From: Gammaproteobacteria bacterium
Lineage (GTDB): Bacteria > Pseudomonadota > Gammaproteobacteria > Steroidobacterales > Steroidobacteraceae
Assembly: GCA_027452045.1 (NCBI GenBank)
Contig: DAIDHH010000141.1
Location: 1-64,000 of the forward strand
Length of the DNA stretch: 64,000 nucleotides
Reading direction: 5' to 3'
Shown: positions 1 through 64,000 of the stretch, one piece after another
How the letters are laid out: every line of letters starts with the position of its first letter
Position numbering within the stretch: position 1 is the first letter of the stretch
Notes under the pieces: model-generated
Database searches by the model: none
Told to the model about the DNA's origin: nothing
The model's input: the letters and a program-made list of their open reading frames with translations, nothing else
Translations under genes and position numbers: made by a program

Positions 1-598
1 CCAGACGCTTCCGGCGCATCGTGTGCAGGTCGGCTATCGCGACTCGATGGCAATGCGGCAACTGGCGTGGCGAAGACGTCGCGGTGCGTACGCTCATGCC
101 GTGGATCACCGATTTGTCGGATCTCATATGATCGGATACCCAGTCCTTGACCGAGGCGGGCGCCCGGGTGGCCTCGGGGCGGCCCGATCACTGCGACGGC
201 CGAAACTTTTCCATCGCGAAGCGTCCACTTGTGGGAGTTGACGCGACCTGTTTTCCGCCGCGGATCGACCCGGTTGGCACATCGCTGTAGCGTCGCGTGA
301 ACTTGGCGCTCAATGTGAGGCACCGCACCGACGTCGTTGCATTCCTTGCAGCACGCTTGCCGCCTGGTGGGCACTTGCGTCCGCACGGCCCGCAATACCG
401 CGGGTCGGAGCAGCCTTGACCGGTGTGCCGGCGGGTTGATGTAACCCCAGGCCGGTCTTGGTGGGACGGTGGTGTTTAGAGTGAATGGGGTTCGACCGAA
501 GTCCGGCGTGGACCCGTACGATGGGGTGGCAGAGTGCGACACGGAGGAATTCCGGATTCCTGGCTCGCGTAGTCCACCCAAGCAAAGGAGAATTGGAA

Positions 599-1498
599 AT
601 GTTACGCAACATGAATGATCTCGATGGCTATACCGTCAACGCCCGTGACGGTGCCATCGGAAAAGTGAAGGATTTCTATTTCGATGACGAGGCATGGGCA
701 GTTCGCTACCTCATCGTCGATACCGGCAGTTGGTTGTCGAGCCGCAAGGTCTTGATCTCACCGATGTCGATGGGCAAGCTGGACCCGAACGGCAAGGTGC
801 TGCCCGTTTCGCTCACGAAGGAGCAGGTCAAGAATAGCCCGGACATCGACCTCGATAAGCCGGTATCCCGGCAGCACGAACTGGAGTACCTCGGCTACTA
901 TAACTACCCGATTTACTGGGGGGGCGCGGGAATGTGGGGCGGCGGCGCCTATCCCGGTATGGTGTCGGGCGTGGGGTTCGATGCGGCATCGGCTGAACAC
1001 CGTCTTGCGCGGCCGCAAGATGAGCCTGTGGATTCCGTCAACGGACCACGCGAGGCGCACGATACTCATCTGCGCAGCTGCAAGGCGATCATGAAGTACG
1101 ACATCGAGGCGACTGACGGCGACATCGGTCATGTCCATGGTCTGCTGCTTGACGACGACACGTGGGCCGTTCGCTACCTGATCGTGGATACCAGCAACTG
1201 GTGGCTCGGTCATAAGGTGCTCATTGCGCCGCAGTGGATCCGCGAGATGCGGTGGTCCGACAAGACGGTGAAGCTGAACTTGACGCGCAAGGCGATCAAG
1301 GAGGCACCGCAGTACGACCCGGCAATCACCGTCAATCGCGACCGGGAAGCGCTCCTGTACAAGCACTACGATCGCCCTGGGTATTGGGCGAGCGAAGGGC
1401 AGCCACCGCCGCAGTCTCGGGTCGGGGAGCCGACCATGCCGCCCACCTTGCGTCAGCCGGATGGGAATGCCACGCGGGACGAACGCCATAGCCGTTGA
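599..1498 (+). CDS. PRC-barrel domain protein with two PRC-barrel repeats
   Basis: Two similar segments: DGAIGKVKDFYFDDEAWAVRYLIVDTGSWLSSRKVLISP and DGDIGHVHGLLLDDDTWAVRYLIVDTSNWWLGHKVLIAP; ATG at 599 preceded by AAAGGAG. Confidence 0.9.
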   Translation: MLRNMNDLDGYTVNARDGAIGKVKDFYFDDEAWAVRYLIVDTGSWLSSRKVLISPMSMGKLDPNGKVLPVSLTKEQVKNSPDIDLDKPVSRQHELEYLGYYNYPIYWGGAGMWGGGAYPGMVSGVGFDAASAEHRLARPQDEPVDSVNGPREAHDTHLRSCKAIMKYDIEATDGDIGHVHGLLLDDDTWAVRYLIVDTSNWWLGHKVLIAPQWIREMRWSDKTVKLNLTRKAIKEAPQYDPAITVNRDREALLYKHYDRPGYWASEGQPPPQSRVGEPTMPPTLRQPDGNATRDERHSR

Positions 1499-1639
1499 AA
1501 CGCGGTGCAGGTGCGGGGGGATTCCGTTCCCCCCGTTCTGCGTGGCGGCTCGGCTATCCCATCAGGTACTGTCACTCGCCGCCGTACTGGAGCTGGGGAC
1601 GATCGGCTTACGGGGCCGCTTCGCTGCTTCAGGCCGGGC

Positions 1640-2056
1640 CTATGGATTCATCGGGGTGCAGTGGCTCACGAGGCGCGGGGCTGTCAGTGCCATCATGTCC
1701 GCCTCGGCTGAGTGGGTGCTCTCGAGCCCTCCCGTATCGCTCATGGCAGCGCTTGTGTGCGCAGTCGCCAGCAGCTCGCGCATGGGAACCGGAGCGAGAT
1801 CGCACCATTCGATCCCGACCCCATCTCTCACTCTGCGCGTCACGAGGGCCGAGACACATTCCCCCTTGTGACCTGGCATGCGGGGCAGAACCATTTCGAC
1901 TTGGATTTTTACCCACAGCGGCAAACGGTCCGCGGTCCGCACGAATGCGCCGCTGATACTGGCGTTCACCATGCGACCAACCGCCGGCGTGCGCGGCTCG
2001 GCGAGCAATCGCACGGGCACATCGAGTAGGACACGTTGACCCCATCGGTGTTCCAT
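1640..2056 (-). CDS. PilZ domain-like protein
   Basis: MEHRWGQRVLLDVPVRLLAEPRTPAVGRMVNASISGAFVRTADRLPLWVKIQVEM resembles PilZ (RxxxR ... D/NxSxxG). Confidence 0.65.
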   Translation of the reverse strand: MEHRWGQRVLLDVPVRLLAEPRTPAVGRMVNASISGAFVRTADRLPLWVKIQVEMVLPRMPGHKGECVSALVTRRVRDGVGIEWCDLAPVPMRELLATAHTSAAMSDTGGLESTHSAEADMMALTAPRLVSHCTPMNP

Positions 2057-2509
2057 ATGACACTTCCTCTGGCTGCGTCGCTCCGGATACGTCGAATTGC
2101 ACTTCGCGCGACTTTTTCGTCCGCCGCAATACGCATTACTACCAAGGGAACTTGGGGCGGGTTCCACGGCGGGCGCACGTGCGGATCGAGCCCCTTGCAC
2201 ACCTTGCAGTCCTTCCCGTACGCGGCCGATGCGGTGCGAGGGCGGGCAGGCAAACAGGCCGACCTGATCGTTCTGACGTTTAGGCATCGCCAGCCGATTG
2301 CGCCCAACCGGGGAACGCGAATCTGCCTTCCTCCGCCACAATGAGCTTGGAGATTCACGGGCGCGTCCTTCTTGCGCGCAACGATCCCAGGCGCCGGGCC
2401 GCTCTGTCGGGATCTACTGCCACGCCCGCACTCGCAACCTCGAAATACGCACTTCTGCTCATATAAGCAAAAATTGACAACGGCCCGGTGGCAGGTACGA
2501 TCACCCATC

Positions 2510-2719
2510 GTGGAAGATGAAACACTGAACCGCCTGCTGGCCGCGGAATCCACGGCCGAGCGGATCATTGCGCAGGCCGACCGGGAGCGCACGACTCTCA
2601 TCGAGCAGGCCAAGCGCGCTGCGCAGGAGGCGCAGGCACGGCATGCACAACACACCGCCGAACTCCTTGCCTCCTTCACGACACAGGCGGAACAGCGCGC
2701 CGCGCAGACCATCGAGTGA
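2510..2719 (+). CDS. Small coiled-coil protein, V-type ATPase subunit G/H-like
   Basis: GTG start; EDETLNRLLAAESTAERIIAQADRERTTLIEQAKRAAQEAQARHAQHTAELL is a charged Ala-rich coiled coil; no other ATPase subunits nearby. Confidence 0.4.
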   Translation: MEDETLNRLLAAESTAERIIAQADRERTTLIEQAKRAAQEAQARHAQHTAELLASFTTQAEQRAAQTIE

Positions 2720-2855
2720 CGTCCCCGCGCGTTCGCCGTCACCACGGATAGCACCGCTCCCGGCGCCCGCGGCCCGGAAAGGCGCTCCTTCGTGAAGCGG
2801 TTCCCGCGCGTTTGGCGCGTACCAAGCGAAGCGCGAACTATCAGGGGGAATTCGC

Positions 2856-4010
2856 ATGGCGGTCTCGAGCAACTCACCGATCCGCTCGCGGGAATGGCGC
2901 GGCATCATCTTGGCCTTGGCCATCCTGCCGGTCGTCGCACTGGCCAAGGCGCACTACCAGGACCCGCAAGGACGGTACGATCTCGAGGTGCCCGCCGGCT
3001 GGCAGGTATATCCGGACAAAGCTGCGGATCAGATCATCGTGCGCCGCGGGGCCGTGCAGGCCATCGTCAGCGTGACCCGCCAGAACGACAGCAACGCGAT
3101 GACGGGGGCACAGTTCGTCGCCATCACCGCCCGAGAGTTTCGGCGCCAGTGCCCGACCTTCCGCCAACGCAAGAGCGGCACGCTAACGCTTGCGGGGGCC
3201 CCGGGCGTCTACGCGCTCTTCACGTGCGCGGACCCGAAGTCCCCCGCCGTTGCGGAGACCGATGCGGCGCTCACCGGGAACGAGTTCCTGGTCGGCGTTA
3301 CGCTGATCGCACCGCTCACCGTCTATTACGAATACCTGCCGGCGTTGGACAGCATTCGCAACAGCTTGCACGTGACGGGAACCCGCAGCGTACCGGCCGC
3401 CTCCGGCAAAGCCGGGTCACAGGCGATGAGCGATCTCGATAAGGCCTGCCTGGTCGGCGCCTTCACCCAGGAAGACTGCGGCCGGCGAATTGCGATGCTT
3501 CTGAGCCGCGAAACCAAACCCGGGACGGCCGCCTCCGCAGCGATGCAGGGCCGTGTGTATCGCGACCCGCAGGGCCGGTTCACCGTGGAGATTCCGCGGC
3601 ACTGGAACGCGATTGCGGAAGGCCATAATGGCGGTCTCGGCGTACAGCTACGCTCCGGCGCGAACTGGATCAACCTCATGCCCTCCGAACCCGCCGCCAA
3701 CCCCAGCGGCGTCGTACTCGACGAGGAACGAAAGATCGCAGCGCGCTCTCACTCAGACCGCCCCGCACCCTTCGGGCCGGCGGGTCTGCTGCAGATCTTT
3801 GGCAATGGTCTCGAGGTTGCCTACGACGAGTTCACCGCGACCTCGCCGCAGGGCGGCGCAGTCGACAGCCATATCGCCGGCATCGGCACCATCGACGGCA
3901 AAGATCCCGCATTTCTGCTCATGGTCGAGTCCTTCCATCCCCGGAAAAAGGATGCGGCGGACGACCCCTTTCTGTCGGTCGCGCAAAGCGTTCGACTGGC
4001 CACCCACTGA
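2856..4010 (+). CDS. Secreted/anchored protein with two related domains (YxDPQGRYDLEVPAGW / YRDPQGRFTVEIPRHW)
   Basis: Long ORF, hydrophobic N-terminus, internal duplication visible in translation. Confidence 0.7.
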   Translation: MAVSSNSPIRSREWRGIILALAILPVVALAKAHYQDPQGRYDLEVPAGWQVYPDKAADQIIVRRGAVQAIVSVTRQNDSNAMTGAQFVAITAREFRRQCPTFRQRKSGTLTLAGAPGVYALFTCADPKSPAVAETDAALTGNEFLVGVTLIAPLTVYYEYLPALDSIRNSLHVTGTRSVPAASGKAGSQAMSDLDKACLVGAFTQEDCGRRIAMLLSRETKPGTAASAAMQGRVYRDPQGRFTVEIPRHWNAIAEGHNGGLGVQLRSGANWINLMPSEPAANPSGVVLDEERKIAARSHSDRPAPFGPAGLLQIFGNGLEVAYDEFTATSPQGGAVDSHIAGIGTIDGKDPAFLLMVESFHPRKKDAADDPFLSVAQSVRLATH

Positions 4011-4021
4011 GAACCGCCCCG

Positions 4022-4606
4022 ATGCGCAGTCGCTCGCTGACCGCCTCAATCGGCGTAATCACCACTCTCGCGGCGGCCCTTTCGGCGCATGCCGCATCGC
4101 CGGCCGCGCTGTGCGCTCGCCTCGGAACGAGTGACCGGCTGCGTGCCCTTCCGGTTGCGCTCGTGCCGGCGGCGGTGCGCATCTTCAGGCTCGGGGCGAT
4201 GCCCGCCGCCCAGGTCGAGCGGTCAACGGTCTTCCGTTGTTTCGATCATCGGGTGCTCCTATGCAACGAGGGCGCCAACTTGTCCTGCGGCAAGGCCAAT
4301 GGCCGCCGGGACCTACCGGCGGCGTCCGCCTGGTGTGCGCGCCACCCGGGATCGTCCTTCATCCCGATGTACCTGACCGGACACGACACGATTTATGCTT
4401 GGCGCTGCGCGGGGGCGCGGGCCGCCACCGGTGCACCGCGGTGGCGGGTCGATGCCCGCGGCTTCATCGCCTCCCATTGGCGGCGGATGGGGAAGACCGT
4501 GCCGGCCGCCCGGTCCTTGGCCCCTCCGTTGGACCACACGATCATCAAGCAGAATCGTGTCCGCGACCCGGAAAATGCGTCAGTGAGCCATTCGACCGAG
4601 CATTGA
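4022..4606 (+). CDS. Hypothetical secreted protein
   Basis: ORF with signal-like N-terminus (ITTLAAALSAHAASPAAL), co-directional with neighbours. Confidence 0.45.
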   Translation: MRSRSLTASIGVITTLAAALSAHAASPAALCARLGTSDRLRALPVALVPAAVRIFRLGAMPAAQVERSTVFRCFDHRVLLCNEGANLSCGKANGRRDLPAASAWCARHPGSSFIPMYLTGHDTIYAWRCAGARAATGAPRWRVDARGFIASHWRRMGKTVPAARSLAPPLDHTIIKQNRVRDPENASVSHSTEH

Positions 4607-4647
4607 CGCGAACCCCGGTGGACCAATCAAAACCGGGGTTGACGCCA

Positions 4648-5352
4648 ATGGATATCAAGGTCGCGAAGTTCGCGGGGATCGCCGGCCTCGTGCTCGCGGT
4701 GCTCGTCACCGGCCGCAGCATGGCCGCCGGGTTCGGCTTTGTCACGCTCACGGATCCGGCGCTTGGCGGCATGGCCGCCGGTCAGTTGGCCATTCCGGCG
4801 GGCTGGACGGGCCACGGGATCGTGGCGGTCGACTCCTGTCATGTCTCGCAGGCCAAATTCCCGGTGTTCCGCATCCATTCCGCCGACGGCAAGATGAGCG
4901 CCCAGGCGTTGCAAAATTATGGTTGGACCTGGGTCACCGGCAACCCGGGTCTGAAGGCCGCCAGTGGCTGCCTGCCGCTCCAGGGTCCGGTCTCGCCAAC
5001 CAAATTCTTGCGTCTGTTGGTACAGCACTTCCTGCCGCAGGTGCACATCGTAGGTCCCGTGCCGCGGTCTTCCCCGTCGGGGGCACAAGGCGGCAAATCG
5101 GGCGCCTTGCGAGTCACCGTGGGATCCGGAGCCGCGCTCAACGATGGGCTGATGAGCGCGTTCGTTTCCTGTTCGGCGCGTACTGCCACCGACGGCTCCC
5201 CGGCGGGGGGTGCCTGTTATGCCCATGCCACGATCTTCTTCGCGCCGAGCGGCGAACTCGACTCTCTGCTGCAGATGGTGCAGCACGTGCCGCCGTTCAA
5301 GGTGAGCCAGCGCTGGCTGACGGCAGTCAGGCACTCCGCGGCGCATCGGTGA
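4648..5352 (+). CDS. Hypothetical secreted protein, paralogue of the next gene
   Basis: GFGFVTLTDPALGGMAAGQLAIPAGW...SGCLPLQGPVSPTKFLRLLVQHFLPQVHIVGPVP matches downstream protein. Confidence 0.75.
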   Translation: MDIKVAKFAGIAGLVLAVLVTGRSMAAGFGFVTLTDPALGGMAAGQLAIPAGWTGHGIVAVDSCHVSQAKFPVFRIHSADGKMSAQALQNYGWTWVTGNPGLKAASGCLPLQGPVSPTKFLRLLVQHFLPQVHIVGPVPRSSPSGAQGGKSGALRVTVGSGAALNDGLMSAFVSCSARTATDGSPAGGACYAHATIFFAPSGELDSLLQMVQHVPPFKVSQRWLTAVRHSAAHR

Positions 5353-5415
5353 GTCATTTCGCCGCCATTCGACGCGATCCTACAGAGGCCGGAATCTCAG
5401 CAGGGGAGAGGCAGC

Positions 5416-6732
5416 ATGAATCGAGGCACTGAAGCGGCCAGACGGAATGATCGGCACCACTGGCGCCCTCGCGTCGAAGGCCTTGCCGGCCTGCTCACCG
5501 CCTGGCCCGCGTGGCTCGGGCTGATGCTGCCGGGCTGCAGCGCGGCGCAAGGCTACGGTCACCTCGTGCTGACCGATCCTTTTCTCGGCGGCATGCAAGC
5601 CGCCGTCGTTGCCATTCCGGCCAGTTGGAAGGCTCACGGCAGCCTCGGTCGTGCCACCTGCGGGATGCTGGCCGGTCAGCCGGGCGGTATCCCGGTGGAA
5701 TTGCTCAGCGAGGAGTCCCCGGACGGGCAAGTGCAGTATCGCTTGCTGCCCGCGCTCGGCTGGCAGTGGACCCACAACAACACTCCGTGGGGTCGCAACC
5801 TTCGCCCGCATCCAACCGCGGGTTGCCTGCCGATCTTCGCGCCCGTCAGCGCCGCCCAATTCTTGCGCCTCTACGCGCAGCATATGCCGGGCGTGCACAT
5901 CGTCGGCCCCTCGCCGGTTCCGCCACACTTGCAGGCGGCGGTCGCCAAGGCCGCCGCCGAACAACGACATAATCCCCCGCAATACCGAATGCAAGGACCG
6001 CTGTCCGGAACGAGCACTCTGGATGCGGCGGCGCTGCAGGTCGAGTCCGGCGCAAATGGGCGACGGCGGGATGGACTCCTTACCGCGATCGTCACGTGCA
6101 AGACGACGCAGTTTCATCTTCCCAGCGGCTACAGCCAAAGCAGCGGCAATTGCCTCGCCAGAATGAGCTACCTCGTGACTCCACCGGGAAGGTTTGCGGA
6201 GATGAGCCGGGTTGTCGCCGCCTTGCCGCCGATCAAGTGGAACCGGCATTGGCAGGTTGTGCACCGCAGAATGCTGACGCGCGAAGGCAACCGGGTGCTG
6301 GAGGCTACCCAGCGGGAGGGGACCGAGAGACTGCGCCGTGCCTACCGGCAGGATCAGGCACGGTCGATCGCGAGTCATCGGGCCTTCATGCAGCAGCAGG
6401 CGACTCAGCAGCGGAATCACGAGGCATTTCTCGGCCAGATGCAGTCCGCGACCCGGAGCTCGATGAACAACGCCAACGCGGCGATGAACGCGCGCTCGAC
6501 GGCGGCCTCGGACTGGCAGGACTACTCGTTGAACCAGCAGACGGTGCGCGGGGCCAATGGCACGTACAAGACCTCGAGCCAATATACCAACGTGTGGTCC
6601 AGTCCGAACGGCCCGTCGCCATCGCACAGGCGCACCTTCGGCTCGACCGACAACAACGCGAACCCCAACTCCGCCACCGACAACACCTGGACAAAGGACA
6701 AGAAGGTCCACGGCAACGGCAAACCCCGGTAG
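5416..6732 (+). CDS. Hypothetical secreted protein, paralogue of the previous gene with an extra C-terminal Q/N-rich region
   Basis: GYGHLVLTDPFLGGMQAAVVAIPASW...AGCLPIFAPVSAAQFLRLYAQHMPGVHIVGPSP. Confidence 0.75.
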   Translation: MNRGTEAARRNDRHHWRPRVEGLAGLLTAWPAWLGLMLPGCSAAQGYGHLVLTDPFLGGMQAAVVAIPASWKAHGSLGRATCGMLAGQPGGIPVELLSEESPDGQVQYRLLPALGWQWTHNNTPWGRNLRPHPTAGCLPIFAPVSAAQFLRLYAQHMPGVHIVGPSPVPPHLQAAVAKAAAEQRHNPPQYRMQGPLSGTSTLDAAALQVESGANGRRRDGLLTAIVTCKTTQFHLPSGYSQSSGNCLARMSYLVTPPGRFAEMSRVVAALPPIKWNRHWQVVHRRMLTREGNRVLEATQREGTERLRRAYRQDQARSIASHRAFMQQQATQQRNHEAFLGQMQSATRSSMNNANAAMNARSTAASDWQDYSLNQQTVRGANGTYKTSSQYTNVWSSPNGPSPSHRRTFGSTDNNANPNSATDNTWTKDKKVHGNGKPR

Positions 6733-6839
6733 CGCGCAAGGCACTACGAACCGCGACGCGGTAGCCATGCTGTATCGCACGGCCGGTGGACCGTAAGAAT
6801 CGTGCCATTGCCCGAAAGCCCGCCGCAGTGGCCGCCGGA

Positions 6840-9302
6840 TCAGGACGAACAGCCCGATGAAAGCCCGGCAGTAGTCGCGGCCCCGCGCAGTATCGCTTGT
6901 GCCTCCCGTTCCACGTGCAACCCATAGGCGGAAGCGGCCGACTTCGCGAGTATGCGCACCGCCAGCACGGCGTGGGGGCGCGCCGCGGCATAACATTTTT
7001 CGCCGACCAAGGCTTGAGCGAGCGCCATTTGGCCGAGCCCGAACATCCGCGATCCGGGCGCAAGTCGATTGCGCAGGCTTTTGAGAAATTCCTCCGCCAG
7101 CGGCTGCGCGTCGCGATATCGTCCGACCGCCGAATAGGCGCGAGACAGATAGTAGAGAATCTCAACCTGATCCGACCTGTCCCCGAGGGCGCGCCGCCAG
7201 GTCGGCAATGCGCCCTCGAGCAGCTTGACCGCCTCGGCCGGCCGTCCCGCGCGGATCAACGCGTCTCCCCAATAGGGCACTTCTTCCAAGGCCTCTGCGC
7301 TCGCCGGCCCCTGGCATTGCACATAGCCGTCGTAGGCCTCGCGAAACAACGGCAGACTCTCGCTGATGCGCCCGCTCTGATTGTCGATCCAGGCCAGCCA
7401 ACCATTCACATTGGCGCGATCGCAAAGCGCCAATGGATCGTCTCGATAACGCTGCCGCAACAGCGAAAAGATCCGTGTCGCGGTGGCGACATGTCCCTGC
7501 ATATCCGCATCAGCCGCGTAATCAAGGAGCGCCAGGTCTTGATCGTTCCGCGGCAAGTGATCGGCGATGGCCGCATGCGCGCTCTTTCGCAACAGTGCGA
7601 GGTTCCCAGGCTTGATGTAGCCGTTGTTGTCCTCGTTGAACGCATAATAGACATCCGTAAGGATGCGCACCCGCGACGATACCGGGTATGCGTGGGCGAG
7701 CCGGAAAGCCTCCGCCGAAAGGGCTCGTCCGGCCGGAACCTCATTGCGGTCGAAATCGATGACCGCAAGATAGATTTCCGCTTCCACACGACTCCCGATC
7801 GCCGCACTGCCGTGGGACAACGCCAGCACCTGGCGCAACGCCGCGCGGGCATCGTCCGTGTCACCGCTCTCGTACATCGATTCCGCGAGTCCGAGCATCG
7901 CTGCACGGAGGTCGGCGGGATCTTGAATATAGGCCGGCAAATTGCGCACCCCGGCGCGCAAGAATTGCGCCACCGTAGCGACCGGCTTCGCCGTGTAATC
8001 GGGATTCGCCATGCGGAACAAGCGATGCATGAAGTTCTGCATGCGCACCGCGCGGTCTGCCTCGCGCAGGGCACGCGCCTGTCCCACCCATGCGTCCGCG
8101 AGGCTCGCGCCGGACACAGCCACGACCAGCACCGCAACCACCAGTGCCACTCGATGGCGGTCGATGAACTTGCGCATGCGATAGCCCGTGGTCTGCGGAC
8201 GCGCCTTGATCGGTTGATGCGACAGATAGCGCTCGAGGTCGTCCCGCAATGCCTCGGCGGAGCTGTATCGTTCCCGCGGATTACTCCGCAGGCAGGTTTC
8301 GAGGATCGTCGATAGATCGCCGCGCAGTTCCTGGTGAGCGCGCCGCGCGGCGCGATCTGCTCGCGGCCGGGCGTCCGCCGCCGCGCGCGCAAGGGATTCC
8401 GGTTCCAGGCCGCGAAGGGCCTTCTCCATGCGCACGACACCCGAGATGTTGCCGAACGGCGCCCGCCCGCAGAGAATTTTGTATAACGTCGCGCCAAGCG
8501 CGTACACGTCGCTCGCGGTGCTCACCGGACGATTCAGCAGCTGTTCGGGGCTTGCAAATGCCGGCGTCGCGACCAAGGTGGCCGTGGACTCACCGTTGGC
8601 CTGGGTCCATTTGGAGGTACCGAAGTCGAGGAGTTTGACTATGCCGCTCTTCGCGACCAATACGTTCGAGGGCTTCAGATCGAGATGCACGATCAGGCCG
8701 CGATGTGCGGCGCTCACCGCGTCGCACACGGTCAGGAAAAGGCGCACCCGGGATTCGATATCGAGCTGACCTTCGTCGCAATAGCGATCGATCGGTAAGC
8801 CATCGACGTACTCCATGACGATGTACGGCTGGCCGTCCTCGGTCGTCCCGGCGTCGAACAAGCGGGTGATGTTCGGATGGTCGAGCGATGCGAGCAGTCG
8901 CCGTTCGCGGTGGAAACGCTCGACGAAGGACGCATCGACGGCATGCGGCGCCAGCACTTTGAGCGCCGCACGAACCTTCGTCTCGGCCAGGATCCGTTCG
9001 ACCAGATACACGGTGCCGACGCCGCCGGATCCGAGTTTCTCGAGCAAGCGATACGGGCCGATCGAGACCGGCGAGAATCCCGCCGCTTCGCCGGCCGAGG
9101 TGTCCGGCGTCGTGAACGCCGGATCGGAGGTGACGCACCGTGCCGAACGCAGCAACGAGCGCACCCGTTCACGCAAACCGAGATCCGCGACCTCGTTCGC
9201 AAGCAATGCCTCGATCGCCGTGTCGTCGAGGCCGTCACAACGATGGAATAGCCGCTGCAACTCAGCCCAATGCGAGGCGTCGTCCGATGCGTGCTTGTCC
9301 AT
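6840..9302 (-). CDS. Serine/threonine protein kinase with TM segment and C-terminal TPR-like region
   Basis: GSGGVGTVY glycine loop, ALKVL lysine, HLDLKPSN catalytic loop, DFG; TM near HRVALVVAVLVVAVSGASLA. Confidence 0.93.
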   Translation of the reverse strand: MDKHASDDASHWAELQRLFHRCDGLDDTAIEALLANEVADLGLRERVRSLLRSARCVTSDPAFTTPDTSAGEAAGFSPVSIGPYRLLEKLGSGGVGTVYLVERILAETKVRAALKVLAPHAVDASFVERFHRERRLLASLDHPNITRLFDAGTTEDGQPYIVMEYVDGLPIDRYCDEGQLDIESRVRLFLTVCDAVSAAHRGLIVHLDLKPSNVLVAKSGIVKLLDFGTSKWTQANGESTATLVATPAFASPEQLLNRPVSTASDVYALGATLYKILCGRAPFGNISGVVRMEKALRGLEPESLARAAADARPRADRAARRAHQELRGDLSTILETCLRSNPRERYSSAEALRDDLERYLSHQPIKARPQTTGYRMRKFIDRHRVALVVAVLVVAVSGASLADAWVGQARALREADRAVRMQNFMHRLFRMANPDYTAKPVATVAQFLRAGVRNLPAYIQDPADLRAAMLGLAESMYESGDTDDARAALRQVLALSHGSAAIGSRVEAEIYLAVIDFDRNEVPAGRALSAEAFRLAHAYPVSSRVRILTDVYYAFNEDNNGYIKPGNLALLRKSAHAAIADHLPRNDQDLALLDYAADADMQGHVATATRIFSLLRQRYRDDPLALCDRANVNGWLAWIDNQSGRISESLPLFREAYDGYVQCQGPASAEALEEVPYWGDALIRAGRPAEAVKLLEGALPTWRRALGDRSDQVEILYYLSRAYSAVGRYRDAQPLAEEFLKSLRNRLAPGSRMFGLGQMALAQALVGEKCYAAARPHAVLAVRILAKSAASAYGLHVEREAQAILRGAATTAGLSSGCSS

Positions 9303-9331
9303 AGGAGCCGGTCACTCGCTTGCGCAACACC

Positions 9332-9922
9332 TCATCCGGCCGGCGCCCCGCCTGCCAATCGTTCGATCAGCCAGGCACGCGCGAATCGCAAGTCGCGGTC
9401 CACTGTGGCCTTGGACATCTTGAGCAGATCGGCGGTCTCCTCCGCGGTCGCACCCAAGAAGAGCCGCAACTCCACCATGCGGGTCTTGCGCGCGTCGATC
9501 AGCTCGAGTTCTTCCAATGCCCGGTCGATGTCCAGCACGTCCGCCGAGGGGCCGACGGTCGTGCCGGCGGTTTCCGGATCGAGCGGAATGCGAATGCCTC
9601 CGTCGCGTTTGTCGCGTCGCTCGGCGCGGGCTGCGTCCACAATGATACGGCGCATCAGCAGCGATCCAAGACTGAAGAAATGTTCGCGATCGGTGAACTG
9701 CAGTCGCCGCTGTTCTGCGAGCTTGAGGAACAATTCATTGACGACGCCGGTTGGCTGCAACAAAGTGGCGGGCGACTCGCCGCGAAAAAGCGCTCCGGCA
9801 ATCTGCCTCAAGCGCGGATAGACAAGAGCGAAAAGCGGGTCGAGTACGGCCGCGTCACCATCACTCCAGCGCCGCAGCAACAAGGTGACATCGCCGTCCG
9901 AACTCACGAATCCGCGCCCCAA
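9332..9922 (-). CDS. ECF RNA polymerase sigma factor
   Basis: Sigma70 region 2/4-like: LFALVYPRLRQIAGALFRGESPATLLQPTGVVNELFLKL...RMVELRLFLGATAEETADLLKMSKATVDRDLRFARAWL. Confidence 0.9.
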   Translation of the reverse strand: MGRGFVSSDGDVTLLLRRWSDGDAAVLDPLFALVYPRLRQIAGALFRGESPATLLQPTGVVNELFLKLAEQRRLQFTDREHFFSLGSLLMRRIIVDAARAERRDKRDGGIRIPLDPETAGTTVGPSADVLDIDRALEELELIDARKTRMVELRLFLGATAEETADLLKMSKATVDRDLRFARAWLIERLAGGAPAG

Positions 9923-10261
9923 GCGTCGTTGCCCGGCCTCCCGGCGGCACGCAATGCAATGACCAGCGGCAGTGACATCGGCAAGATGTTAACAGCTAAA
10001 GGCGCCAAGGGCGTGGCGAAATCGAAAGCCCATCGCGGGTTCCCGCGTGGCCGGCATCCGTGACGGACAGCCTGCCGACGGAATTTTATGTCGATAATTC
10101 AATGACATGGGAGCGACCACACGGAACCGCTCCTCTCTTCGGCGCGAGCGGATACGACATACCGCCCGAGGCGTCGTGAGTCATTTTTCGCTGTCTCGGC
10201 GCCTACCATGCTGACGGACCTGACGTAGCAAATGCCAAGTCCTCCGCAATGAAGCCTGCAC

Positions 10262-10552
10262 ATGATCGAACTATTGAAACTTCTCATGGACGGTCTCGTC
10301 CTCCGTGACACGGCCCGCAAGGGTTTGCTCAATTGGAAGGTCGTGCTCACCGGCTTCGGCTTCGTCATTTTCCTCTACGGCACCGGGCTGCCGGCCGGAC
10401 TCCTATACCAACGCAACCCGCGCTACGAGTGGCTATTCATCGCGACGCTGTGCGTCGATGCCATCGCCTTCATTCTCGTTATTGTTTTGGGCACCCGCTG
10501 GTACTTCCGAGCGACGGCAGCCCGCAATGAAAAGAGCCCCACGTCGCAATAG
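10262..10552 (+). CDS. Small membrane protein
   Basis: 96-aa ORF with two hydrophobic stretches (VVLTGFGFVIFLYGTGLPAGLL; WLFIATLCVDAIAFILVIVLG). Confidence 0.5.
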   Translation: MIELLKLLMDGLVLRDTARKGLLNWKVVLTGFGFVIFLYGTGLPAGLLYQRNPRYEWLFIATLCVDAIAFILVIVLGTRWYFRATAARNEKSPTSQ

Positions 10553-10623
10553 CCCCTGCGCCCGGGCCTGGTCGCAGTACAACCCGAGAATTCAGTCTGG
10601 ATGACTCGCATGAACAGGCGCGC

Positions 10624-10902
10624 ATGATCTGGCTCTTCTTCATCGGGCTGCAGGTGTTCATTCTCACCAGTGGCATCCGTCAACGCGAACATGACGGCAC
10701 CTGGAGCTGGTCCATGTTCGCGTTCGCCATGGGCTTCATGGTCGTCGAACTCCTCATCCTGCTCCTGCCGCTGCGGTTCGGCATGGTCGGCAGCCGCAAT
10801 TTCGCGGTCGCGTGGACCGCCGCTTGGATCGTCGCCGCTCTAAACTTCATCTGGTTCCTCGCCGTCTGCCGCCGCTGCAAGCCCGGGCGACGCAGCGGAT
10901 GA
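10624..10902 (+). CDS. Small membrane protein
   Basis: 92-aa ORF with three hydrophobic segments. Confidence 0.5.
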   Translation: MIWLFFIGLQVFILTSGIRQREHDGTWSWSMFAFAMGFMVVELLILLLPLRFGMVGSRNFAVAWTAAWIVAALNFIWFLAVCRRCKPGRRSG

Positions 10903-11422
10903 CATCCGGGCAACGACATTGACAATACCACAGCGCCATTTCGCGTCGAGAACGCGAAATCCGGCACCGATACCGGCTGCAGTGCGAGCGACAGAAAACC
11001 AGCCTTTTTGACATCCGCTCCGAGCGCGACCTGCTCAGCCATCCGAAATGCGGCGCATCCTGGGAAGGCTAAGTGCTCGAGGAGATCTTGAAGAGCGCCA
11101 TATCGTCTATCCCGGATCGCGCGCCCACGAGTCGGCGCCGGGGGTCAAAGTCGTGCCGGTGAGCGCGAACCCTGAGCTCAGCTCATGACGAGCGCGCTGA
11201 AGGAAATCGCACAGGAATTCGGCCGGATCATCGTCGGGCGCACGTTTGCAACGCGCCATCATGCACGACCTTCCCCGACGCGCGCAGCGCTATCGGCCCT
11301 GAAGCGAGCGCTGCAGCTTTGGGCGTATGAGCGCATCCCTTTTGCAAGCCATTTGCAGGAACTGCCCAAGCCTTACCCAATGGCGTCCGTGTCCTGCGCA
11401 GCTTGACAGCGCTCATGCCCGC

Positions 11423-11460
11423 GAGCAGTATTACGAATAGTTAATTCCGTAATACTGCTC
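11423..11460. promoter_or_regulatory. Perfect inverted repeat (13-bp arms, 12-bp spacer), probable operator of the NikR-like regulator
   Basis: GAGCAGTATTACG-aatagttaattc-CGTAATACTGCTC, 20 bp upstream of ATG 11481. Confidence 0.75.
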
Positions 11461-11480
11461 CTGCCGCCCCGGGAGGCACT

Positions 11481-11972
11481 ATGAATGACGCGACCGTCCC
11501 ACAGCTTGCACGCCTGAGCGTCAGCCTGCCGAGCGAGCTGCTCGGCGAGCTCGACGCCATGGTGAGCGAGCGTGGCCTGCCGAGCCGCTCCCAAATGATC
11601 GCCGAACTCATCCGGCACGCATTGGCCGAGCATAACGAGGAGCAAGATGAGTCCGTCCTGGCAGGCACGCTCACGCTCATTTACCGCGCGGAGAGCGGCC
11701 GCGTCCGCCAGGCGCTCGCGCAGACTCAGGGCTCCTACGTGGTCGAGATCATCTCTTCGCAGCATGTCCTCCTCGAAGACGACCAGTCCCTCGAAGTGCT
11801 ATTGGTGCAAGGGCCCTCCCGGCGGCTGCACGAGCTTTGCGATGACCTGCGCAAGGTGCGCGGAGTGCAGCAGGTCAAGCTGGTCACCACGACGGCCCTG
11901 CTCCCTCCCCTGCACTCCCATGGCGCCACCGAACCCTCGGCGAGCCCGCGCGCATCCCGGAGTGCCCGATGA
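11481..11972 (+). CDS. NikR-like ribbon-helix-helix regulator with degenerate metal site
   Basis: RLSVSLPSELLGELDAMVSERGLPSRSQMIAELIRHAL (RHH) followed by NikR-C/ACT-like domain; RBS GGGAGG. Confidence 0.85.
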   Translation: MNDATVPQLARLSVSLPSELLGELDAMVSERGLPSRSQMIAELIRHALAEHNEEQDESVLAGTLTLIYRAESGRVRQALAQTQGSYVVEIISSQHVLLEDDQSLEVLLVQGPSRRLHELCDDLRKVRGVQQVKLVTTTALLPPLHSHGATEPSASPRASRSAR

Positions 11973-12796
11973 GCGGCAGCCCCACGAACAGTCCCGCCGG
12001 CGCACGCGCCCACGCCCGCGCGATGAGCGGAACGGTGGTCGAAGCCATGCCGACCGTTCCCGCAACTCTCGGGCGTGCCCCCCCCGGTGTCACTTCCGAT
12101 CGGATGCTGTGGGATGAGACGGTGGGTCCCGGAGGGTACGCCTCGAAAGTTCTCAATCGCGGCGCACACCTCTGCCTTCAGGATTTGCGTGGCGATGCCT
12201 GCGTGTCGATGCTGCTGTTTAACGCCGAGCAGCCGCTCGAGCGGCTGAACGTCGCCGATACGATCAAAGTGCAGTGGAACGCCTATCTTTGCGCCGGCCG
12301 GGTACTGCTTTCGGACATGGGACGGGTACTAGCTAGCATCCTGGAGGACACCGCCGGGACGCACGATGTCTTTTGCGCTCCCTCGAATGCTGCGATCAAC
12401 ACTCGCCGCTACGGCTCGGGAGAGAACTGGAGCGCGCATCCCAATGCGCGAGATCGGCTGCTGCTGGGGGCCGCCAAGCATGGCCTGGGCCGCAAAGACC
12501 TCCACCCCTGCGTCACCTGGTTCAAGGGTGTGAGCGTCGCCGCCGATGGTGCGGTACGCCTCATCGAGGCGCCCGCCCCGGCGGGCCGGCAGATCACGCT
12601 GCGCGCCGAGATGAATCTGATCGTGGTCCTGGCCAATTGTCCCCACGTGCTCGACTCGCGCTCGCGCTACACGGTAACGCCGGTACGCGTGCTCGCGTGG
12701 CGCGGACCCATCACTTCCAGTGACGATCCGATCCGCAACTCGGCGCCGGAAGTAGCGCGTGCATTCCTCAATGTCGAGGAGTATTTCCGCCGTTGA
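11969..12796 (+). CDS. Urea carboxylase-associated protein (UAAP, DUF1989; CgdAB carboxyguanidine deiminase-type subunit)
   Basis: LWDETVGPGGYASKVLNRGAHLCLQDLRGDACVSMLLFNAEQPLERLNVADTIKVQWNAYL...; operon with second DUF1989 and urea carboxylase. Confidence 0.9.
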   Translation: MSGSPTNSPAGARAHARAMSGTVVEAMPTVPATLGRAPPGVTSDRMLWDETVGPGGYASKVLNRGAHLCLQDLRGDACVSMLLFNAEQPLERLNVADTIKVQWNAYLCAGRVLLSDMGRVLASILEDTAGTHDVFCAPSNAAINTRRYGSGENWSAHPNARDRLLLGAAKHGLGRKDLHPCVTWFKGVSVAADGAVRLIEAPAPAGRQITLRAEMNLIVVLANCPHVLDSRSRYTVTPVRVLAWRGPITSSDDPIRNSAPEVARAFLNVEEYFRR

Positions 12797-12826
12797 CCGG
12801 CCGTTGGAGTTTCCGGAGACCGCCCA

Positions 12827-13468
12827 GTGAATGACGCCTTGCCGCCGCTCGAGGGGCGGATCATCCTCGATGAGATCGTGCCAGCTCGCGCCGCATGGGA
12901 CCACATCGTGCGTCGCGGCGAGACCTTGCGCATAGTCGACCTGGAGGGCAATCAGTCGGCGGACTTCCTGCTGTACGCTCTGCACGATGACGCCGAGCGC
13001 TACAGCGCCCAGGACACGATCGCCGCTCAGCGCAATGTCTATCTGACCACCGGAGCGCTCCTCTTGTCCAACGAGGGAAATCCGATGGCCCGCCTCGCGA
13101 GCACCACCGTCGCTCGCCACGATACCATCGGTGGCGCGTGCAGCTGCGAGAGCAACACGCTGCGCTACGGGCACCACACCAAATCTCACCACGCCTGTGT
13201 GGAGAACTTCCTGCAGGCGAATGCGCGTCACGGTCGTGGCAAACGCGACATGGTCTCAAACATCAACTGGTTCATGAACGTCCCTATAGAACAGGACGGG
13301 AACCTGGGAATCGTGGACGGGATATCGGCGCCGGGGTTACACGTCGATCTGCTTGCCGAAATGGACGTGATCGCCGTGATCTCCAACTGCCCGCAGATAA
13401 ACAATCCTTGCAATGCGTTCAACCCGACGCCGCTTCGCGTCATGATCGCCGCGCCCTTGCGAGTTTAG
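12827..13468 (+). CDS. Urea carboxylase-associated protein (UAAP, DUF1989; CgdAB-type subunit)
   Basis: DHIVRRGETLRIVDLEGNQSADFLLYALHDDAERYSAQDTIAAQRNVYLTTGALLLSNEGNPM. Confidence 0.92.
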   Translation: MNDALPPLEGRIILDEIVPARAAWDHIVRRGETLRIVDLEGNQSADFLLYALHDDAERYSAQDTIAAQRNVYLTTGALLLSNEGNPMARLASTTVARHDTIGGACSCESNTLRYGHHTKSHHACVENFLQANARHGRGKRDMVSNINWFMNVPIEQDGNLGIVDGISAPGLHVDLLAEMDVIAVISNCPQINNPCNAFNPTPLRVMIAAPLRV

Positions 13469-13470
13469 AC

Positions 13471-16400
13471 GTGTTCGAGAAAATCCTGATCGCGAACCGC
13501 GGGGTCATCGCCTGCCGCATCATCCGCACGTTGCGCCGCATGGGCATTGCCTCGGTCGCGGTATTCTCGGATGCCGATGAGGGAGGGCGGCACGTCGAGC
13601 AGGCGGATGAGGCGGTGCGGGTTGGTCCGGCGGCGGCCGCCGAAAGCTACTTAAATGCCGCGGCGATTATCGAGGCCGCTCGCCGCAGTGGCGCTCAAGC
13701 CGTTCATCCAGGCTACGGGTTTCTCAGCGAGTCGCCAACTTTCGCCGCGCGCTGTGAAGATGCGGGCCTCGCCTTCATCGGTCCGACGCCGCAACAGATC
13801 CAGGCATTCGGACTGAAGCATGCCGCTCGAGCGCTCGCGCGCCAGACCAAGGTCCCGCTCATTGAAGGCACTGAGGTGCTTGCGGATGTGGAGGCGGCAC
13901 TCGAGCAGGCGTCCCGAGTCGGATATCCGGTGATGCTCAAGGCGACCGCTGGCGGTGGCGGCATTGGCATGCGAGTCTGCGACGATGCGCAGGCCCTTCG
14001 CGATCAGTTCCAGGCGGTCACGCGCCTGGCGAGCAGCCATTTCGGCGATGGTGGACTCTTTCTGGAGCGTTACGTCCGCCATGCGCGCCATATCGAGGTG
14101 CAGATCTTCGGCGACGGCCACGGTCGCATAGCCGCGCTCGGGGAGCGGGACTGCTCGCTGCAGCGGCGCAACCAGAAAGTGATAGAGGAGACGCCCGCGC
14201 CGGGGTTGGACGATGCTGCGCGGGAGCGCCTGCGGGACGATGCGGTGCGATTGATGAAGGCCGTGAGCTATCGCTCGGCGGGCACGGTGGAGTTTCTTTA
14301 CGACAGCGAACGCCGCGAGAGCTACTTTCTCGAGGTGAATACGCGTCTTCAGGTCGAGCACGGCGTGACCGAGCAGGTTTCCGGAATCGATCTGGTCGAG
14401 TGGATGATCCGCTGCGCCAACGGCGAGCGGGCCTTCCTCGAACCGTGGCTCGAATCGTCGGCCTGGGCGAGCCGCGCTCGCGGCGTGTCGATTCAGGCAC
14501 GACTGTACGCGGAGGATCCGGCGCGGGACTACAGGCCCTCGGCTGGCACGCTCTCCAAGGTCGAATTTCCAGCCGGAATCCGCGTGGAATCCGCCGTGAC
14601 CGACGGCAGCAGTATCACCTCTCACTACGATCCGCTGCTCGCCAAGATCATCGTGACGGCGCCGACACGCGCCGCCGCGGTGCAACAGCTCCAACAGGCT
14701 CTCGATCAGACCAAACTCAGCGGAATCGAAACCAACGTCGAATGGCTGCGCGCGGTCGCACGCAGCGAGTCCGTCCTACGGGGCGAACTCTCGACGCGGG
14801 TGCTGCAGACGGTACGGCATGAACCGCGCACGATCCGCGTGGTGAGCGGCGGTCTGTGCACCACCGTACAGGACTATCCCGGCCGTTTGGGCTACTGGAG
14901 CGTGGGCGTGCCGCCTTCCGGACCGATGGACGATCTTGCCTTCCGGCTCGGCAATCGCCTGCTTGGCAATCCCTCCTCGGCTGCCGGGCTGGAGTGGACG
15001 GCCACCGGTCCTACCCTCGAGTTCGATTGCGCGGTGACCCTGTGCCTCACGGGGGCCGACAGCGCAGCGAGCCTCGATGGCCAGCCTCTCGATCGGTACC
15101 GACCCATCGAAGTCGCGCCTGGTCAGCAGTTGAAGCTTGGTCGGCTGCGTGGTCCCGGGATGCGAGGTTACGTACTCGTACACGGCGGGATCGAGACGGC
15201 CGAATATCTCGGCAGCCGCTCAACGTTCACCCTTGGGGGTTTCGGCGGACACGCGGGACGCGCGCTGGCAGCGGGCGACGTGCTGCATCTCGGTCCCCAT
15301 CCGGGCTTCGTGCCCGAAGCCACCCTGCCCGCGGCGCTCATTCCGCAGCTCAGCCGCGAATGGCGGGTGCGCGTACTGTACGGTCCGCACGGGGCCCCGG
15401 ACTATTTCACGGATGAGGATATTCACTGCATACTCAACGCCGCGTGGCGCGTGCACTATAACTCGAGCCGTACCGGCATCCGGCTGCTCGGGCCACGGCC
15501 GACTTGGGCCCGGCGTGATGGCGGGGAGGCAGGGCTTCATCCCTCGAACATTCACGACAACCCGTACGCAATCGGCGCCATCGACTTCACCGGTGACATG
15601 CCGATCATCCTCGGACCCGACGGTCCCTCGCTCGGGGGGTTCGTCTGTCCGTTCGTCACCGTCCGTGCCGATCTTTGGAAGCTCGGACAACTGGCCCCCG
15701 GGGACATCGTGCGCTTCGAGAGCATCGATGAGCCGGCGGCCGCCACCGCCGCGCGCAAGCGCGAGAAGATGCTCACGACGCTGCGTCCGGTGCGGCCCCC
15801 GGCCCACGCTACGCGTGCGCCACGCACTGCCGTGCTGGCTGAGTTGGCCGCGAGCCCTACACGGCCACGCGCACTCTACCGGCGTCAGGGCGACAGCCAT
15901 GTGCTCATCGAGTACGGCGCGCCGGTTCTCGATCTGACCCTGCGCATCCGTGTCCATGCACTGATGCTCGAGTTCGAGCGGCAACGGCTCCCCGGCGTCA
16001 TTGATGTCACGCCCGGTATCCGCTCGCTTCAAATCCATTACGACAGCTCCCGCTTGAGCCGGGCTCGGCTGCTTGATTGCCTCATGCGCACCGAGGAGCG
16101 TCTCGGTTCTCTCGATGCGTTCGAAACCCCATCCCGGGTGGTGCATCTGCCGCTGTCATTTCGCGATCCGGCCGTCGAGGAAACAGTGAGCCGGTACATG
16201 AACTCGGTGCGCGCCGACGCCCCCTGGTGTCCGGACAATATCGAGTTCATTCGCCGCGTCAATGGTCTCGGCAGCCCGGAGGACGTGCGACGCATCGTAT
16301 TCGATGCGAGCTATCTTGTCGTGGGGCTCGGGGATGTGTATCTCGGAGCTCCGGTGGCGGTGCCACTTGATCCCCGCCACCGCCTCGTCACGACCAAGTA

Positions 16401-17103
16401 CAACCCGGCGCGTACCTGGACACCGCCGAACGTCGTCGGGATAGGCGGCGCATATCTGTGCATCTACGGCCTGGAAGGCCCGGGAGGCTACCAACTCTTC
16501 GGCCGCACCATCCAGGTCTGGAACAGTTACCCGCGTGCCGGAGTTTTCGGCGATGAGCCCTGGCTGCTCAGATTCTTCGATCAGATCCGCTTCTTTCCGG
16601 TTACGCCCGAGGAGCTGCGCGCGTGGCGGGCGGAATTTCCCCTTGGGCGACGCACCTTAAGGATCGAGCCCGAGACTTTCCGACTGGCCGATTACCGCCG
16701 CTTCCTTGCCGAGAACCGCGCCGATATCGACGCGTTCCAGAGTCGCAGGCAGCATGCCTTCGACGCAGAACGCGACGCGTGGCAGCGCGATGCAGCAAGC
16801 GCGCCAACTCAGTGCGACAGCACCGATTTGGTGCAACAGCCGATCAACGTCCCTCCGGGGGTAGAGCTGGTGGAAGCGCCGCTCGGCGGCAGCATCTGCA
16901 GGGTTCTGGTCGAGTCTGGAGATCGGATCGAGCGTGGCATGCCCATTGCATTAATAGAGGCGATGAAAAGCGAATGCAGCGTCCCCAGCCCCATCAGCGG
17001 CCACGTGCGCGCCGTGTACGTTCGTCTGAATCAGCCGATCACCCCCGGTGCCCCGCTGGTGGCGATCGAGCCGGTGGCAAATGTGTCCCCCACGGGAGAC
17101 TGA
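13471..17103 (+). CDS. Biotin-dependent urea/guanidine carboxylase
   Basis: GTG start; biotin carboxylase N-terminus FEKILIANRGVIACRIIRTLRRMGIASVAVFSDAD, carboxyltransferase domain, C-terminal biotinyl motif IEAMKSE. Confidence 0.96.
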   Translation: MFEKILIANRGVIACRIIRTLRRMGIASVAVFSDADEGGRHVEQADEAVRVGPAAAAESYLNAAAIIEAARRSGAQAVHPGYGFLSESPTFAARCEDAGLAFIGPTPQQIQAFGLKHAARALARQTKVPLIEGTEVLADVEAALEQASRVGYPVMLKATAGGGGIGMRVCDDAQALRDQFQAVTRLASSHFGDGGLFLERYVRHARHIEVQIFGDGHGRIAALGERDCSLQRRNQKVIEETPAPGLDDAARERLRDDAVRLMKAVSYRSAGTVEFLYDSERRESYFLEVNTRLQVEHGVTEQVSGIDLVEWMIRCANGERAFLEPWLESSAWASRARGVSIQARLYAEDPARDYRPSAGTLSKVEFPAGIRVESAVTDGSSITSHYDPLLAKIIVTAPTRAAAVQQLQQALDQTKLSGIETNVEWLRAVARSESVLRGELSTRVLQTVRHEPRTIRVVSGGLCTTVQDYPGRLGYWSVGVPPSGPMDDLAFRLGNRLLGNPSSAAGLEWTATGPTLEFDCAVTLCLTGADSAASLDGQPLDRYRPIEVAPGQQLKLGRLRGPGMRGYVLVHGGIETAEYLGSRSTFTLGGFGGHAGRALAAGDVLHLGPHPGFVPEATLPAALIPQLSREWRVRVLYGPHGAPDYFTDEDIHCILNAAWRVHYNSSRTGIRLLGPRPTWARRDGGEAGLHPSNIHDNPYAIGAIDFTGDMPIILGPDGPSLGGFVCPFVTVRADLWKLGQLAPGDIVRFESIDEPAAATAARKREKMLTTLRPVRPPAHATRAPRTAVLAELAASPTRPRALYRRQGDSHVLIEYGAPVLDLTLRIRVHALMLEFERQRLPGVIDVTPGIRSLQIHYDSSRLSRARLLDCLMRTEERLGSLDAFETPSRVVHLPLSFRDPAVEETVSRYMNSVRADAPWCPDNIEFIRRVNGLGSPEDVRRIVFDASYLVVGLGDVYLGAPVAVPLDPRHRLVTTKYNPARTWTPPNVVGIGGAYLCIYGLEGPGGYQLFGRTIQVWNSYPRAGVFGDEPWLLRFFDQIRFFPVTPEELRAWRAEFPLGRRTLRIEPETFRLADYRRFLAENRADIDAFQSRRQHAFDAERDAWQRDAASAPTQCDSTDLVQQPINVPPGVELVEAPLGGSICRVLVESGDRIERGMPIALIEAMKSECSVPSPISGHVRAVYVRLNQPITPGAPLVAIEPVANVSPTGD

Positions 17104-17107
17104 GCGA

Positions 17108-18886
17108 ATGCGCACCGATTCGCTGATCGACATTGCCAAGGCGGTCGCGGGGCGCGAAGCGAGCGCCGAGAAAATTGCGCTGCAGGCGCTGCGCAAGGTC
17201 GAAGAGTACGACGCGGTGCAACCGCAGGCGTGGATTGCGCGCTGTGGCGCCATCGAGGTCCTGGCGCAGGCGCGCGAGGTTGACGCCAGGATCGCCGCCG
17301 GAGAAAGCCTGGCGCTGCCGGGCGTGCCCTTTGCAGTGAAGGACAATATCGATGTCGCCGGCATGCCGACCTCAGCGGCGTGCCCGACCTTCTCGTACCG
17401 TGCCGAGCAGTCCGCGGTGGTGGTCGAGCGACTGCGCGCCGCGGGCGCGATCCTCCTCGGCAAGACCAATCTCGACCAATTCGCCACCGGCCTCACGGGT
17501 ACCCGCAGTCCCTATGGGATCCCGGGCTGCGTCTACAATCGCGAATACGTTGCGGGCGGCTCGAGTTCCGGCTCGGCGGTACTCGTGGGCGCAGGCGTGG
17601 TGCCGCTCGCCCTCGGATCTGACACTGCTGGCTCCGGCCGGGTGCCGGCCGCATTCAATCACCTGGTGGGCCTGAAGCCGACCCGCGGCCGCTGGAGCAC
17701 CCGCGGCTTGGTGCCGGCCTGTCGCAGCCTCGATTGCGTGTCCGCTTTCACGCGCACAGCCGCCGAGGCCATTGCGGTCGATCGAGTACTCACGGCATAC
17801 GATGCCGAGGATCCGTATTCGCGCCGGGTCGCCTCGAATGCTTCGCTCGGCGCCGCCTTCCGCCTGGGTGTTCCTCTCGAAGCGCAGCTTTCCTTTTCCG
17901 ACGCAGAGACGCGCGGGCTGTTCGCGGCGGCGCTGGAGCGAGTGCAGAGCCTCGGCGGCATGGTGCACCGCATCGACATCCAGCCGCTGCTCGAGTGCGG
18001 ACAGCTTCTCTACGAGGGACCATGGCTCGCCGAGCGCGCGCTCGCGATCGAATCCATGCTCGCCTCGAGATCGAGCGCTCTGCACCCTGTGGTACGGGCC
18101 ATCGTGCAGGCCGGCTGCGGGATCGGCGCCACCGAGGCGTTCCGCGGGCTGCACTCGCTGAAGAGCCATGCCCGCGCCGCGCAAGCGATCTGGGAGCGTG
18201 TCGATGTGCTGCTTGTGCCGACCACCACGCAAATCCATCGCATCGCCGAAGTGCTCGCCGATCCATTCACGCTTAACAGCCAGCTCGGTCGTTACACCAA
18301 CTTCGTCAACCTTCTTGACTTCAGTGCGCTCGCCGTGCCTGCGGGCTTTCGTACCAATCGCACGCCCTTCGGCGTCACTTTGATGGGTCCTGCCTGGGCG
18401 GACGATGCGCTGCTCGAGCTCGCCATGCGCCTTGAGCACACCCGGCCACTCGAGCCCGCGCCGCCGCTCGATCGGCATGCGCATCCATCCGGCACCCTGC
18501 TCGCCGTGGTCGGGGCGCACCTCTCGGGCATGCCGCTTCATTGGCAGTTGAGCGCCCGCGGCGCACGCTTCATCGAGCGTACCCGAACCGCTGCGACCTA
18601 TCGGCTCTACGCGCTGTCTGAGAGCGCCCCCCCGAAGCCCGCTCTGGTGCACACGAGTCAAGGCGGCAATGCTATCGAGGTCGAGCTCTACGAGCTCGAT
18701 CCGCCCGCCCTTGGCGACTTTCTCTGCGAAGTTCCGCCGCCGCTCGCCATCGGCACGGTGCACCTGCACGATGGGCGAATGGTGCGAGGCTTCGTGGCCG
18801 AGCCGCGAGCCCTGGAAGGTGCACTGGACATCACCGCCAGCGGGGGATGGCGCGCCTATATGGCGGGTCGCGGGAGTTTCTCATGA
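17108..18886 (+). CDS. atzF: Allophanate hydrolase (amidase signature)
   Basis: FAVKDNIDVAGMPTSAACP, GGSSSGSAV amidase motif; directly follows urea/guanidine carboxylase. Confidence 0.96.
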   Translation: MRTDSLIDIAKAVAGREASAEKIALQALRKVEEYDAVQPQAWIARCGAIEVLAQAREVDARIAAGESLALPGVPFAVKDNIDVAGMPTSAACPTFSYRAEQSAVVVERLRAAGAILLGKTNLDQFATGLTGTRSPYGIPGCVYNREYVAGGSSSGSAVLVGAGVVPLALGSDTAGSGRVPAAFNHLVGLKPTRGRWSTRGLVPACRSLDCVSAFTRTAAEAIAVDRVLTAYDAEDPYSRRVASNASLGAAFRLGVPLEAQLSFSDAETRGLFAAALERVQSLGGMVHRIDIQPLLECGQLLYEGPWLAERALAIESMLASRSSALHPVVRAIVQAGCGIGATEAFRGLHSLKSHARAAQAIWERVDVLLVPTTTQIHRIAEVLADPFTLNSQLGRYTNFVNLLDFSALAVPAGFRTNRTPFGVTLMGPAWADDALLELAMRLEHTRPLEPAPPLDRHAHPSGTLLAVVGAHLSGMPLHWQLSARGARFIERTRTAATYRLYALSESAPPKPALVHTSQGGNAIEVELYELDPPALGDFLCEVPPPLAIGTVHLHDGRMVRGFVAEPRALEGALDITASGGWRAYMAGRGSFS

Positions 18887-18905
18887 CGCCAGATCGTAGA
18901 TCCGC

Positions 18906-19937
18906 ATGACTAGAGGTTGCATCACCGTGAACGAATCGATCACAAGCCGCGTGCGCCCCGGGGCTTTCAACCACGCCCGAAGCGCGCGTCTTCTCGTGCC
19001 GCTTCTGTGCCTGCTCTTGCCCTCCTTGGCGCGCGCCACCATCAAGGTTGGTGTCTCGGACTGGACCGGGTGGGTGGCATGGTACGTGGCCCGCCAGGAA
19101 GGGTACTTTCAGAAGTACGGTGCGCGGGTGCGGCTCATCTGGTTTCCAAACTACAGCGATTCGATTTCGGCGTTGTCCACGGGGCAGCTCGATGCAAACA
19201 GCCAGACCTGGTCCGATACACTGAGCCCGCTGGCGCGCGGATTGCCCCTTCAGGTCGTGCTGGTAAATGACAACTCTTCGGGAAATGACGCGGTCATGGC
19301 GGGTCCCGCCATCCGTTCCATAGCCGCCTTGAAGGGGCGGACCGTAGCGCTCGAAGAATACAGCGTGTCGCACTTCGTGCTGTATACGGCGCTCGCACGC
19401 GCTGGGATGACTCCTTCGGAGGTTCATCTCGTCAACCTTGATGCGGGCGACGCCGCCGCTGCGTTCATGACCGGACGGGTGGACGCGGCGGTGGTATGGA
19501 ACCCGTGGATCAGTCGCATCGAGGCGAGCGGCACCGGGCACGCGCTGTTTACCTCCAGACAGATGCCCGGCCTCATTCCGGACCTGCTCGTCGCCCAGCG
19601 CGCCTCGATCGCTGCGCACCGCGCCGACTTCGTTGGCATGATCCGTGCCTGGTTCGCCACTGTGGCCTTCATTCACACCCACCCCAACCAGGCAGTGCGC
19701 ATCATGGCGAAGGTGGTGAGCATGAGTCCCGCTCAGTACAAGGTGTTCCTGCCGGGCACTCGCCTGTTCGGCGCTCGGGCGAATCTCGCCGCCTTCGACC
19801 CGCACAATCCGACGAGTCTCGTGGCGGTCGAGCCGGCAATCGCCAAGTTTTTGCGCACTTATCGGCTCATCGAAGGATCCCCGGACCTCGCCCACGCCAT
19901 CGACTCCGCACCGCTCGAACAGGCGTTGCACCGATGA
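18906..19937 (+). CDS. ABC transporter substrate-binding protein (NMT1/SsuA/TauA-like)
   Basis: Signal peptide; IKVGVSDWTGWVAWYVARQEGYFQKYGARVRLIWFPNYSDSISALSTGQLDA. Confidence 0.92.
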   Translation: MTRGCITVNESITSRVRPGAFNHARSARLLVPLLCLLLPSLARATIKVGVSDWTGWVAWYVARQEGYFQKYGARVRLIWFPNYSDSISALSTGQLDANSQTWSDTLSPLARGLPLQVVLVNDNSSGNDAVMAGPAIRSIAALKGRTVALEEYSVSHFVLYTALARAGMTPSEVHLVNLDAGDAAAAFMTGRVDAAVVWNPWISRIEASGTGHALFTSRQMPGLIPDLLVAQRASIAAHRADFVGMIRAWFATVAFIHTHPNQAVRIMAKVVSMSPAQYKVFLPGTRLFGARANLAAFDPHNPTSLVAVEPAIAKFLRTYRLIEGSPDLAHAIDSAPLEQALHR

Positions 19938-20812
19938 GTTCCCCCGAGTCGATCGGTCAGGCCCCCGCCGCCCCCCGCTCGGTCTCGGCGCTCGGGCTTC
20001 CGCCGCCGATGCGCCGCGATCATCAGGGCCTGTGGGTGATCCGCGGCTCGATGAGTTCGCGCCGCTATTGGTGCCTCGCCGCCATCGGCCTTGCCCTGCC
20101 CCTGGTCGGCTGGTTCGCGCTTGCGCGCTTCGGGACGGTGAACCCGGTCTTCTTGCCCGGACCGGCCGCCGTCGCGCGCAGCGCCATCCATTGGCTCACC
20201 CGCGGCAATCTCCTTGACGATACGCGCATCAGCATCTACCGGGTGGTCGCGGGCTGGGCGCTCTCGGCGCTCATTGCCCTGCCGCTCGGACTGTTGATCG
20301 GGACCTATCGAACGATACAGGCACTGCTCGAACCGCTGACGGATTTCATCCGCTACATGCCGGCCGCGGCGTTCATCCCGCTCGTCATGCTGTGGGTCGG
20401 CATCGGAGAGAGCGCGAAGATCGCGATCATCTTCATCGGTACGTTCTTTCAGATGGTGCTCATGATGGCCGAGGACGTGCGTCGTGTGCCGATGGCCCAG
20501 ATCGAGGCCGCCCAGACCATGGGCGCAACGCGCGCCGAGATCCTCGAGAAGGTGATCCTGCCGTCCGCCAAACCCGCGCTTCTTGATACGCTTCGCATCA
20601 CGATGGGCTGGGCCTGGACCTATCTGGTCGTCGCCGAGCTCGTTGCCGCCAATACCGGACTCGGCTACGCCATCCTCAAGGCGCAGCGCTTCCTCGAGAC
20701 CGAGCGAATCTTCTGCGGCATCATCATCATAGGCCTCATCGGCATGGCGATGGACCAGATCTTTCGCCTCGTGCACCGGCTCGCCTTCCCCTGGCTCCAG
20801 ACGAGGACCTGA
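19934..20812 (+). CDS. ABC transporter permease (SsuC/NrtB-like)
   Basis: Hydrophobic; EAAQTMGATRAEILEKVILPSAKPALLDTLR inner-membrane component motif; overlaps upstream stop by 4 bp. Confidence 0.93.
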   Translation: MSSPESIGQAPAAPRSVSALGLPPPMRRDHQGLWVIRGSMSSRRYWCLAAIGLALPLVGWFALARFGTVNPVFLPGPAAVARSAIHWLTRGNLLDDTRISIYRVVAGWALSALIALPLGLLIGTYRTIQALLEPLTDFIRYMPAAAFIPLVMLWVGIGESAKIAIIFIGTFFQMVLMMAEDVRRVPMAQIEAAQTMGATRAEILEKVILPSAKPALLDTLRITMGWAWTYLVVAELVAANTGLGYAILKAQRFLETERIFCGIIIIGLIGMAMDQIFRLVHRLAFPWLQTRT

Positions 20813-20813
20813 C

Positions 20814-21644
20814 GTGCAAGCGATCAGCTGTCGCAAAGTCTGCAAGGTATTCGGGCCCGCAGCCAAGCCCATTGTTGCCTTGCAAAACATCAACCTCGAC
20901 ATCGCCGAAGGCGAGTTCGTTACGCTGGTTGGCGCCTCCGGCTGCGGCAAATCCACCCTGCTGAGAGCCCTCGCCGGTCTGGAGAGCCACTCCAGCGGGG
21001 AGATCTATGCCTCCGGTGCGCCGGTGACCGGCCCGGGTATCGATCGGGCCATGGTCTTTCAGCACTACAGCCTGTTCCCGTGGCTCGATGTTCTCGATAA
21101 CATCAAGTTCACCCGCCAGATTGCCGCACACATCCGCGAGCGCACTTCGGCGGAAGTCGAGATGGCGAGCGGTAGGGCCCAGGCGCTCTTGCAAGTGATG
21201 GGCCTGACCGATGCGGCCCACGCCTATCCCAACCAGCTCTCTGGTGGCATGCAGCAGCGCGTCGCCATCGCCCGCGCGCTGATGGGCCGTCCGCGCATTC
21301 TGCTCATGGACGAGCCGTTCGGGGCGCTTGACGCCCAGACCCGCGAAGTCATGCACGATCTGATCCTGCACGTCTCGCAACTCGAGCGCTGCACCGTCGT
21401 GTTCGTCACGCATGACGTCGAAGAGGCGATCTATCTTGGGCACCGCGTAGTGCTGATGGCCCCGCGCCCGGGACGCATCGAGTGTGAATACCCGGTACCG
21501 CTGCCGGAGCTGCGCGCGCAACACATGAAGTACACGCCGGCCTTTCTCGAGCTCAAGTCGCGCATCATCGGACAGATTCGCGCCACCTCGGGCATCAAGA
21601 CCGATAGCGAGCTGCTCGAGAAGCTCGCCCGCCGCAGTGCCTGA
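20814..21644 (+). CDS. ABC transporter ATP-binding protein (SsuB/NrtD-like)
   Basis: Walker [10 protein letters not shown], signature [15 protein letters not shown], Walker [13 protein letters not shown]. Confidence 0.95.
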
Positions 21645-21847
21645 CGGCCGCTTCGGGCCTGCGCAACAATTGTGCGTCCCGCCCACGCATTGCGCCGCGA
21701 TGGTGCGCCAGGGAGTCGAGGAACTTCGGGCAGCCGCGCTCGGCGACAGCCAACGACACGCTAAATCCCGGATTTCGCACGACGTAACTTGCGGCGCACG
21801 TCGTCGTGATCGTTGGCATGTAGTTTGCAAGTTACTCATTGGATAAC

Positions 21848-21972
21848 GTGCTTCTAGGGTTCCGGTCCCCGCAAATGGGATGTCTGGTCCGAGAGAGGCA
21901 GTCCGTTGTGGCAGCGGCAGATCGAACGGCCGCTCTACCCGGATACACGGCGGGATAAAAGCCCGGGAGATC
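21848..21972 (+). ncRNA. ykkC-type guanidine-I riboswitch aptamer
   Basis: CTTCTAGGGTTCCGG...GTCTGGTCCGAGAGA...ATACACGGCGGGATAAAAGCCCGGGAGA, matching the ykkC consensus blocks in correct order and spacing. Confidence 0.95.
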
Positions 21973-22095
21973 TTCTGTCGAGGAGGCTTGGCATCCTCGG
22001 GATGGTCTTCCGTTTTGCGGCCGCGCCATCCCGAATGCGACCTCGCTCTCCTCGACTGTGCGAACAGTGCATCAGAATTCAGGAGACGACTCGCT

Positions 22096-24558
22096 GTGAA
22101 TGCAAATGTCCCCCGGCTCTTCAGCGCCACCTGCCGCCCACTCGCCCGCCGCCTCGCCCCGCTCAGCGCCGCGGTGCTCACCGCGCTCTACGGTGCGCAC
22201 ACGCTGGCCGCTGACGCCCCGCCGGATCCGCCCACACGGTTGCGTGAAGTGATGGTCACCGCAACCCGACACCGGATTTCGGCGCAGGACCTGCCGCTCA
22301 GCATCACTGCCGTTACCGGCTCTCAGCTGGTGCAGCAGGGTATCGGCAACATATCCGGCCTCGCCCATTCCCTGGCCGGCGTCAACTTCGCTGACAAGGG
22401 ACCCTTCGGTGGCGTCAACGGCTCGACTCTCATCATCCGCGGCTTGAACAGCGAGGCAACCGCCGGACAGCTGGCCCTCGCCACGCCCATCGTCCCGCCG
22501 GTCTCGATCTATGTGGACAATACGCCGCTGTTCGTAAACCTGCGCCTGCAGGATCTGAAGCGGGTCGAGGTCCTGCGAGGTCCCCAGGGAACCCTCTACG
22601 GGTCCGGGGCGCTCGGCGGCATGATCCGCTTCGTACAGAATCCGCCCGATCCGAAGGCGTTCGATGCCCGCGCGGAAATTGGGGTTAGCGACACCGCGCA
22701 CACGCACGAGCCGAACGAAGAAGCGAGCGCCATTCTCAACATTCCGCTCAGCAAGGACCTCGCCGTGCGGCTCGATACGAGCTGGTCCGAGGACGCCGGG
22801 TTCATCAACCAACCGGATCTGTACAAGCTGGACTCCTCCGGCGCGCCGGTGCTCGCCCAGCCCGGGAACCCGCTCTCGAGCCCACCGGTCACATACGAGC
22901 AGAAGGGAACCAATCTCTATACGTACAAGGCCGCCAGAATCTCGACGCAGTGGCAACCGAGTTCCCGGTTCACCACCCGCCTGTCGTACTATTACCAGCT
23001 CTCGGTCGCGAGCGGCTTCCCGTACTCCTCGGTGCGCCTGGGAGTGGACAACCTCGCGTCCACGGACCATACGCTCGCCTCGGCGAATGACAAGGTCGAT
23101 GTCGCCTCGCTCAGCCTGGAGTACGACTTCGGCTTTGCGACGCTCAGCTCGAATACCTCCTGGTCCCGGCACGATAACCTCTCGAGCGGCGATTTGACCG
23201 CCTTGTACGATGACTTCTCGTTCTATCCCTCGCTCTACGGGGCGAGCCCGCGCGTGCTGGTCACCGGGCACGATGAGCTCTATGACGAGCCCTGGACCGA
23301 GGAGCTGCGCCTGGTTTCGCCCACCGGTGGCACCTTGGAGTGGGTGGCCGGATTCTATTACCAGAACGAAAAGACCGATATCCGCGAGCATGAGTTCTAC
23401 CCCGGATATCTCAACTACTTCAATGCCTGCGCGCCCGTGTACGGAGTGAGCAATGGCGACGGCGTCACACCCTCGCAATGCGGGATCGGGGAAACCGCCT
23501 ACAGCCCGGCCCCCCTCAACTACGTGGATGGCATTCCGATCATCAAGGATCAGGCGTACATCGGTGACTTCGAAACACGCTTCAAGGACATGGCGGTGTT
23601 TGCAGATCTGACGATCAATCTGACCCACAGATGGAGCGTGACCGGTGGCACACGCGTCTTCAGGCAGACGCTCTCTCAGGCACAGCAGACCGGTCTGCTG
23701 TTCGACGGTCCCGGATCCATCGCCAATAACACGCTGCGCGCTGCCTGGCAACGGGCGCTGTGGAAGCTCAATACCGCCTATCATCTGAATCACTCGACGC
23801 TCGCCTACGCCACGTGGTCACAGGGATTCCGTCGCGGCAGCGTCAATGCCCTGCCACCGACGGAGCCGGCCGTGAACTACGTGACCGACCCGCGCCTGTA
23901 TAAGGTTGCGCCTGATACCGCGGACAACTACGAGCTCGGGCTGAAGGGCACCGTCGATGATCTGCTGAGCTACTCGGTCGATGTTTACGACATCCAGTGG
24001 CACAACGTGCAGGAGGGGGCGCAGCTCACGCCCCTGGTGCTCCCCGGGGCGATTAATGTCGGCGATGCATTCAGCCGGGGCCTTGAATCGGAGCTGTATG
24101 TCGGCTTCACCGACAATCTGACCGGTACGCTCGATTACACCTATGACCAGACTCGTCTCACCGCCCTCACCCCCTACGCGATCGCGGGACTGGCCGTGGC
24201 ACCGCCCGCCGTCGGCGCACCGCTCCCTGGAACCCCGAAGAACAGTCTCGCCGTGGGACTCAATTATGGCTTCGGGCTCGGACGGGCGCGGATGCACCTG
24301 ATGCTCGATGCCCACTACCAGAGCTCGCTGGTGCCCGCCCTGTCAGCCACCATTCCGACCGTTGCCGGATATACTCTGGTGAATGCACGTCTCACCTACC
24401 ATCGGGCGCATTGGCTGATCGCCCTGTACTGCGACAATCTGACCAACCGGCTTGGAATCAACTCCTATGAGGATCCATTCAATTATGGGGTCGACTATCA
24501 GGCGCTGGTGACGACGCCGCGAACGATCGGTCTCACCGTGGCGTATTCGCTGCGGTGA
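22096..24558 (+). CDS. TonB-dependent outer membrane receptor (predicted guanidine-regulated)
   Basis: GTG start with AGGAGA RBS; TonB box/plug: LREVMVTATRHRISAQDLPLSITAVTGSQL...VEVLRGPQGTLYGSGALGGMIRFV; C-terminal beta-barrel TIGLTVAYSLR. Confidence 0.93.
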   Translation: MNANVPRLFSATCRPLARRLAPLSAAVLTALYGAHTLAADAPPDPPTRLREVMVTATRHRISAQDLPLSITAVTGSQLVQQGIGNISGLAHSLAGVNFADKGPFGGVNGSTLIIRGLNSEATAGQLALATPIVPPVSIYVDNTPLFVNLRLQDLKRVEVLRGPQGTLYGSGALGGMIRFVQNPPDPKAFDARAEIGVSDTAHTHEPNEEASAILNIPLSKDLAVRLDTSWSEDAGFINQPDLYKLDSSGAPVLAQPGNPLSSPPVTYEQKGTNLYTYKAARISTQWQPSSRFTTRLSYYYQLSVASGFPYSSVRLGVDNLASTDHTLASANDKVDVASLSLEYDFGFATLSSNTSWSRHDNLSSGDLTALYDDFSFYPSLYGASPRVLVTGHDELYDEPWTEELRLVSPTGGTLEWVAGFYYQNEKTDIREHEFYPGYLNYFNACAPVYGVSNGDGVTPSQCGIGETAYSPAPLNYVDGIPIIKDQAYIGDFETRFKDMAVFADLTINLTHRWSVTGGTRVFRQTLSQAQQTGLLFDGPGSIANNTLRAAWQRALWKLNTAYHLNHSTLAYATWSQGFRRGSVNALPPTEPAVNYVTDPRLYKVAPDTADNYELGLKGTVDDLLSYSVDVYDIQWHNVQEGAQLTPLVLPGAINVGDAFSRGLESELYVGFTDNLTGTLDYTYDQTRLTALTPYAIAGLAVAPPAVGAPLPGTPKNSLAVGLNYGFGLGRARMHLMLDAHYQSSLVPALSATIPTVAGYTLVNARLTYHRAHWLIALYCDNLTNRLGINSYEDPFNYGVDYQALVTTPRTIGLTVAYSLR

Positions 24559-24589
24559 GGGTTCCTGGTGAGATCGGAGGGCGGCGCCG

Positions 24590-26029
24590 ATGAGCCCGCT
24601 CGAGAGCCCGGCCGAGCAGAGACTTCGACAGATTGAGCGGGCGCTTAAGGTGCGGGCGGATCCTTCGCTCCTGCTGCGCCGTGCGCATTGCTTGCTCTCG
24701 CTCGGGCGCGTGGTGGAGGCGAGGACGGCTGCCATGCAAGCCTGGTGTTCGGCGCCCGCGCAAGCCGGTTACTGGGACGCGCTCGGCACCACGCTCAGCC
24801 GTGCCGGTGAGCAGCATCGCTCGATCGAGGCCTACGATGAGGCGCTCAAGCTGCATCCGGATGAGCCAAGAATTCTCTTCAACCGTGCCGCCGTGCGTCG
24901 CTATACGGGAGATCTGGCCGGGGCGGAGGCCGACTACGATCGGGTGATCGCGCTGAATCCTGGCGATTACGAGGCCTATAAGAATCGGTCGGACCTGCGC
25001 CCGCAGACGCCCGCCAGCAACCATGTGCGTGAACTCGAGACATTGCTCTGCGGGGCCCCTTTGCCCTGGATGGCGCAGGTGCACGTGCACTACGCACTTG
25101 CCAAGGAGTACGAGGATCTCGGGCAATACCCGCTATCATTCACTCACCTCACGCGCGCCGCGCAACAGCGTCGCGCGCACCTGCGCTATGAAGTCTGTGC
25201 GGATGAGCAGACCGTGGACTGGATTATCGAGGCTTTCGATGCGCAGGTTCCGCCCCCGCCGCCCGACGCTGCGCACGCGGACTCGCAGCGGCCGGTATTC
25301 ATAGTCGGACTGCCGCGCAGCGGCAGCACCCTGGTCGATCGGATTCTCGATCGTCACCCGGACATCCACTCGGCTGGAGAGCTGCCGAGCTTCGCGCTGA
25401 CCCTCGTCGAGCTCATCGGGCGCACAGAGGGCGGCTCGTCCTTGCCCCGCCGTGCGCTCATTGACCGCTCCGCCACCATGGATTTCGAGGGCCTTGGCCG
25501 CCACTACCTGCGATCCGCCCGGGCGGCCGGCGCCGCACCGGGCCGATTCACCGACAAAATGCCGCTCAACTTCCTGTATTGCGGCCTGATCCGCCGAGCC
25601 TTACCCGGGGCACGCATCGTGCACGTGACCCGTGAGCCGATGGATGCCTGCTACGCGATGTACAAAACGCTGTTCGACGCGGGCTATCCGTTCTCCTACG
25701 AACAGATCGAACTCGGCCGCTATTACGCCGCCTACCATCGCCTGATGCGGCACTGGCAGAGCGTGCTGCCTGGAGCGATTCATGAGGTGCGCTATGAGTC
25801 GCTGGTCACGGCCACGGAGCATGAGATCCGCAAGCTGCTCGCATTCTGTGGGCTCCCCTGGCACCCCGATTGCCTCGCCTTCCACGAAAATCCTGCGCCC
25901 ACTATCACGGCAAGCGCCGCCCAGGTGCGCCGTCCCCTCTATCAGTCCTCGCTCGGCAAATGGAAATGCTACGAAGACCAGCTCGCCCCGATGTTGCGCA
26001 CTCTGCGCGCCGCACACGTGCACGAGTAG
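24590..26029 (+). CDS. TPR-repeat sulfotransferase family protein
   Basis: TPR-like N-terminus (SIEAYDEALKLHPDEPRILFNRAAVRRYTGDLAGAEADYDRVIALNPGD) then FIVGLPRSGSTLVDRILDRHPDIHSAGEL PAPS-binding motif. Confidence 0.9.
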   Translation: MSPLESPAEQRLRQIERALKVRADPSLLLRRAHCLLSLGRVVEARTAAMQAWCSAPAQAGYWDALGTTLSRAGEQHRSIEAYDEALKLHPDEPRILFNRAAVRRYTGDLAGAEADYDRVIALNPGDYEAYKNRSDLRPQTPASNHVRELETLLCGAPLPWMAQVHVHYALAKEYEDLGQYPLSFTHLTRAAQQRRAHLRYEVCADEQTVDWIIEAFDAQVPPPPPDAAHADSQRPVFIVGLPRSGSTLVDRILDRHPDIHSAGELPSFALTLVELIGRTEGGSSLPRRALIDRSATMDFEGLGRHYLRSARAAGAAPGRFTDKMPLNFLYCGLIRRALPGARIVHVTREPMDACYAMYKTLFDAGYPFSYEQIELGRYYAAYHRLMRHWQSVLPGAIHEVRYESLVTATEHEIRKLLAFCGLPWHPDCLAFHENPAPTITASAAQVRRPLYQSSLGKWKCYEDQLAPMLRTLRAAHVHE

Positions 26030-26219
26030 GCGGCGGCCTGGCTCACCGGATCTTCGAACGCGTGTCACGCTGCCCCGCCCAGGGTGCCCGAATGCCGCAG
26101 GCCCGATATCACCTGCAATGGGATGCACGCTGGGGCGAATTGCTAAATCGAGACGCTACGGTTGGGGCCCTGGGCGCGCCGGCCTCCCATTGGTCGCGGC
26201 ACGGCGAGCACCCGCCCGA

Positions 26220-29200
26220 TCATATTGCACGGACCTTGCCGCTCATCCATTGCATCAAGTGACGCATGGCCTGCACGCGAACCGTTTCGACCGGATCGTC
26301 ATGAATCTGCCAGTGCCAGTGCAGTACCTGCGGATCGTGGACTTCATGCGCCTCCAAGAAGTCGGTGATCGGACACGATGCAACCTCGCCCGGAAAGCGC
26401 AGATACAGTGTGTCGTGCAACATCATCCATTGATATGCAAGAGCGCCGACCCAGCTCTGCAATCCAAGTTCATTGGCTCCGCGGAATGCTCGGGCTTTGA
26501 CCCATTCCACCAGAGCCGCGGCCGGCATCGGCCGCGCGAGTCCATAGCCCTGACCCAGGCTGCAGCCGAGCTGACGCGCCGCTTCGACGATCCCCTCATC
26601 CTCCAGGCCCTCCGCCACCACCTCGCGCCCGAGATCCCGGCCGATCTGCACGATGGTGCGGATCAGGCTGAGCGCCTTGAGCGGGTCGCAGGCGAGATCC
26701 TTGACGATGTTCTGGTCGATCTTGATCACATCGAACGGCAGCTCCCCCAGGCGTTTCAAGTTGCTGAACCCGGCTCCCAGGTCATCGAGCGCGATCTTCA
26801 CGCCCGTCGACGCCAGACGGGCGAGGGCCTCATCCACCGTGCCGGCTTCGAGCGCCTGGCTCTCCAGCAGTTCCAGGGTCAGGTGCTTGGGCGCCACCTG
26901 CGCCTCGCGCAGCGCCTCCTCGATCCAGCGCGCGCAGTCCGCATGCCGCAAAGTGCTCGGAGCAAGATTGATCGACAGTTTGACGTCGAGCTTCCCGTCG
27001 CGCCAGCGACGCAGATGGCCGAGCCCTTGCGCCAGGGCCTGCCGGAAAAGCGCATCGAGGTCCGCCTCCCCGAGCGCTGGCAGGAACTGTCCGGGGAGCA
27101 GCAGCGTGCCATCGCGCGAGCGCAGCCGCGCCAGCGCCTCGACTTTCACGAGCGCGCCGTCCGCCAGATTGACGATGGGCTGCACATGCATCTCAACGCC
27201 ACCGCCATAGAGCAGCGCGCGGATCTGCGCAGCCTCGCGTGCATCGACCGCATTTCGTCGGCTCTGGGACCGCGTCGTCATCAAATCCCAGCGGTTCTGC
27301 AGCGACAGGCGCCAGGTGTGCATCCAGCTCGAGGAAAACTGGTTCGGGTAGGAACCGAACAGCATCAAGACGGCATGAACAGCGCCATGGCGGTGTGCGG
27401 GAAGAGTTACTGCGCTGCGAATACCGAACTCCCGCATCAGCTCCTGCCAGGGTTGCGAGCGGCTCTCATGCGCAAAGGCGGCAGTCTCCTGCTGGGAATC
27501 GGTCATCCAGGTCGCTGCAACCATCCCCTGGCCACGAATATCGCGTGGATCTAGCGTCGGATAGCGGTCGCGCACGCGGAAGGCGTCGACGAACTGGTCA
27601 ACGCGCTCTCCGGCTGCCCGCTCGAAGTTGAGCCGATTCTGAGCGTCCGGTCGCCACACCACTGCTGCACGGATACCCGGCAGCGCCGCCAGGGAGTCGA
27701 GCTCCCCCTGCATCCAGTCCGAATCCATGGCTCGCTCGTCCATAGGGCGCGCAAGCAGCCTCTGGTACCGATCGATAATGGACTGCATGGCAAGCAGCTG
27801 GTTCTCGATGTCCAACTGCAGCCGGGCATCGGCCGCTTGCAAAGTGCGGTAGCGCGCGTCTACGGTGAGCAGCGATGCCTCCAGATGGGTACGCAATAAC
27901 TGACGGTACAGGCCCATCGCGCGCGTCATCCATGCTCCCGAGATGCCGATGAGGGCATGGACGATCCCCAACCTGTGCGCGGTCTGCGCCACTGACCGCT
28001 CTGTGGTTTGGGCATCGAGCAGAAAGCGCAGATGGTCTGCCTGTTTGCGCGCGAGATCTTTGAATTCCTCGGCGGAGAGGCACGCAAGGATCGTGGCGCT
28101 CTCCTCGTGAGTCTGCAACTCGCGATAGAATGATGCCGAAAACTCCTCCGCAACAGTCTGAAGATGCGGCGCCAGCCCCCGCATCAGCTCCTGCGCCTCG
28201 GGGCCGAACGCATCGAACGAAGTCCCGGCGATCTGCTCCGGCGTGTCATCGCCGCAGACACGCCACCACTGTCGCCGCTGCCTGCCGGTCTGCCTGGCTT
28301 GATACATCGCCGCATCCGCCTTGCGCAGCAACGACGTCGGCTCGGGTCCTCTCCCGCAAGACAGCGCTACACCCATGGTCATGTCGATCGACACCGTTTC
28401 GCTTCCGGCGAGCGTGAACGGGGTTTCGACCGCGCGGTGCAATCGCTTCAGTGCCGCATCGAGCTGCGGCATCGCCTGCGTCGCATCGAGCTCTTCCAGC
28501 ACCACGACGAACTCGTCGCCGCCCAGGTGGGCAAGGAAATCCGAGTTCCCCAACCAATCGCGCAGACGACGCGATAAGCACCGGAGCAACTCGTCCGCGG
28601 CTTCGCGCCCATACCGCTCATCGATGGGCTTGAAGTCCTCGAGTTCGATCACGCCAACGGCGAGAAGCGAGCCGCTGCGCTGCGCGCGTGCGATGGCCTG
28701 CGGCAGGTACTCCTCGATCGCCACGCGGTTTGGCAGCCCGGTGAGCGCGTCGGTGCGCGCGATGCGCACCTCTTGCTCGTCTGCGGCCCAGTGGCGGTTC
28801 CGGGCATCCAGTTCATCGAGGCCCTCACCCAAAAGGCCCGCGATTCGCGAACACACCTCGATCGCGAGCGCATCGAAGCAGTCGCGCCAGGGCGAGGCGA
28901 CAACCATCATGGCCCACATCCGTCCGGTCCGCATGATCGGCAGGGCGAGCATGCTGAGCCAGCGATGTTCGGCAAAGCTCGCGTGCCATGGCCGCAATGT
29001 CGGATCGGACAAGGTATCGTTGCAGACAACTGGAGATTGCCGGGTCCACGTCTCGAGCAGCTTGCGCGCGGCCTCCTGATCCGTACCCTTCTGCAGTGCC
29101 GTTCGAACCGCACCGGCGCCCTCGCCGGCCAGCGAGAGAATGTCGAATTCGCCCGATGGGCAGCGCTCGAGGATGCATGCCGCGTCGAACACGACATCCT

Positions 29201-29858
29201 GCACCAGATGGGCACAGAGTCTGTCTATCATCTCCTGAGCGGAGCGGCATTGACTCATCACCTCGCCGCACTGCAGCAACGTTCGGTACAAGGCCTGCAG
29301 ATTCATCATCTGTTGCCGTTGCCCGAAGAACTCAAACGTCCGCTTTCCCAGGCGCTCGGTAAACTGGCTCACAGCCTGCGCCACCTCGTGCTTGCCGTCC
29401 TCGGACGGCTCGAGCACGCCAAGGGCGCAAGCGTCGCCCGCCTGCAGATGATGGATGGCGTGGGCCATCCGCCGGTCGACGTCCATGATGTGGTGCAGCA
29501 GCCATTGCGTCAGGAAGGCCAGGAGCTCTACGGTGACCTGCGGTGCATGCTCGCGAGCGAACTCCCGGGCCTGGCGCAGCAATCCGCGGAAGCTCTCATG
29601 GGCTTGCAGATGCATCGTGCGGTGTCCGGAATCGAGCCGCGACTGCCGGATCAGCCGCTCCTCTTCCCGGAAGTGGTAGCGGGTATAGTCCTCCAGCTCA
29701 TCGAGACACGCGAGAACCGTCTCATGCGAGGCATCTTCTGCCGGAATGACTGCGATCCGATTGAAGATCTCCAGCAGGCATTCATGCTGCTCATCGACCG
29801 TGGCGATGCCCGTGGCCATGGCATCGTTCCACCGCAGCGGTCTTGCTGGATCAGACAT
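26220..29858 (-). CDS. Multidomain c-di-GMP enzyme: hemerythrin - GAF - GGDEF - globin sensor - GAF - EAL
   Basis: Hemerythrin DEQHECLLEIF/HFREEERL/HLQAHESF/HHIMDVDR; HLGGDEFVVVLEE; globin-coupled sensor RLGIVHALIGISGAWM; EALARL, ELLESQ, DDLGAGFSNLKRL, KIDQNIVKDL, AEGLED. Confidence 0.92.
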   Translation of the reverse strand: MSDPARPLRWNDAMATGIATVDEQHECLLEIFNRIAVIPAEDASHETVLACLDELEDYTRYHFREEERLIRQSRLDSGHRTMHLQAHESFRGLLRQAREFAREHAPQVTVELLAFLTQWLLHHIMDVDRRMAHAIHHLQAGDACALGVLEPSEDGKHEVAQAVSQFTERLGKRTFEFFGQRQQMMNLQALYRTLLQCGEVMSQCRSAQEMIDRLCAHLVQDVVFDAACILERCPSGEFDILSLAGEGAGAVRTALQKGTDQEAARKLLETWTRQSPVVCNDTLSDPTLRPWHASFAEHRWLSMLALPIMRTGRMWAMMVVASPWRDCFDALAIEVCSRIAGLLGEGLDELDARNRHWAADEQEVRIARTDALTGLPNRVAIEEYLPQAIARAQRSGSLLAVGVIELEDFKPIDERYGREAADELLRCLSRRLRDWLGNSDFLAHLGGDEFVVVLEELDATQAMPQLDAALKRLHRAVETPFTLAGSETVSIDMTMGVALSCGRGPEPTSLLRKADAAMYQARQTGRQRRQWWRVCGDDTPEQIAGTSFDAFGPEAQELMRGLAPHLQTVAEEFSASFYRELQTHEESATILACLSAEEFKDLARKQADHLRFLLDAQTTERSVAQTAHRLGIVHALIGISGAWMTRAMGLYRQLLRTHLEASLLTVDARYRTLQAADARLQLDIENQLLAMQSIIDRYQRLLARPMDERAMDSDWMQGELDSLAALPGIRAAVVWRPDAQNRLNFERAAGERVDQFVDAFRVRDRYPTLDPRDIRGQGMVAATWMTDSQQETAAFAHESRSQPWQELMREFGIRSAVTLPAHRHGAVHAVLMLFGSYPNQFSSSWMHTWRLSLQNRWDLMTTRSQSRRNAVDAREAAQIRALLYGGGVEMHVQPIVNLADGALVKVEALARLRSRDGTLLLPGQFLPALGEADLDALFRQALAQGLGHLRRWRDGKLDVKLSINLAPSTLRHADCARWIEEALREAQVAPKHLTLELLESQALEAGTVDEALARLASTGVKIALDDLGAGFSNLKRLGELPFDVIKIDQNIVKDLACDPLKALSLIRTIVQIGRDLGREVVAEGLEDEGIVEAARQLGCSLGQGYGLARPMPAAALVEWVKARAFRGANELGLQSWVGALAYQWMMLHDTLYLRFPGEVASCPITDFLEAHEVHDPQVLHWHWQIHDDPVETVRVQAMRHLMQWMSGKVRAI

Positions 29859-30950
29859 GAAGATTTGCCCCGGGATCGAAGCAGGCACCGGAGGGCTCCA
29901 TCACGGGCCTCGGGCCGGCTTGACGGAAGAGGCAGTGTTCGCCGAGGGAAGTCTTGCCTTCGAATGCCGCGCCAGGGCAAGAGCGACGATCACCTGAGGT
30001 CCAGGAGCCGGCCCATCCGAGACTGCTGGGGGTGCTGTGGGGGCAGCGTGGAGTACGGCGTTGCGGCGGCGAGTGGCCTTTCGAGCAATCCCGGCTTGCG
30101 CAGTATCGTCTCTTCACTTCGCGCAGCTCCTGATCGGCTGACGGCCCGGCCACGTGACATCGGTCTGAGCCCCATGGCGCAAGGCAGAACGTTCCCGGGC
30201 TCGCTCCGGTGGGCGGACGCCTGGGCCAGGTGTGATTCCCACCTGCAGGCAGTATGGCATCATCCAGCTCGGCATTTGCCCCTAAACCCTTCCGATTTCA
30301 CCCTGCGACTTGCACCTTTCCCCCAATGTCCTGAGCAGCGGGTCCAGCTGCACCATGGTTTGCCCTGGGATTATGTCTTTGCGCTTACCTAAGACACCTA
30401 ATACCTCGGTCCGGCCCGGCGGGCAAGGTCAAGGTAGTGCCTCCGCCCCTTCAATATGACTGCGAAAGCGCGAAACGTGAGCCAGTCCCGGTTTTGCTGT
30501 GATCCTCGCTGCGCAATCCCACCGCTTGCTCCGCCTTTGTGTGCGCAAGGTCGTAGAGGCGGATCTCCTCATCAACACGATCGCGGTTCTTCATTACCGC
30601 AGCGGCTATCCCGGATCACCGAAGTGCGCCCGCGCAAAGAGCAGCGCACCCGGTCCGCGATTGCGCGCATCCCGTCCTTCTTTGCCTCTCTGATCCGGCC
30701 TGCGACAGACTTGGCAACACGTGGTCTGCGAGGAGCTCAAGCACCGCTGACACAGGGACGAGCAGCGTCAGCGGATTGCCAAATTTCTCCCGGTTACGAA
30801 GCCGTATTCTTTCGCCGCGGCAGGAAGATCGGGCGGCAGGCCCGTGACGGGCTGGCTGGCTGATCCGCGTCGAGCCTACGGCTCAGGTCGAGCCGGGACC
30901 GGTCCCTGGATGAGGCGCTGAGGCCGTTCGATAGTCGACACCCTTGCTCC

Positions 30951-30989
30951 TGTAAGCGTTTTCATATAGGGTATCTGAAAACGCTTACA
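30951..30989. promoter_or_regulatory. Perfect inverted repeat, LacI-family operator
   Basis: TGTAAGCGTTTTCA-tatagggtatc-TGAAAACGCTTACA, 17 bp upstream of the lacI-family start. Confidence 0.8.
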
Positions 30990-31006
30990 ATCGAGGGGGC
31001 GATTCC

Positions 31007-32074
31007 TTGTCCGCGAGCATCAAAGACGTGGCCGCACGGGCTGGCGTGTCCATTGCGACCGTTTCGCGGGTAATGAATGCCTCTTCGCTGGTAAAGGGCA
31101 AAGCGCGCGAGGCCGTATTGCGGGCCGCCCGAGAGCTCAATTACACGCCCCATGCCGCGGCCCGAGCCCTGAGCACCGGCCGCAGCCACACGATCGCCGT
31201 ACTGCTGCCCGACATGCACGGCGCCTTCTTCTCCGAGCTCATCCGAGAGTTGGACCAGAGCGCCCATGCGCATGGTCAACGACTGCTGGTGGCGAGCCTG
31301 CACGGAGATCTCGGCGAGACGGCCAGGGTCATCGGCCTCCTGCACGGTCAAGTCGACGGTGTGATCCTGATGGCGCCCTTCATCGATGCGCCGCGACGCC
31401 TGGCTGACCTGCCGCTGACAGTACCCACGGTGCTGCTCAATGCGCCCGAGCCGATCCGGGGCTGCCCGGTACTCAGCGTCGACAACGCCGGCGGCGCTCG
31501 GCAGGTCGTCGAGCATTTCGTCTCTCAGGGGTACCGAGAGATCGCGCATATCGAGGGGCCCGACGGCAATTTCGATGCCGCCGAGCGGTCCCGTGGGTTC
31601 CGCGAGGCGATCGAGCAGGCTGGGCTGACAGCCTTGCGCAATATTCCAGGAGACTACTCGGAAAAGGCCGGTTACGAGGCGGGCAAGCGCATTGCCGGCT
31701 CCAGGAGGCGCCCGCACGCGGTTTTCGCGGCCAACGACAACATGGCCATCGGCTGTCTCGACGCCCTGCTTGAGGCCGGGGTGCGCGTGCCGCAGGACGT
31801 GGCCATCGCAGGCTTTGACGACATTCCTGTGGCGCGATACACGCGCCCTCCTCTCACCACGGTACGTTCGCCAGTTGCGCAACAGGGTACCGAAGCATTC
31901 GAGTGGCTGGTGCGCGCGATCAATCGCAAACCCGACGGCACCATACCGGTGCAATCGGTCCATCCGCCGCTTGCCACGTCCCTGATCGTGCGCGGGTCGA
32001 GTGAAGCGGGCGCGTCTTCTCGGCAGCGTTCGCGCAAGAACATCGCGAAAAGGAGCGCTCCAAGGTCGCGATGA
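31007..32074 (+). CDS. LacI-family transcriptional regulator
   Basis: TTG start; SIKDVAARAGVSIATVSRVMNASSLVKGKAREAVLRAARELNYTPHAAARAL. Confidence 0.95.
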   Translation: MSASIKDVAARAGVSIATVSRVMNASSLVKGKAREAVLRAARELNYTPHAAARALSTGRSHTIAVLLPDMHGAFFSELIRELDQSAHAHGQRLLVASLHGDLGETARVIGLLHGQVDGVILMAPFIDAPRRLADLPLTVPTVLLNAPEPIRGCPVLSVDNAGGARQVVEHFVSQGYREIAHIEGPDGNFDAAERSRGFREAIEQAGLTALRNIPGDYSEKAGYEAGKRIAGSRRRPHAVFAANDNMAIGCLDALLEAGVRVPQDVAIAGFDDIPVARYTRPPLTTVRSPVAQQGTEAFEWLVRAINRKPDGTIPVQSVHPPLATSLIVRGSSEAGASSRQRSRKNIAKRSAPRSR

Positions 32075-32159
32075 GGGAGTTTCGAACATAGTCGAATCGC
32101 GGGCGTTTTCGGTGCGACCGGACGTGCGCGAGCCAATTGCAATCCAACGGGGGGAAACG

Positions 32160-35100
32160 ATGACCAAGCCAATCGCATATCGCCGCAAGCTCATCGCGAG
32201 CTTCGTGGCATCCACACTTGCGGCAAGTTCCGCCGCGCTCATTCCGCACACGGCCCAGGCACAGATAGCCAACGCGACCCTCGAAGGCCATGCGGATCCG
32301 GGCACGAAGATCGTCGCCACCAATATTGCCACGGGCGCGCGCCGTGAAGCGCAGGCCTCCAAGTCCGGCACGTACATCCTGATCGGCTTACCTCCCGGCC
32401 GCTACCGGGTCCGGGCTGGGAGCGAGGAGCAGACCCTGACGCTCAGCGTCGCCTCGACGATTACCTTCGACTTCACCAGCACGAAGCTTCGCACGGCGAC
32501 GTTGGAGGAGGTGTTGGTGACCGGCCGCCGCCTGGTCGAGGTACGCACGCCGGCAGTCGGGGGGCTCGTGTCCCAGCGGACCATCGAGACCATCCCGCAA
32601 ATAACGCGCAACTTCCTGGAATTCGCCGACACCGTCCCGGGTGTCACCTTCACGGTCGACGGCAACGGCAATACGGCATTTCGCGGCGGCGCGCAAGAAG
32701 CCCAAAACGCCAACGTCTACATAGACGGCATGAGCATGACCGACTTCGTGCAGGGCGGCATCGCCGGCCAGTCGGGTCCGACGAAAAATCCCAACGTGGG
32801 CGATCCCGGGAATCCTTTCCCGCAGTCGGCGATCGCCGAGTACCGGGTGATCACCTCGAACTACAGCGCCCAATACGCGCAGGTCGCAAGCGCTGCCATC
32901 GCCGCCAAGACCAAGTCGGGCACGAACCGCTTCCAAGGCAGCTCCTTCGTCAGCTTCACCAATCAGAACCTGCGTGCGGATACGCCGGCCGAGGCGAACT
33001 CGACGAAGCCGGGCGACCCCAAGGCATTGGGGGGGCAGAGCCTGGAGTACGGCGCCTCCTTCGGCGGCCCCATCGTGAAGAACGTCGCGCACTTCTTCGT
33101 CGCCTACGAGCACAAGGACCTGGCTCTGCCGAATACCGTGTTCCCGCCCGGAGGTGGCGTGCCTACCGTCGCCGGCCTTCAGTCGCTGCTGCCCGCGAGC
33201 GTCTGGTCGCAGTTCGGTCCAACGACCAATCCCTTCACCGAGAACCTGCTGTTCGCCAAGCTCGACTACGAGCCCACGGAGAACGACCGTCTCGAACTCT
33301 CGGAACTCTATCGTTTCGAAAGCCAGATCAGCGGCGCCAATGGTCAGACCGCGGCCTCATCGGCCAACTCGGTGGACAACCGCTTCAGCCGGGTGGGCCT
33401 CTATTGGCTGCACGCCGGCGACAGCTGGACAAACCAGGCGCGCCTCAGCTACGAATCATCCGGTCAGACTCCGTTTTCGAGCTCCACGGCCCCGCAGGAC
33501 ACCTATGTATGGTTCTGCAATCCGGCCGACACGGGTTGCACCGGCAGTCAATCGACGATCATCAACGTCAATGGCGAGAACGTCTATTCCCAGTTCAAGA
33601 ATCAGCAGCAGGTGTGGACGTTCTCCGATGACTTCACGCTTGCCAACCTGAACTTCGCAGGAACGCATACGCTCAAGATGGGGGTGAGTTACAGCGGCAC
33701 CAAGCTCGCCTATCAGGACGCGGGTCAGGGCTCGCAGTTCTACTACGCGGTGGATTCCACCGGCACTTACGCGACGCCCTATCAGGCGAGCTATACGGCC
33801 CTTTATCAGGGTAACAAGCAGGTGCGGGCGGACTCCAACGACAACCTGTACGGGCTCTACTTGCAGGACGACTGGAACGTCAATCAGCACCTGGAATTCA
33901 ATCTCGGCGTACGCTACGACTACGAGACCGTGCCGGCATGGGAGCATTTCGTCACACCGCAGACCGTCGTCGGCGACATCTACGGCCCGTACTCTGCCGG
34001 GTCGAGCGTGACCTACGCGCAGGCGCTCGCACTCGGTGGTGAGAATATCGCCAATTACATCAGCAACGGCCACAACCGCTCGCCGCAGAGCAACGAGATC
34101 CAGCCGCGGCTCGGCTTCTCCTACGACATCGAAGGCAATCAGCGCTACGTCATATTCGGCGGTTACGCGCGCAGCTACGACCGCAACATTTTCGACCTGA
34201 TGTCCCTCGAGCTCACCAAGTCGGCCCTCGCCGAGCCTCAGGTGAACTTTTACGGCGGCGGATACAGCTTCAACAGCTGCGTGACCGCGGCCAATGCCGG
34301 ACCAAACTGCCTGGCGTGGAATCCGGCCTATATGAGTCTTGCCAATCTCCAGGGCCTCAACACCACCCCGTTCGGCGAGATCGATATGGTGAACAACCAT
34401 ATCAAGAGCCCCTATTCCGACCAGTTCAGCCTCGGGTTCCGCACCCGACTCGGGGAGTGGGACGCGAGCATCACGCTATCGGAAGTCAAGAGCTACAACC
34501 GTATCGTGGGGCAACTTGGCAACCGTGCGGCAAATGGCGCTTACTACGTGCCATGCAGCTGGGGCAACGCCGGGGTCTGCCCCGCGTGGGGCGGCGTGCC
34601 GGGAACGACCGGCAACCTGGTGCTCTGGAACAACGGCGGAAAAGACACCAACAAGGAGGTTTTGGTGTTCCTCGACAAGCCCTATACGCGAGCCTCCGGC
34701 TGGAGCGCCACGGTCGCCTATACCTATTCGGACGCGTACCAGAACGACTACTATTCGTATTTCACCAATAACAACTACCTGTTCGACCTGCCGAAGGTGT
34801 CGATGTATCCCATGGTGCCGAGCAGCGTCATTCCGAAGCACCGCGTGGTGATCACCGGCTCGATCAACGGACCCTGGGGCATCGTTTACGGCGCGAAGCT
34901 CACCCTGGCGACGCCGGTCGGGTTCGGCGGCTCTGCGCCCTGTCCGACTACCATCCAGCAGTGCCAAGGTTACTGGGACTTCCCCATGACGGGGTTCCCG
35001 CGCGACGCGTGGGGCGAGCACAATCTCGACCTGCAGGCGACCAAGGACTTTGGCTTGCGTGTGTACGGACTGAAGGGGTACGTCCGGCTCGATGTCCTCG

Positions 35101-35240
35101 ATCTGTTCAATACGCCGCAGTATGCATCGGCGACCTTCAGCCCCTCGCTTGCCGGCGCGCCGCCGCCGCAATACGTCACCAACGGGCCCATTTACGGAGT
35201 GCCTCTGACGCTGAAACTCACGGCGGGAATCAATTGGTAG
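32160..35240 (+). CDS. TonB-dependent receptor with carboxypeptidase-regulatory-like N-terminal domain (glycan locus)
   Basis: Signal peptide, KSGTYILIGLPPGRYRVRA, LEEVLVTGRRL, long beta-barrel ORF. Confidence 0.93.
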   Translation: MTKPIAYRRKLIASFVASTLAASSAALIPHTAQAQIANATLEGHADPGTKIVATNIATGARREAQASKSGTYILIGLPPGRYRVRAGSEEQTLTLSVASTITFDFTSTKLRTATLEEVLVTGRRLVEVRTPAVGGLVSQRTIETIPQITRNFLEFADTVPGVTFTVDGNGNTAFRGGAQEAQNANVYIDGMSMTDFVQGGIAGQSGPTKNPNVGDPGNPFPQSAIAEYRVITSNYSAQYAQVASAAIAAKTKSGTNRFQGSSFVSFTNQNLRADTPAEANSTKPGDPKALGGQSLEYGASFGGPIVKNVAHFFVAYEHKDLALPNTVFPPGGGVPTVAGLQSLLPASVWSQFGPTTNPFTENLLFAKLDYEPTENDRLELSELYRFESQISGANGQTAASSANSVDNRFSRVGLYWLHAGDSWTNQARLSYESSGQTPFSSSTAPQDTYVWFCNPADTGCTGSQSTIINVNGENVYSQFKNQQQVWTFSDDFTLANLNFAGTHTLKMGVSYSGTKLAYQDAGQGSQFYYAVDSTGTYATPYQASYTALYQGNKQVRADSNDNLYGLYLQDDWNVNQHLEFNLGVRYDYETVPAWEHFVTPQTVVGDIYGPYSAGSSVTYAQALALGGENIANYISNGHNRSPQSNEIQPRLGFSYDIEGNQRYVIFGGYARSYDRNIFDLMSLELTKSALAEPQVNFYGGGYSFNSCVTAANAGPNCLAWNPAYMSLANLQGLNTTPFGEIDMVNNHIKSPYSDQFSLGFRTRLGEWDASITLSEVKSYNRIVGQLGNRAANGAYYVPCSWGNAGVCPAWGGVPGTTGNLVLWNNGGKDTNKEVLVFLDKPYTRASGWSATVAYTYSDAYQNDYYSYFTNNNYLFDLPKVSMYPMVPSSVIPKHRVVITGSINGPWGIVYGAKLTLATPVGFGGSAPCPTTIQQCQGYWDFPMTGFPRDAWGEHNLDLQATKDFGLRVYGLKGYVRLDVLDLFNTPQYASATFSPSLAGAPPPQYVTNGPIYGVPLTLKLTAGINW

Positions 35241-35306
35241 CACGACGCACGGCCGCCGGGGTGCTTGTCCCGGCGGCCTGCGGACTGCAATATGCCTGAT
35301 GTCATC

Positions 35307-35337
35307 TCCCAGGGGAGCGCCTCCCCTGGGATTCTTT
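35307..35337 (+). terminator. Rho-independent terminator-like hairpin
   Basis: TCCCAGGGGA-gcgcc-TCCCCTGGGA followed by TTCTTT. Confidence 0.75.
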
Positions 35338-35388
35338 CGGCGCGCCGTGGCGCGCGCACGCTCGAGCAGTGCCGGAGAGGGGCAATCA

Positions 35389-36903
35389 ATGAATGAGCAG
35401 AGCATCCGGCGGTTGGTGATCGTTGGCGGCGGTACGGCAGGCTGGATGGCGGCCACGGCGCTACGGCGCCTCCTCTACCCGGGTCTTTCCATCGACGTGG
35501 TCGAATCCGAGGAGATCGGCAGCATCGGAGTCGGCGAGGCCACCATCCCGCCGTTCCGTGTGCACAACGCCCTGCTCAAGATCGACGAGCGAGAGTTCGT
35601 GCGGGGAACTCAGGCGACTTTCAAGCTCGGTATCGAGTTCCGGGACTGGACGCGGCTCGGGGATTCGTACATTCATGGCTTCGGCAAACTCGGGCTGGAC
35701 CTGGATGGGCAGCCCTTTCACCTCTACTGGACCCGGGCCATGCAGGCCGGCATCGGCAAGGATCTGGGGCTTTATTCCTTCAATGTCCAGGCTGCCCGCC
35801 AACACCGCTTCATGCCGACGCCCACGGATGCGCCGAAGAACACACCGCTCGAAGACATCGTTTACGCGTACCACTTCGACGCGGCGCTCTACGCCCGGTA
35901 TTTGCGGCGCATCGCGGAGGCGGATGGCGTGCGGCGTATCGAGGGGCGGATCGTGGATGTGCGGCTGCACCCGGAAAGCGGCTTCGTGGATTCGCTCGTG
36001 CTGCAGGATGGCCGCACCGTGTCGGGAGATTTCTTCATCGATTGCTCGGGCTTCCGCGGCCTGCTCATCGAGCAGCACCTGCACTCCGGTTACGAGGACT
36101 GGTCACACTGGCTGCCGTGCGACCGCGCCTGGGCTGTGCCGTGCGAGAACGTCGTACCGCCTGTGCCCTACACGCGCGCAAGCGCGCGCTCGGCAGGTTG
36201 GCAATGGCGAATCCCATTGCAGCACCGTGTGGGCAACGGGCATGTATTCTCCAGCCGCTTCATGAGCGAGGACGAAGCGGCGGCGGTGCTGCTCGCCAGT
36301 CTCGAAGGCCGGCCGCTCGCCGAACCCAGGCTCATCCCCTTCCACGGGGGCAAGCGGCGGCGCGCCTGGATCCGCAACGTCGTGGCCATAGGGCTTTCGG
36401 GCGGATTCCTCGAGCCCCTGGAGTCGACGGCCATACACCTGATCCAGACCTCGATCGCGAAGCTGGCACTGCTGTTTCCCGAGCGTGATTGCAGCGAAGC
36501 GCTGCAGAACCGCTACAACGCGCAAATGGACTATGAATTCGAGCGGGTGCGCGACTTTCTCATCCTGCACTACCACGCAACGGAGCGTGCCGACACGCCG
36601 TTCTGGAACTACTGTCGCACCATGGAGATTCCGGAGTCGCTGCGTGAGTACATCGCACTGTTTCGCGACAGCGCCCGCATCATGCCTCGCAGCGATGAAC
36701 TGTTCACCACCGTGAGCTGGGCCCAGGTGATGATCGGCCAGGGCATCTCCCCCCGCCGCTATCCTCCCGTCATCGATCGCTTGACCCAGGCGGAGCTCAA
36801 GCAGTTCGTCGATCACGTCGAGGAGGTCATCGGCAGCTGCGTTGCGCTCGTGCCTCCCCACGAGGCGTTCATCGCGCGGCACTGCAAGGCGCCACCGCCC
36901 TGA
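35389..36903 (+). CDS. Tryptophan halogenase family flavoprotein
   Basis: VIVGGGTAGWMAA (GxGxxG), TFKLGIEF (catalytic Lys region), WQWRIP (WxWxIP motif). Confidence 0.93.
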   Translation: MNEQSIRRLVIVGGGTAGWMAATALRRLLYPGLSIDVVESEEIGSIGVGEATIPPFRVHNALLKIDEREFVRGTQATFKLGIEFRDWTRLGDSYIHGFGKLGLDLDGQPFHLYWTRAMQAGIGKDLGLYSFNVQAARQHRFMPTPTDAPKNTPLEDIVYAYHFDAALYARYLRRIAEADGVRRIEGRIVDVRLHPESGFVDSLVLQDGRTVSGDFFIDCSGFRGLLIEQHLHSGYEDWSHWLPCDRAWAVPCENVVPPVPYTRASARSAGWQWRIPLQHRVGNGHVFSSRFMSEDEAAAVLLASLEGRPLAEPRLIPFHGGKRRRAWIRNVVAIGLSGGFLEPLESTAIHLIQTSIAKLALLFPERDCSEALQNRYNAQMDYEFERVRDFLILHYHATERADTPFWNYCRTMEIPESLREYIALFRDSARIMPRSDELFTTVSWAQVMIGQGISPRRYPPVIDRLTQAELKQFVDHVEEVIGSCVALVPPHEAFIARHCKAPPP

Positions 36904-36922
36904 TCCGGCCGCGAAACGTCTC

Positions 36923-38677
36923 ATGATCCACAGGATCCCCACAGGGGCGCGCGTTGCCCTGGCGGTGCCGAGTGCTTTCGCTGCCTTTTTGCACATCGCG
37001 CAATCGGCGGCAGGCACCGCCGCGCCTCAGCCCCGACCGCCACATTCACGGCAAGAGCAGCTATCGCCTTCGCCCCTCTCTTCGCTCCCCCGGCCTCACG
37101 TGTGGCACCTCGGGGCGCCACCGCCAAGCCAGTATCGCGAAATCGCGCGTCGTACGGGCGATGAGTTCTGGAAGAGGAAGAATCCGTTCATGGGGCTGGC
37201 ACGGCAACTCACTCGCGCGCGTAATGCACTCAGCGCACGAGCGTGCGATCCGCCGGGGCCGGCGACCCCGCGCAAACCCCTTGCGCCGGTTTCTGAAAGA
37301 TGCGTGCAGTGGATCACCGCCGACACTCAACGCATGTATCGGGATATCGAGCGGCGGACATTCGACTATTTCTGGGACACCGCCGACCCGGTTACCGGAT
37401 TGAGCCCGGACCGCTGGCCGGCGCGCGCTCCGGCCAGCATCGCGGCCGTCGGCTTTGCGCTGACGGCCGACGTGATCGGCGCCCACCGCGGATACGTCAC
37501 CCGAGAGGCTGCCGCCTCACGAGTGGTGAAGGTCCTCGCGTTCCTGCTCACCCGTCCCGAGGGACCGGGGCCGAGGGGCTATGCGGGCTACCACGGGTTG
37601 TTCTATCACTTCCTCGACATGCATACCGGTCTGAGGTACGGCAATAGCGAGCTGTCCACCATAGATACCGCCTTGCTGATGGCGGGAGTGCTCACCGCGG
37701 AAAGCTACTTCGATCGTCCCACCAGGCAGGAACGGCGGATCCGCCGATTGGCCGACCGGCTGTACCGTCGCGTCGATTGGGGGTGGGCTGCGCCGGGGCT
37801 GAATCCGCTCGTGAGCATGGCCTGGCTTCCCGGTCACGGCTTCTACAAGGCGCGCTGGGCCGGATTCAACGAGGCGTCCATTCTGTACATCCTCGGTCTA
37901 GGCTCCCCCACCCACCCCTTGCGCGACAATGCCTGGAGCGCCTGGATGGCCAGCAACGGGCGCGACTGGCGGCAGCTCGACGGTCAGACGCTGCTCGCCA
38001 TCGGTCCCCAGTTTGTCTTTCAATACACGGCCGTGTGGGTGGATATGCGGGATATCGCCGATCCTTTCATGCGGTCCCACGGAGAGAACTTCTTCGAAAA
38101 CGATCGCAGGGCGACTCTCGCCCAGCGCCAGTACGCCATCAACAATCCGCACGGCTGGGCGGGATACGGGCCCGACATCTGGGGGCTCACCGCCTGTGAC
38201 GGGCCGGGAAATGTGCGCGCCCCGTATCGGGGCCGGCTGCGGCAATTTCACAGCTATGACGCTCGCGGAATAACCGATCAGGACGATGACGACGGCACGC
38301 TCGCTCCGACCGCCGTGCTCGGCTCTCTGCCGTTCGCGCCCCGGTACGTGACCGCGGCGACACGCGCGCTGTTGCGTCAATACGGCGACATCATCTATAC
38401 CCGCTACGGTTTTCTCGACTCCTTCAACCCGAGCTTCACCCAGCCCGGACTGGCTCGCAAGGGGCACGTCGTGCCGGGCCGCGGCTGGGTCGATGACGAC
38501 TTCATCGGGATTGACCAGGGTCCGATCATCGCAATGATCGAGAACCATCGCAGTGGCCTGATCTGGCGGATCATGCGACACAATCCCTACATCCGCGCCG
38601 GACTGCGGCGCGCCGAATTCACGGGCGGGTGGTTCAGTGCGGCTACGGCCCGCGCCACGGCGGGACGTCGGCCGTGA
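36923..38677 (+). CDS. Glucoamylase-like (PF10091) protein, possible GH144-type beta-1,2-glucanase
   Basis: RRTFDYFWDTADPVTGLSPDRW, SIAAVGFALTADVIGAHRGYVTREAAASRV; WGLTACDGP; GFLDSFNPS; IGIDQGPIIAMIENHRSGLIWRIM. Confidence 0.85.
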   Translation: MIHRIPTGARVALAVPSAFAAFLHIAQSAAGTAAPQPRPPHSRQEQLSPSPLSSLPRPHVWHLGAPPPSQYREIARRTGDEFWKRKNPFMGLARQLTRARNALSARACDPPGPATPRKPLAPVSERCVQWITADTQRMYRDIERRTFDYFWDTADPVTGLSPDRWPARAPASIAAVGFALTADVIGAHRGYVTREAAASRVVKVLAFLLTRPEGPGPRGYAGYHGLFYHFLDMHTGLRYGNSELSTIDTALLMAGVLTAESYFDRPTRQERRIRRLADRLYRRVDWGWAAPGLNPLVSMAWLPGHGFYKARWAGFNEASILYILGLGSPTHPLRDNAWSAWMASNGRDWRQLDGQTLLAIGPQFVFQYTAVWVDMRDIADPFMRSHGENFFENDRRATLAQRQYAINNPHGWAGYGPDIWGLTACDGPGNVRAPYRGRLRQFHSYDARGITDQDDDDGTLAPTAVLGSLPFAPRYVTAATRALLRQYGDIIYTRYGFLDSFNPSFTQPGLARKGHVVPGRGWVDDDFIGIDQGPIIAMIENHRSGLIWRIMRHNPYIRAGLRRAEFTGGWFSAATARATAGRRP

Positions 38678-39972
38678 GGCTCGCCGCCGCCAAAGGTCTC
38701 TTGACTGCCGTCGCCGGTGCGGCCGTTCTTGCCTGTGCGGGCTGCGCGCGCTCATCATGTGGGCTGACGGTTTGGGCGATCGGTTCCGAGGCGGAGGCGC
38801 TCGAGCAAATGGTCCCCGGCTTTGAAAGGAGCCGTCCCGGGGTGCACGTCTGTGTGCAAGAGCTCGCCTGGAGCTCAGCCCAGGTAAGACTCCTGTCGGC
38901 CGTGGCGGCCGGCGATCCGCCGGATGTCGCACAGGTGGGTGACACGGACTTGGCGATGCTGGTCACGCTGCACGCGCTGCGGCCGCAGCGGCGGATCGCG
39001 GACGACCTCTTCCCCGGGGCGCTCGAAGTCACGCGCTTCGATGGGATCTCTTACGGCGTGCCCTGGTATGTCGACACGCGGCTGCTCTTCTACCGCCCGG
39101 ACATCCTGCGGCGCGCGGGCTTCAACCGGCCGGCCCGGACCTGGAGCGGGTGGCTGAGGCAGATGCGTGCGGTGAAGCGTCTTCTCGGTCCCGGACAGTA
39201 CCCGCTGCTCGCTCCCACCAACGAGTACGAGTTTCTCGAAGTCCTCGCCCTGCAGCAACCGGCCCCGATGTTGCGGGACGGCGATCGCTACGGCAATTTC
39301 GAGAGCACCTCGTTCCGGCAGGCACTATCATTCTACAAAGGGCTGTACCAGCGGCATCTGGCGGCACGAATCGATGATCGCCAGCTCGTCAACCTGTGGT
39401 GGGAGATGGCGCGCGGAGACTTCGTGTTCTACGTGTCAGGCCCATGGAACATCGGTGAATTCCGTCGCTTCCTGCCGCCTCGGGACGAAGCCCTGTGGAT
39501 GACCGCCCCGATGCCCGGGCCCGATGGCCCGGGCGCCTCGATCATCGGCGGCTCGGATTTCGTGGTGTTCCGGGCCTCTCACCGTGCCTCCGTGGCGCAC
39601 CAGTTCATCCGCTACATGCTGGCCGATCCACAACAGGTCCGGCTGTACGAGATCACGGGCGATCTGCCGTCGCGGCGCGGCGTGTGGCGGCTGCCACCGC
39701 TTGCCACGGACGTCAAGTTGCGGGCGTTCCACACGCAGCTCGAACGCGTGCGTCCCTTCGAGGCGATTCCGGAGTGGGACGAGATCATGGATGGCATGCG
39801 TCGCATGGCTGCACGAGTGGCGGCCGGCGATGTCTCGGTGCGAAGCGCGACGAGGCGGTTCGACCACGCGGTCGATGACTGGCTCGCCAAGCGTCGCGAG
39901 CTTCTGGCGCGCTCCATGCCCGCGACGGCGACGGCCCCCCACGGCCGGGAGCCCCCGGTGGACTCGCCATGA
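38674..39972 (+). CDS. Extracellular sugar-binding lipoprotein of CUT1 ABC transporter
   Basis: GTG start overlapping previous stop; lipobox-like LACAGC; MalE/UgpB-type fold sequence. Confidence 0.9.
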   Translation: MRLAAAKGLLTAVAGAAVLACAGCARSSCGLTVWAIGSEAEALEQMVPGFERSRPGVHVCVQELAWSSAQVRLLSAVAAGDPPDVAQVGDTDLAMLVTLHALRPQRRIADDLFPGALEVTRFDGISYGVPWYVDTRLLFYRPDILRRAGFNRPARTWSGWLRQMRAVKRLLGPGQYPLLAPTNEYEFLEVLALQQPAPMLRDGDRYGNFESTSFRQALSFYKGLYQRHLAARIDDRQLVNLWWEMARGDFVFYVSGPWNIGEFRRFLPPRDEALWMTAPMPGPDGPGASIIGGSDFVVFRASHRASVAHQFIRYMLADPQQVRLYEITGDLPSRRGVWRLPPLATDVKLRAFHTQLERVRPFEAIPEWDEIMDGMRRMAARVAAGDVSVRSATRRFDHAVDDWLAKRRELLARSMPATATAPHGREPPVDSP

Positions 39973-40850
39973 CGCGCAAGCACCCATCCGGCGTGCTGTT
40001 TGTCCTGCCGGCGCTCTTGCTGCTCGCGCTCTTCGTATTCATCCCGCTGATCGGGGTGTTCGGGCTCAGTCTGACCGACTTCGATGTCTACGCGCTCGCC
40101 GACTCAGCCAACCTGCACCTGATCGGCGCCGCCAACTATTGGCATCTGCTTCGGGATAGACAGGCTTGGCAGGCGCTCGAGGTCACTCTCGTAGTGGTGC
40201 TGGTGGGCGTGCCGGCGACGCTGCTCCTCTCCCTGATCTCCGCGCTGATGATCGAATCCATCGCCGAGCGATGGCGCGGGCTGTTTCGCACGGCGCTGTT
40301 CGTGCCCGTCGTGTGCTCAACGGTCGCCATCGCGATCAGTTGGCGCTATCTTCTCAACACCCGCTTCGGCCTGGTCAACCACCTGCTTGCACTGCTCGGC
40401 CTCGGCACTCCTGACTGGCTCGGCAGCCCGAACCTGGCGATCCTCGCGATCACCCTCGTCGTGGTCTGGAAGGGGTTCGGGTACGGGATGATCATCGTGG
40501 CCGCAGCGCGTAGGGAAATACCCGATGAGTTGTACGATGCCGCCCGCATCGAGGGCGCAGGCGTGCGCCAGCGGCTGCTGCGCATCACGGTGCCCATGCT
40601 CGCCCCAACGCTCGGCCTCCTGGCTCTGCTCGATGTCAGCGGCTACTGGCAGCTCTTTGCCGAACCCTATGTGCTCACGCAGGGCGGCCCGCTCGGCAGC
40701 ACCACGAGTCTGCTGTTGCTGATGTACGAGCGCGGTTTCCGATGGTGGCGCTGGGGAACCGCGAGCGCCATCGCCATGGCGCTCACCGCCGTGATGTGGC
40801 TGTTCGCATGGGTACAGCGGCACACCCGGGCCGGCTGGCGGGGAGAGTGA
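39969..40850 (+). CDS. Sugar ABC transporter permease (MalF/UgpA-like)
   Basis: EIPDELYDAARIEGAGVRQRLLRITVPMLAPTLGL EAA-loop. Confidence 0.94.
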   Translation: MTRKHPSGVLFVLPALLLLALFVFIPLIGVFGLSLTDFDVYALADSANLHLIGAANYWHLLRDRQAWQALEVTLVVVLVGVPATLLLSLISALMIESIAERWRGLFRTALFVPVVCSTVAIAISWRYLLNTRFGLVNHLLALLGLGTPDWLGSPNLAILAITLVVVWKGFGYGMIIVAAARREIPDELYDAARIEGAGVRQRLLRITVPMLAPTLGLLALLDVSGYWQLFAEPYVLTQGGPLGSTTSLLLLMYERGFRWWRWGTASAIAMALTAVMWLFAWVQRHTRAGWRGE

Positions 40851-40851
40851 G

Positions 40852-41679
40852 GTGAGTCTGCGTACCCGCGCACTGCAGGTCACGACCTACCTGGGGCTCG
40901 CCATTCTCGCCATCGCCACCCTCTTTCCGCTGTTGTGGGTGACCTCGATCGCGCTCATGCGCGCGCCGGAGACCGCCGCCGGCACGCCGCCCCTCTGGCC
41001 GCACCATCCGACGCTCTATAATGTCGTCGACATCATCCGCCGCCAGCACCTCGGCCGGTATTTCTTCAATTCAATGGTCGTCGCGGCCGCCACTACCGCA
41101 CTGTCCGTGCTGGTCGCCGGCTCCGCCGGCTATGCGCTGGCACGCGTCGACTTCCGCGGCAGGCGCCTCGTGTCATGGCTGGTCATGCTTGGCGTCCTTA
41201 TCCCGAACCAGGCGCTAGTCCTGCCGCTGTTCGAGATGTTCCGCGCGGTGCACCTGATCAACCATTATGCGGCGCTGGTGCTGCCCGCCGCCGCCAACCC
41301 GGTCGGTATCGTGCTGGTGCAGGCCTACATGCGCGGCATCCCCGCGGAAATTCTCGATGCCGCGCGCATCGACGGCGCTAGCGAATGGCGCATCTTCCGC
41401 TCGATCGTGGTGCCGCTCATGGCCCCGATGCTGGCCGCGGTGGGGGTATTGATTTTCGTGGTGAGCTGGAATGACTTCATGTGGCCGATGATCGCCATGC
41501 AGCAGGAGGGCATGCAGACCCTGCCGGTCGCCCTGGCGGCGATCGACCGCGAGCACTACCAGGACATCGGACTTATGGCAGCGGGGGCGACCGTGACCAT
41601 ACTGCCGATGGTCTTGGTGTTCCTGGCATCGCAACGCTATTACCTGCGGTCGGTGATCGCGGGAAGCCTCACGGACTGA
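40852..41679 (+). CDS. Sugar ABC transporter permease (MalG/UgpE-like)
   Basis: GTG start; IPAEILDAARIDGASEWRIFRSIVVPLMAPML. Confidence 0.94.
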   Translation: MSLRTRALQVTTYLGLAILAIATLFPLLWVTSIALMRAPETAAGTPPLWPHHPTLYNVVDIIRRQHLGRYFFNSMVVAAATTALSVLVAGSAGYALARVDFRGRRLVSWLVMLGVLIPNQALVLPLFEMFRAVHLINHYAALVLPAAANPVGIVLVQAYMRGIPAEILDAARIDGASEWRIFRSIVVPLMAPMLAAVGVLIFVVSWNDFMWPMIAMQQEGMQTLPVALAAIDREHYQDIGLMAAGATVTILPMVLVFLASQRYYLRSVIAGSLTD

Positions 41680-41680
41680 C

Positions 41681-42718
41681 ATGGCCGCTCTCGAGATCGA
41701 GAATGTCGGGAAGATCCTGCGCGACGGTCAGGCAGTGTTGCGCGATGTGACCTGCGCGGCCCGGGACGGGGAACTCCTCGCGGTTGTCGGACCCTCGGGT
41801 TGTGGAAAGTCCACCCTGTTGCGCATGGTCGCGGGGCTCGAATCCGTTACCAGCGGGGTCATCCGTATCGGCGGGCAGACGGTCAACGAGCTGGCGCCCC
41901 AGCAGCGCGACGTCGCGATGGTGTTCCAGAACCACGCGCTATATCCGCACATGACCGTATACGAGAATCTCGCGTTTGGACTGCTGGTGCGTGGCACACC
42001 GCGCGCGAACATCGACTTGCGGGTCAGGCGGACCGCAGCGCAACTCGGTCTCGAGGCGATGCTTAGACGCTATCCACGCGAGCTCTCCGGCGGCCAGAGG
42101 CAGCGCACGGCCCTCGGCAGGGCGATGCTGCGTCAACCCGCTGTGTTCCTCCTCGACGAGCCGCTCTCGAGCCTCGATGTGCCGCTGCGCGCTGAGCTGA
42201 GGCGCGAACTCTCCACCCTGCACCGCTCCCTCGGCACGACCATGGTGTACGTCACTCACGACCAATCCGAGGCGCTGTCGCTAGGTGAGCGCATAGTGGT
42301 GCTTGCCGGCGGACGGGTGCAGCAGATCGACACGCCGGTCCAAGTCTACCACCGGCCGGCAAATCGCTTTGTGGCCGGATTCGTCGGCTGGCCACCGATG
42401 AACTTTCTCGCAGCCGAGTCCTTTGACGATCCCACGCGCGTACCGGCCGGCGAAGGCGCACTGGAGTACGGCGTGCGTCCTGAATGCTTCTGCGCGCGAC
42501 CCGGAGGTGCGGATGATCTGCCATTGACCGGCCGCATCGAGCGGATCGAGTCGCAAGGCAGCGAATGGCATCTGGAACTCACGCACCGGCTCGGGCAGGT
42601 GCTGGCGCGCCTTCGCCCCGAGGAGGCGCTGCGCGTCGGGGAGCAGGTTCGACTCTGGGTCAAACGGGAGGATTTGCATGCCTTCGATCGCGCCAGTGGC
42701 TTGCGTGTGGAGCTATGA
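41681..42718 (+). CDS. Sugar ABC transporter ATPase (MalK/UgpC-like)
   Basis: [38 protein letters not shown]-terminal regulatory domain. Confidence 0.95.
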   Translation: MAALEIENVGKILRDGQAVLRDVTCAARDGELLAVVGPSGCGKSTLLRMVAGLESVTSGVIRIGGQTVNELAPQQRDVAMVFQNHALYPHMTVYENLAFGLLVRGTPRANIDLRVRRTAAQLGLEAMLRRYPRELSGGQRQRTALGRAMLRQPAVFLLDEPLSSLDVPLRAELRRELSTLHRSLGTTMVYVTHDQSEALSLGERIVVLAGGRVQQIDTPVQVYHRPANRFVAGFVGWPPMNFLAAESFDDPTRVPAGEGALEYGVRPECFCARPGGADDLPLTGRIERIESQGSEWHLELTHRLGQVLARLRPEEALRVGEQVRLWVKREDLHAFDRASGLRVEL

Positions 42719-44748
42719 CCATGACCGTATCTGAGCGTAATCCGGCAGCCGCACTGCGCATTCGGCAGATGGCGGCGGCGCTGGTGCTCCTTGGCCTGGC
42801 GCTCGCGCCAGCGCGCGGCTCCTGTACAAATGGCCCGTCCGGTGTGCCGGCCGCGGCCGGCGTTCCCATATCTCTGTCACCCGATGCGGTCATCGCCACC
42901 GGCAACGACTGGATCGCGCTCCCCGAGATCCGAGCCAACGACGGCGCACTCGTGAGCTTCAACGTCCTGTCGATGCACGACCGCGGTCTGCTTCAGGTCC
43001 AGGGCTCCTCCAGCGTCAATACGCAGCGCGAGCAAGCGCTGACTCCCGTTATTTCGCCCTGGGTGTCTGGTGGACCTGGACCCGCGGGGCTCCATGTGAC
43101 GGGATGGCGCCTGATCGATGACTGGATTCCCGTCGCGAAGGCTCGCACCGGATCTGTGCGCGTTACGCTCACGTACGCGACCCCGCCCCGGGCTCGGGCG
43201 GCCTGGATCCACATGGTGGTTGTGAACGAGGGGACCGCCCAGCGCACCGTGCGCTTCGGCATCACCGCCCGCTGGGGCGGATTGGCACGAGTCGTGTATG
43301 CGCCCTCGATGATCATCGGGCAACGGCTGCAATCGAGGGCTCCGCCGTGGATACCGCGCACGCACGTATTCAGCTTCGTGGAGAGCGATACGGTATTCGC
43401 ATGGGCGTTGGGCCATCCGGACTGCGGGCGCAGCCGGCGCGCCGGCGATACCTACACCGTCGAATGTCGGCGAGTGCTTGCCCCCGGGGGGCGCGCCGCG
43501 GCAAACTTCATCGTCTCGGTCGGACTCGAGGAGTCGAGCGCAGAATACGGCTCGAAGGTGCTCGCGGCGCAGCTCGTGCACCGCGGCGCCGGGACGGTGC
43601 TCGAGCAGGAGCGCGCCTGGCTCGCACCACGCCTGAGAACCACCGGCGATCCGGCGCTCGATGAGTTCATGAACCGCAATCTACTGTTTTCCTCTTTCTT
43701 CGCCTGGGGTCGCACCTACGATACGGAGCAGTTTGTCGGAGTGACCTCGCGATCGCCACGCTACTACGTCTCGGCGGCATACTGGGATCGTGACTCCATG
43801 CTGTGGAGCTTTCCGGCATTGCTCGCAACCGACCGCGCGCGCGCGCGCAGGGCGCTCGAGGTCGCCCTTGGCATGCAGTTGCGCGATACCGGCACGCATA
43901 GCCGCTTCATTGACGGGGTCACGCTCGAGCCTGGTTATGAGCTCGATGAAAATGCCGCGCCACTCATCGCACTCACATCCTATTGGCGAAAGACGGGCGA
44001 CACCGCCTTCGTGCGCCGGCACCTGGGGGCGCTGCACACGCTGCTCGCGAAGCTCGCCGCGCATCGCGGGCGCGCCGGCCTTTACTGGACCGAGCAGGAC
44101 TCGCAAGATGAAAACCGGCGCTCGCGCTACGAAACGTACGACAATGCGCTCGTGTGGCGCGCATTGCGCGATGCGGCCGTTCTGTACCGTGCGTTGGGCG
44201 ATCCGGCGACCGGGCGTGCCCTGGACGGCAAGGCGCGGCGTCTGCGTACTGCAGTGATGCGAAGGCTCGTCGCCACGGGCGCGCCGGGCGCGCGCGGTCC
44301 GATCTTCGCGTTCGGCTGGGACGGCAGGCACTACACGTTCGATGACGTTCCGCCGGGCTCGCTCATGAAGCTGCCGGCCCTGGGATTCATTGACGAGGAC
44401 GATCCGCTCTTCATCCGCACCTACCGCTGGCTGCATTCGAGGCATTTCAAGTACTCGAACGCCGGCAAGCCCTATGGACTGCCCGGAAGCTACAGGTTAC
44501 CGGCCACGACCAGCTGGTCGATTGCCGATCACCTGCGCCTGCGAGCCGGACAGGCCCTCGCGATGAAGATCCTGCGCGCGAGCCCGTGGGACGGGGGCAT
44601 CGTGTCGGAACAGGTGGATCCCATGAACGCCCGCAGTCTTGCCGGTGGCGGAGCATTCGCCACCGCCGCCGGCTATGTCGCCGCGACGGTCTGCGAGCTC
44701 TATTGTCTGCCACGCCACGCCGTTCCGCCCTCAGTTAAAGCGCATTGA
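42715..44748 (+). CDS. Predicted (alpha/alpha)6-barrel glycosidase, family unassigned
   Basis: Signal peptide; YYVSAAYWDRDSMLWSFPALLATD; repeated helical region; located in glycan operon. Confidence 0.65.
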   Translation: MTMTVSERNPAAALRIRQMAAALVLLGLALAPARGSCTNGPSGVPAAAGVPISLSPDAVIATGNDWIALPEIRANDGALVSFNVLSMHDRGLLQVQGSSSVNTQREQALTPVISPWVSGGPGPAGLHVTGWRLIDDWIPVAKARTGSVRVTLTYATPPRARAAWIHMVVVNEGTAQRTVRFGITARWGGLARVVYAPSMIIGQRLQSRAPPWIPRTHVFSFVESDTVFAWALGHPDCGRSRRAGDTYTVECRRVLAPGGRAAANFIVSVGLEESSAEYGSKVLAAQLVHRGAGTVLEQERAWLAPRLRTTGDPALDEFMNRNLLFSSFFAWGRTYDTEQFVGVTSRSPRYYVSAAYWDRDSMLWSFPALLATDRARARRALEVALGMQLRDTGTHSRFIDGVTLEPGYELDENAAPLIALTSYWRKTGDTAFVRRHLGALHTLLAKLAAHRGRAGLYWTEQDSQDENRRSRYETYDNALVWRALRDAAVLYRALGDPATGRALDGKARRLRTAVMRRLVATGAPGARGPIFAFGWDGRHYTFDDVPPGSLMKLPALGFIDEDDPLFIRTYRWLHSRHFKYSNAGKPYGLPGSYRLPATTSWSIADHLRLRAGQALAMKILRASPWDGGIVSEQVDPMNARSLAGGGAFATAAGYVAATVCELYCLPRHAVPPSVKAH

Positions 44749-44793
44749 AGGGGAGATCCCACCGTGTTCCGGCTGTATTTCGAGGAAAAACCC

Positions 44794-46383
44794 ATGCACC
44801 GCACCATCGCTATCATCGCCGTCCTCATCGGCTGGCTGGCAATCGCGAGTCCCGCGAGCCGCGCCGCAGCACCTGCGGCGAACGTCGTGGAGCACCTGCG
44901 CATCGAGGCGAACGCCTCCGGTCGACCCTTCCCACACTTCTGGGAGCGCGTGTTCGGCTCCGGGCGCGCGGTGCTGGTACTGCGGGCGAACTATCAGCGC
45001 GACCTCGCGATGATGAAATCGCACACCGGCATCGGCTATGTGCGGTTCCATGGCCTTCTCGACCGTGGCGTCGGCATTGCCGGCGGTCACACGGCGCTTT
45101 TCTACGACAAGCCCACGGGCGCGCGGCATCCGTACAACTTCTCCTACCTCGATCAGATCATGGATGCGCTCGAAGCGCGGGGTGTGCGTCCGTTCGTGGA
45201 GCTCGACTTCATGCCCCCGTCACTGGCGAGCGATCCGAAGAAGATCCATCCATTCTGGTATCACCCGAACGTGTCCCCACCGCGCAGCTACGCGCAGTGG
45301 GACGACATGATTCGCGCCATGGCGAGGCATCTGATCTCGCGCTACGGCATCGACGAGGTCTCCAAATGGTATTTCGAGGTCTGGAACGAGCCTAATCTCG
45401 ACTTCTGGGGCGGGGTGCCCAAGCAGCAGACCTACTTCACGCTGTACGACCACACCGTGCGGGCGCTGAAGAGCGTCGATACTCGTCTGCGGGTCGGCGG
45501 TCCGGCCACGGCGCAGGCGGCATGGGTGAGCGCATTCCTGCGCCATGTGGCCCAGGTCCGGGCGCCCATCGATTTCGTGAGCACCCATGTCTATGCCAAT
45601 GACACCGCGGCCAACGTCTTCGGCACCCACCAGAAGATCCCGCGGCGGGCGATGGTCTGTCGCGCAGTGCGCAAAGTGCATCGGGAAATCGCGCGTTCCG
45701 CCTATCCGCATCTGCCGCTGATTTTCTCCGAGTACAACGCCAGCTACTCGAACGAGCCGGACGTCACCGATACTCCCTATATGGGGCCGTGGCTGGCGAC
45801 GACCATCGCTCGCTGTGATGGCCTGGTCCAAGCCATGAGCTACTGGACGTTCTCGGATGTATTCGAAGAGGGAGGAGTGATACGCACCCCGTTCTACGGC
45901 GGCTTCGGCCTGATAGCAGAAGATGACATTCCAAAGGCGGCCTTCAATGCCTTCGCCTTGCTGCACAAGCTCGGCACCATCAGGCTCGATCCACGCGCTC
46001 ACTCGGCGTTGATTACCCGCACCCGCAAGGGCGACCTTGCCATGGCGCTGTGGAACTACTCACCGCCCGACGGCACGGGTCCCCACTACACCCCGCCGCC
46101 CGCCAAGCGCAGCGAGCGGATCTTCGACCTGCGCATCGATGGAGTATCCGCATCGAGCCCGGCTCTGCTCTGGAGAGTCGATGACCGGCACAGCAACGTG
46201 CTCAGCCTCTATGACGCAATGGGCCGGCCCGCCTGGCCGACACCGGCGCAGATCACCGAGCTGAGGCAGGCGGGGCGGCTGGCCAAGCCTCAGCACGTGA
46301 CGTTGCGGAACGGACGGATCCGGATATCCGTACCGCAACATGGCCTGGTGCTGCTGATGCTCCGGGGGCGGTCCACTCACTGA
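44794..46383 (+). CDS. GH39-like glycosidase (beta-xylosidase type)
   Basis: KWYFEVWNEPNLDFWGG acid/base NEP motif; LIFSEYNASYSNEPDVTDTPY nucleophile region; signal peptide. Confidence 0.88.
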   Translation: MHRTIAIIAVLIGWLAIASPASRAAAPAANVVEHLRIEANASGRPFPHFWERVFGSGRAVLVLRANYQRDLAMMKSHTGIGYVRFHGLLDRGVGIAGGHTALFYDKPTGARHPYNFSYLDQIMDALEARGVRPFVELDFMPPSLASDPKKIHPFWYHPNVSPPRSYAQWDDMIRAMARHLISRYGIDEVSKWYFEVWNEPNLDFWGGVPKQQTYFTLYDHTVRALKSVDTRLRVGGPATAQAAWVSAFLRHVAQVRAPIDFVSTHVYANDTAANVFGTHQKIPRRAMVCRAVRKVHREIARSAYPHLPLIFSEYNASYSNEPDVTDTPYMGPWLATTIARCDGLVQAMSYWTFSDVFEEGGVIRTPFYGGFGLIAEDDIPKAAFNAFALLHKLGTIRLDPRAHSALITRTRKGDLAMALWNYSPPDGTGPHYTPPPAKRSERIFDLRIDGVSASSPALLWRVDDRHSNVLSLYDAMGRPAWPTPAQITELRQAGRLAKPQHVTLRNGRIRISVPQHGLVLLMLRGRSTH

Positions 46384-46482
46384 GCCACCACCCCCGTCGC
46401 CTCGGCAGTCTCAGCCACGCGAAGCAGAACGCCTTGATGGCGTACTGCACATCCTTGCCCGGGGCCGGGCAGGGCAAACCCT

Positions 46483-47454
46483 TCAGCGGGAGCCTGTCGC
46501 CAAGACCGGCGAGGGCGTGAGTGCGCTCGGCTCGGGTTCCATCCGCGCCCCGGCGAGTCCGAAGAAGGCGCGCAGCTCATCCCTCGCCCGGCACCCGGCA
46601 TCCAGATTCCAGGCGTTGATGACCGCGAGCCGAAATCCCCCCGGGGGCATGGCATGGACCGCGGCCGGCCGGTCGGCATGAAAGGTGATCTGCACACTGC
46701 TGATGCACGGCTCGGCGGTCAGTTCGCGAATCATGCGCTCCTCGGGATGCCGATAGGCGTGGCCATGGGGGCCAAACAGCGCGATGCTGAAGCTGTCGCG
46801 CCGCGATGCGAGGTCCGGCGGCCAGCTCGACTTGGAGTACAGCTCCACCACCGAGCTCAGCCATTGCGCCCCGTAGAGGTCGGGCCACTGGTCCGTGACC
46901 CGCAAGTGGGCTTCTATGATGTGCCCATCGATCGATTCGAGGTTCACCATGCCCGTATAGTCCTCGAGGTGTCTCTCGATCCAGCCTGACAGATACACCT
47001 CGAGCGCCGGCCGCGGCTGCGCCTCGATGATCCAATAGTCGAACAGGCCACCGGGCAGGGAGATGCCTTTGGCGTGGCGAATGTCGCACACCTTTCCCTC
47101 GACCACCGCGGCATCGGTGCTGATGTGCTCACCCGTCAACAGGCGCATCCACATGTGTCCGGCGCTCAGGTGTGACTCATAGTCTTGCGGGCTGCAAAGC
47201 ATTCTCGAACCGACGCCCATGCCCTCCAGATTGATGACCGGTTTGCTGAACACCGGGTAGTGCGTGGGCTCGATGCCATGGGGCGCGCACTCGATTCCCT
47301 GGGATTCGGCGACCAGCAGCTTGTTGTAGACCCAGCGATGTCGGGGATACCAGCGCCACGCATCGGCATCATCGGTCGGAATGTGAACGTCCGGGGGACA
47401 GTTCGTCCCGGAAAAGTAGGGGCGACGCCAGGGATCACGTTCATGAATCGGCAT
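46483..47454 (-). CDS. Uncharacterised protein, possible ATP-grasp-like fold
   Basis: Long ORF; RWVYNKLLVAESQGIECAPHGIEPTHYPVFSKPVINLEGMGVG resembles an ATP-grasp N-lobe. Confidence 0.6.
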   Translation of the reverse strand: MPIHERDPWRRPYFSGTNCPPDVHIPTDDADAWRWYPRHRWVYNKLLVAESQGIECAPHGIEPTHYPVFSKPVINLEGMGVGSRMLCSPQDYESHLSAGHMWMRLLTGEHISTDAAVVEGKVCDIRHAKGISLPGGLFDYWIIEAQPRPALEVYLSGWIERHLEDYTGMVNLESIDGHIIEAHLRVTDQWPDLYGAQWLSSVVELYSKSSWPPDLASRRDSFSIALFGPHGHAYRHPEERMIRELTAEPCISSVQITFHADRPAAVHAMPPGGFRLAVINAWNLDAGCRARDELRAFFGLAGARMEPEPSALTPSPVLATGSR

Positions 47455-47839
47455 ACGAGCACTCCGGGTCTCGCTTCGATCTGTACTCGCCCTTCGAGCC
47501 AAGGGTTCCCCGGCAGGGCTCGGGGTTGACCATCGGCATCGGATGATACCGGGCAAGAGCTCAATGTGCCGCGGCGAAAATCCACATCCGGGCCGCCCCT
47601 CGGGCCGACGGCCACCGCGGCCGCGCGATGCACCTCCAGTGGGCCGCGCCCTGTCGCCAGGGCCAGACGACCTTGGCCGTCCCCTGGTCGCATTTCGGGC
47701 AATGGCGGAACATCAAGGGCGACCGAATTCACATTCCGTCTTGAAGCCGAATCGACCCGCCGACGTTATGGGAATCTACGAGCGCAGGACGCGGCATCTG
47801 GGGGACGTCCGACTAATCTACTTTTCGAGGCTGAGCGAT

Positions 47840-48790
47840 ATGAGACACACCATCCGTCGATCCATTGCGTGGCGCCCTCTGCGCCCCATCGCCCTGGCAT
47901 GCCTCGCGCTGCCGTTGCTCGCCGCGTGCGGCGGCGGCGGCGGACCGGGCTCGAGCACCATGAACCTCGGCATCACCGATGGACCGGTCGATTCGGCGAG
48001 CTCGGTGGTCGTTTCCTTTACGGGCGTCGAACTGCAACCGAGCGGCGGCGGCAATGCCCTCACCTTCAATTTCAGCTCGCCCGAGACGATCGACCTGCTC
48101 AAAGAACAGAACGGCAATCAGGCCTCGCTCCTCTCCGGAGCCTCGGTGCCCGCCGGCAACTATGACTGGATCCGCCTGCTCGTCAGCGCCGCCGCGGACG
48201 GCACGGTGGCGAACTCTTACATCGAGATCAACGGCGCGCAGTATCCGCTCATCATCCCGAGCAGCGCCCAGACAGGCCTGAAACTGGTGCAGGGCTTTAC
48301 CATGGCTGTCGGGCAGCAGGCCAATTTCACCATCGACTTCATGCTGCAGCAGTCGATCACGGCGCCGCCGGGGCAGACGACCAGCGGCGGCCTGCAGGAG
48401 TACCTCCTGAAGCCCGCATTGCGTCTGGTGAACGATGAGCAGGTGGGCACCCTCAGCGGCTCCGTGGCCCTCCAGACCCTGCAGAGCAATGCCGCCTGTC
48501 TCGCCGGGGCGACATCCGGCACGGGTCCGCTGCCGAATGCCCATGTCTACATTTTCTCAGGGACCCTCACGAGCCTCTCGAGCACCCTCACACCGCTGGT
48601 CGAGCCGGAAATCGTGGAATCTTCCTCGGGATACAGCTACAGCCAGGCCTTCCTGCCCACCGGGGCCTATACACTGGCGGTGGCATGCACCAGCACCTCG
48701 GGCACCGGTGCGACGACCGTGACCTTTCTGCCGGCCAACGGCACGGCCGCGACCGTCACGGCCAATCAGACGGCCACGGTCAACTTCTGA
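47840..48790 (+). CDS. DUF4382-type lipoprotein
   Basis: LALPLLAACGGGG lipobox; MNLGITDGPVDSASSVVVSFTGVELQPSGGG ... YDWIRLLV. Confidence 0.85.
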   Translation: MRHTIRRSIAWRPLRPIALACLALPLLAACGGGGGPGSSTMNLGITDGPVDSASSVVVSFTGVELQPSGGGNALTFNFSSPETIDLLKEQNGNQASLLSGASVPAGNYDWIRLLVSAAADGTVANSYIEINGAQYPLIIPSSAQTGLKLVQGFTMAVGQQANFTIDFMLQQSITAPPGQTTSGGLQEYLLKPALRLVNDEQVGTLSGSVALQTLQSNAACLAGATSGTGPLPNAHVYIFSGTLTSLSSTLTPLVEPEIVESSSGYSYSQAFLPTGAYTLAVACTSTSGTGATTVTFLPANGTAATVTANQTATVNF

Positions 48791-48811
48791 TCGCGCCCTG
48801 ATCTTGCCGGA

Positions 48812-48845
48812 GCCGGCCCGATCGAGGAGAGCCGATCGGGCCGGC
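48812..48845. terminator. Strong hairpin between convergent genes, probable bidirectional terminator
   Basis: GCCGGCCCGATCG-aggagagc-CGATCGGGCCGGC, 13-bp perfect arms. Confidence 0.6.
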
Positions 48846-48882
48846 CGTCCGTGCCGGAGCGCCCGCGCAGCCAACGCCGAGA

Positions 48883-50538
48883 TCACCCTGCAGGGGTGCC
48901 TGCCGAGAAGCCCTGGTCGCGCAGTTCCCGCACCAGGACGCGCATGTTCTCGGAATAATCGATCGGCACGACGACCAGCTGGACCCCGCCGCCGGCGAAG
49001 GCGGCTTCGAGTGTCGGCGCAAGCATCTGCGCGCTCTCCACGCGCGCGCCCTTCACGCCGTACGCATTTGCGTAGGTGACGAAGTCCGGGTTGCCGAAGG
49101 TCATCCCGAAGTCGGGAAAGTCATCGACCGCCTGCTTCCAGCGGATCATGCCGTAAGCGTCATCCTGCAGTATCAAGACCACCAGGTTCGCCCTGACACG
49201 CACCGCCGTCTCGAGCTCCTGCGAGTTCATCATGAAGCCGCCATCACCGCACACGGCGAGCACCCGTCTCCCGGGGTACAGGAGCGAGGCCATGATGGCC
49301 GAGGGCAGTCCCGCCCCCATGGTGGCGAGCGCATTGTCGAGCAGCAGTGTGTTTGCCACTTGAGTGCGGTAATTGCGCGCGAACCAGATCTTGTACATGC
49401 CGTTATCGAGACAGACGATGCCGTCCTGCGGCATCACCCGGCGCACCTCGTGCACGATGCGCTGCGGAGTGAGCGGATAGCGGCTCTCCTCTGCCCGCTC
49501 GGCGATGCGCCCGAGAATCTCTTCTCGCAGCGGAAGCAGCGCTGCGGCTTGCGGAAGCTTGCCCTCCAGGCGGTCGGCGAGCAGCGCCAGGCTCCCGCCA
49601 ATGTCCCCGATCAGCTCCGCGTGCGGAAAGTAGACTTCCTCGACCGTGGCGGGCAGGTAGCCGACGTGCAACACCTTGGGCCCGCCGGGACCCATCAGGA
49701 ACGGCGGCTTCTCGACCGTGTCGTGACCGATCGAGATGATGAGATCCGCGCGGTCGATCGCCCGGTGCACGTGGTCTCGCTCGGAGAGCGCGGCGGTCCC
49801 CATGTAAAGCCCGGAGCCGCCCGCGACCGACCCCTTGCCCATCTGGGTGTTGAAGAAGGGGATCTGCACTCGCCTCACGAACGCCGACAGCGCCTCGGCG
49901 AGGCGCGGGCGGCTCGCCGCCGCGCCGAGCATGACCAAAGGACGTTCGGCCTCGAGGATCAGCTTCGCGGCGCGATCGAGCGCCAGCGGATGAGCAACCG
50001 GCATGACAGTCGCAAGGGGGGGCGCCAGCGCGATGGCCGGGGCCTCCTCCGCTGCAATGTCCTCCGGCAATTCCAGGTGCACGGGACCTGGGCGCTCCTG
50101 GCGCGCGATGCGGAACGCTTCGCGCACCGTCGAGGGAATCGTCGCGGCGCTGACGATCTGCTGAGCCATCTTCGTGAGAGGCCGCATGGTCGAAACGATG
50201 TCCACGATCTGAAAGCGCCCCTGCTTGTGCGTGCGGATGCCCTTCTGGCCCGTGATCATGACCATCGGCATCGCACCGAGTCCGGCGTAGGCGGCGCCCG
50301 TCGTGAGATTCAGTGCTCCGGGGCCGAGCGTCGAGAGGCACACTCCCGGCTCACCGGTCAGTCGTCCGTGCGTGGCGGCCATGAAGGCGGCGGCCTGTTC
50401 GTGACGGGTCAGCACGAGCTCGATCGGGGAGCGGCGCAGGGCCTCGACGACACCGAGATTCTCTTCTCCCGGAACCCCGAATATCCGCTCGACACGCTCA
50501 TTCTCGAGAGCCGCAACGAAAAGTTCCGCGCCGTTCAT
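48883..50538 (-). CDS. Acetolactate synthase large subunit-like ThDP enzyme
   Basis: RIFGVPGEENLGVVEALRRSPIELVLTRHEQAAAFMAATHGRLTGEPGVCLSTLGPGALNLTTG; GDGGFMMNSQELETAVR ThDP motif; no regulatory subunit adjacent. Confidence 0.95.
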   Translation of the reverse strand: MNGAELFVAALENERVERIFGVPGEENLGVVEALRRSPIELVLTRHEQAAAFMAATHGRLTGEPGVCLSTLGPGALNLTTGAAYAGLGAMPMVMITGQKGIRTHKQGRFQIVDIVSTMRPLTKMAQQIVSAATIPSTVREAFRIARQERPGPVHLELPEDIAAEEAPAIALAPPLATVMPVAHPLALDRAAKLILEAERPLVMLGAAASRPRLAEALSAFVRRVQIPFFNTQMGKGSVAGGSGLYMGTAALSERDHVHRAIDRADLIISIGHDTVEKPPFLMGPGGPKVLHVGYLPATVEEVYFPHAELIGDIGGSLALLADRLEGKLPQAAALLPLREEILGRIAERAEESRYPLTPQRIVHEVRRVMPQDGIVCLDNGMYKIWFARNYRTQVANTLLLDNALATMGAGLPSAIMASLLYPGRRVLAVCGDGGFMMNSQELETAVRVRANLVVLILQDDAYGMIRWKQAVDDFPDFGMTFGNPDFVTYANAYGVKGARVESAQMLAPTLEAAFAGGGVQLVVVPIDYSENMRVLVRELRDQGFSAGTPAG

Positions 50539-50784
50539 CGATCCCTATCCCGAGGAGTGCCGGCCTCAAGGATACGGCATTACCCGCCGGCTCGCGCGCC
50601 CTGCCCCCGTGCGCCCGCTGAATGCGCGCTCAGCTCCCACAGGGGCGGCCGAGAATCCTCGCCTGTCGTTCGCCCGGTGGATCGCGCTTCCCGGGTGGAC
50701 CCAATGGTGCAGCAGGGACATCGGCGAGTGCGCGCGTTGCCGAACACCGCGCCGGGCGGGACAGGAGCCTCGATCCAGCGCCGC

Positions 50785-53052
50785 CTAATAGTCTTTGGCA
50801 AGCACCGTGCAGATGCGACTGAGCGCATAGACGTCCCGGGTGTCGGACTGCTCGGCCGGGGAATGCGAGTACTTGGTCGGCCATCCAAGCGCCACGGCGT
50901 TGGCGCCGTACCGCGTGTACACCGCCGAGTCGTTACCGCCTCCGGTCACGCCGTACTGCACCGGAATGTGATGTGCGCGGGCGAGCGCGACCACCCGCGC
51001 GACGTCGGCGGGCGAATCAACGTGCGACAGGTCGACGGCGCGCACCACGAAGCCCTGGCCGAGCGGCTGGTCACCATAGCGCCGGGTCTCGAGCGGAGAC
51101 TGGCTGCTCACGAACATGTCGACCGCGAACACCACATCCGGCTCCCGGCCGAGGCGGGCCACCCGTGCGGCGTAGGCGGCCGCACCCTCGAGTCCGAGCT
51201 CCTCGCGCGTGGCCCAGAGGAACGTCAGCTGCCGGCCGGGAAAGCGTTGCGCAAAATGGGGCCCGAGCGCGCGCACCGTTTCGATCAGGGCCGTGTCTCC
51301 CGCCCGGTCATCGATGCTGCGCACCTCGAAGTGCGATCCGAGGAGCGGGCGATAGACCTTCGGGATGGTGAGGAAGTCTCCCACCTCGATGCCGAGCCGC
51401 TCGGTGGCGCTGCGAGAGCCGGTCCCGACGTAAGCCTCCGCCGACTCGCCGAGCGTCTTCAGCGCCGGCGGCCACTTGAAGCCGGGCTTGTTCCAACCGG
51501 AGGGCAGGCCGAGCGCCGCGCCGATGCTGCGTCCATCGGGCAGATGAACCAGAGCGACGTGGCCCAGGTAGTAGCGGCCATAGAAGCCGCCCAGCTCGCG
51601 AATGACGAGGTCACCGTCGGGCTTGATGGCCGTCACCTGATATCCGATCTCGTCCATGTGCGCGACAAAAAGAATCGTCGGCGCATGGACGCCCGGTACC
51701 GCGTGACCGAGGTGAAGCACCAGGTTGCCGGCTGGATCGACGTGTGCGAGCGAACGCGCCCAGGCCGGCAAGCGGCTGAGGATGGCCTCGCGCGCGCCCT
51801 CCTCGTGCCTGCTCGCCCCATAGGCGGTGGTCATGGTCCGGAGCGTTTTCAGCACGTTTGCATCGGGTGCCCGTGCCTCATCGAACAGCGTCTGGCCGGC
51901 CTCGGATGAGGGCGCACGCGCGGCATCGAACGGATCATGCGCGGCGCTCATCTTCGTGAGCGGCTCCTCGAGGTACTCCTCGATCAATCGCGTCAGATTG
52001 CGCAGATCCGCCCGGGAGAACGTCTCCGCCGGCGTGGCCGGGAAACGCGTGGGCACCCCGAGCAGTGCCATCCGCGCGGGAAGCTGAGGCCTGGGTCCGA
52101 AACCGAGAATGAGGGGCGGCCGGGCCGGGACGGCTTTCGCGAGGATGTGGTGCTCCCGCGCGAGGCTCAGCAACGCATCGGGCAAGGCGTCCGCGCCCGC
52201 CGCGCCCGTGCCGACCAGGACCCCATCACCGGGAAGCGGCACCGCCCCATCCCCTGCCGAGGGCTTTGCATTCACGCGGCCCACGAAAATCATTTCCTCT
52301 GCCGGCACTTCCGTCAGCATCCGCGCGAGGCCCCGCCCCCCCAGCCATTGCTGCGTGACGAATGCAACGGTCGTGGTTCCCCTCAGCCGCGCATCGCCAA
52401 GTCCCTGCGCCGCTTCAAGCAGCGCTTCCCAGCCGAAGCGATCGCCCGCCGAGGCGCCCGCCTCATCGTCGGCCCCGACGGTGATCGGGGGCTGTGCGAG
52501 CGCCACCGGCTCGAGGAGGTCGGCGCCGGCCGCGCGAGCCTCGGCAGCGGAAGTCGCCCCGATATCCACGTGCAGATTCCCCACCGTGCTCATGGAGGGG
52601 GGATTCAGATGATCCGCGGTCAGATGAATGCTGAGTCCCGCGAAGCCGCCGTTCAGCACCCCCTTCGGCGTCAAGACACGTACGGGTTGTGCGAAGCTCA
52701 AAGTATCGAAAACGGCGTTCGGCTCGCGCTGCGGCAGGCGCTGCACGCGCAGATACCCTTTCGAGTCGATGGCACTGACGATGTAGCCGGGCTGATCGAT
52801 GGCCGCGACGATGAGCCGGTGCGGCAGCCCGCTGCCCACCGTCACCCACACATCGGACATATTGTCCGTGCGTGGATGCAGACCCTGCTCCCGCAGCTGC
52901 TGCGCGATGGCGCCCGAGAGCCCTTGCTCGTAGCCGGATACCGCGACGATGCGGCTCAGGGCGGGGAAATCGGGCGCCGCGCCCGCCAGCACGGGCGAGA
53001 CCGCCCCGCCGGCGGCGAGAACCCCGGCAATCATCAGCACACATCGTCTCAT
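50785..53052 (-). CDS. M42-like aminopeptidase with degenerate N-terminal duplicate domain
   Basis: C-terminal FVAHMDEIGY, SIDDRAGDTALIE, TREELGLEGA, VDMF, YSHSPAEQ; signal peptide. Confidence 0.88.
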   Translation of the reverse strand: MRRCVLMIAGVLAAGGAVSPVLAGAAPDFPALSRIVAVSGYEQGLSGAIAQQLREQGLHPRTDNMSDVWVTVGSGLPHRLIVAAIDQPGYIVSAIDSKGYLRVQRLPQREPNAVFDTLSFAQPVRVLTPKGVLNGGFAGLSIHLTADHLNPPSMSTVGNLHVDIGATSAAEARAAGADLLEPVALAQPPITVGADDEAGASAGDRFGWEALLEAAQGLGDARLRGTTTVAFVTQQWLGGRGLARMLTEVPAEEMIFVGRVNAKPSAGDGAVPLPGDGVLVGTGAAGADALPDALLSLAREHHILAKAVPARPPLILGFGPRPQLPARMALLGVPTRFPATPAETFSRADLRNLTRLIEEYLEEPLTKMSAAHDPFDAARAPSSEAGQTLFDEARAPDANVLKTLRTMTTAYGASRHEEGAREAILSRLPAWARSLAHVDPAGNLVLHLGHAVPGVHAPTILFVAHMDEIGYQVTAIKPDGDLVIRELGGFYGRYYLGHVALVHLPDGRSIGAALGLPSGWNKPGFKWPPALKTLGESAEAYVGTGSRSATERLGIEVGDFLTIPKVYRPLLGSHFEVRSIDDRAGDTALIETVRALGPHFAQRFPGRQLTFLWATREELGLEGAAAYAARVARLGREPDVVFAVDMFVSSQSPLETRRYGDQPLGQGFVVRAVDLSHVDSPADVARVVALARAHHIPVQYGVTGGGNDSAVYTRYGANAVALGWPTKYSHSPAEQSDTRDVYALSRICTVLAKDY

Positions 53053-53134
53053 GTCTGCTCCAGGCATTCCCACGGGGAAATAGGTCTCCTCGAGCCACTA
53101 GGCGGCGATATCAGCGGCCCGCAGGCGTCCACCG

Positions 53135-56100
53135 TCAATGCAGGTCGTAGCTGATGGTTGCATAGACGTATCGGCCACGCGGATCCCCATAGGAGAGGTC
53201 GTAACCGCCGACGAAGTTGTTCGCGATGGACCCATAGTTCGTATACGGGGGGTTCTGATTGAAGAGGTTGATCACCCCGACCGTGAAGTCGAAGTGCCGC
53301 AGGCCCGTGTAGGAGCCCTGCGTGTTGAGCGTGTCGTAAGCCGAGACGTGCCGCGGCACCCGCGTGACTGTCGATGGGGTGTCGAGATATGGCTCCTGGT
53401 ACTGCTGCGTCACCGAAAGCTCCCATGAGGGCGTGCGATACCCGAGCGTCAGGCTGTGGCGCCAGCGCACGATGACCCCTCCGGCCTCACCGACCTGTGA
53501 CAGACCCTGATTGATCACATCGGTCCAGCTTCCATCGAAGTTCTGAACGGCGAACTTGTAGAAATACGCGCCGTTGCCCCGCACGAAAACCTCCCCCGGA
53601 CCGAGCCGCCAGTCGTAACTCAGGTTGATGTCGAGTCCGCTCAGGTAGGTCTTGAAGAGATTCTGGTTGGTCTGACTGATGGAGACGATGTTGCCCGCCG
53701 CATCGCGAGTGACGAAGCTTGCGAATTCCGATGCCGTCTGGGCGTTCTGCAGGATCACGCTGTACGGCAATCCGCCGGGCACGATCTCATGGCGCAGATA
53801 GATCCAGAAGGAGTCGAGCCCGAGGCGCAGATTGCGCACCGGCTCGAGCACCGTGCCCAGGGTATAGTTGACCGACTTCTCCGGCTTCAGATTGGGATTG
53901 CCGCCGATGAGGGTCGTGAACTGCTCGCTGCAGGCGGGATTGTTCGGATTGAATACCGGGCACTGGATGGGATCGCGCGTCCCGTTCGAGGTGACGTTGA
54001 AAGTCTGGGGCGCGTAGAGATCGGGGAGCGAGGGCGCGCGGAATCCCGTCCCCGCCGAGCCGCGCAGCTGCAGCCACCGCAGCGGCCGCCAATGCAGCCA
54101 GAGTTGGGGATTGACCGTACTGCCAACGCCTTGGTAGTGATCCCAGCGCACCGCCACGTCCGCCTGCAGCGAGCGCAGCAGGTAGCCGTTCAATTCGAAG
54201 TAGGCGGCCTGCGCGGTCCGCGAGGAGGACTCCGGGAGCGAATTGCCGCCGAGCCCGCCGACGTTGCCCTGCTGCAGGACGAGCGCAGGCGAATAGTCGT
54301 AGGTTTCGCGCCGCAGCTCAGCGCCCACCGCGAGCCGCAGCGGTCCGGCCGGCAGCTGCGCGATCCTGCGCGTGGCGCTGGCATCGAGGCTCGAGAGCGA
54401 GGTCTTGGACGAGTAGTCCTGGCCGACGAACTGGTCGGCCTGGGCCTGCGCGAGCGCGCTCGCATCCTGCGTCGGGCCGAAGGGATTGATGACGCCGGAG
54501 TCGAGCAGCGGCATGATCTTCGAATAAAGCGGCCAGCCGCTCTCGAGGTTGTCGTAGAGCGCCACCTGGCCGTAAAGGAGCGAGGCATTGTAATGCCACC
54601 CGAGGGAATGGCCCTTGACGCCGCCCACCACACGCGTCGTATTCGTCGTGTCGAGCGTCTGGCGGATGCCGTTCGCGAAATCGCGATAAATGAGGTTCAG
54701 GGGCTGTCCGGCAAGCCCATGCTGAGCCGCCCACGCCGTCGGATAATAGGGACTGGTGGGCGGCAGCAGGAATGCGCCCTGCCCCGGCTTGGCGTTCGGA
54801 TTGCTGTATCCGGGATACTGCGTCGCGAGCAGGTTCGCGAGGTAGGCAATGTAGGGATTGCCGGGCAGGAGGGGATTCAGGAACGCGAGCGGCACCGGCT
54901 GCGTATAGGTCGTCTGCCTCACCTGCGAGAAGAGCGCATTGCCGTAGAGCCGGCTCGATGCCGTCAGCTGGTAGGTGCCGTTGAGGAAGGCGCTGTACCT
55001 CGAGCGCTTGGGCTGCAGGGAATCATAGGGCGAGTTGTCGAAGCGGCATTGCGTCGGGTAATTCTGGTCGTTGATCGAAGTCGGCGCACAGTTGCCCACC
55101 TCGGGGTTGTACACGCCGCCGTGGGCGAGCACCGCGTTCGGGGGAATCAGCACATTCGCCGGGAAGGCGAAGAAGGAGGTCACATCGTTGCCGTAGCCGG
55201 GACTGTAGCGGGTGGCATACGGGCGCGAGGCGCCCATGATGGGAGCCTTGTGGTCGTACTCGAGGCCGATGCCGATGTTGTAGTGGTCCTGCTCGAGGGA
55301 TCCCAAGCCGGCATAGAGCGACAGGTTCTCCGAGGTCCCGCCTCCCGATCGGGTCGGCGTGCCCACCGTCGCGCTCGTGTCAAGACCCTGGAAATCCGAC
55401 TTCAGGATGAAATTGACGACTCCCGCGATGGCATCGCTGCCATAGACCGCGGAAGCGCCGTTCTCCAGCACCTCGACCCGCTGCACCGCCGCGAGTGGAA
55501 TGGCGCCAACATCGACCGAGTCGCCCGTCGTGCTGACGGGCGTGCGCAGGCCATTGATGAGCACGAGCGTGCGGGCGGCGCCCAGGCCGTGCAGTGAGAT
55601 CGTTTCGACCCCTCCGGATGTGAAACCCGTCGCCTGCGCCGTGGTGGTGCTGCCCACGCTGCTCGTCGCGCTCACCTGTTCGAGCAGCTGCGGAACGCTG
55701 GTCGCTCCCGAGAGGCGGATCGCCCGTCGGCTCAAGATCTGCACGGGCAACGCGTTCAGCGCGTTGACTCCCCTGATGCGACTACCGGTCACCACCACTT
55801 CCTCGAGCGCGGTGGGAGCGGCGCTGCTGGGGGTGGCGTTGGGGCCCGTGGTGCCGGCACCAACCGCCTGTGGAGCCGGATCGCCTTGCGAGGCGCCCGT
55901 GGGACGCTCGGCGGGCTGCGGATCCGCCGCTTGCGGCACCTCCCCTGCCCGGCCGGGTCGCCGTGGAGAATCGGCCGGCGGGTCATCGGTCATCGCCTGA
56001 GCCCGGGCGATCGGCAGTACGGTGATGGTATGCAGATCGACGTACCGGAACGTCAGGCCGGTGCCGGCCAGCGCGTGCTCGAGAGCCTCCGCCAACGTGA

Positions 56101-56317
56101 AGCTGCCCGTCACGCCGCGGGTGCGAAGCGCGGCGATATCCTTCGACGGATAGACGATCTGAAAGCCGAACTGTTGCGCGAGGCTGCGCAGCGCCGGTCC
56201 GAGCGCCTCCGGTGGGATATTGGTCCGTACCCGATCGTTCGTGGAGTGCGCCGCGGCGGCGCCCGAGACCCCAATCAATGCCAGACCCACTGCGGCGGCG
56301 ATGGCGGTGGCTCGCAT
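53135..56317 (-). CDS. TonB-dependent receptor with N-terminal STN (secretin/TonB short N-terminal) domain
   Basis: LGPALRSLAQQFGFQIVYPSKDIAALRTRGVTGSFTLAEALEHALAGTGLTFRYVDLHTITV; LEEVVVTGSRIRG; VEVLENGASAVYGSDAIAGVVNFIL. Confidence 0.95.
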   Translation of the reverse strand: MRATAIAAAVGLALIGVSGAAAAHSTNDRVRTNIPPEALGPALRSLAQQFGFQIVYPSKDIAALRTRGVTGSFTLAEALEHALAGTGLTFRYVDLHTITVLPIARAQAMTDDPPADSPRRPGRAGEVPQAADPQPAERPTGASQGDPAPQAVGAGTTGPNATPSSAAPTALEEVVVTGSRIRGVNALNALPVQILSRRAIRLSGATSVPQLLEQVSATSSVGSTTTAQATGFTSGGVETISLHGLGAARTLVLINGLRTPVSTTGDSVDVGAIPLAAVQRVEVLENGASAVYGSDAIAGVVNFILKSDFQGLDTSATVGTPTRSGGGTSENLSLYAGLGSLEQDHYNIGIGLEYDHKAPIMGASRPYATRYSPGYGNDVTSFFAFPANVLIPPNAVLAHGGVYNPEVGNCAPTSINDQNYPTQCRFDNSPYDSLQPKRSRYSAFLNGTYQLTASSRLYGNALFSQVRQTTYTQPVPLAFLNPLLPGNPYIAYLANLLATQYPGYSNPNAKPGQGAFLLPPTSPYYPTAWAAQHGLAGQPLNLIYRDFANGIRQTLDTTNTTRVVGGVKGHSLGWHYNASLLYGQVALYDNLESGWPLYSKIMPLLDSGVINPFGPTQDASALAQAQADQFVGQDYSSKTSLSSLDASATRRIAQLPAGPLRLAVGAELRRETYDYSPALVLQQGNVGGLGGNSLPESSSRTAQAAYFELNGYLLRSLQADVAVRWDHYQGVGSTVNPQLWLHWRPLRWLQLRGSAGTGFRAPSLPDLYAPQTFNVTSNGTRDPIQCPVFNPNNPACSEQFTTLIGGNPNLKPEKSVNYTLGTVLEPVRNLRLGLDSFWIYLRHEIVPGGLPYSVILQNAQTASEFASFVTRDAAGNIVSISQTNQNLFKTYLSGLDINLSYDWRLGPGEVFVRGNGAYFYKFAVQNFDGSWTDVINQGLSQVGEAGGVIVRWRHSLTLGYRTPSWELSVTQQYQEPYLDTPSTVTRVPRHVSAYDTLNTQGSYTGLRHFDFTVGVINLFNQNPPYTNYGSIANNFVGGYDLSYGDPRGRYVYATISYDLH

Positions 56318-56390
56318 GACTCTTCCCCCGGTTGGTTTTAATGATGCACTCGCCGGCATCGGTTCGCGGCAGGCCGCGTCGGCCGGCGAT

Positions 56391-56426
56391 GGGTATAAAG
56401 AGCGCTCGAAGCGCTGCTTTATACCC
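56391..56426. repeat. Imperfect palindrome between fecR-like and TBDT genes
   Basis: GGGTATAAAG AGCGC tcgaa GCGCT g CTTTATACCC. Confidence 0.7.
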
Positions 56427-56453
56427 CCCGCCTCCCTGGCTCATTCATCCGGA

Positions 56454-57545
56454 CTACTGTCGGGAGATGAAGACATCCTCCGCGGTCTCCGTCACCTTGA
56501 CGCCGGGATACTGCTGAAGAAATGCGATCAGCGATTTCGGATTCGTGGAGGAAAACACGCCGTCGATCTTGAAGTCCTCGAGCGATGGCGAGGCGATCAC
56601 CAGCGGTCGGGTGTTGTACCGATTGAATTCCTGGACCACATCGCGCAGATCCGTCGCGGTAAAGATGAGCTCGTGGTGAGTCCAGGCGATGGCGTCGGTC
56701 ACATTGGTGCGTACGGGCCGCATGTGCCGTGCCGGAGTAACCGTGAGCTGCTCCCCGGCGCTCAGGTAGACCGTGCGAAGCCGCGGTACGGCGTAATGGA
56801 AAGGCGGCCGCGACCGGTGTGATACGGGCACCGGGCGGGGTTGTTGCGCGACGGCAACCTTGCCCTGGATCACCGTCACGATCGTTTTGGCCTCGAGCTG
56901 GTTGACGTCGAATTGCGTCCCGACGGCGCGCACCACGGCTCCGCGGCTGCGCACGATGAAGGGCCGATCCGGCTCATACGTATCCACAAACAAGGCCTGG
57001 CCCCGCAGCAGGTCGATCTCGCGCCGGGTCCTCGTGTAGCGCACGATGATGCGCGACTGCGCGTTCAGGTGAACGATCGACCCATCGGCGAGCCTGATGA
57101 GCCGTTTCTGACCGATTCCCGTGGAATAGACGGGACCGGCGCCGCCGAGCATCCAGGCCGCAACGACTGCAACGGCGATCAGGGCGAGCGTGCCGGCGAC
57201 GATCGCCGCGCGGGCGGGCGCAAGTCGCCATGGGCCGCCACCGCGGCGCGTGCTGGCCCTGCCCGAGGCGGCAACGCCCGGATGCACGAGGAGGTTGTCC
57301 GACTCGTCCGCCTCGGCAATGAGCTTCGCCCGCGGAAAGCGCGCGCTGACATCGAGCGTCCCGGTCCAGTTCCAACTCGAGGCGACATCGAGGTACGCCG
57401 CCATGTGTGCTGGAGCCTGCTGCAGCCAGCCGTAGAAGGCGCGCCGCATCTGCTCATCGGCCGAGGCCGAGCGAAATTCAACGAACCACTCGCAGGCTCT
57501 TGCGTACACCTCGGGAGAATACCGTTTGCCCATCTGAGGTCTCAC
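56454..57545 (-). CDS. FecR-like anti-sigma/transmembrane sensor
   Basis: YARACEWFVEFRSASADEQMRRAFYGWLQQAPAHMAAYLDVASSW; GQKRLIRLADGSIVHLNAQSRI; GQALFVD; VRAVGTQFDV. Confidence 0.95.
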   Translation of the reverse strand: MRPQMGKRYSPEVYARACEWFVEFRSASADEQMRRAFYGWLQQAPAHMAAYLDVASSWNWTGTLDVSARFPRAKLIAEADESDNLLVHPGVAASGRASTRRGGGPWRLAPARAAIVAGTLALIAVAVVAAWMLGGAGPVYSTGIGQKRLIRLADGSIVHLNAQSRIIVRYTRTRREIDLLRGQALFVDTYEPDRPFIVRSRGAVVRAVGTQFDVNQLEAKTIVTVIQGKVAVAQQPRPVPVSHRSRPPFHYAVPRLRTVYLSAGEQLTVTPARHMRPVRTNVTDAIAWTHHELIFTATDLRDVVQEFNRYNTRPLVIASPSLEDFKIDGVFSSTNPKSLIAFLQQYPGVKVTETAEDVFISRQ

Positions 57546-57552
57546 AGCTCCC

Positions 57553-58080
57553 CTACTCCGTGTCCAGGTCCGTGTCCAGGTGCCGGTGTATCTGCTGCAG
57601 CGCCTTCGCGAGGTACTTCTTGGCCATCGGGAAGGACACCCGCAGCTCGCGGCTGATTTCCTTCAATGTCATGCCGTATTGGCGGTGCAGCAGGAACGTC
57701 GCACGCACCTTGGGCGACATTCCCTCGAGGGCGCGCGTGAGCGCCTCCAGGCACTGCTCACGGTGGACCTGCAGGAGCGGATCCGCATCGGGCGAAGCCG
57801 GCAGTTGCGCGAGAAGCTCCTCGGCGCGCTCGGCAGGGCCCATGGCGGAATCCTGCATCGCGTGCTGCTGAGCGACGTGCAGGGCGACCGTGAACAGGTA
57901 GGCCTCGGGGGAGCGGATGGCATCCCGGTCCGGGATCCGCAGCATGCGCAGGAAAACCTCCTGGGTGAGATCGGGAATGTCCGCGGCATTTCGCACCCGG
58001 AACGAGAAGAAACGCCGCAGCTTCCCGGTTTGCGAGTGGGCGAGCGCGGCGGCGAGGCTGGTCGGCTTGTCGGGCGGCAC
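57553..58080 (-). CDS. FecI-like ECF sigma factor
   Basis: RRFFSFRVRNAADIPDLTQEVFLRMLRI...LEGMSPKVRATFLLHRQYGMTLKEISRELRVSFPMAKKYLAKAL. Confidence 0.93.
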   Translation of the reverse strand: MPPDKPTSLAAALAHSQTGKLRRFFSFRVRNAADIPDLTQEVFLRMLRIPDRDAIRSPEAYLFTVALHVAQQHAMQDSAMGPAERAEELLAQLPASPDADPLLQVHREQCLEALTRALEGMSPKVRATFLLHRQYGMTLKEISRELRVSFPMAKKYLAKALQQIHRHLDTDLDTE

Positions 58081-58571
58081 GGTGGAGCGGGCGCGGAACC
58101 TTGGAATACCTGAGGGATTAAGATCGCTGGCCGCGGCGATTTATACCCTCTCGGATCACCGGCGAGTCAATGCTCGTCGGTGACCGTACTTGGGTCGCAT
58201 CTGCCCAATCCGTTGCGCCACACAAATTGTTATTGTCTTATCAATTGCTTATAGACTGTTTCGGATAAATTACTTCAAATTTGGACGCTGCGCCTCATGG
58301 ATCACGAGGTGATGCCTCAGGTGCCTCTCCAGTTGGTCGATGAAGGGCGGCTGACCCTTTATGATCTTGCGCACGGACCTCCGGGGTGCACCAGCAGCAC
58401 TTCGAGCGCTCCGGCGGCTTCCCGGAACATGAGCAGCCCCGCGCTCTGTTTTCCTGCCATCACTTGCTCGGATCGCAGCACCCCGTAGGTCGCTTGAGGC
58501 GCGAGCGCCACCACCTCACCCGGGACTCCCGGGCAGGTTCCCGCGACCTGCGCTCTCTCGGGAGACCTCCG

Positions 58572-59675
58572 TCAGGCGAGCGCGCGAAACAGCGCCGGAT
58601 CGGCCGCGCCGGAGACGGCGATCTCGGCCATGAGGCCCTTGCGCGCGACGCGCGACAGCGCGTGATCGACCAGCTTGATCGTCTCACCCGCCGGCAGCTC
58701 CATGTCACCGACGAAACAGCTCCCTGGAGCGACCGGCTGGGTCTGCACATAGCCGAGCGGGGAATTGGCGAGCGCGCCCTGCGGCCAGCATCGCTTCCAG
58801 ACGTTGCCGACGGGATGGAAGCTCGAGGTGAGGTTCGGCCCCCCGTTCACCATGAAGACTCGCACCGTCTCGCCGGCATTCGCCTGCATCGCCCCCAGTG
58901 CCCCGGCGGTGAGTCCCTCCGCCCTGCCGTTGAAGAGCACGAAGTTCGGGTCTTCGCGGGTCATGGCTGCGAAATCAAAGTGCAAGAGGCCGCTCGAGCC
59001 GAAGGGCTCGCGGGTGTAGAGCTCGTGCTGCCCGATGTAGAACTCCCGATCGACCGCCGGCAGACCCTCGTAGGGCTCGACCAGGATCATGCCAAACATT
59101 CCGCGGCTGATGTGCTCGTCCATGCCCATGACCGCGCAGTGGTAGATGAAGGCGCCCGGATAGATGCACTTGAAGAACTCCCGGCGCGTGCCGCCGGGGG
59201 GCACCATGGTCGCGATGGCGCCCCCTCCGCTCCCGTATACCGCATGAATGTCGAGACAATGCGGTCTCTCGTTGCTCGCGGCGCTGCTCACCGTGAGGGT
59301 GACCGTATCGCCCTGGCGCACCCGGATCATGGGCGCGGGAATTTGCCCGCCCCAGGTCATGAAGAGGAACTCGCAGCCGTCCGCGAGGCCGGCGCGCAGT
59401 TCCCGCGCCTCGAGCGCGATGTCGTGATGGATCGCGTGCGAGCGATGGATGGGCGGCGGCAGGCGGGTTGGATCGGCCGCCACCGTATGTACGGTGGCGA
59501 TCGATGTGAGGCCGGACATCCCGGAGGACTGCGCCCCCGACTGCGCGGCGCGCGCGCCGCGATCGGCCGCGCCGGCGAGTCCCGTGAAAAGCGCCACGGT
59601 CCCGGCATTGCCGAGAAACCTCCGGCGCGATGTGTCGACTGCAGATTCGACCTTGCCGCTCGTCATCGTATTCAC
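58572..59675 (-). CDS. nirK: NirK-like copper-containing nitrite reductase / two-domain multicopper oxidase
   Basis: TAT-like SRRRFLGNAG; RPHCLDIHAVYGSGGG, FIYHCAVMGMDEHISRGMFG, SSFHPVGNVW, LVDHAL Cu ligand motifs. Confidence 0.85.
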   Translation of the reverse strand: MNTMTSGKVESAVDTSRRRFLGNAGTVALFTGLAGAADRGARAAQSGAQSSGMSGLTSIATVHTVAADPTRLPPPIHRSHAIHHDIALEARELRAGLADGCEFLFMTWGGQIPAPMIRVRQGDTVTLTVSSAASNERPHCLDIHAVYGSGGGAIATMVPPGGTRREFFKCIYPGAFIYHCAVMGMDEHISRGMFGMILVEPYEGLPAVDREFYIGQHELYTREPFGSSGLLHFDFAAMTREDPNFVLFNGRAEGLTAGALGAMQANAGETVRVFMVNGGPNLTSSFHPVGNVWKRCWPQGALANSPLGYVQTQPVAPGSCFVGDMELPAGETIKLVDHALSRVARKGLMAEIAVSGAADPALFRALA

Positions 59676-59896
59676 GCTAGCACTCTCCTCGCGGCGTCAC
59701 GTCCGTGACGCCAGAGCTTTATCGCATTGCGATATGAGTGTCGGGTCGCAGCGCGCAGGAGGGAATACGCATTAATGCGGAGCCCGCCGGTACGGGTTCA
59801 CCTCCGCGGCACCCCGGCCGTGCGCGGCTTCGACCTTGCGCCCCGCGCTCGCGCTCCGTAGTGTAGGGACATCAGGCGAACGCATGGGAGAGTTGC

Positions 59897-60355
59897 ATGT
59901 ACCAGCGGATACTCGTTCCGATCGATGGAAGCCCGGCTGCCGCGCGCGGACTTGGCGAGGCGATCGGGCTCGCGGGCAATCAAGGGGCCGAAATCCTTCT
60001 CCTGCACGTCGTCAACGAGTGGCAGATTGCCTCCGGCGACATCGCCGCCGTCAACCTCGAGGCCGGCGCACGCAGACTGCGCGAAATCGGCCAGGACCTG
60101 CTGCAGGAAGCCGAGTCACGCGTGCGCGGCGCCGGCGTGTCCGCGAAGAGCGCTCTCATCGAGGAAATCGGCGTGGCGGTCGGTGCCTGCGTGGTGCAGC
60201 GCGCGCGCGAATGGCCCGCCGATCTCATCGTTTGCGGAACTCACGGACGTCGTGGCCTCGCGCGCCTCCTGTTGGGCAGTGACGCGGAGTACATCGTGCG
60301 CCACACGCCCGTTCCGGTCCTGCTGGTGCGGGCGGAGCAGCGAAGCGGGGCGTGA
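59897..60355 (+). CDS. Universal stress protein (UspA family)
   Basis: MYQRILVPIDGSPAAARGLGEAIGLA ... CGTHGRRGLARLLLGSDAEYIVRHTPVPVLLVR. Confidence 0.96.
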   Translation: MYQRILVPIDGSPAAARGLGEAIGLAGNQGAEILLLHVVNEWQIASGDIAAVNLEAGARRLREIGQDLLQEAESRVRGAGVSAKSALIEEIGVAVGACVVQRAREWPADLIVCGTHGRRGLARLLLGSDAEYIVRHTPVPVLLVRAEQRSGA

Positions 60356-60534
60356 AGCGGCCGGCGTTTGCGTGGAATACGCATAGCCCGCCGGGGAAAA
60401 ATCATCTGTCATATTGCCGAGGCAGGGAATGCTCTGAACCCGCTCCTCGGCCGAGCGCCGGTTCACCACGGTCCCGGGAGCCCCGTTGCCGCGCCCGGTG
60501 AGAGGGTTTCGCTGTCCGCCTTCGAGAGTACGCA

Positions 60535-61029
60535 GTGTTTGCAGATTTCCGCTCCATCCCTGTCGCGCAAGCCATCCCCTCCCCCTTGGTGCTCATCCTC
60601 GATCGGGATGAGGGAACCCGTAACGCCATGCACGGGCTCCTGCGCACCGCCGGATACGCAACGCTCCTGGCCGCGAACCTGTCCGAAGCGGCCGCGCTCG
60701 CCCGAGAGCACTCGGCACTCCAATTGCTCGTGTTGAACTCGCTCATGGCTTCGGGCGCGCGCGCGACGGAAGCCCTGTGCGCCTTGCGCGAGCTGGCCGG
60801 ACATCATCTGAAGGCCGTCGTGATCCTGGAGAGCCTCTGGTCGCTCCCGAGTCACCTGCGCAGCGATCCTCGCACCCGGGTGACGCGCGGGCCGGTCAGT
60901 CCCGATGCGCTCGTGGCCGCGCTCGAAGCGCTGCAGTCTCACACACCGGCGGGCCGGCTCGCGAAGCCGACATCCGCGGCTCACCGGACCGCTCACAGGA
61001 AGCGCCAAAGACCCCTGGCCGTGACGTAA
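60535..61029 (+). CDS. Degenerate receiver-like (pseudo-response regulator) protein
   Basis: LVLILDRDEGTRNAMHGLLRTAGYATLLAANLSEAAALAREHSALQLLVLNSLM; phosphoacceptor Asp position is Asn. Confidence 0.6.
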   Translation: MFADFRSIPVAQAIPSPLVLILDRDEGTRNAMHGLLRTAGYATLLAANLSEAAALAREHSALQLLVLNSLMASGARATEALCALRELAGHHLKAVVILESLWSLPSHLRSDPRTRVTRGPVSPDALVAALEALQSHTPAGRLAKPTSAAHRTAHRKRQRPLAVT

Positions 61030-61781
61030 ATGCCCACCAGAGCGACGATCGCGCTGAAGAGGATCGCGAGCAGACGCTTGCGCTCGGCCAGCGCCCTTGC
61101 GGTTCGGACACCGGCGTACCCGCCCGCCGCGCCGCCGAGGATGAACAGCCCCGCTACGCGCCAAGCGACGAGCCCCGAGGCGGCATAGCTTGCGGCCGTG
61201 GTCGCGCCAAAGGCCGATACGGACACGAGCGAGGATCCGATCGCATTGAGCAGCGGCATTGCCGTGGCGGAGATCAACCCCGGCACGATGAGGAAGCCGC
61301 CACCGATGCCGAAGAACCCCGAAAGTGCCCCCACGGCGAACCCGGTGCCGGCGAGCGGCGGCAGCAGACGCGGCGCGGTCGCTCGAGTCAGGCGCACATC
61401 GCGGTCGTGGCCACCGCGCCGCGGACGGAACATGAGGGCTGCGACGACGATCATCAGGACTCCGAATGCCCCGAGCAGTGCCTGGCCGTCGACGCGCTTG
61501 CCCACCTGCGCCCCGAGCGCCGCGCCCGCCATTCCCGCCACGGCGAACAGCATGGCGCACGGCCACTTGACCGTCCGCGCCCGTGCATGGCCGCCGAGAT
61601 TGATGAGCGCGCTCGCGCCAACAGCCACGGCGCTCGTGCCGATCGCGAGGTGCGGCGGCAAACCCACCACATAGGCCATGAGCGGTACGGCGAGAATCGA
61701 GCCTCCGCCGCCGATCAGCCCGAGCGACAGGCCCACCAGGGTCCCCGAGAGGACTGAGAGGATGGCGATCGTCGCAGTCAC
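60993..61781 (-). CDS. TauE/SafE-family sulfite exporter-like permease
   Basis: GLSLGLIGGGGSILAVPLMAYVVGLPPHLAIGTSAVAVG ... GFFGIGGGFLIVPGLI. Confidence 0.93.
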   Translation of the reverse strand: MTATIAILSVLSGTLVGLSLGLIGGGGSILAVPLMAYVVGLPPHLAIGTSAVAVGASALINLGGHARARTVKWPCAMLFAVAGMAGAALGAQVGKRVDGQALLGAFGVLMIVVAALMFRPRRGGHDRDVRLTRATAPRLLPPLAGTGFAVGALSGFFGIGGGFLIVPGLISATAMPLLNAIGSSLVSVSAFGATTAASYAASGLVAWRVAGLFILGGAAGGYAGVRTARALAERKRLLAILFSAIVALVGIYVTARGLWRFL

Positions 61782-61800
61782 CGCACGCCGCGCTGCGCCC

Positions 61801-62184
61801 CTAGAGGTGCGCCTGGTGCACGCGGCCGGTCGCCGGGGCGAAGGTCATGAGCGGCAGTCCCGCCTCCTTCCACGCCTTGAGCCCGCCTGCCAGGTGCGCC
61901 ACTTCCTCGCACCCGGCCTCGAGCAGCCGCTGCGCGGCCTGCGCGGAGCGCCGTCCGGTGCCACACTGCAGGATGATGCGCTTGCCGCCATCGAGGGGCA
62001 GACTCCCCGGGTCGAACCCCGAGAGCGGGAAAAGCAACGCCCCGGGAATGCGCTCGGCCTCGAATTCCCCGGGCTCGCGAACATCGATGAGCACGGCCTG
62101 CCGGCTGCGCAGCAAGGCGTGCACGTGGGAGGCCTCGAGCTCGTGGAGGGTGCCCTTGGGGTGATGATGATGGGTGTCTGACAT
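61801..62184 (-). CDS. Rhodanese-like domain protein
   Basis: LLRSRQAVLIDVREPGEFEAERIPGALLFPLSGF ... IILQCGTGRRSAQAAQRL. Confidence 0.94.
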   Translation of the reverse strand: MSDTHHHHPKGTLHELEASHVHALLRSRQAVLIDVREPGEFEAERIPGALLFPLSGFDPGSLPLDGGKRIILQCGTGRRSAQAAQRLLEAGCEEVAHLAGGLKAWKEAGLPLMTFAPATGRVHQAHL

Positions 62185-62199
62185 GCTCAGGCTCCTCTA

Positions 62200-62538
62200 T
62201 CAAACTCTCGATGCATTTGCGCGCCTGCGAGCGGGCGATGGCCGGCTGCGGCCGTAGACGGTGCACAGCGCCTCGAGCACGCGCCTGCCCTCCTTGCTCG
62301 CGAGGGAGTAATAGACGGTCTGACCGGCGCGGCGCGCCCGCACCAGGCCCGAGCGGCGCAGGATCGCGAGCTGCTGGGAGGCATTCGCCTGGGAGATCGA
62401 CAGCGCCTCGCACAGCGCTCCGACGCTGCGCTCGGCATCGCTCAACAGGCACAGGATCCGCAGCCGCTTCTCGCTGGCGAGCGAGCGCAGCAGCTCGGCG
62501 GCATCGGCGACGGTCTCCTGCAAGGCCAGCATATTCAT
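62200..62538 (-). CDS. ArsR-family regulator (BigR/SqrR-like candidate)
   Basis: ASEKRLRILCLLSDAERSVGALCEALSISQANASQQLAILRRSGLVRARRAGQTVYYSLASKEGRRVLEALCTVYG. Confidence 0.92.
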   Translation of the reverse strand: MNMLALQETVADAAELLRSLASEKRLRILCLLSDAERSVGALCEALSISQANASQQLAILRRSGLVRARRAGQTVYYSLASKEGRRVLEALCTVYGRSRPSPARRRANASRV

Positions 62539-62628
62539 ATTTTCTTATATTAGCATTTTCGCATATACTGTCAACCGTGGCCCGATTGACCGTCTGCCGC
62601 AGGCGCTCGAGTCCGGTGAGGTGAGAGC

Positions 62629-63498
62629 ATGCAGTCCGTTGCGCACATTGAGTCGTTCTTCGATCCCGCCACCAACACGGTGAGTCACGTCGTGTCCGAT
62701 GTCCGGGCCCGGGAGTGCGCCATCATCGACCCCGTCCTCGACTATGATCCCGCGGCCGGCAGGACCAGCACGCATTCGGCCGACCGGATCAGCGAGTACG
62801 TGCGCCGGGAGGGGCTCAAGACGCGCTGGATCCTCGAGACCCACGCGCACGCCGATCACCTGAGCGCCGCTCAATATCTGAAGGAATCACTAGGCGGCCG
62901 GATCGGTATCGGCGCACGCATCCAGGACGTCCAGCGCATCTTCGGCCGGATCTTGAACCTCGAAGCCGCCTTTGCGCCCGATGGGTCGCAGTTCGACCAT
63001 CTCTTCGAAGACGGTGAGACATTCCTGATCGGCACCCTCGCGGCGCGCGTCATGCATACCCCGGGCCACACGCCCGCCTGCATAACCTATCTCCTCGCCG
63101 ATGCCGCCTTTGTCGGCGACACGCTGTTCATGCCGGACTTCGGCACGGCGCGCGCCGATTTCCCGGGCGGCGATGCGCGCACGCTCTATCGCTCCATTCA
63201 GAAGATTCTCGCCCTGCCTCCCGAGACGCGGCTGTTCATGTGTCACGACTACGGTGCCCCGGGACGGAGCGAATTCGAGTGGCAGAGCACCGTCGGCGAA
63301 GAGCTTCGCGGCAACGTTCACATCAGGCTCGGCATCGACGAGGATGACTTCGTCCTCATGAGGACCCGGCGCGATGCCACGCTCGGGATGCCCGCTCTCC
63401 TTCTACCCTCGATCCAGGTCAACATCCGCGCCGGCCGGATGCCGCCGCCGGAAGGCAACGGAGTGCGCTACCTCAAGATCCCGATCAACCTCCTCTGA
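62629..63498 (+). CDS. ETHE1/Blh-like MBL-fold persulfide dioxygenase
   Basis: ILETHAHADHLSAAQYLKE, VMHTPGHTPACITYLL, AFVGDTLFMPDFGTARADFPGGDARTLYRSIQKIL, FMCHDYG. Confidence 0.94.
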   Translation: MQSVAHIESFFDPATNTVSHVVSDVRARECAIIDPVLDYDPAAGRTSTHSADRISEYVRREGLKTRWILETHAHADHLSAAQYLKESLGGRIGIGARIQDVQRIFGRILNLEAAFAPDGSQFDHLFEDGETFLIGTLAARVMHTPGHTPACITYLLADAAFVGDTLFMPDFGTARADFPGGDARTLYRSIQKILALPPETRLFMCHDYGAPGRSEFEWQSTVGEELRGNVHIRLGIDEDDFVLMRTRRDATLGMPALLLPSIQVNIRAGRMPPPEGNGVRYLKIPINLL

Positions 63499-63525
63499 AT
63501 CGGTGACGGCCCGCCCTGCGCACGC

Positions 63526-63984
63526 CTACTGCGCCGGCGGGGGAGGAAATCGCAGCGGACCGGCAATACGGTTCCAGGCGTTGATCGCGGCGATGGCGAC
63601 CGTGAGCCGCAGTTGCCGCTCGGTGTCGAAGGCGCCCTGCAGGGCCTTGCGGGCCGATTCGACCGCCTCGTGCCGTCCGGGCTGGCACAGCGCTTCGGTC
63701 CATGCGAGAGCGGCACGCTCCTCGGCGCTGAAATCCGCCGTCTCACGCCAGACCGCGAGGCGATCGAGCTTGCCCTGGGGCACACCGGCTTTGCGTGCCC
63801 AGTTCAAGTGCAGCTGCAGGCAGTAGGCGCAGCCGTTCATCTGCGAAGCGCGCACTTTCACCAGCTCGAGGAGCGCCTTGTCAAGATCCTGCCCCGAGAG
63901 GTGGCTCAGCGTGCGCAGCGCCGCCACCGCCTCCGGCATGCTCGTGGCAAAGAAGTCGAAATCGATGGACTCGATACCGCTCAT
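63526..63984 (-). CDS. Carboxymuconolactone decarboxylase/AhpD-like protein
   Basis: LLELVKVRASQMNGCAYCLQLHLNWARKAGVPQGKLDRL (CxxC...H motif). Confidence 0.94.
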   Translation of the reverse strand: MSGIESIDFDFFATSMPEAVAALRTLSHLSGQDLDKALLELVKVRASQMNGCAYCLQLHLNWARKAGVPQGKLDRLAVWRETADFSAEERAALAWTEALCQPGRHEAVESARKALQGAFDTERQLRLTVAIAAINAWNRIAGPLRFPPPPAQ

Positions 63985-64000
63985 GTGAGGCTCCAAGGAC

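Follow-up and report, generated by a model that had tools for sequence, protein, structure and literature searches.

A NikR relative with a dismantled nickel site as a candidate repressor of guanidine carboxylase operons

Introduction

The closest described relatives of the regulator presented here are the NikR proteins, such as those from E. coli (b3481), P. horikoshii (2bj1), and H. pylori (2ca9). In these proteins an RHH domain is joined to a NikR_C domain holding the high-affinity 3His-1Cys nickel site, and their targets are genes for nickel uptake or nickel enzymes.

To our knowledge, genes are controlled by guanidine through riboswitches alone, and we know of no guanidine-sensing protein with such a role. 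Guanidine-binding regulatory proteins are named as a possible future discovery in a 2025 review (PMC12186494), which also assigns an Asp to guanidine carboxylases and an Asn to urea carboxylases at a diagnostic motif position. In the guanidine carboxylase operon (gca, cgdA/B, atzF, and ABC importer genes), PMC12508155 gives cgdA/B as the carboxyguanidine hydrolase subunits. No open-access paper tying NikR or CopG proteins to urea or guanidine carboxylase operons was found.

A NikR descendant without the nickel site

The window, meaning the whole stretch of 64,000 nucleotides that was analysed, encodes the following regulator:

11481..11972, + strand: NikR-derived regulator of 163 aa, RHH and NikR_C domains, nickel ligand positions G/H/L/S

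A Pfam search places RHH_1 at residues 11-49 (6e-8) and NikR_C at residues 61-137 (4e-20), both above the Pfam cut-offs, and this combination is the architecture of NikR. P. horikoshii NikR (2bj1) matches the protein with an E-value of 3e-24, and the metal region aligns without gaps both to it and to E. coli NikR, the sequence of which was taken, together with the nikA operator, from the MG1655 record. The two alignments agree that the ligands H76, H87, H89, and C95 (E. coli numbering) correspond to G84, H95, L97, and S103, which leaves one of four ligands in place and no 3His-1Cys site, just as the original prediction had read by eye. Its claim of an intact RHH domain also held: the base-reading positions (R3/T5/T7 in E. 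coli) are R/S/S here, by which the DNA-binding strand is judged intact. The protein scores 102.6 bits against the NikR equivalog NF003381 from NCBIfam, narrowly below the cut-off of 105, and 62 against TIGR02793, where the cut-off is 175. The nickel site was looked for and is missing, and the regulator is therefore classed as a NikR-derived variant and not as a NikR; judged by its sequence, it is related to NikR but its metal site has been dismantled. A single-sequence AlphaFold model reached a pLDDT of 48, too low for the model to be of use.

The regulator is the sole NikR homologue in the window genome, an assembly that is about 75% complete. Another genome of the same genus holds an ortholog (71%, ligands SHLS) and, as a separate gene, a canonical HHHC NikR. 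Further members were collected by scans of the class and the phylum of the window, the phylum scan giving two score groups, with the clade at 193-227 bits and all others at 93 or below. Cys95 is absent from all 28 sampled clade proteins, which have S, T, I, or V instead, while the canonical NikRs compared are HHHC in 49 of 49 cases. The histidine ligands have eroded in many ways within the clade (HHHT, RHHT, HNNT, YNNT, SNNI, GHLS), and only a few members, for instance those at loci L038 and L040, keep all three. Further canonical positions are changed as well, among them E. coli E30, part of the potassium site of that protein, which is replaced by Q, and R33, which is replaced by A.

In a tree built with the ligand columns removed, one branch with support of 98/98 separates the 28 clade proteins from the 49 canonical NikRs; the inner branching order is soft because just 126 columns were available, and the canonical sequence nearest to the clade is P. 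horikoshii NikR. The idea of a repurposed NikR without a nickel site is supported by the clade-wide loss of ligands, the support of the clade, and its linkage to guanidine operons.

Orthologs are also found in Acinetobacter and on plasmids of Novosphingobium, Sphingobium, and Asticcacaulis, where those annotated are named just CopG family proteins. On plasmid pSA1 of Novosphingobium resinovorum (L050), the regulator gene is present twice within a single locus (8336-8941 and 11953-12456), and an operator lies near the start of each copy.

The associated guanidine operon

The regulator gene is the first of an apparent operon that continues with the following genes:

11969..12796, + strand: UAAP1 (DUF1989), carboxyguanidine deiminase subunit; TIGR03425 300 bits, cut-off 206; start overlaps the regulator stop
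12827..13468, + strand: UAAP2 (DUF1989), carboxyguanidine deiminase subunit; TIGR03424 323 bits, cut-off 285
13471..17103, + strand: guanidine-type "urea" carboxylase; TIGR02712 1730 bits; motif GAIDFTGD, with Asp; start codon inferred
17108..18886, + strand: allophanate hydrolase; TIGR02713 725 bits, cut-off 511; start codon inferred
18906..19937, + strand: ABC importer substrate-binding protein; TIGR01728 above cut-off, TIGR03427 below cut-off
19982..20812, + strand: ABC importer permease; PF00528; start codon approximate
20814..21644, + strand: ABC importer ATPase; PF00005

We take UAAP1 and UAAP2 to be the cgdA/B products of PMC12508155, and the gene content is that of a guanidine carboxylase operon. 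The motif GAIDFTGD of the carboxylase has Asp where the urea carboxylase of K. lactis has Asn, which by the rule in PMC12186494 is the guanidine form. Urea is disfavoured as a substrate because of this Asp and of the neighbouring UAAP1/2 genes, and guanidine is the more likely one. Accordingly, where the original prediction had the regulator controlling a guanidine or urea operon, the guanidine part is supported by linkage, Asp, and UAAP1/2, and the urea part has become less likely. Four operons with an Asn-form carboxylase (L120, L168-L170) lack UAAP1/2 and have neither the regulator nor the guanidine-I riboswitch (Gd-I); L130 is an exception, in which an Asn-form carboxylase occurs yet with UAAP1/2 and Gd-I.

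This association extends to most of the clade. A guanidine "urea" carboxylase (UC) cluster lies beside the clade member in 23 of 27 loci and in none of 24 canonical NikR regions. The remaining loci are a contig end (L042), two with the same ABC importer and a glutamine synthetase-like gene (L044 and L139, the latter also with a creatininase-family gene), and L142, with creatininase-family and glutamine synthetase-like genes only. No nickel genes are among the operon genes identified, and the linkage of the regulator is to the guanidine carboxylase operon and not to nickel transport or nickel enzymes.

A creatininase-family gene and, after it, a type III glutamine synthetase-like gene form a module that recurs next to the regulator (L038, 7605-9756; L041, 7376-9676; L139, 7294-9485; L142, 10420-12578). 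In most cases this module stands behind the same ABC importer, and it may be a clue to the ligand. Elsewhere in the window, the - strand carries at 6840-9922 a gene for an ECF-type sigma factor (TIGR02999), and then a large serine/threonine kinase-like gene.

Operator and promoter geometry

Upstream of the regulator gene, two elements were located:

11403..11408, + strand: TTGACA, likely -35 element, read from the sequence; a 17-nt spacer leads to a -10 at 11426-11431 in the left arm of the operator
11428..11455, no strand assigned: operator GTATTACGAATAGTTAATTCCGTAATAC, a perfect 7+7 palindrome with N14; extended arms GCAGTATTACG/CGTAATACTGC

At up to three mismatches, this is the sole site in the window for the motif GTATTAC-N14-GTAATAC. 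Since the motif was first spotted in the window, its real test lies in the other loci and in a scan of spacings. With at most one mismatch, 21 sites occur in 556 kb of clade loci, against 0.05 expected in shuffled sequence, and none either in 376 kb surrounding regulator-free carboxylase genes or in 421 kb surrounding canonical NikRs; at two mismatches, the three sets give 47, 3, and 2 sites, respectively. Among all spacings from 4 to 25, enrichment was seen at N14 alone, and nearly all clade loci have this one type of operator. A chance palindrome is ruled out by the site counts and the spacing scan.

The hexamers of the operator stand 16 bases apart, as in the layout used by NikR, with a single base-pair change in each half-site. 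At L142, the regulator has retained Thr as its second base-reading residue and its site the GTATGAC form (GTATGAC-N14-GTCATAC, 10369-10396), whereas the other clade members have Ser there and mostly GTATTAC-type sites. This one case is suggestive of a covariation between base-reading residue and half-site, and L142 may represent a transitional stage in the change of operator.

The window has TTGACA 25 nt ahead of the operator start, and the -10 element consequently overlaps the operator. The same arrangement of -35 element and operator is found at the orthologous locus L037; a simple consensus promoter scan gave the window promoter no score. In gamma-type loci, most operators are directly preceded by a sigma54 -24/-12 element (TGGCAC-N5-TTGCT), which has a background of 5% of random segments and which puts the operator at about the start site. 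Because the operator overlaps the -10 element in the window and follows sigma54 promoters elsewhere, a role as activator is hardly possible, and promoter geometry indicates that the regulator is most likely a repressor.

Exchange with guanidine riboswitches

Gd-I stands at the head of all 32 complete UAAP-containing carboxylase operons without the regulator, 16 of 16 in the class of the window and 16 of 16 in a second class, which was sampled afterwards as a test and in which 14 riboswitches were detected by a strict string and two (L183 and L185) by a relaxed one. With the regulator, Gd-I was found at the head of 2 of 23 operons, both from Acinetobacter, where the operator precedes the riboswitch; the window operon has no guanidine riboswitch at its head. 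Detection relied on conserved strings for L054, L056-L058, L146, and the whole second class, and on a covariance model elsewhere. A Fisher test of regulator against Gd-I gave 7e-11, a value computed before L183 and L185 were reassigned and on related operons, which do not count as independent. Across the carboxylase tree there are about five changes of label between regulator and Gd-I, at least three of which are forced by well-supported branches, as exemplified by the sister operons L043 (regulator) and L134 (Gd-I) within one family. By this mutual exclusion, the regulator takes the role that Gd-I otherwise has in the control of this operon.

Guanidine-II riboswitches stay inside several regulator operons (L040, L041, L043, L141). 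As these are kept, and Gd-I is also present in Acinetobacter, guanidine is already sensed in those operons.

Gd-I does occur further downstream in the window:

21843..21971, + strand: guanidine-I riboswitch (RF00442, 85.9 bits, cut-off 63), ahead of a TonB receptor gene
21991..24558, + strand: TonB-dependent receptor under this riboswitch; approximate start position

The same-genus relative L037 likewise has Gd-I (7170-7281) ahead of a TonB receptor gene, an order that suggests guanidine-controlled uptake across the outer membrane. The window receptor is just 25-32% identical to receptors near other operons, and for this reason they are not claimed to be the same gene.

Proposed mechanism and alternatives

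This regulator is probably a metal-independent NikR descendant acting as an operon-specific repressor that is released by guanidine or a close derivative. A NikR-type oligomer would sit on GTATTAC-N14-GTAATAC across the promoter from which its own operon is read, blocking transcription of the genes for the carboxylase, the carboxyguanidine deiminase, the allophanate hydrolase, and the ABC importer. When guanidine or a close derivative accumulates, it would bind at or near the former nickel position and release the repressor. In many relatives, repression would be layered on a sigma54, nitrogen-starvation promoter. The regulator would replace riboswitch control of the same operon. Guanidine is proposed as the ligand because the regulator exchanges with a guanidine-specific riboswitch. 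That this guanidine sensor arose from a dismantled NikR nickel site and a one-base-pair shift of the half-site, and replaced Gd-I several times, is somewhat the better bet.

The same repressor might instead respond to methylguanidine, carboxyguanidine, allophanate, creatinine, or another imported amidine or urea compound, which is rather unlikely. A guanidine derivative is nonetheless a serious rival because of the guanidine-II riboswitches, next to which a further signal of another kind would be reasonable, and of the members L139, L142, and L044, which belong to ABC and/or creatininase-glutamine synthetase modules apart from UC. In addition, a 2OG-Fe(II) oxygenase gene and its neighbour at L055 from Acinetobacter are positioned as the methylguanidine genes are in PMC12508155. 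However, the regulator alternates with Gd-I, and in that paper the Gd-I of V. boliviensis was shown to be specific for guanidine as against methylguanidine.

Two further readings would dispense with such an inducer. The sigma54 promoters, which tie the operons to nitrogen control, would suit a repressor that is free of ligand or follows nitrogen status through its autoregulated level or a partner protein. This is improbable, as conservation of the C-terminal domain is good, and I91, S92, L98, L108, Q110, and P142 are invariant and specific to the clade, as expected of a binding domain, and as no guanidine riboswitch was found at several loci (e.g. L050-L053, L140, L143-L145), which would leave them with no other known substrate control. 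Sensing of nickel at a changed site, or of another metal, by which metal supply would be coupled to a nickel-free nitrogen pathway, had been offered in the original prediction and is now very improbable: the members that keep H76, H87, and H89 (HHHT, at L038 and L040) might bind metal weakly, but the ligand positions vary across the clade to N, Q, Y, G, S, A, L, and F (HHHT, HNNT, YNNT, SNNI, GHLS) with the operon and the operator unchanged, two of the genomes have a canonical NikR as a gene of its own, and the operons lack identified nickel genes. Nickel sensing through a shifted site was rejected as the main reading on account of this free variation. Sensing of a small molecule, such as guanidine, is thus favoured over coupling to metal status.

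Comparison with known systems

The clade offers a concrete and widespread candidate for a guanidine-responsive regulator with a defined operator. It also provides a clean case of a metalloregulator turned apparently metal-free, with intermediates (HHHT, RHHT, HNNT, GHLS) and a matching change in the operator, and the occurrence of the same operon under RNA or protein control makes for a natural comparison.

With NikR, the regulator shares the two domains, the base-reading Arg of the RHH domain, and the operator layout of nikA, GTATGACGAATACTTAAAATCGTCATAC (GTATGA-N16-TCATAC), with 16 bases between the hexamers. Unlike NikR, its 3His-1Cys site is dismantled, E30 and R33 are changed, its half-site is GTATTA instead of GTATGA, a difference of one symmetric base pair per half-site, and its target is a guanidine operon. 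The guanidine-I (ykkC) riboswitch leads the operons that lack the regulator; it controls the same operon, and a sigma54 promoter of the same type mostly precedes it, but it is an RNA acting after initiation and not a DNA-binding protein at the promoter. As for the guanidine carboxylase operon of PMC12508155 and PMC12186494, the window matches it in gene content and in the Asp-type carboxylase, and differs from it, as far as the accessible portions of both papers go, in having a NikR-like regulator, which those portions do not mention, and in carrying an operator at its head in place of a riboswitch.
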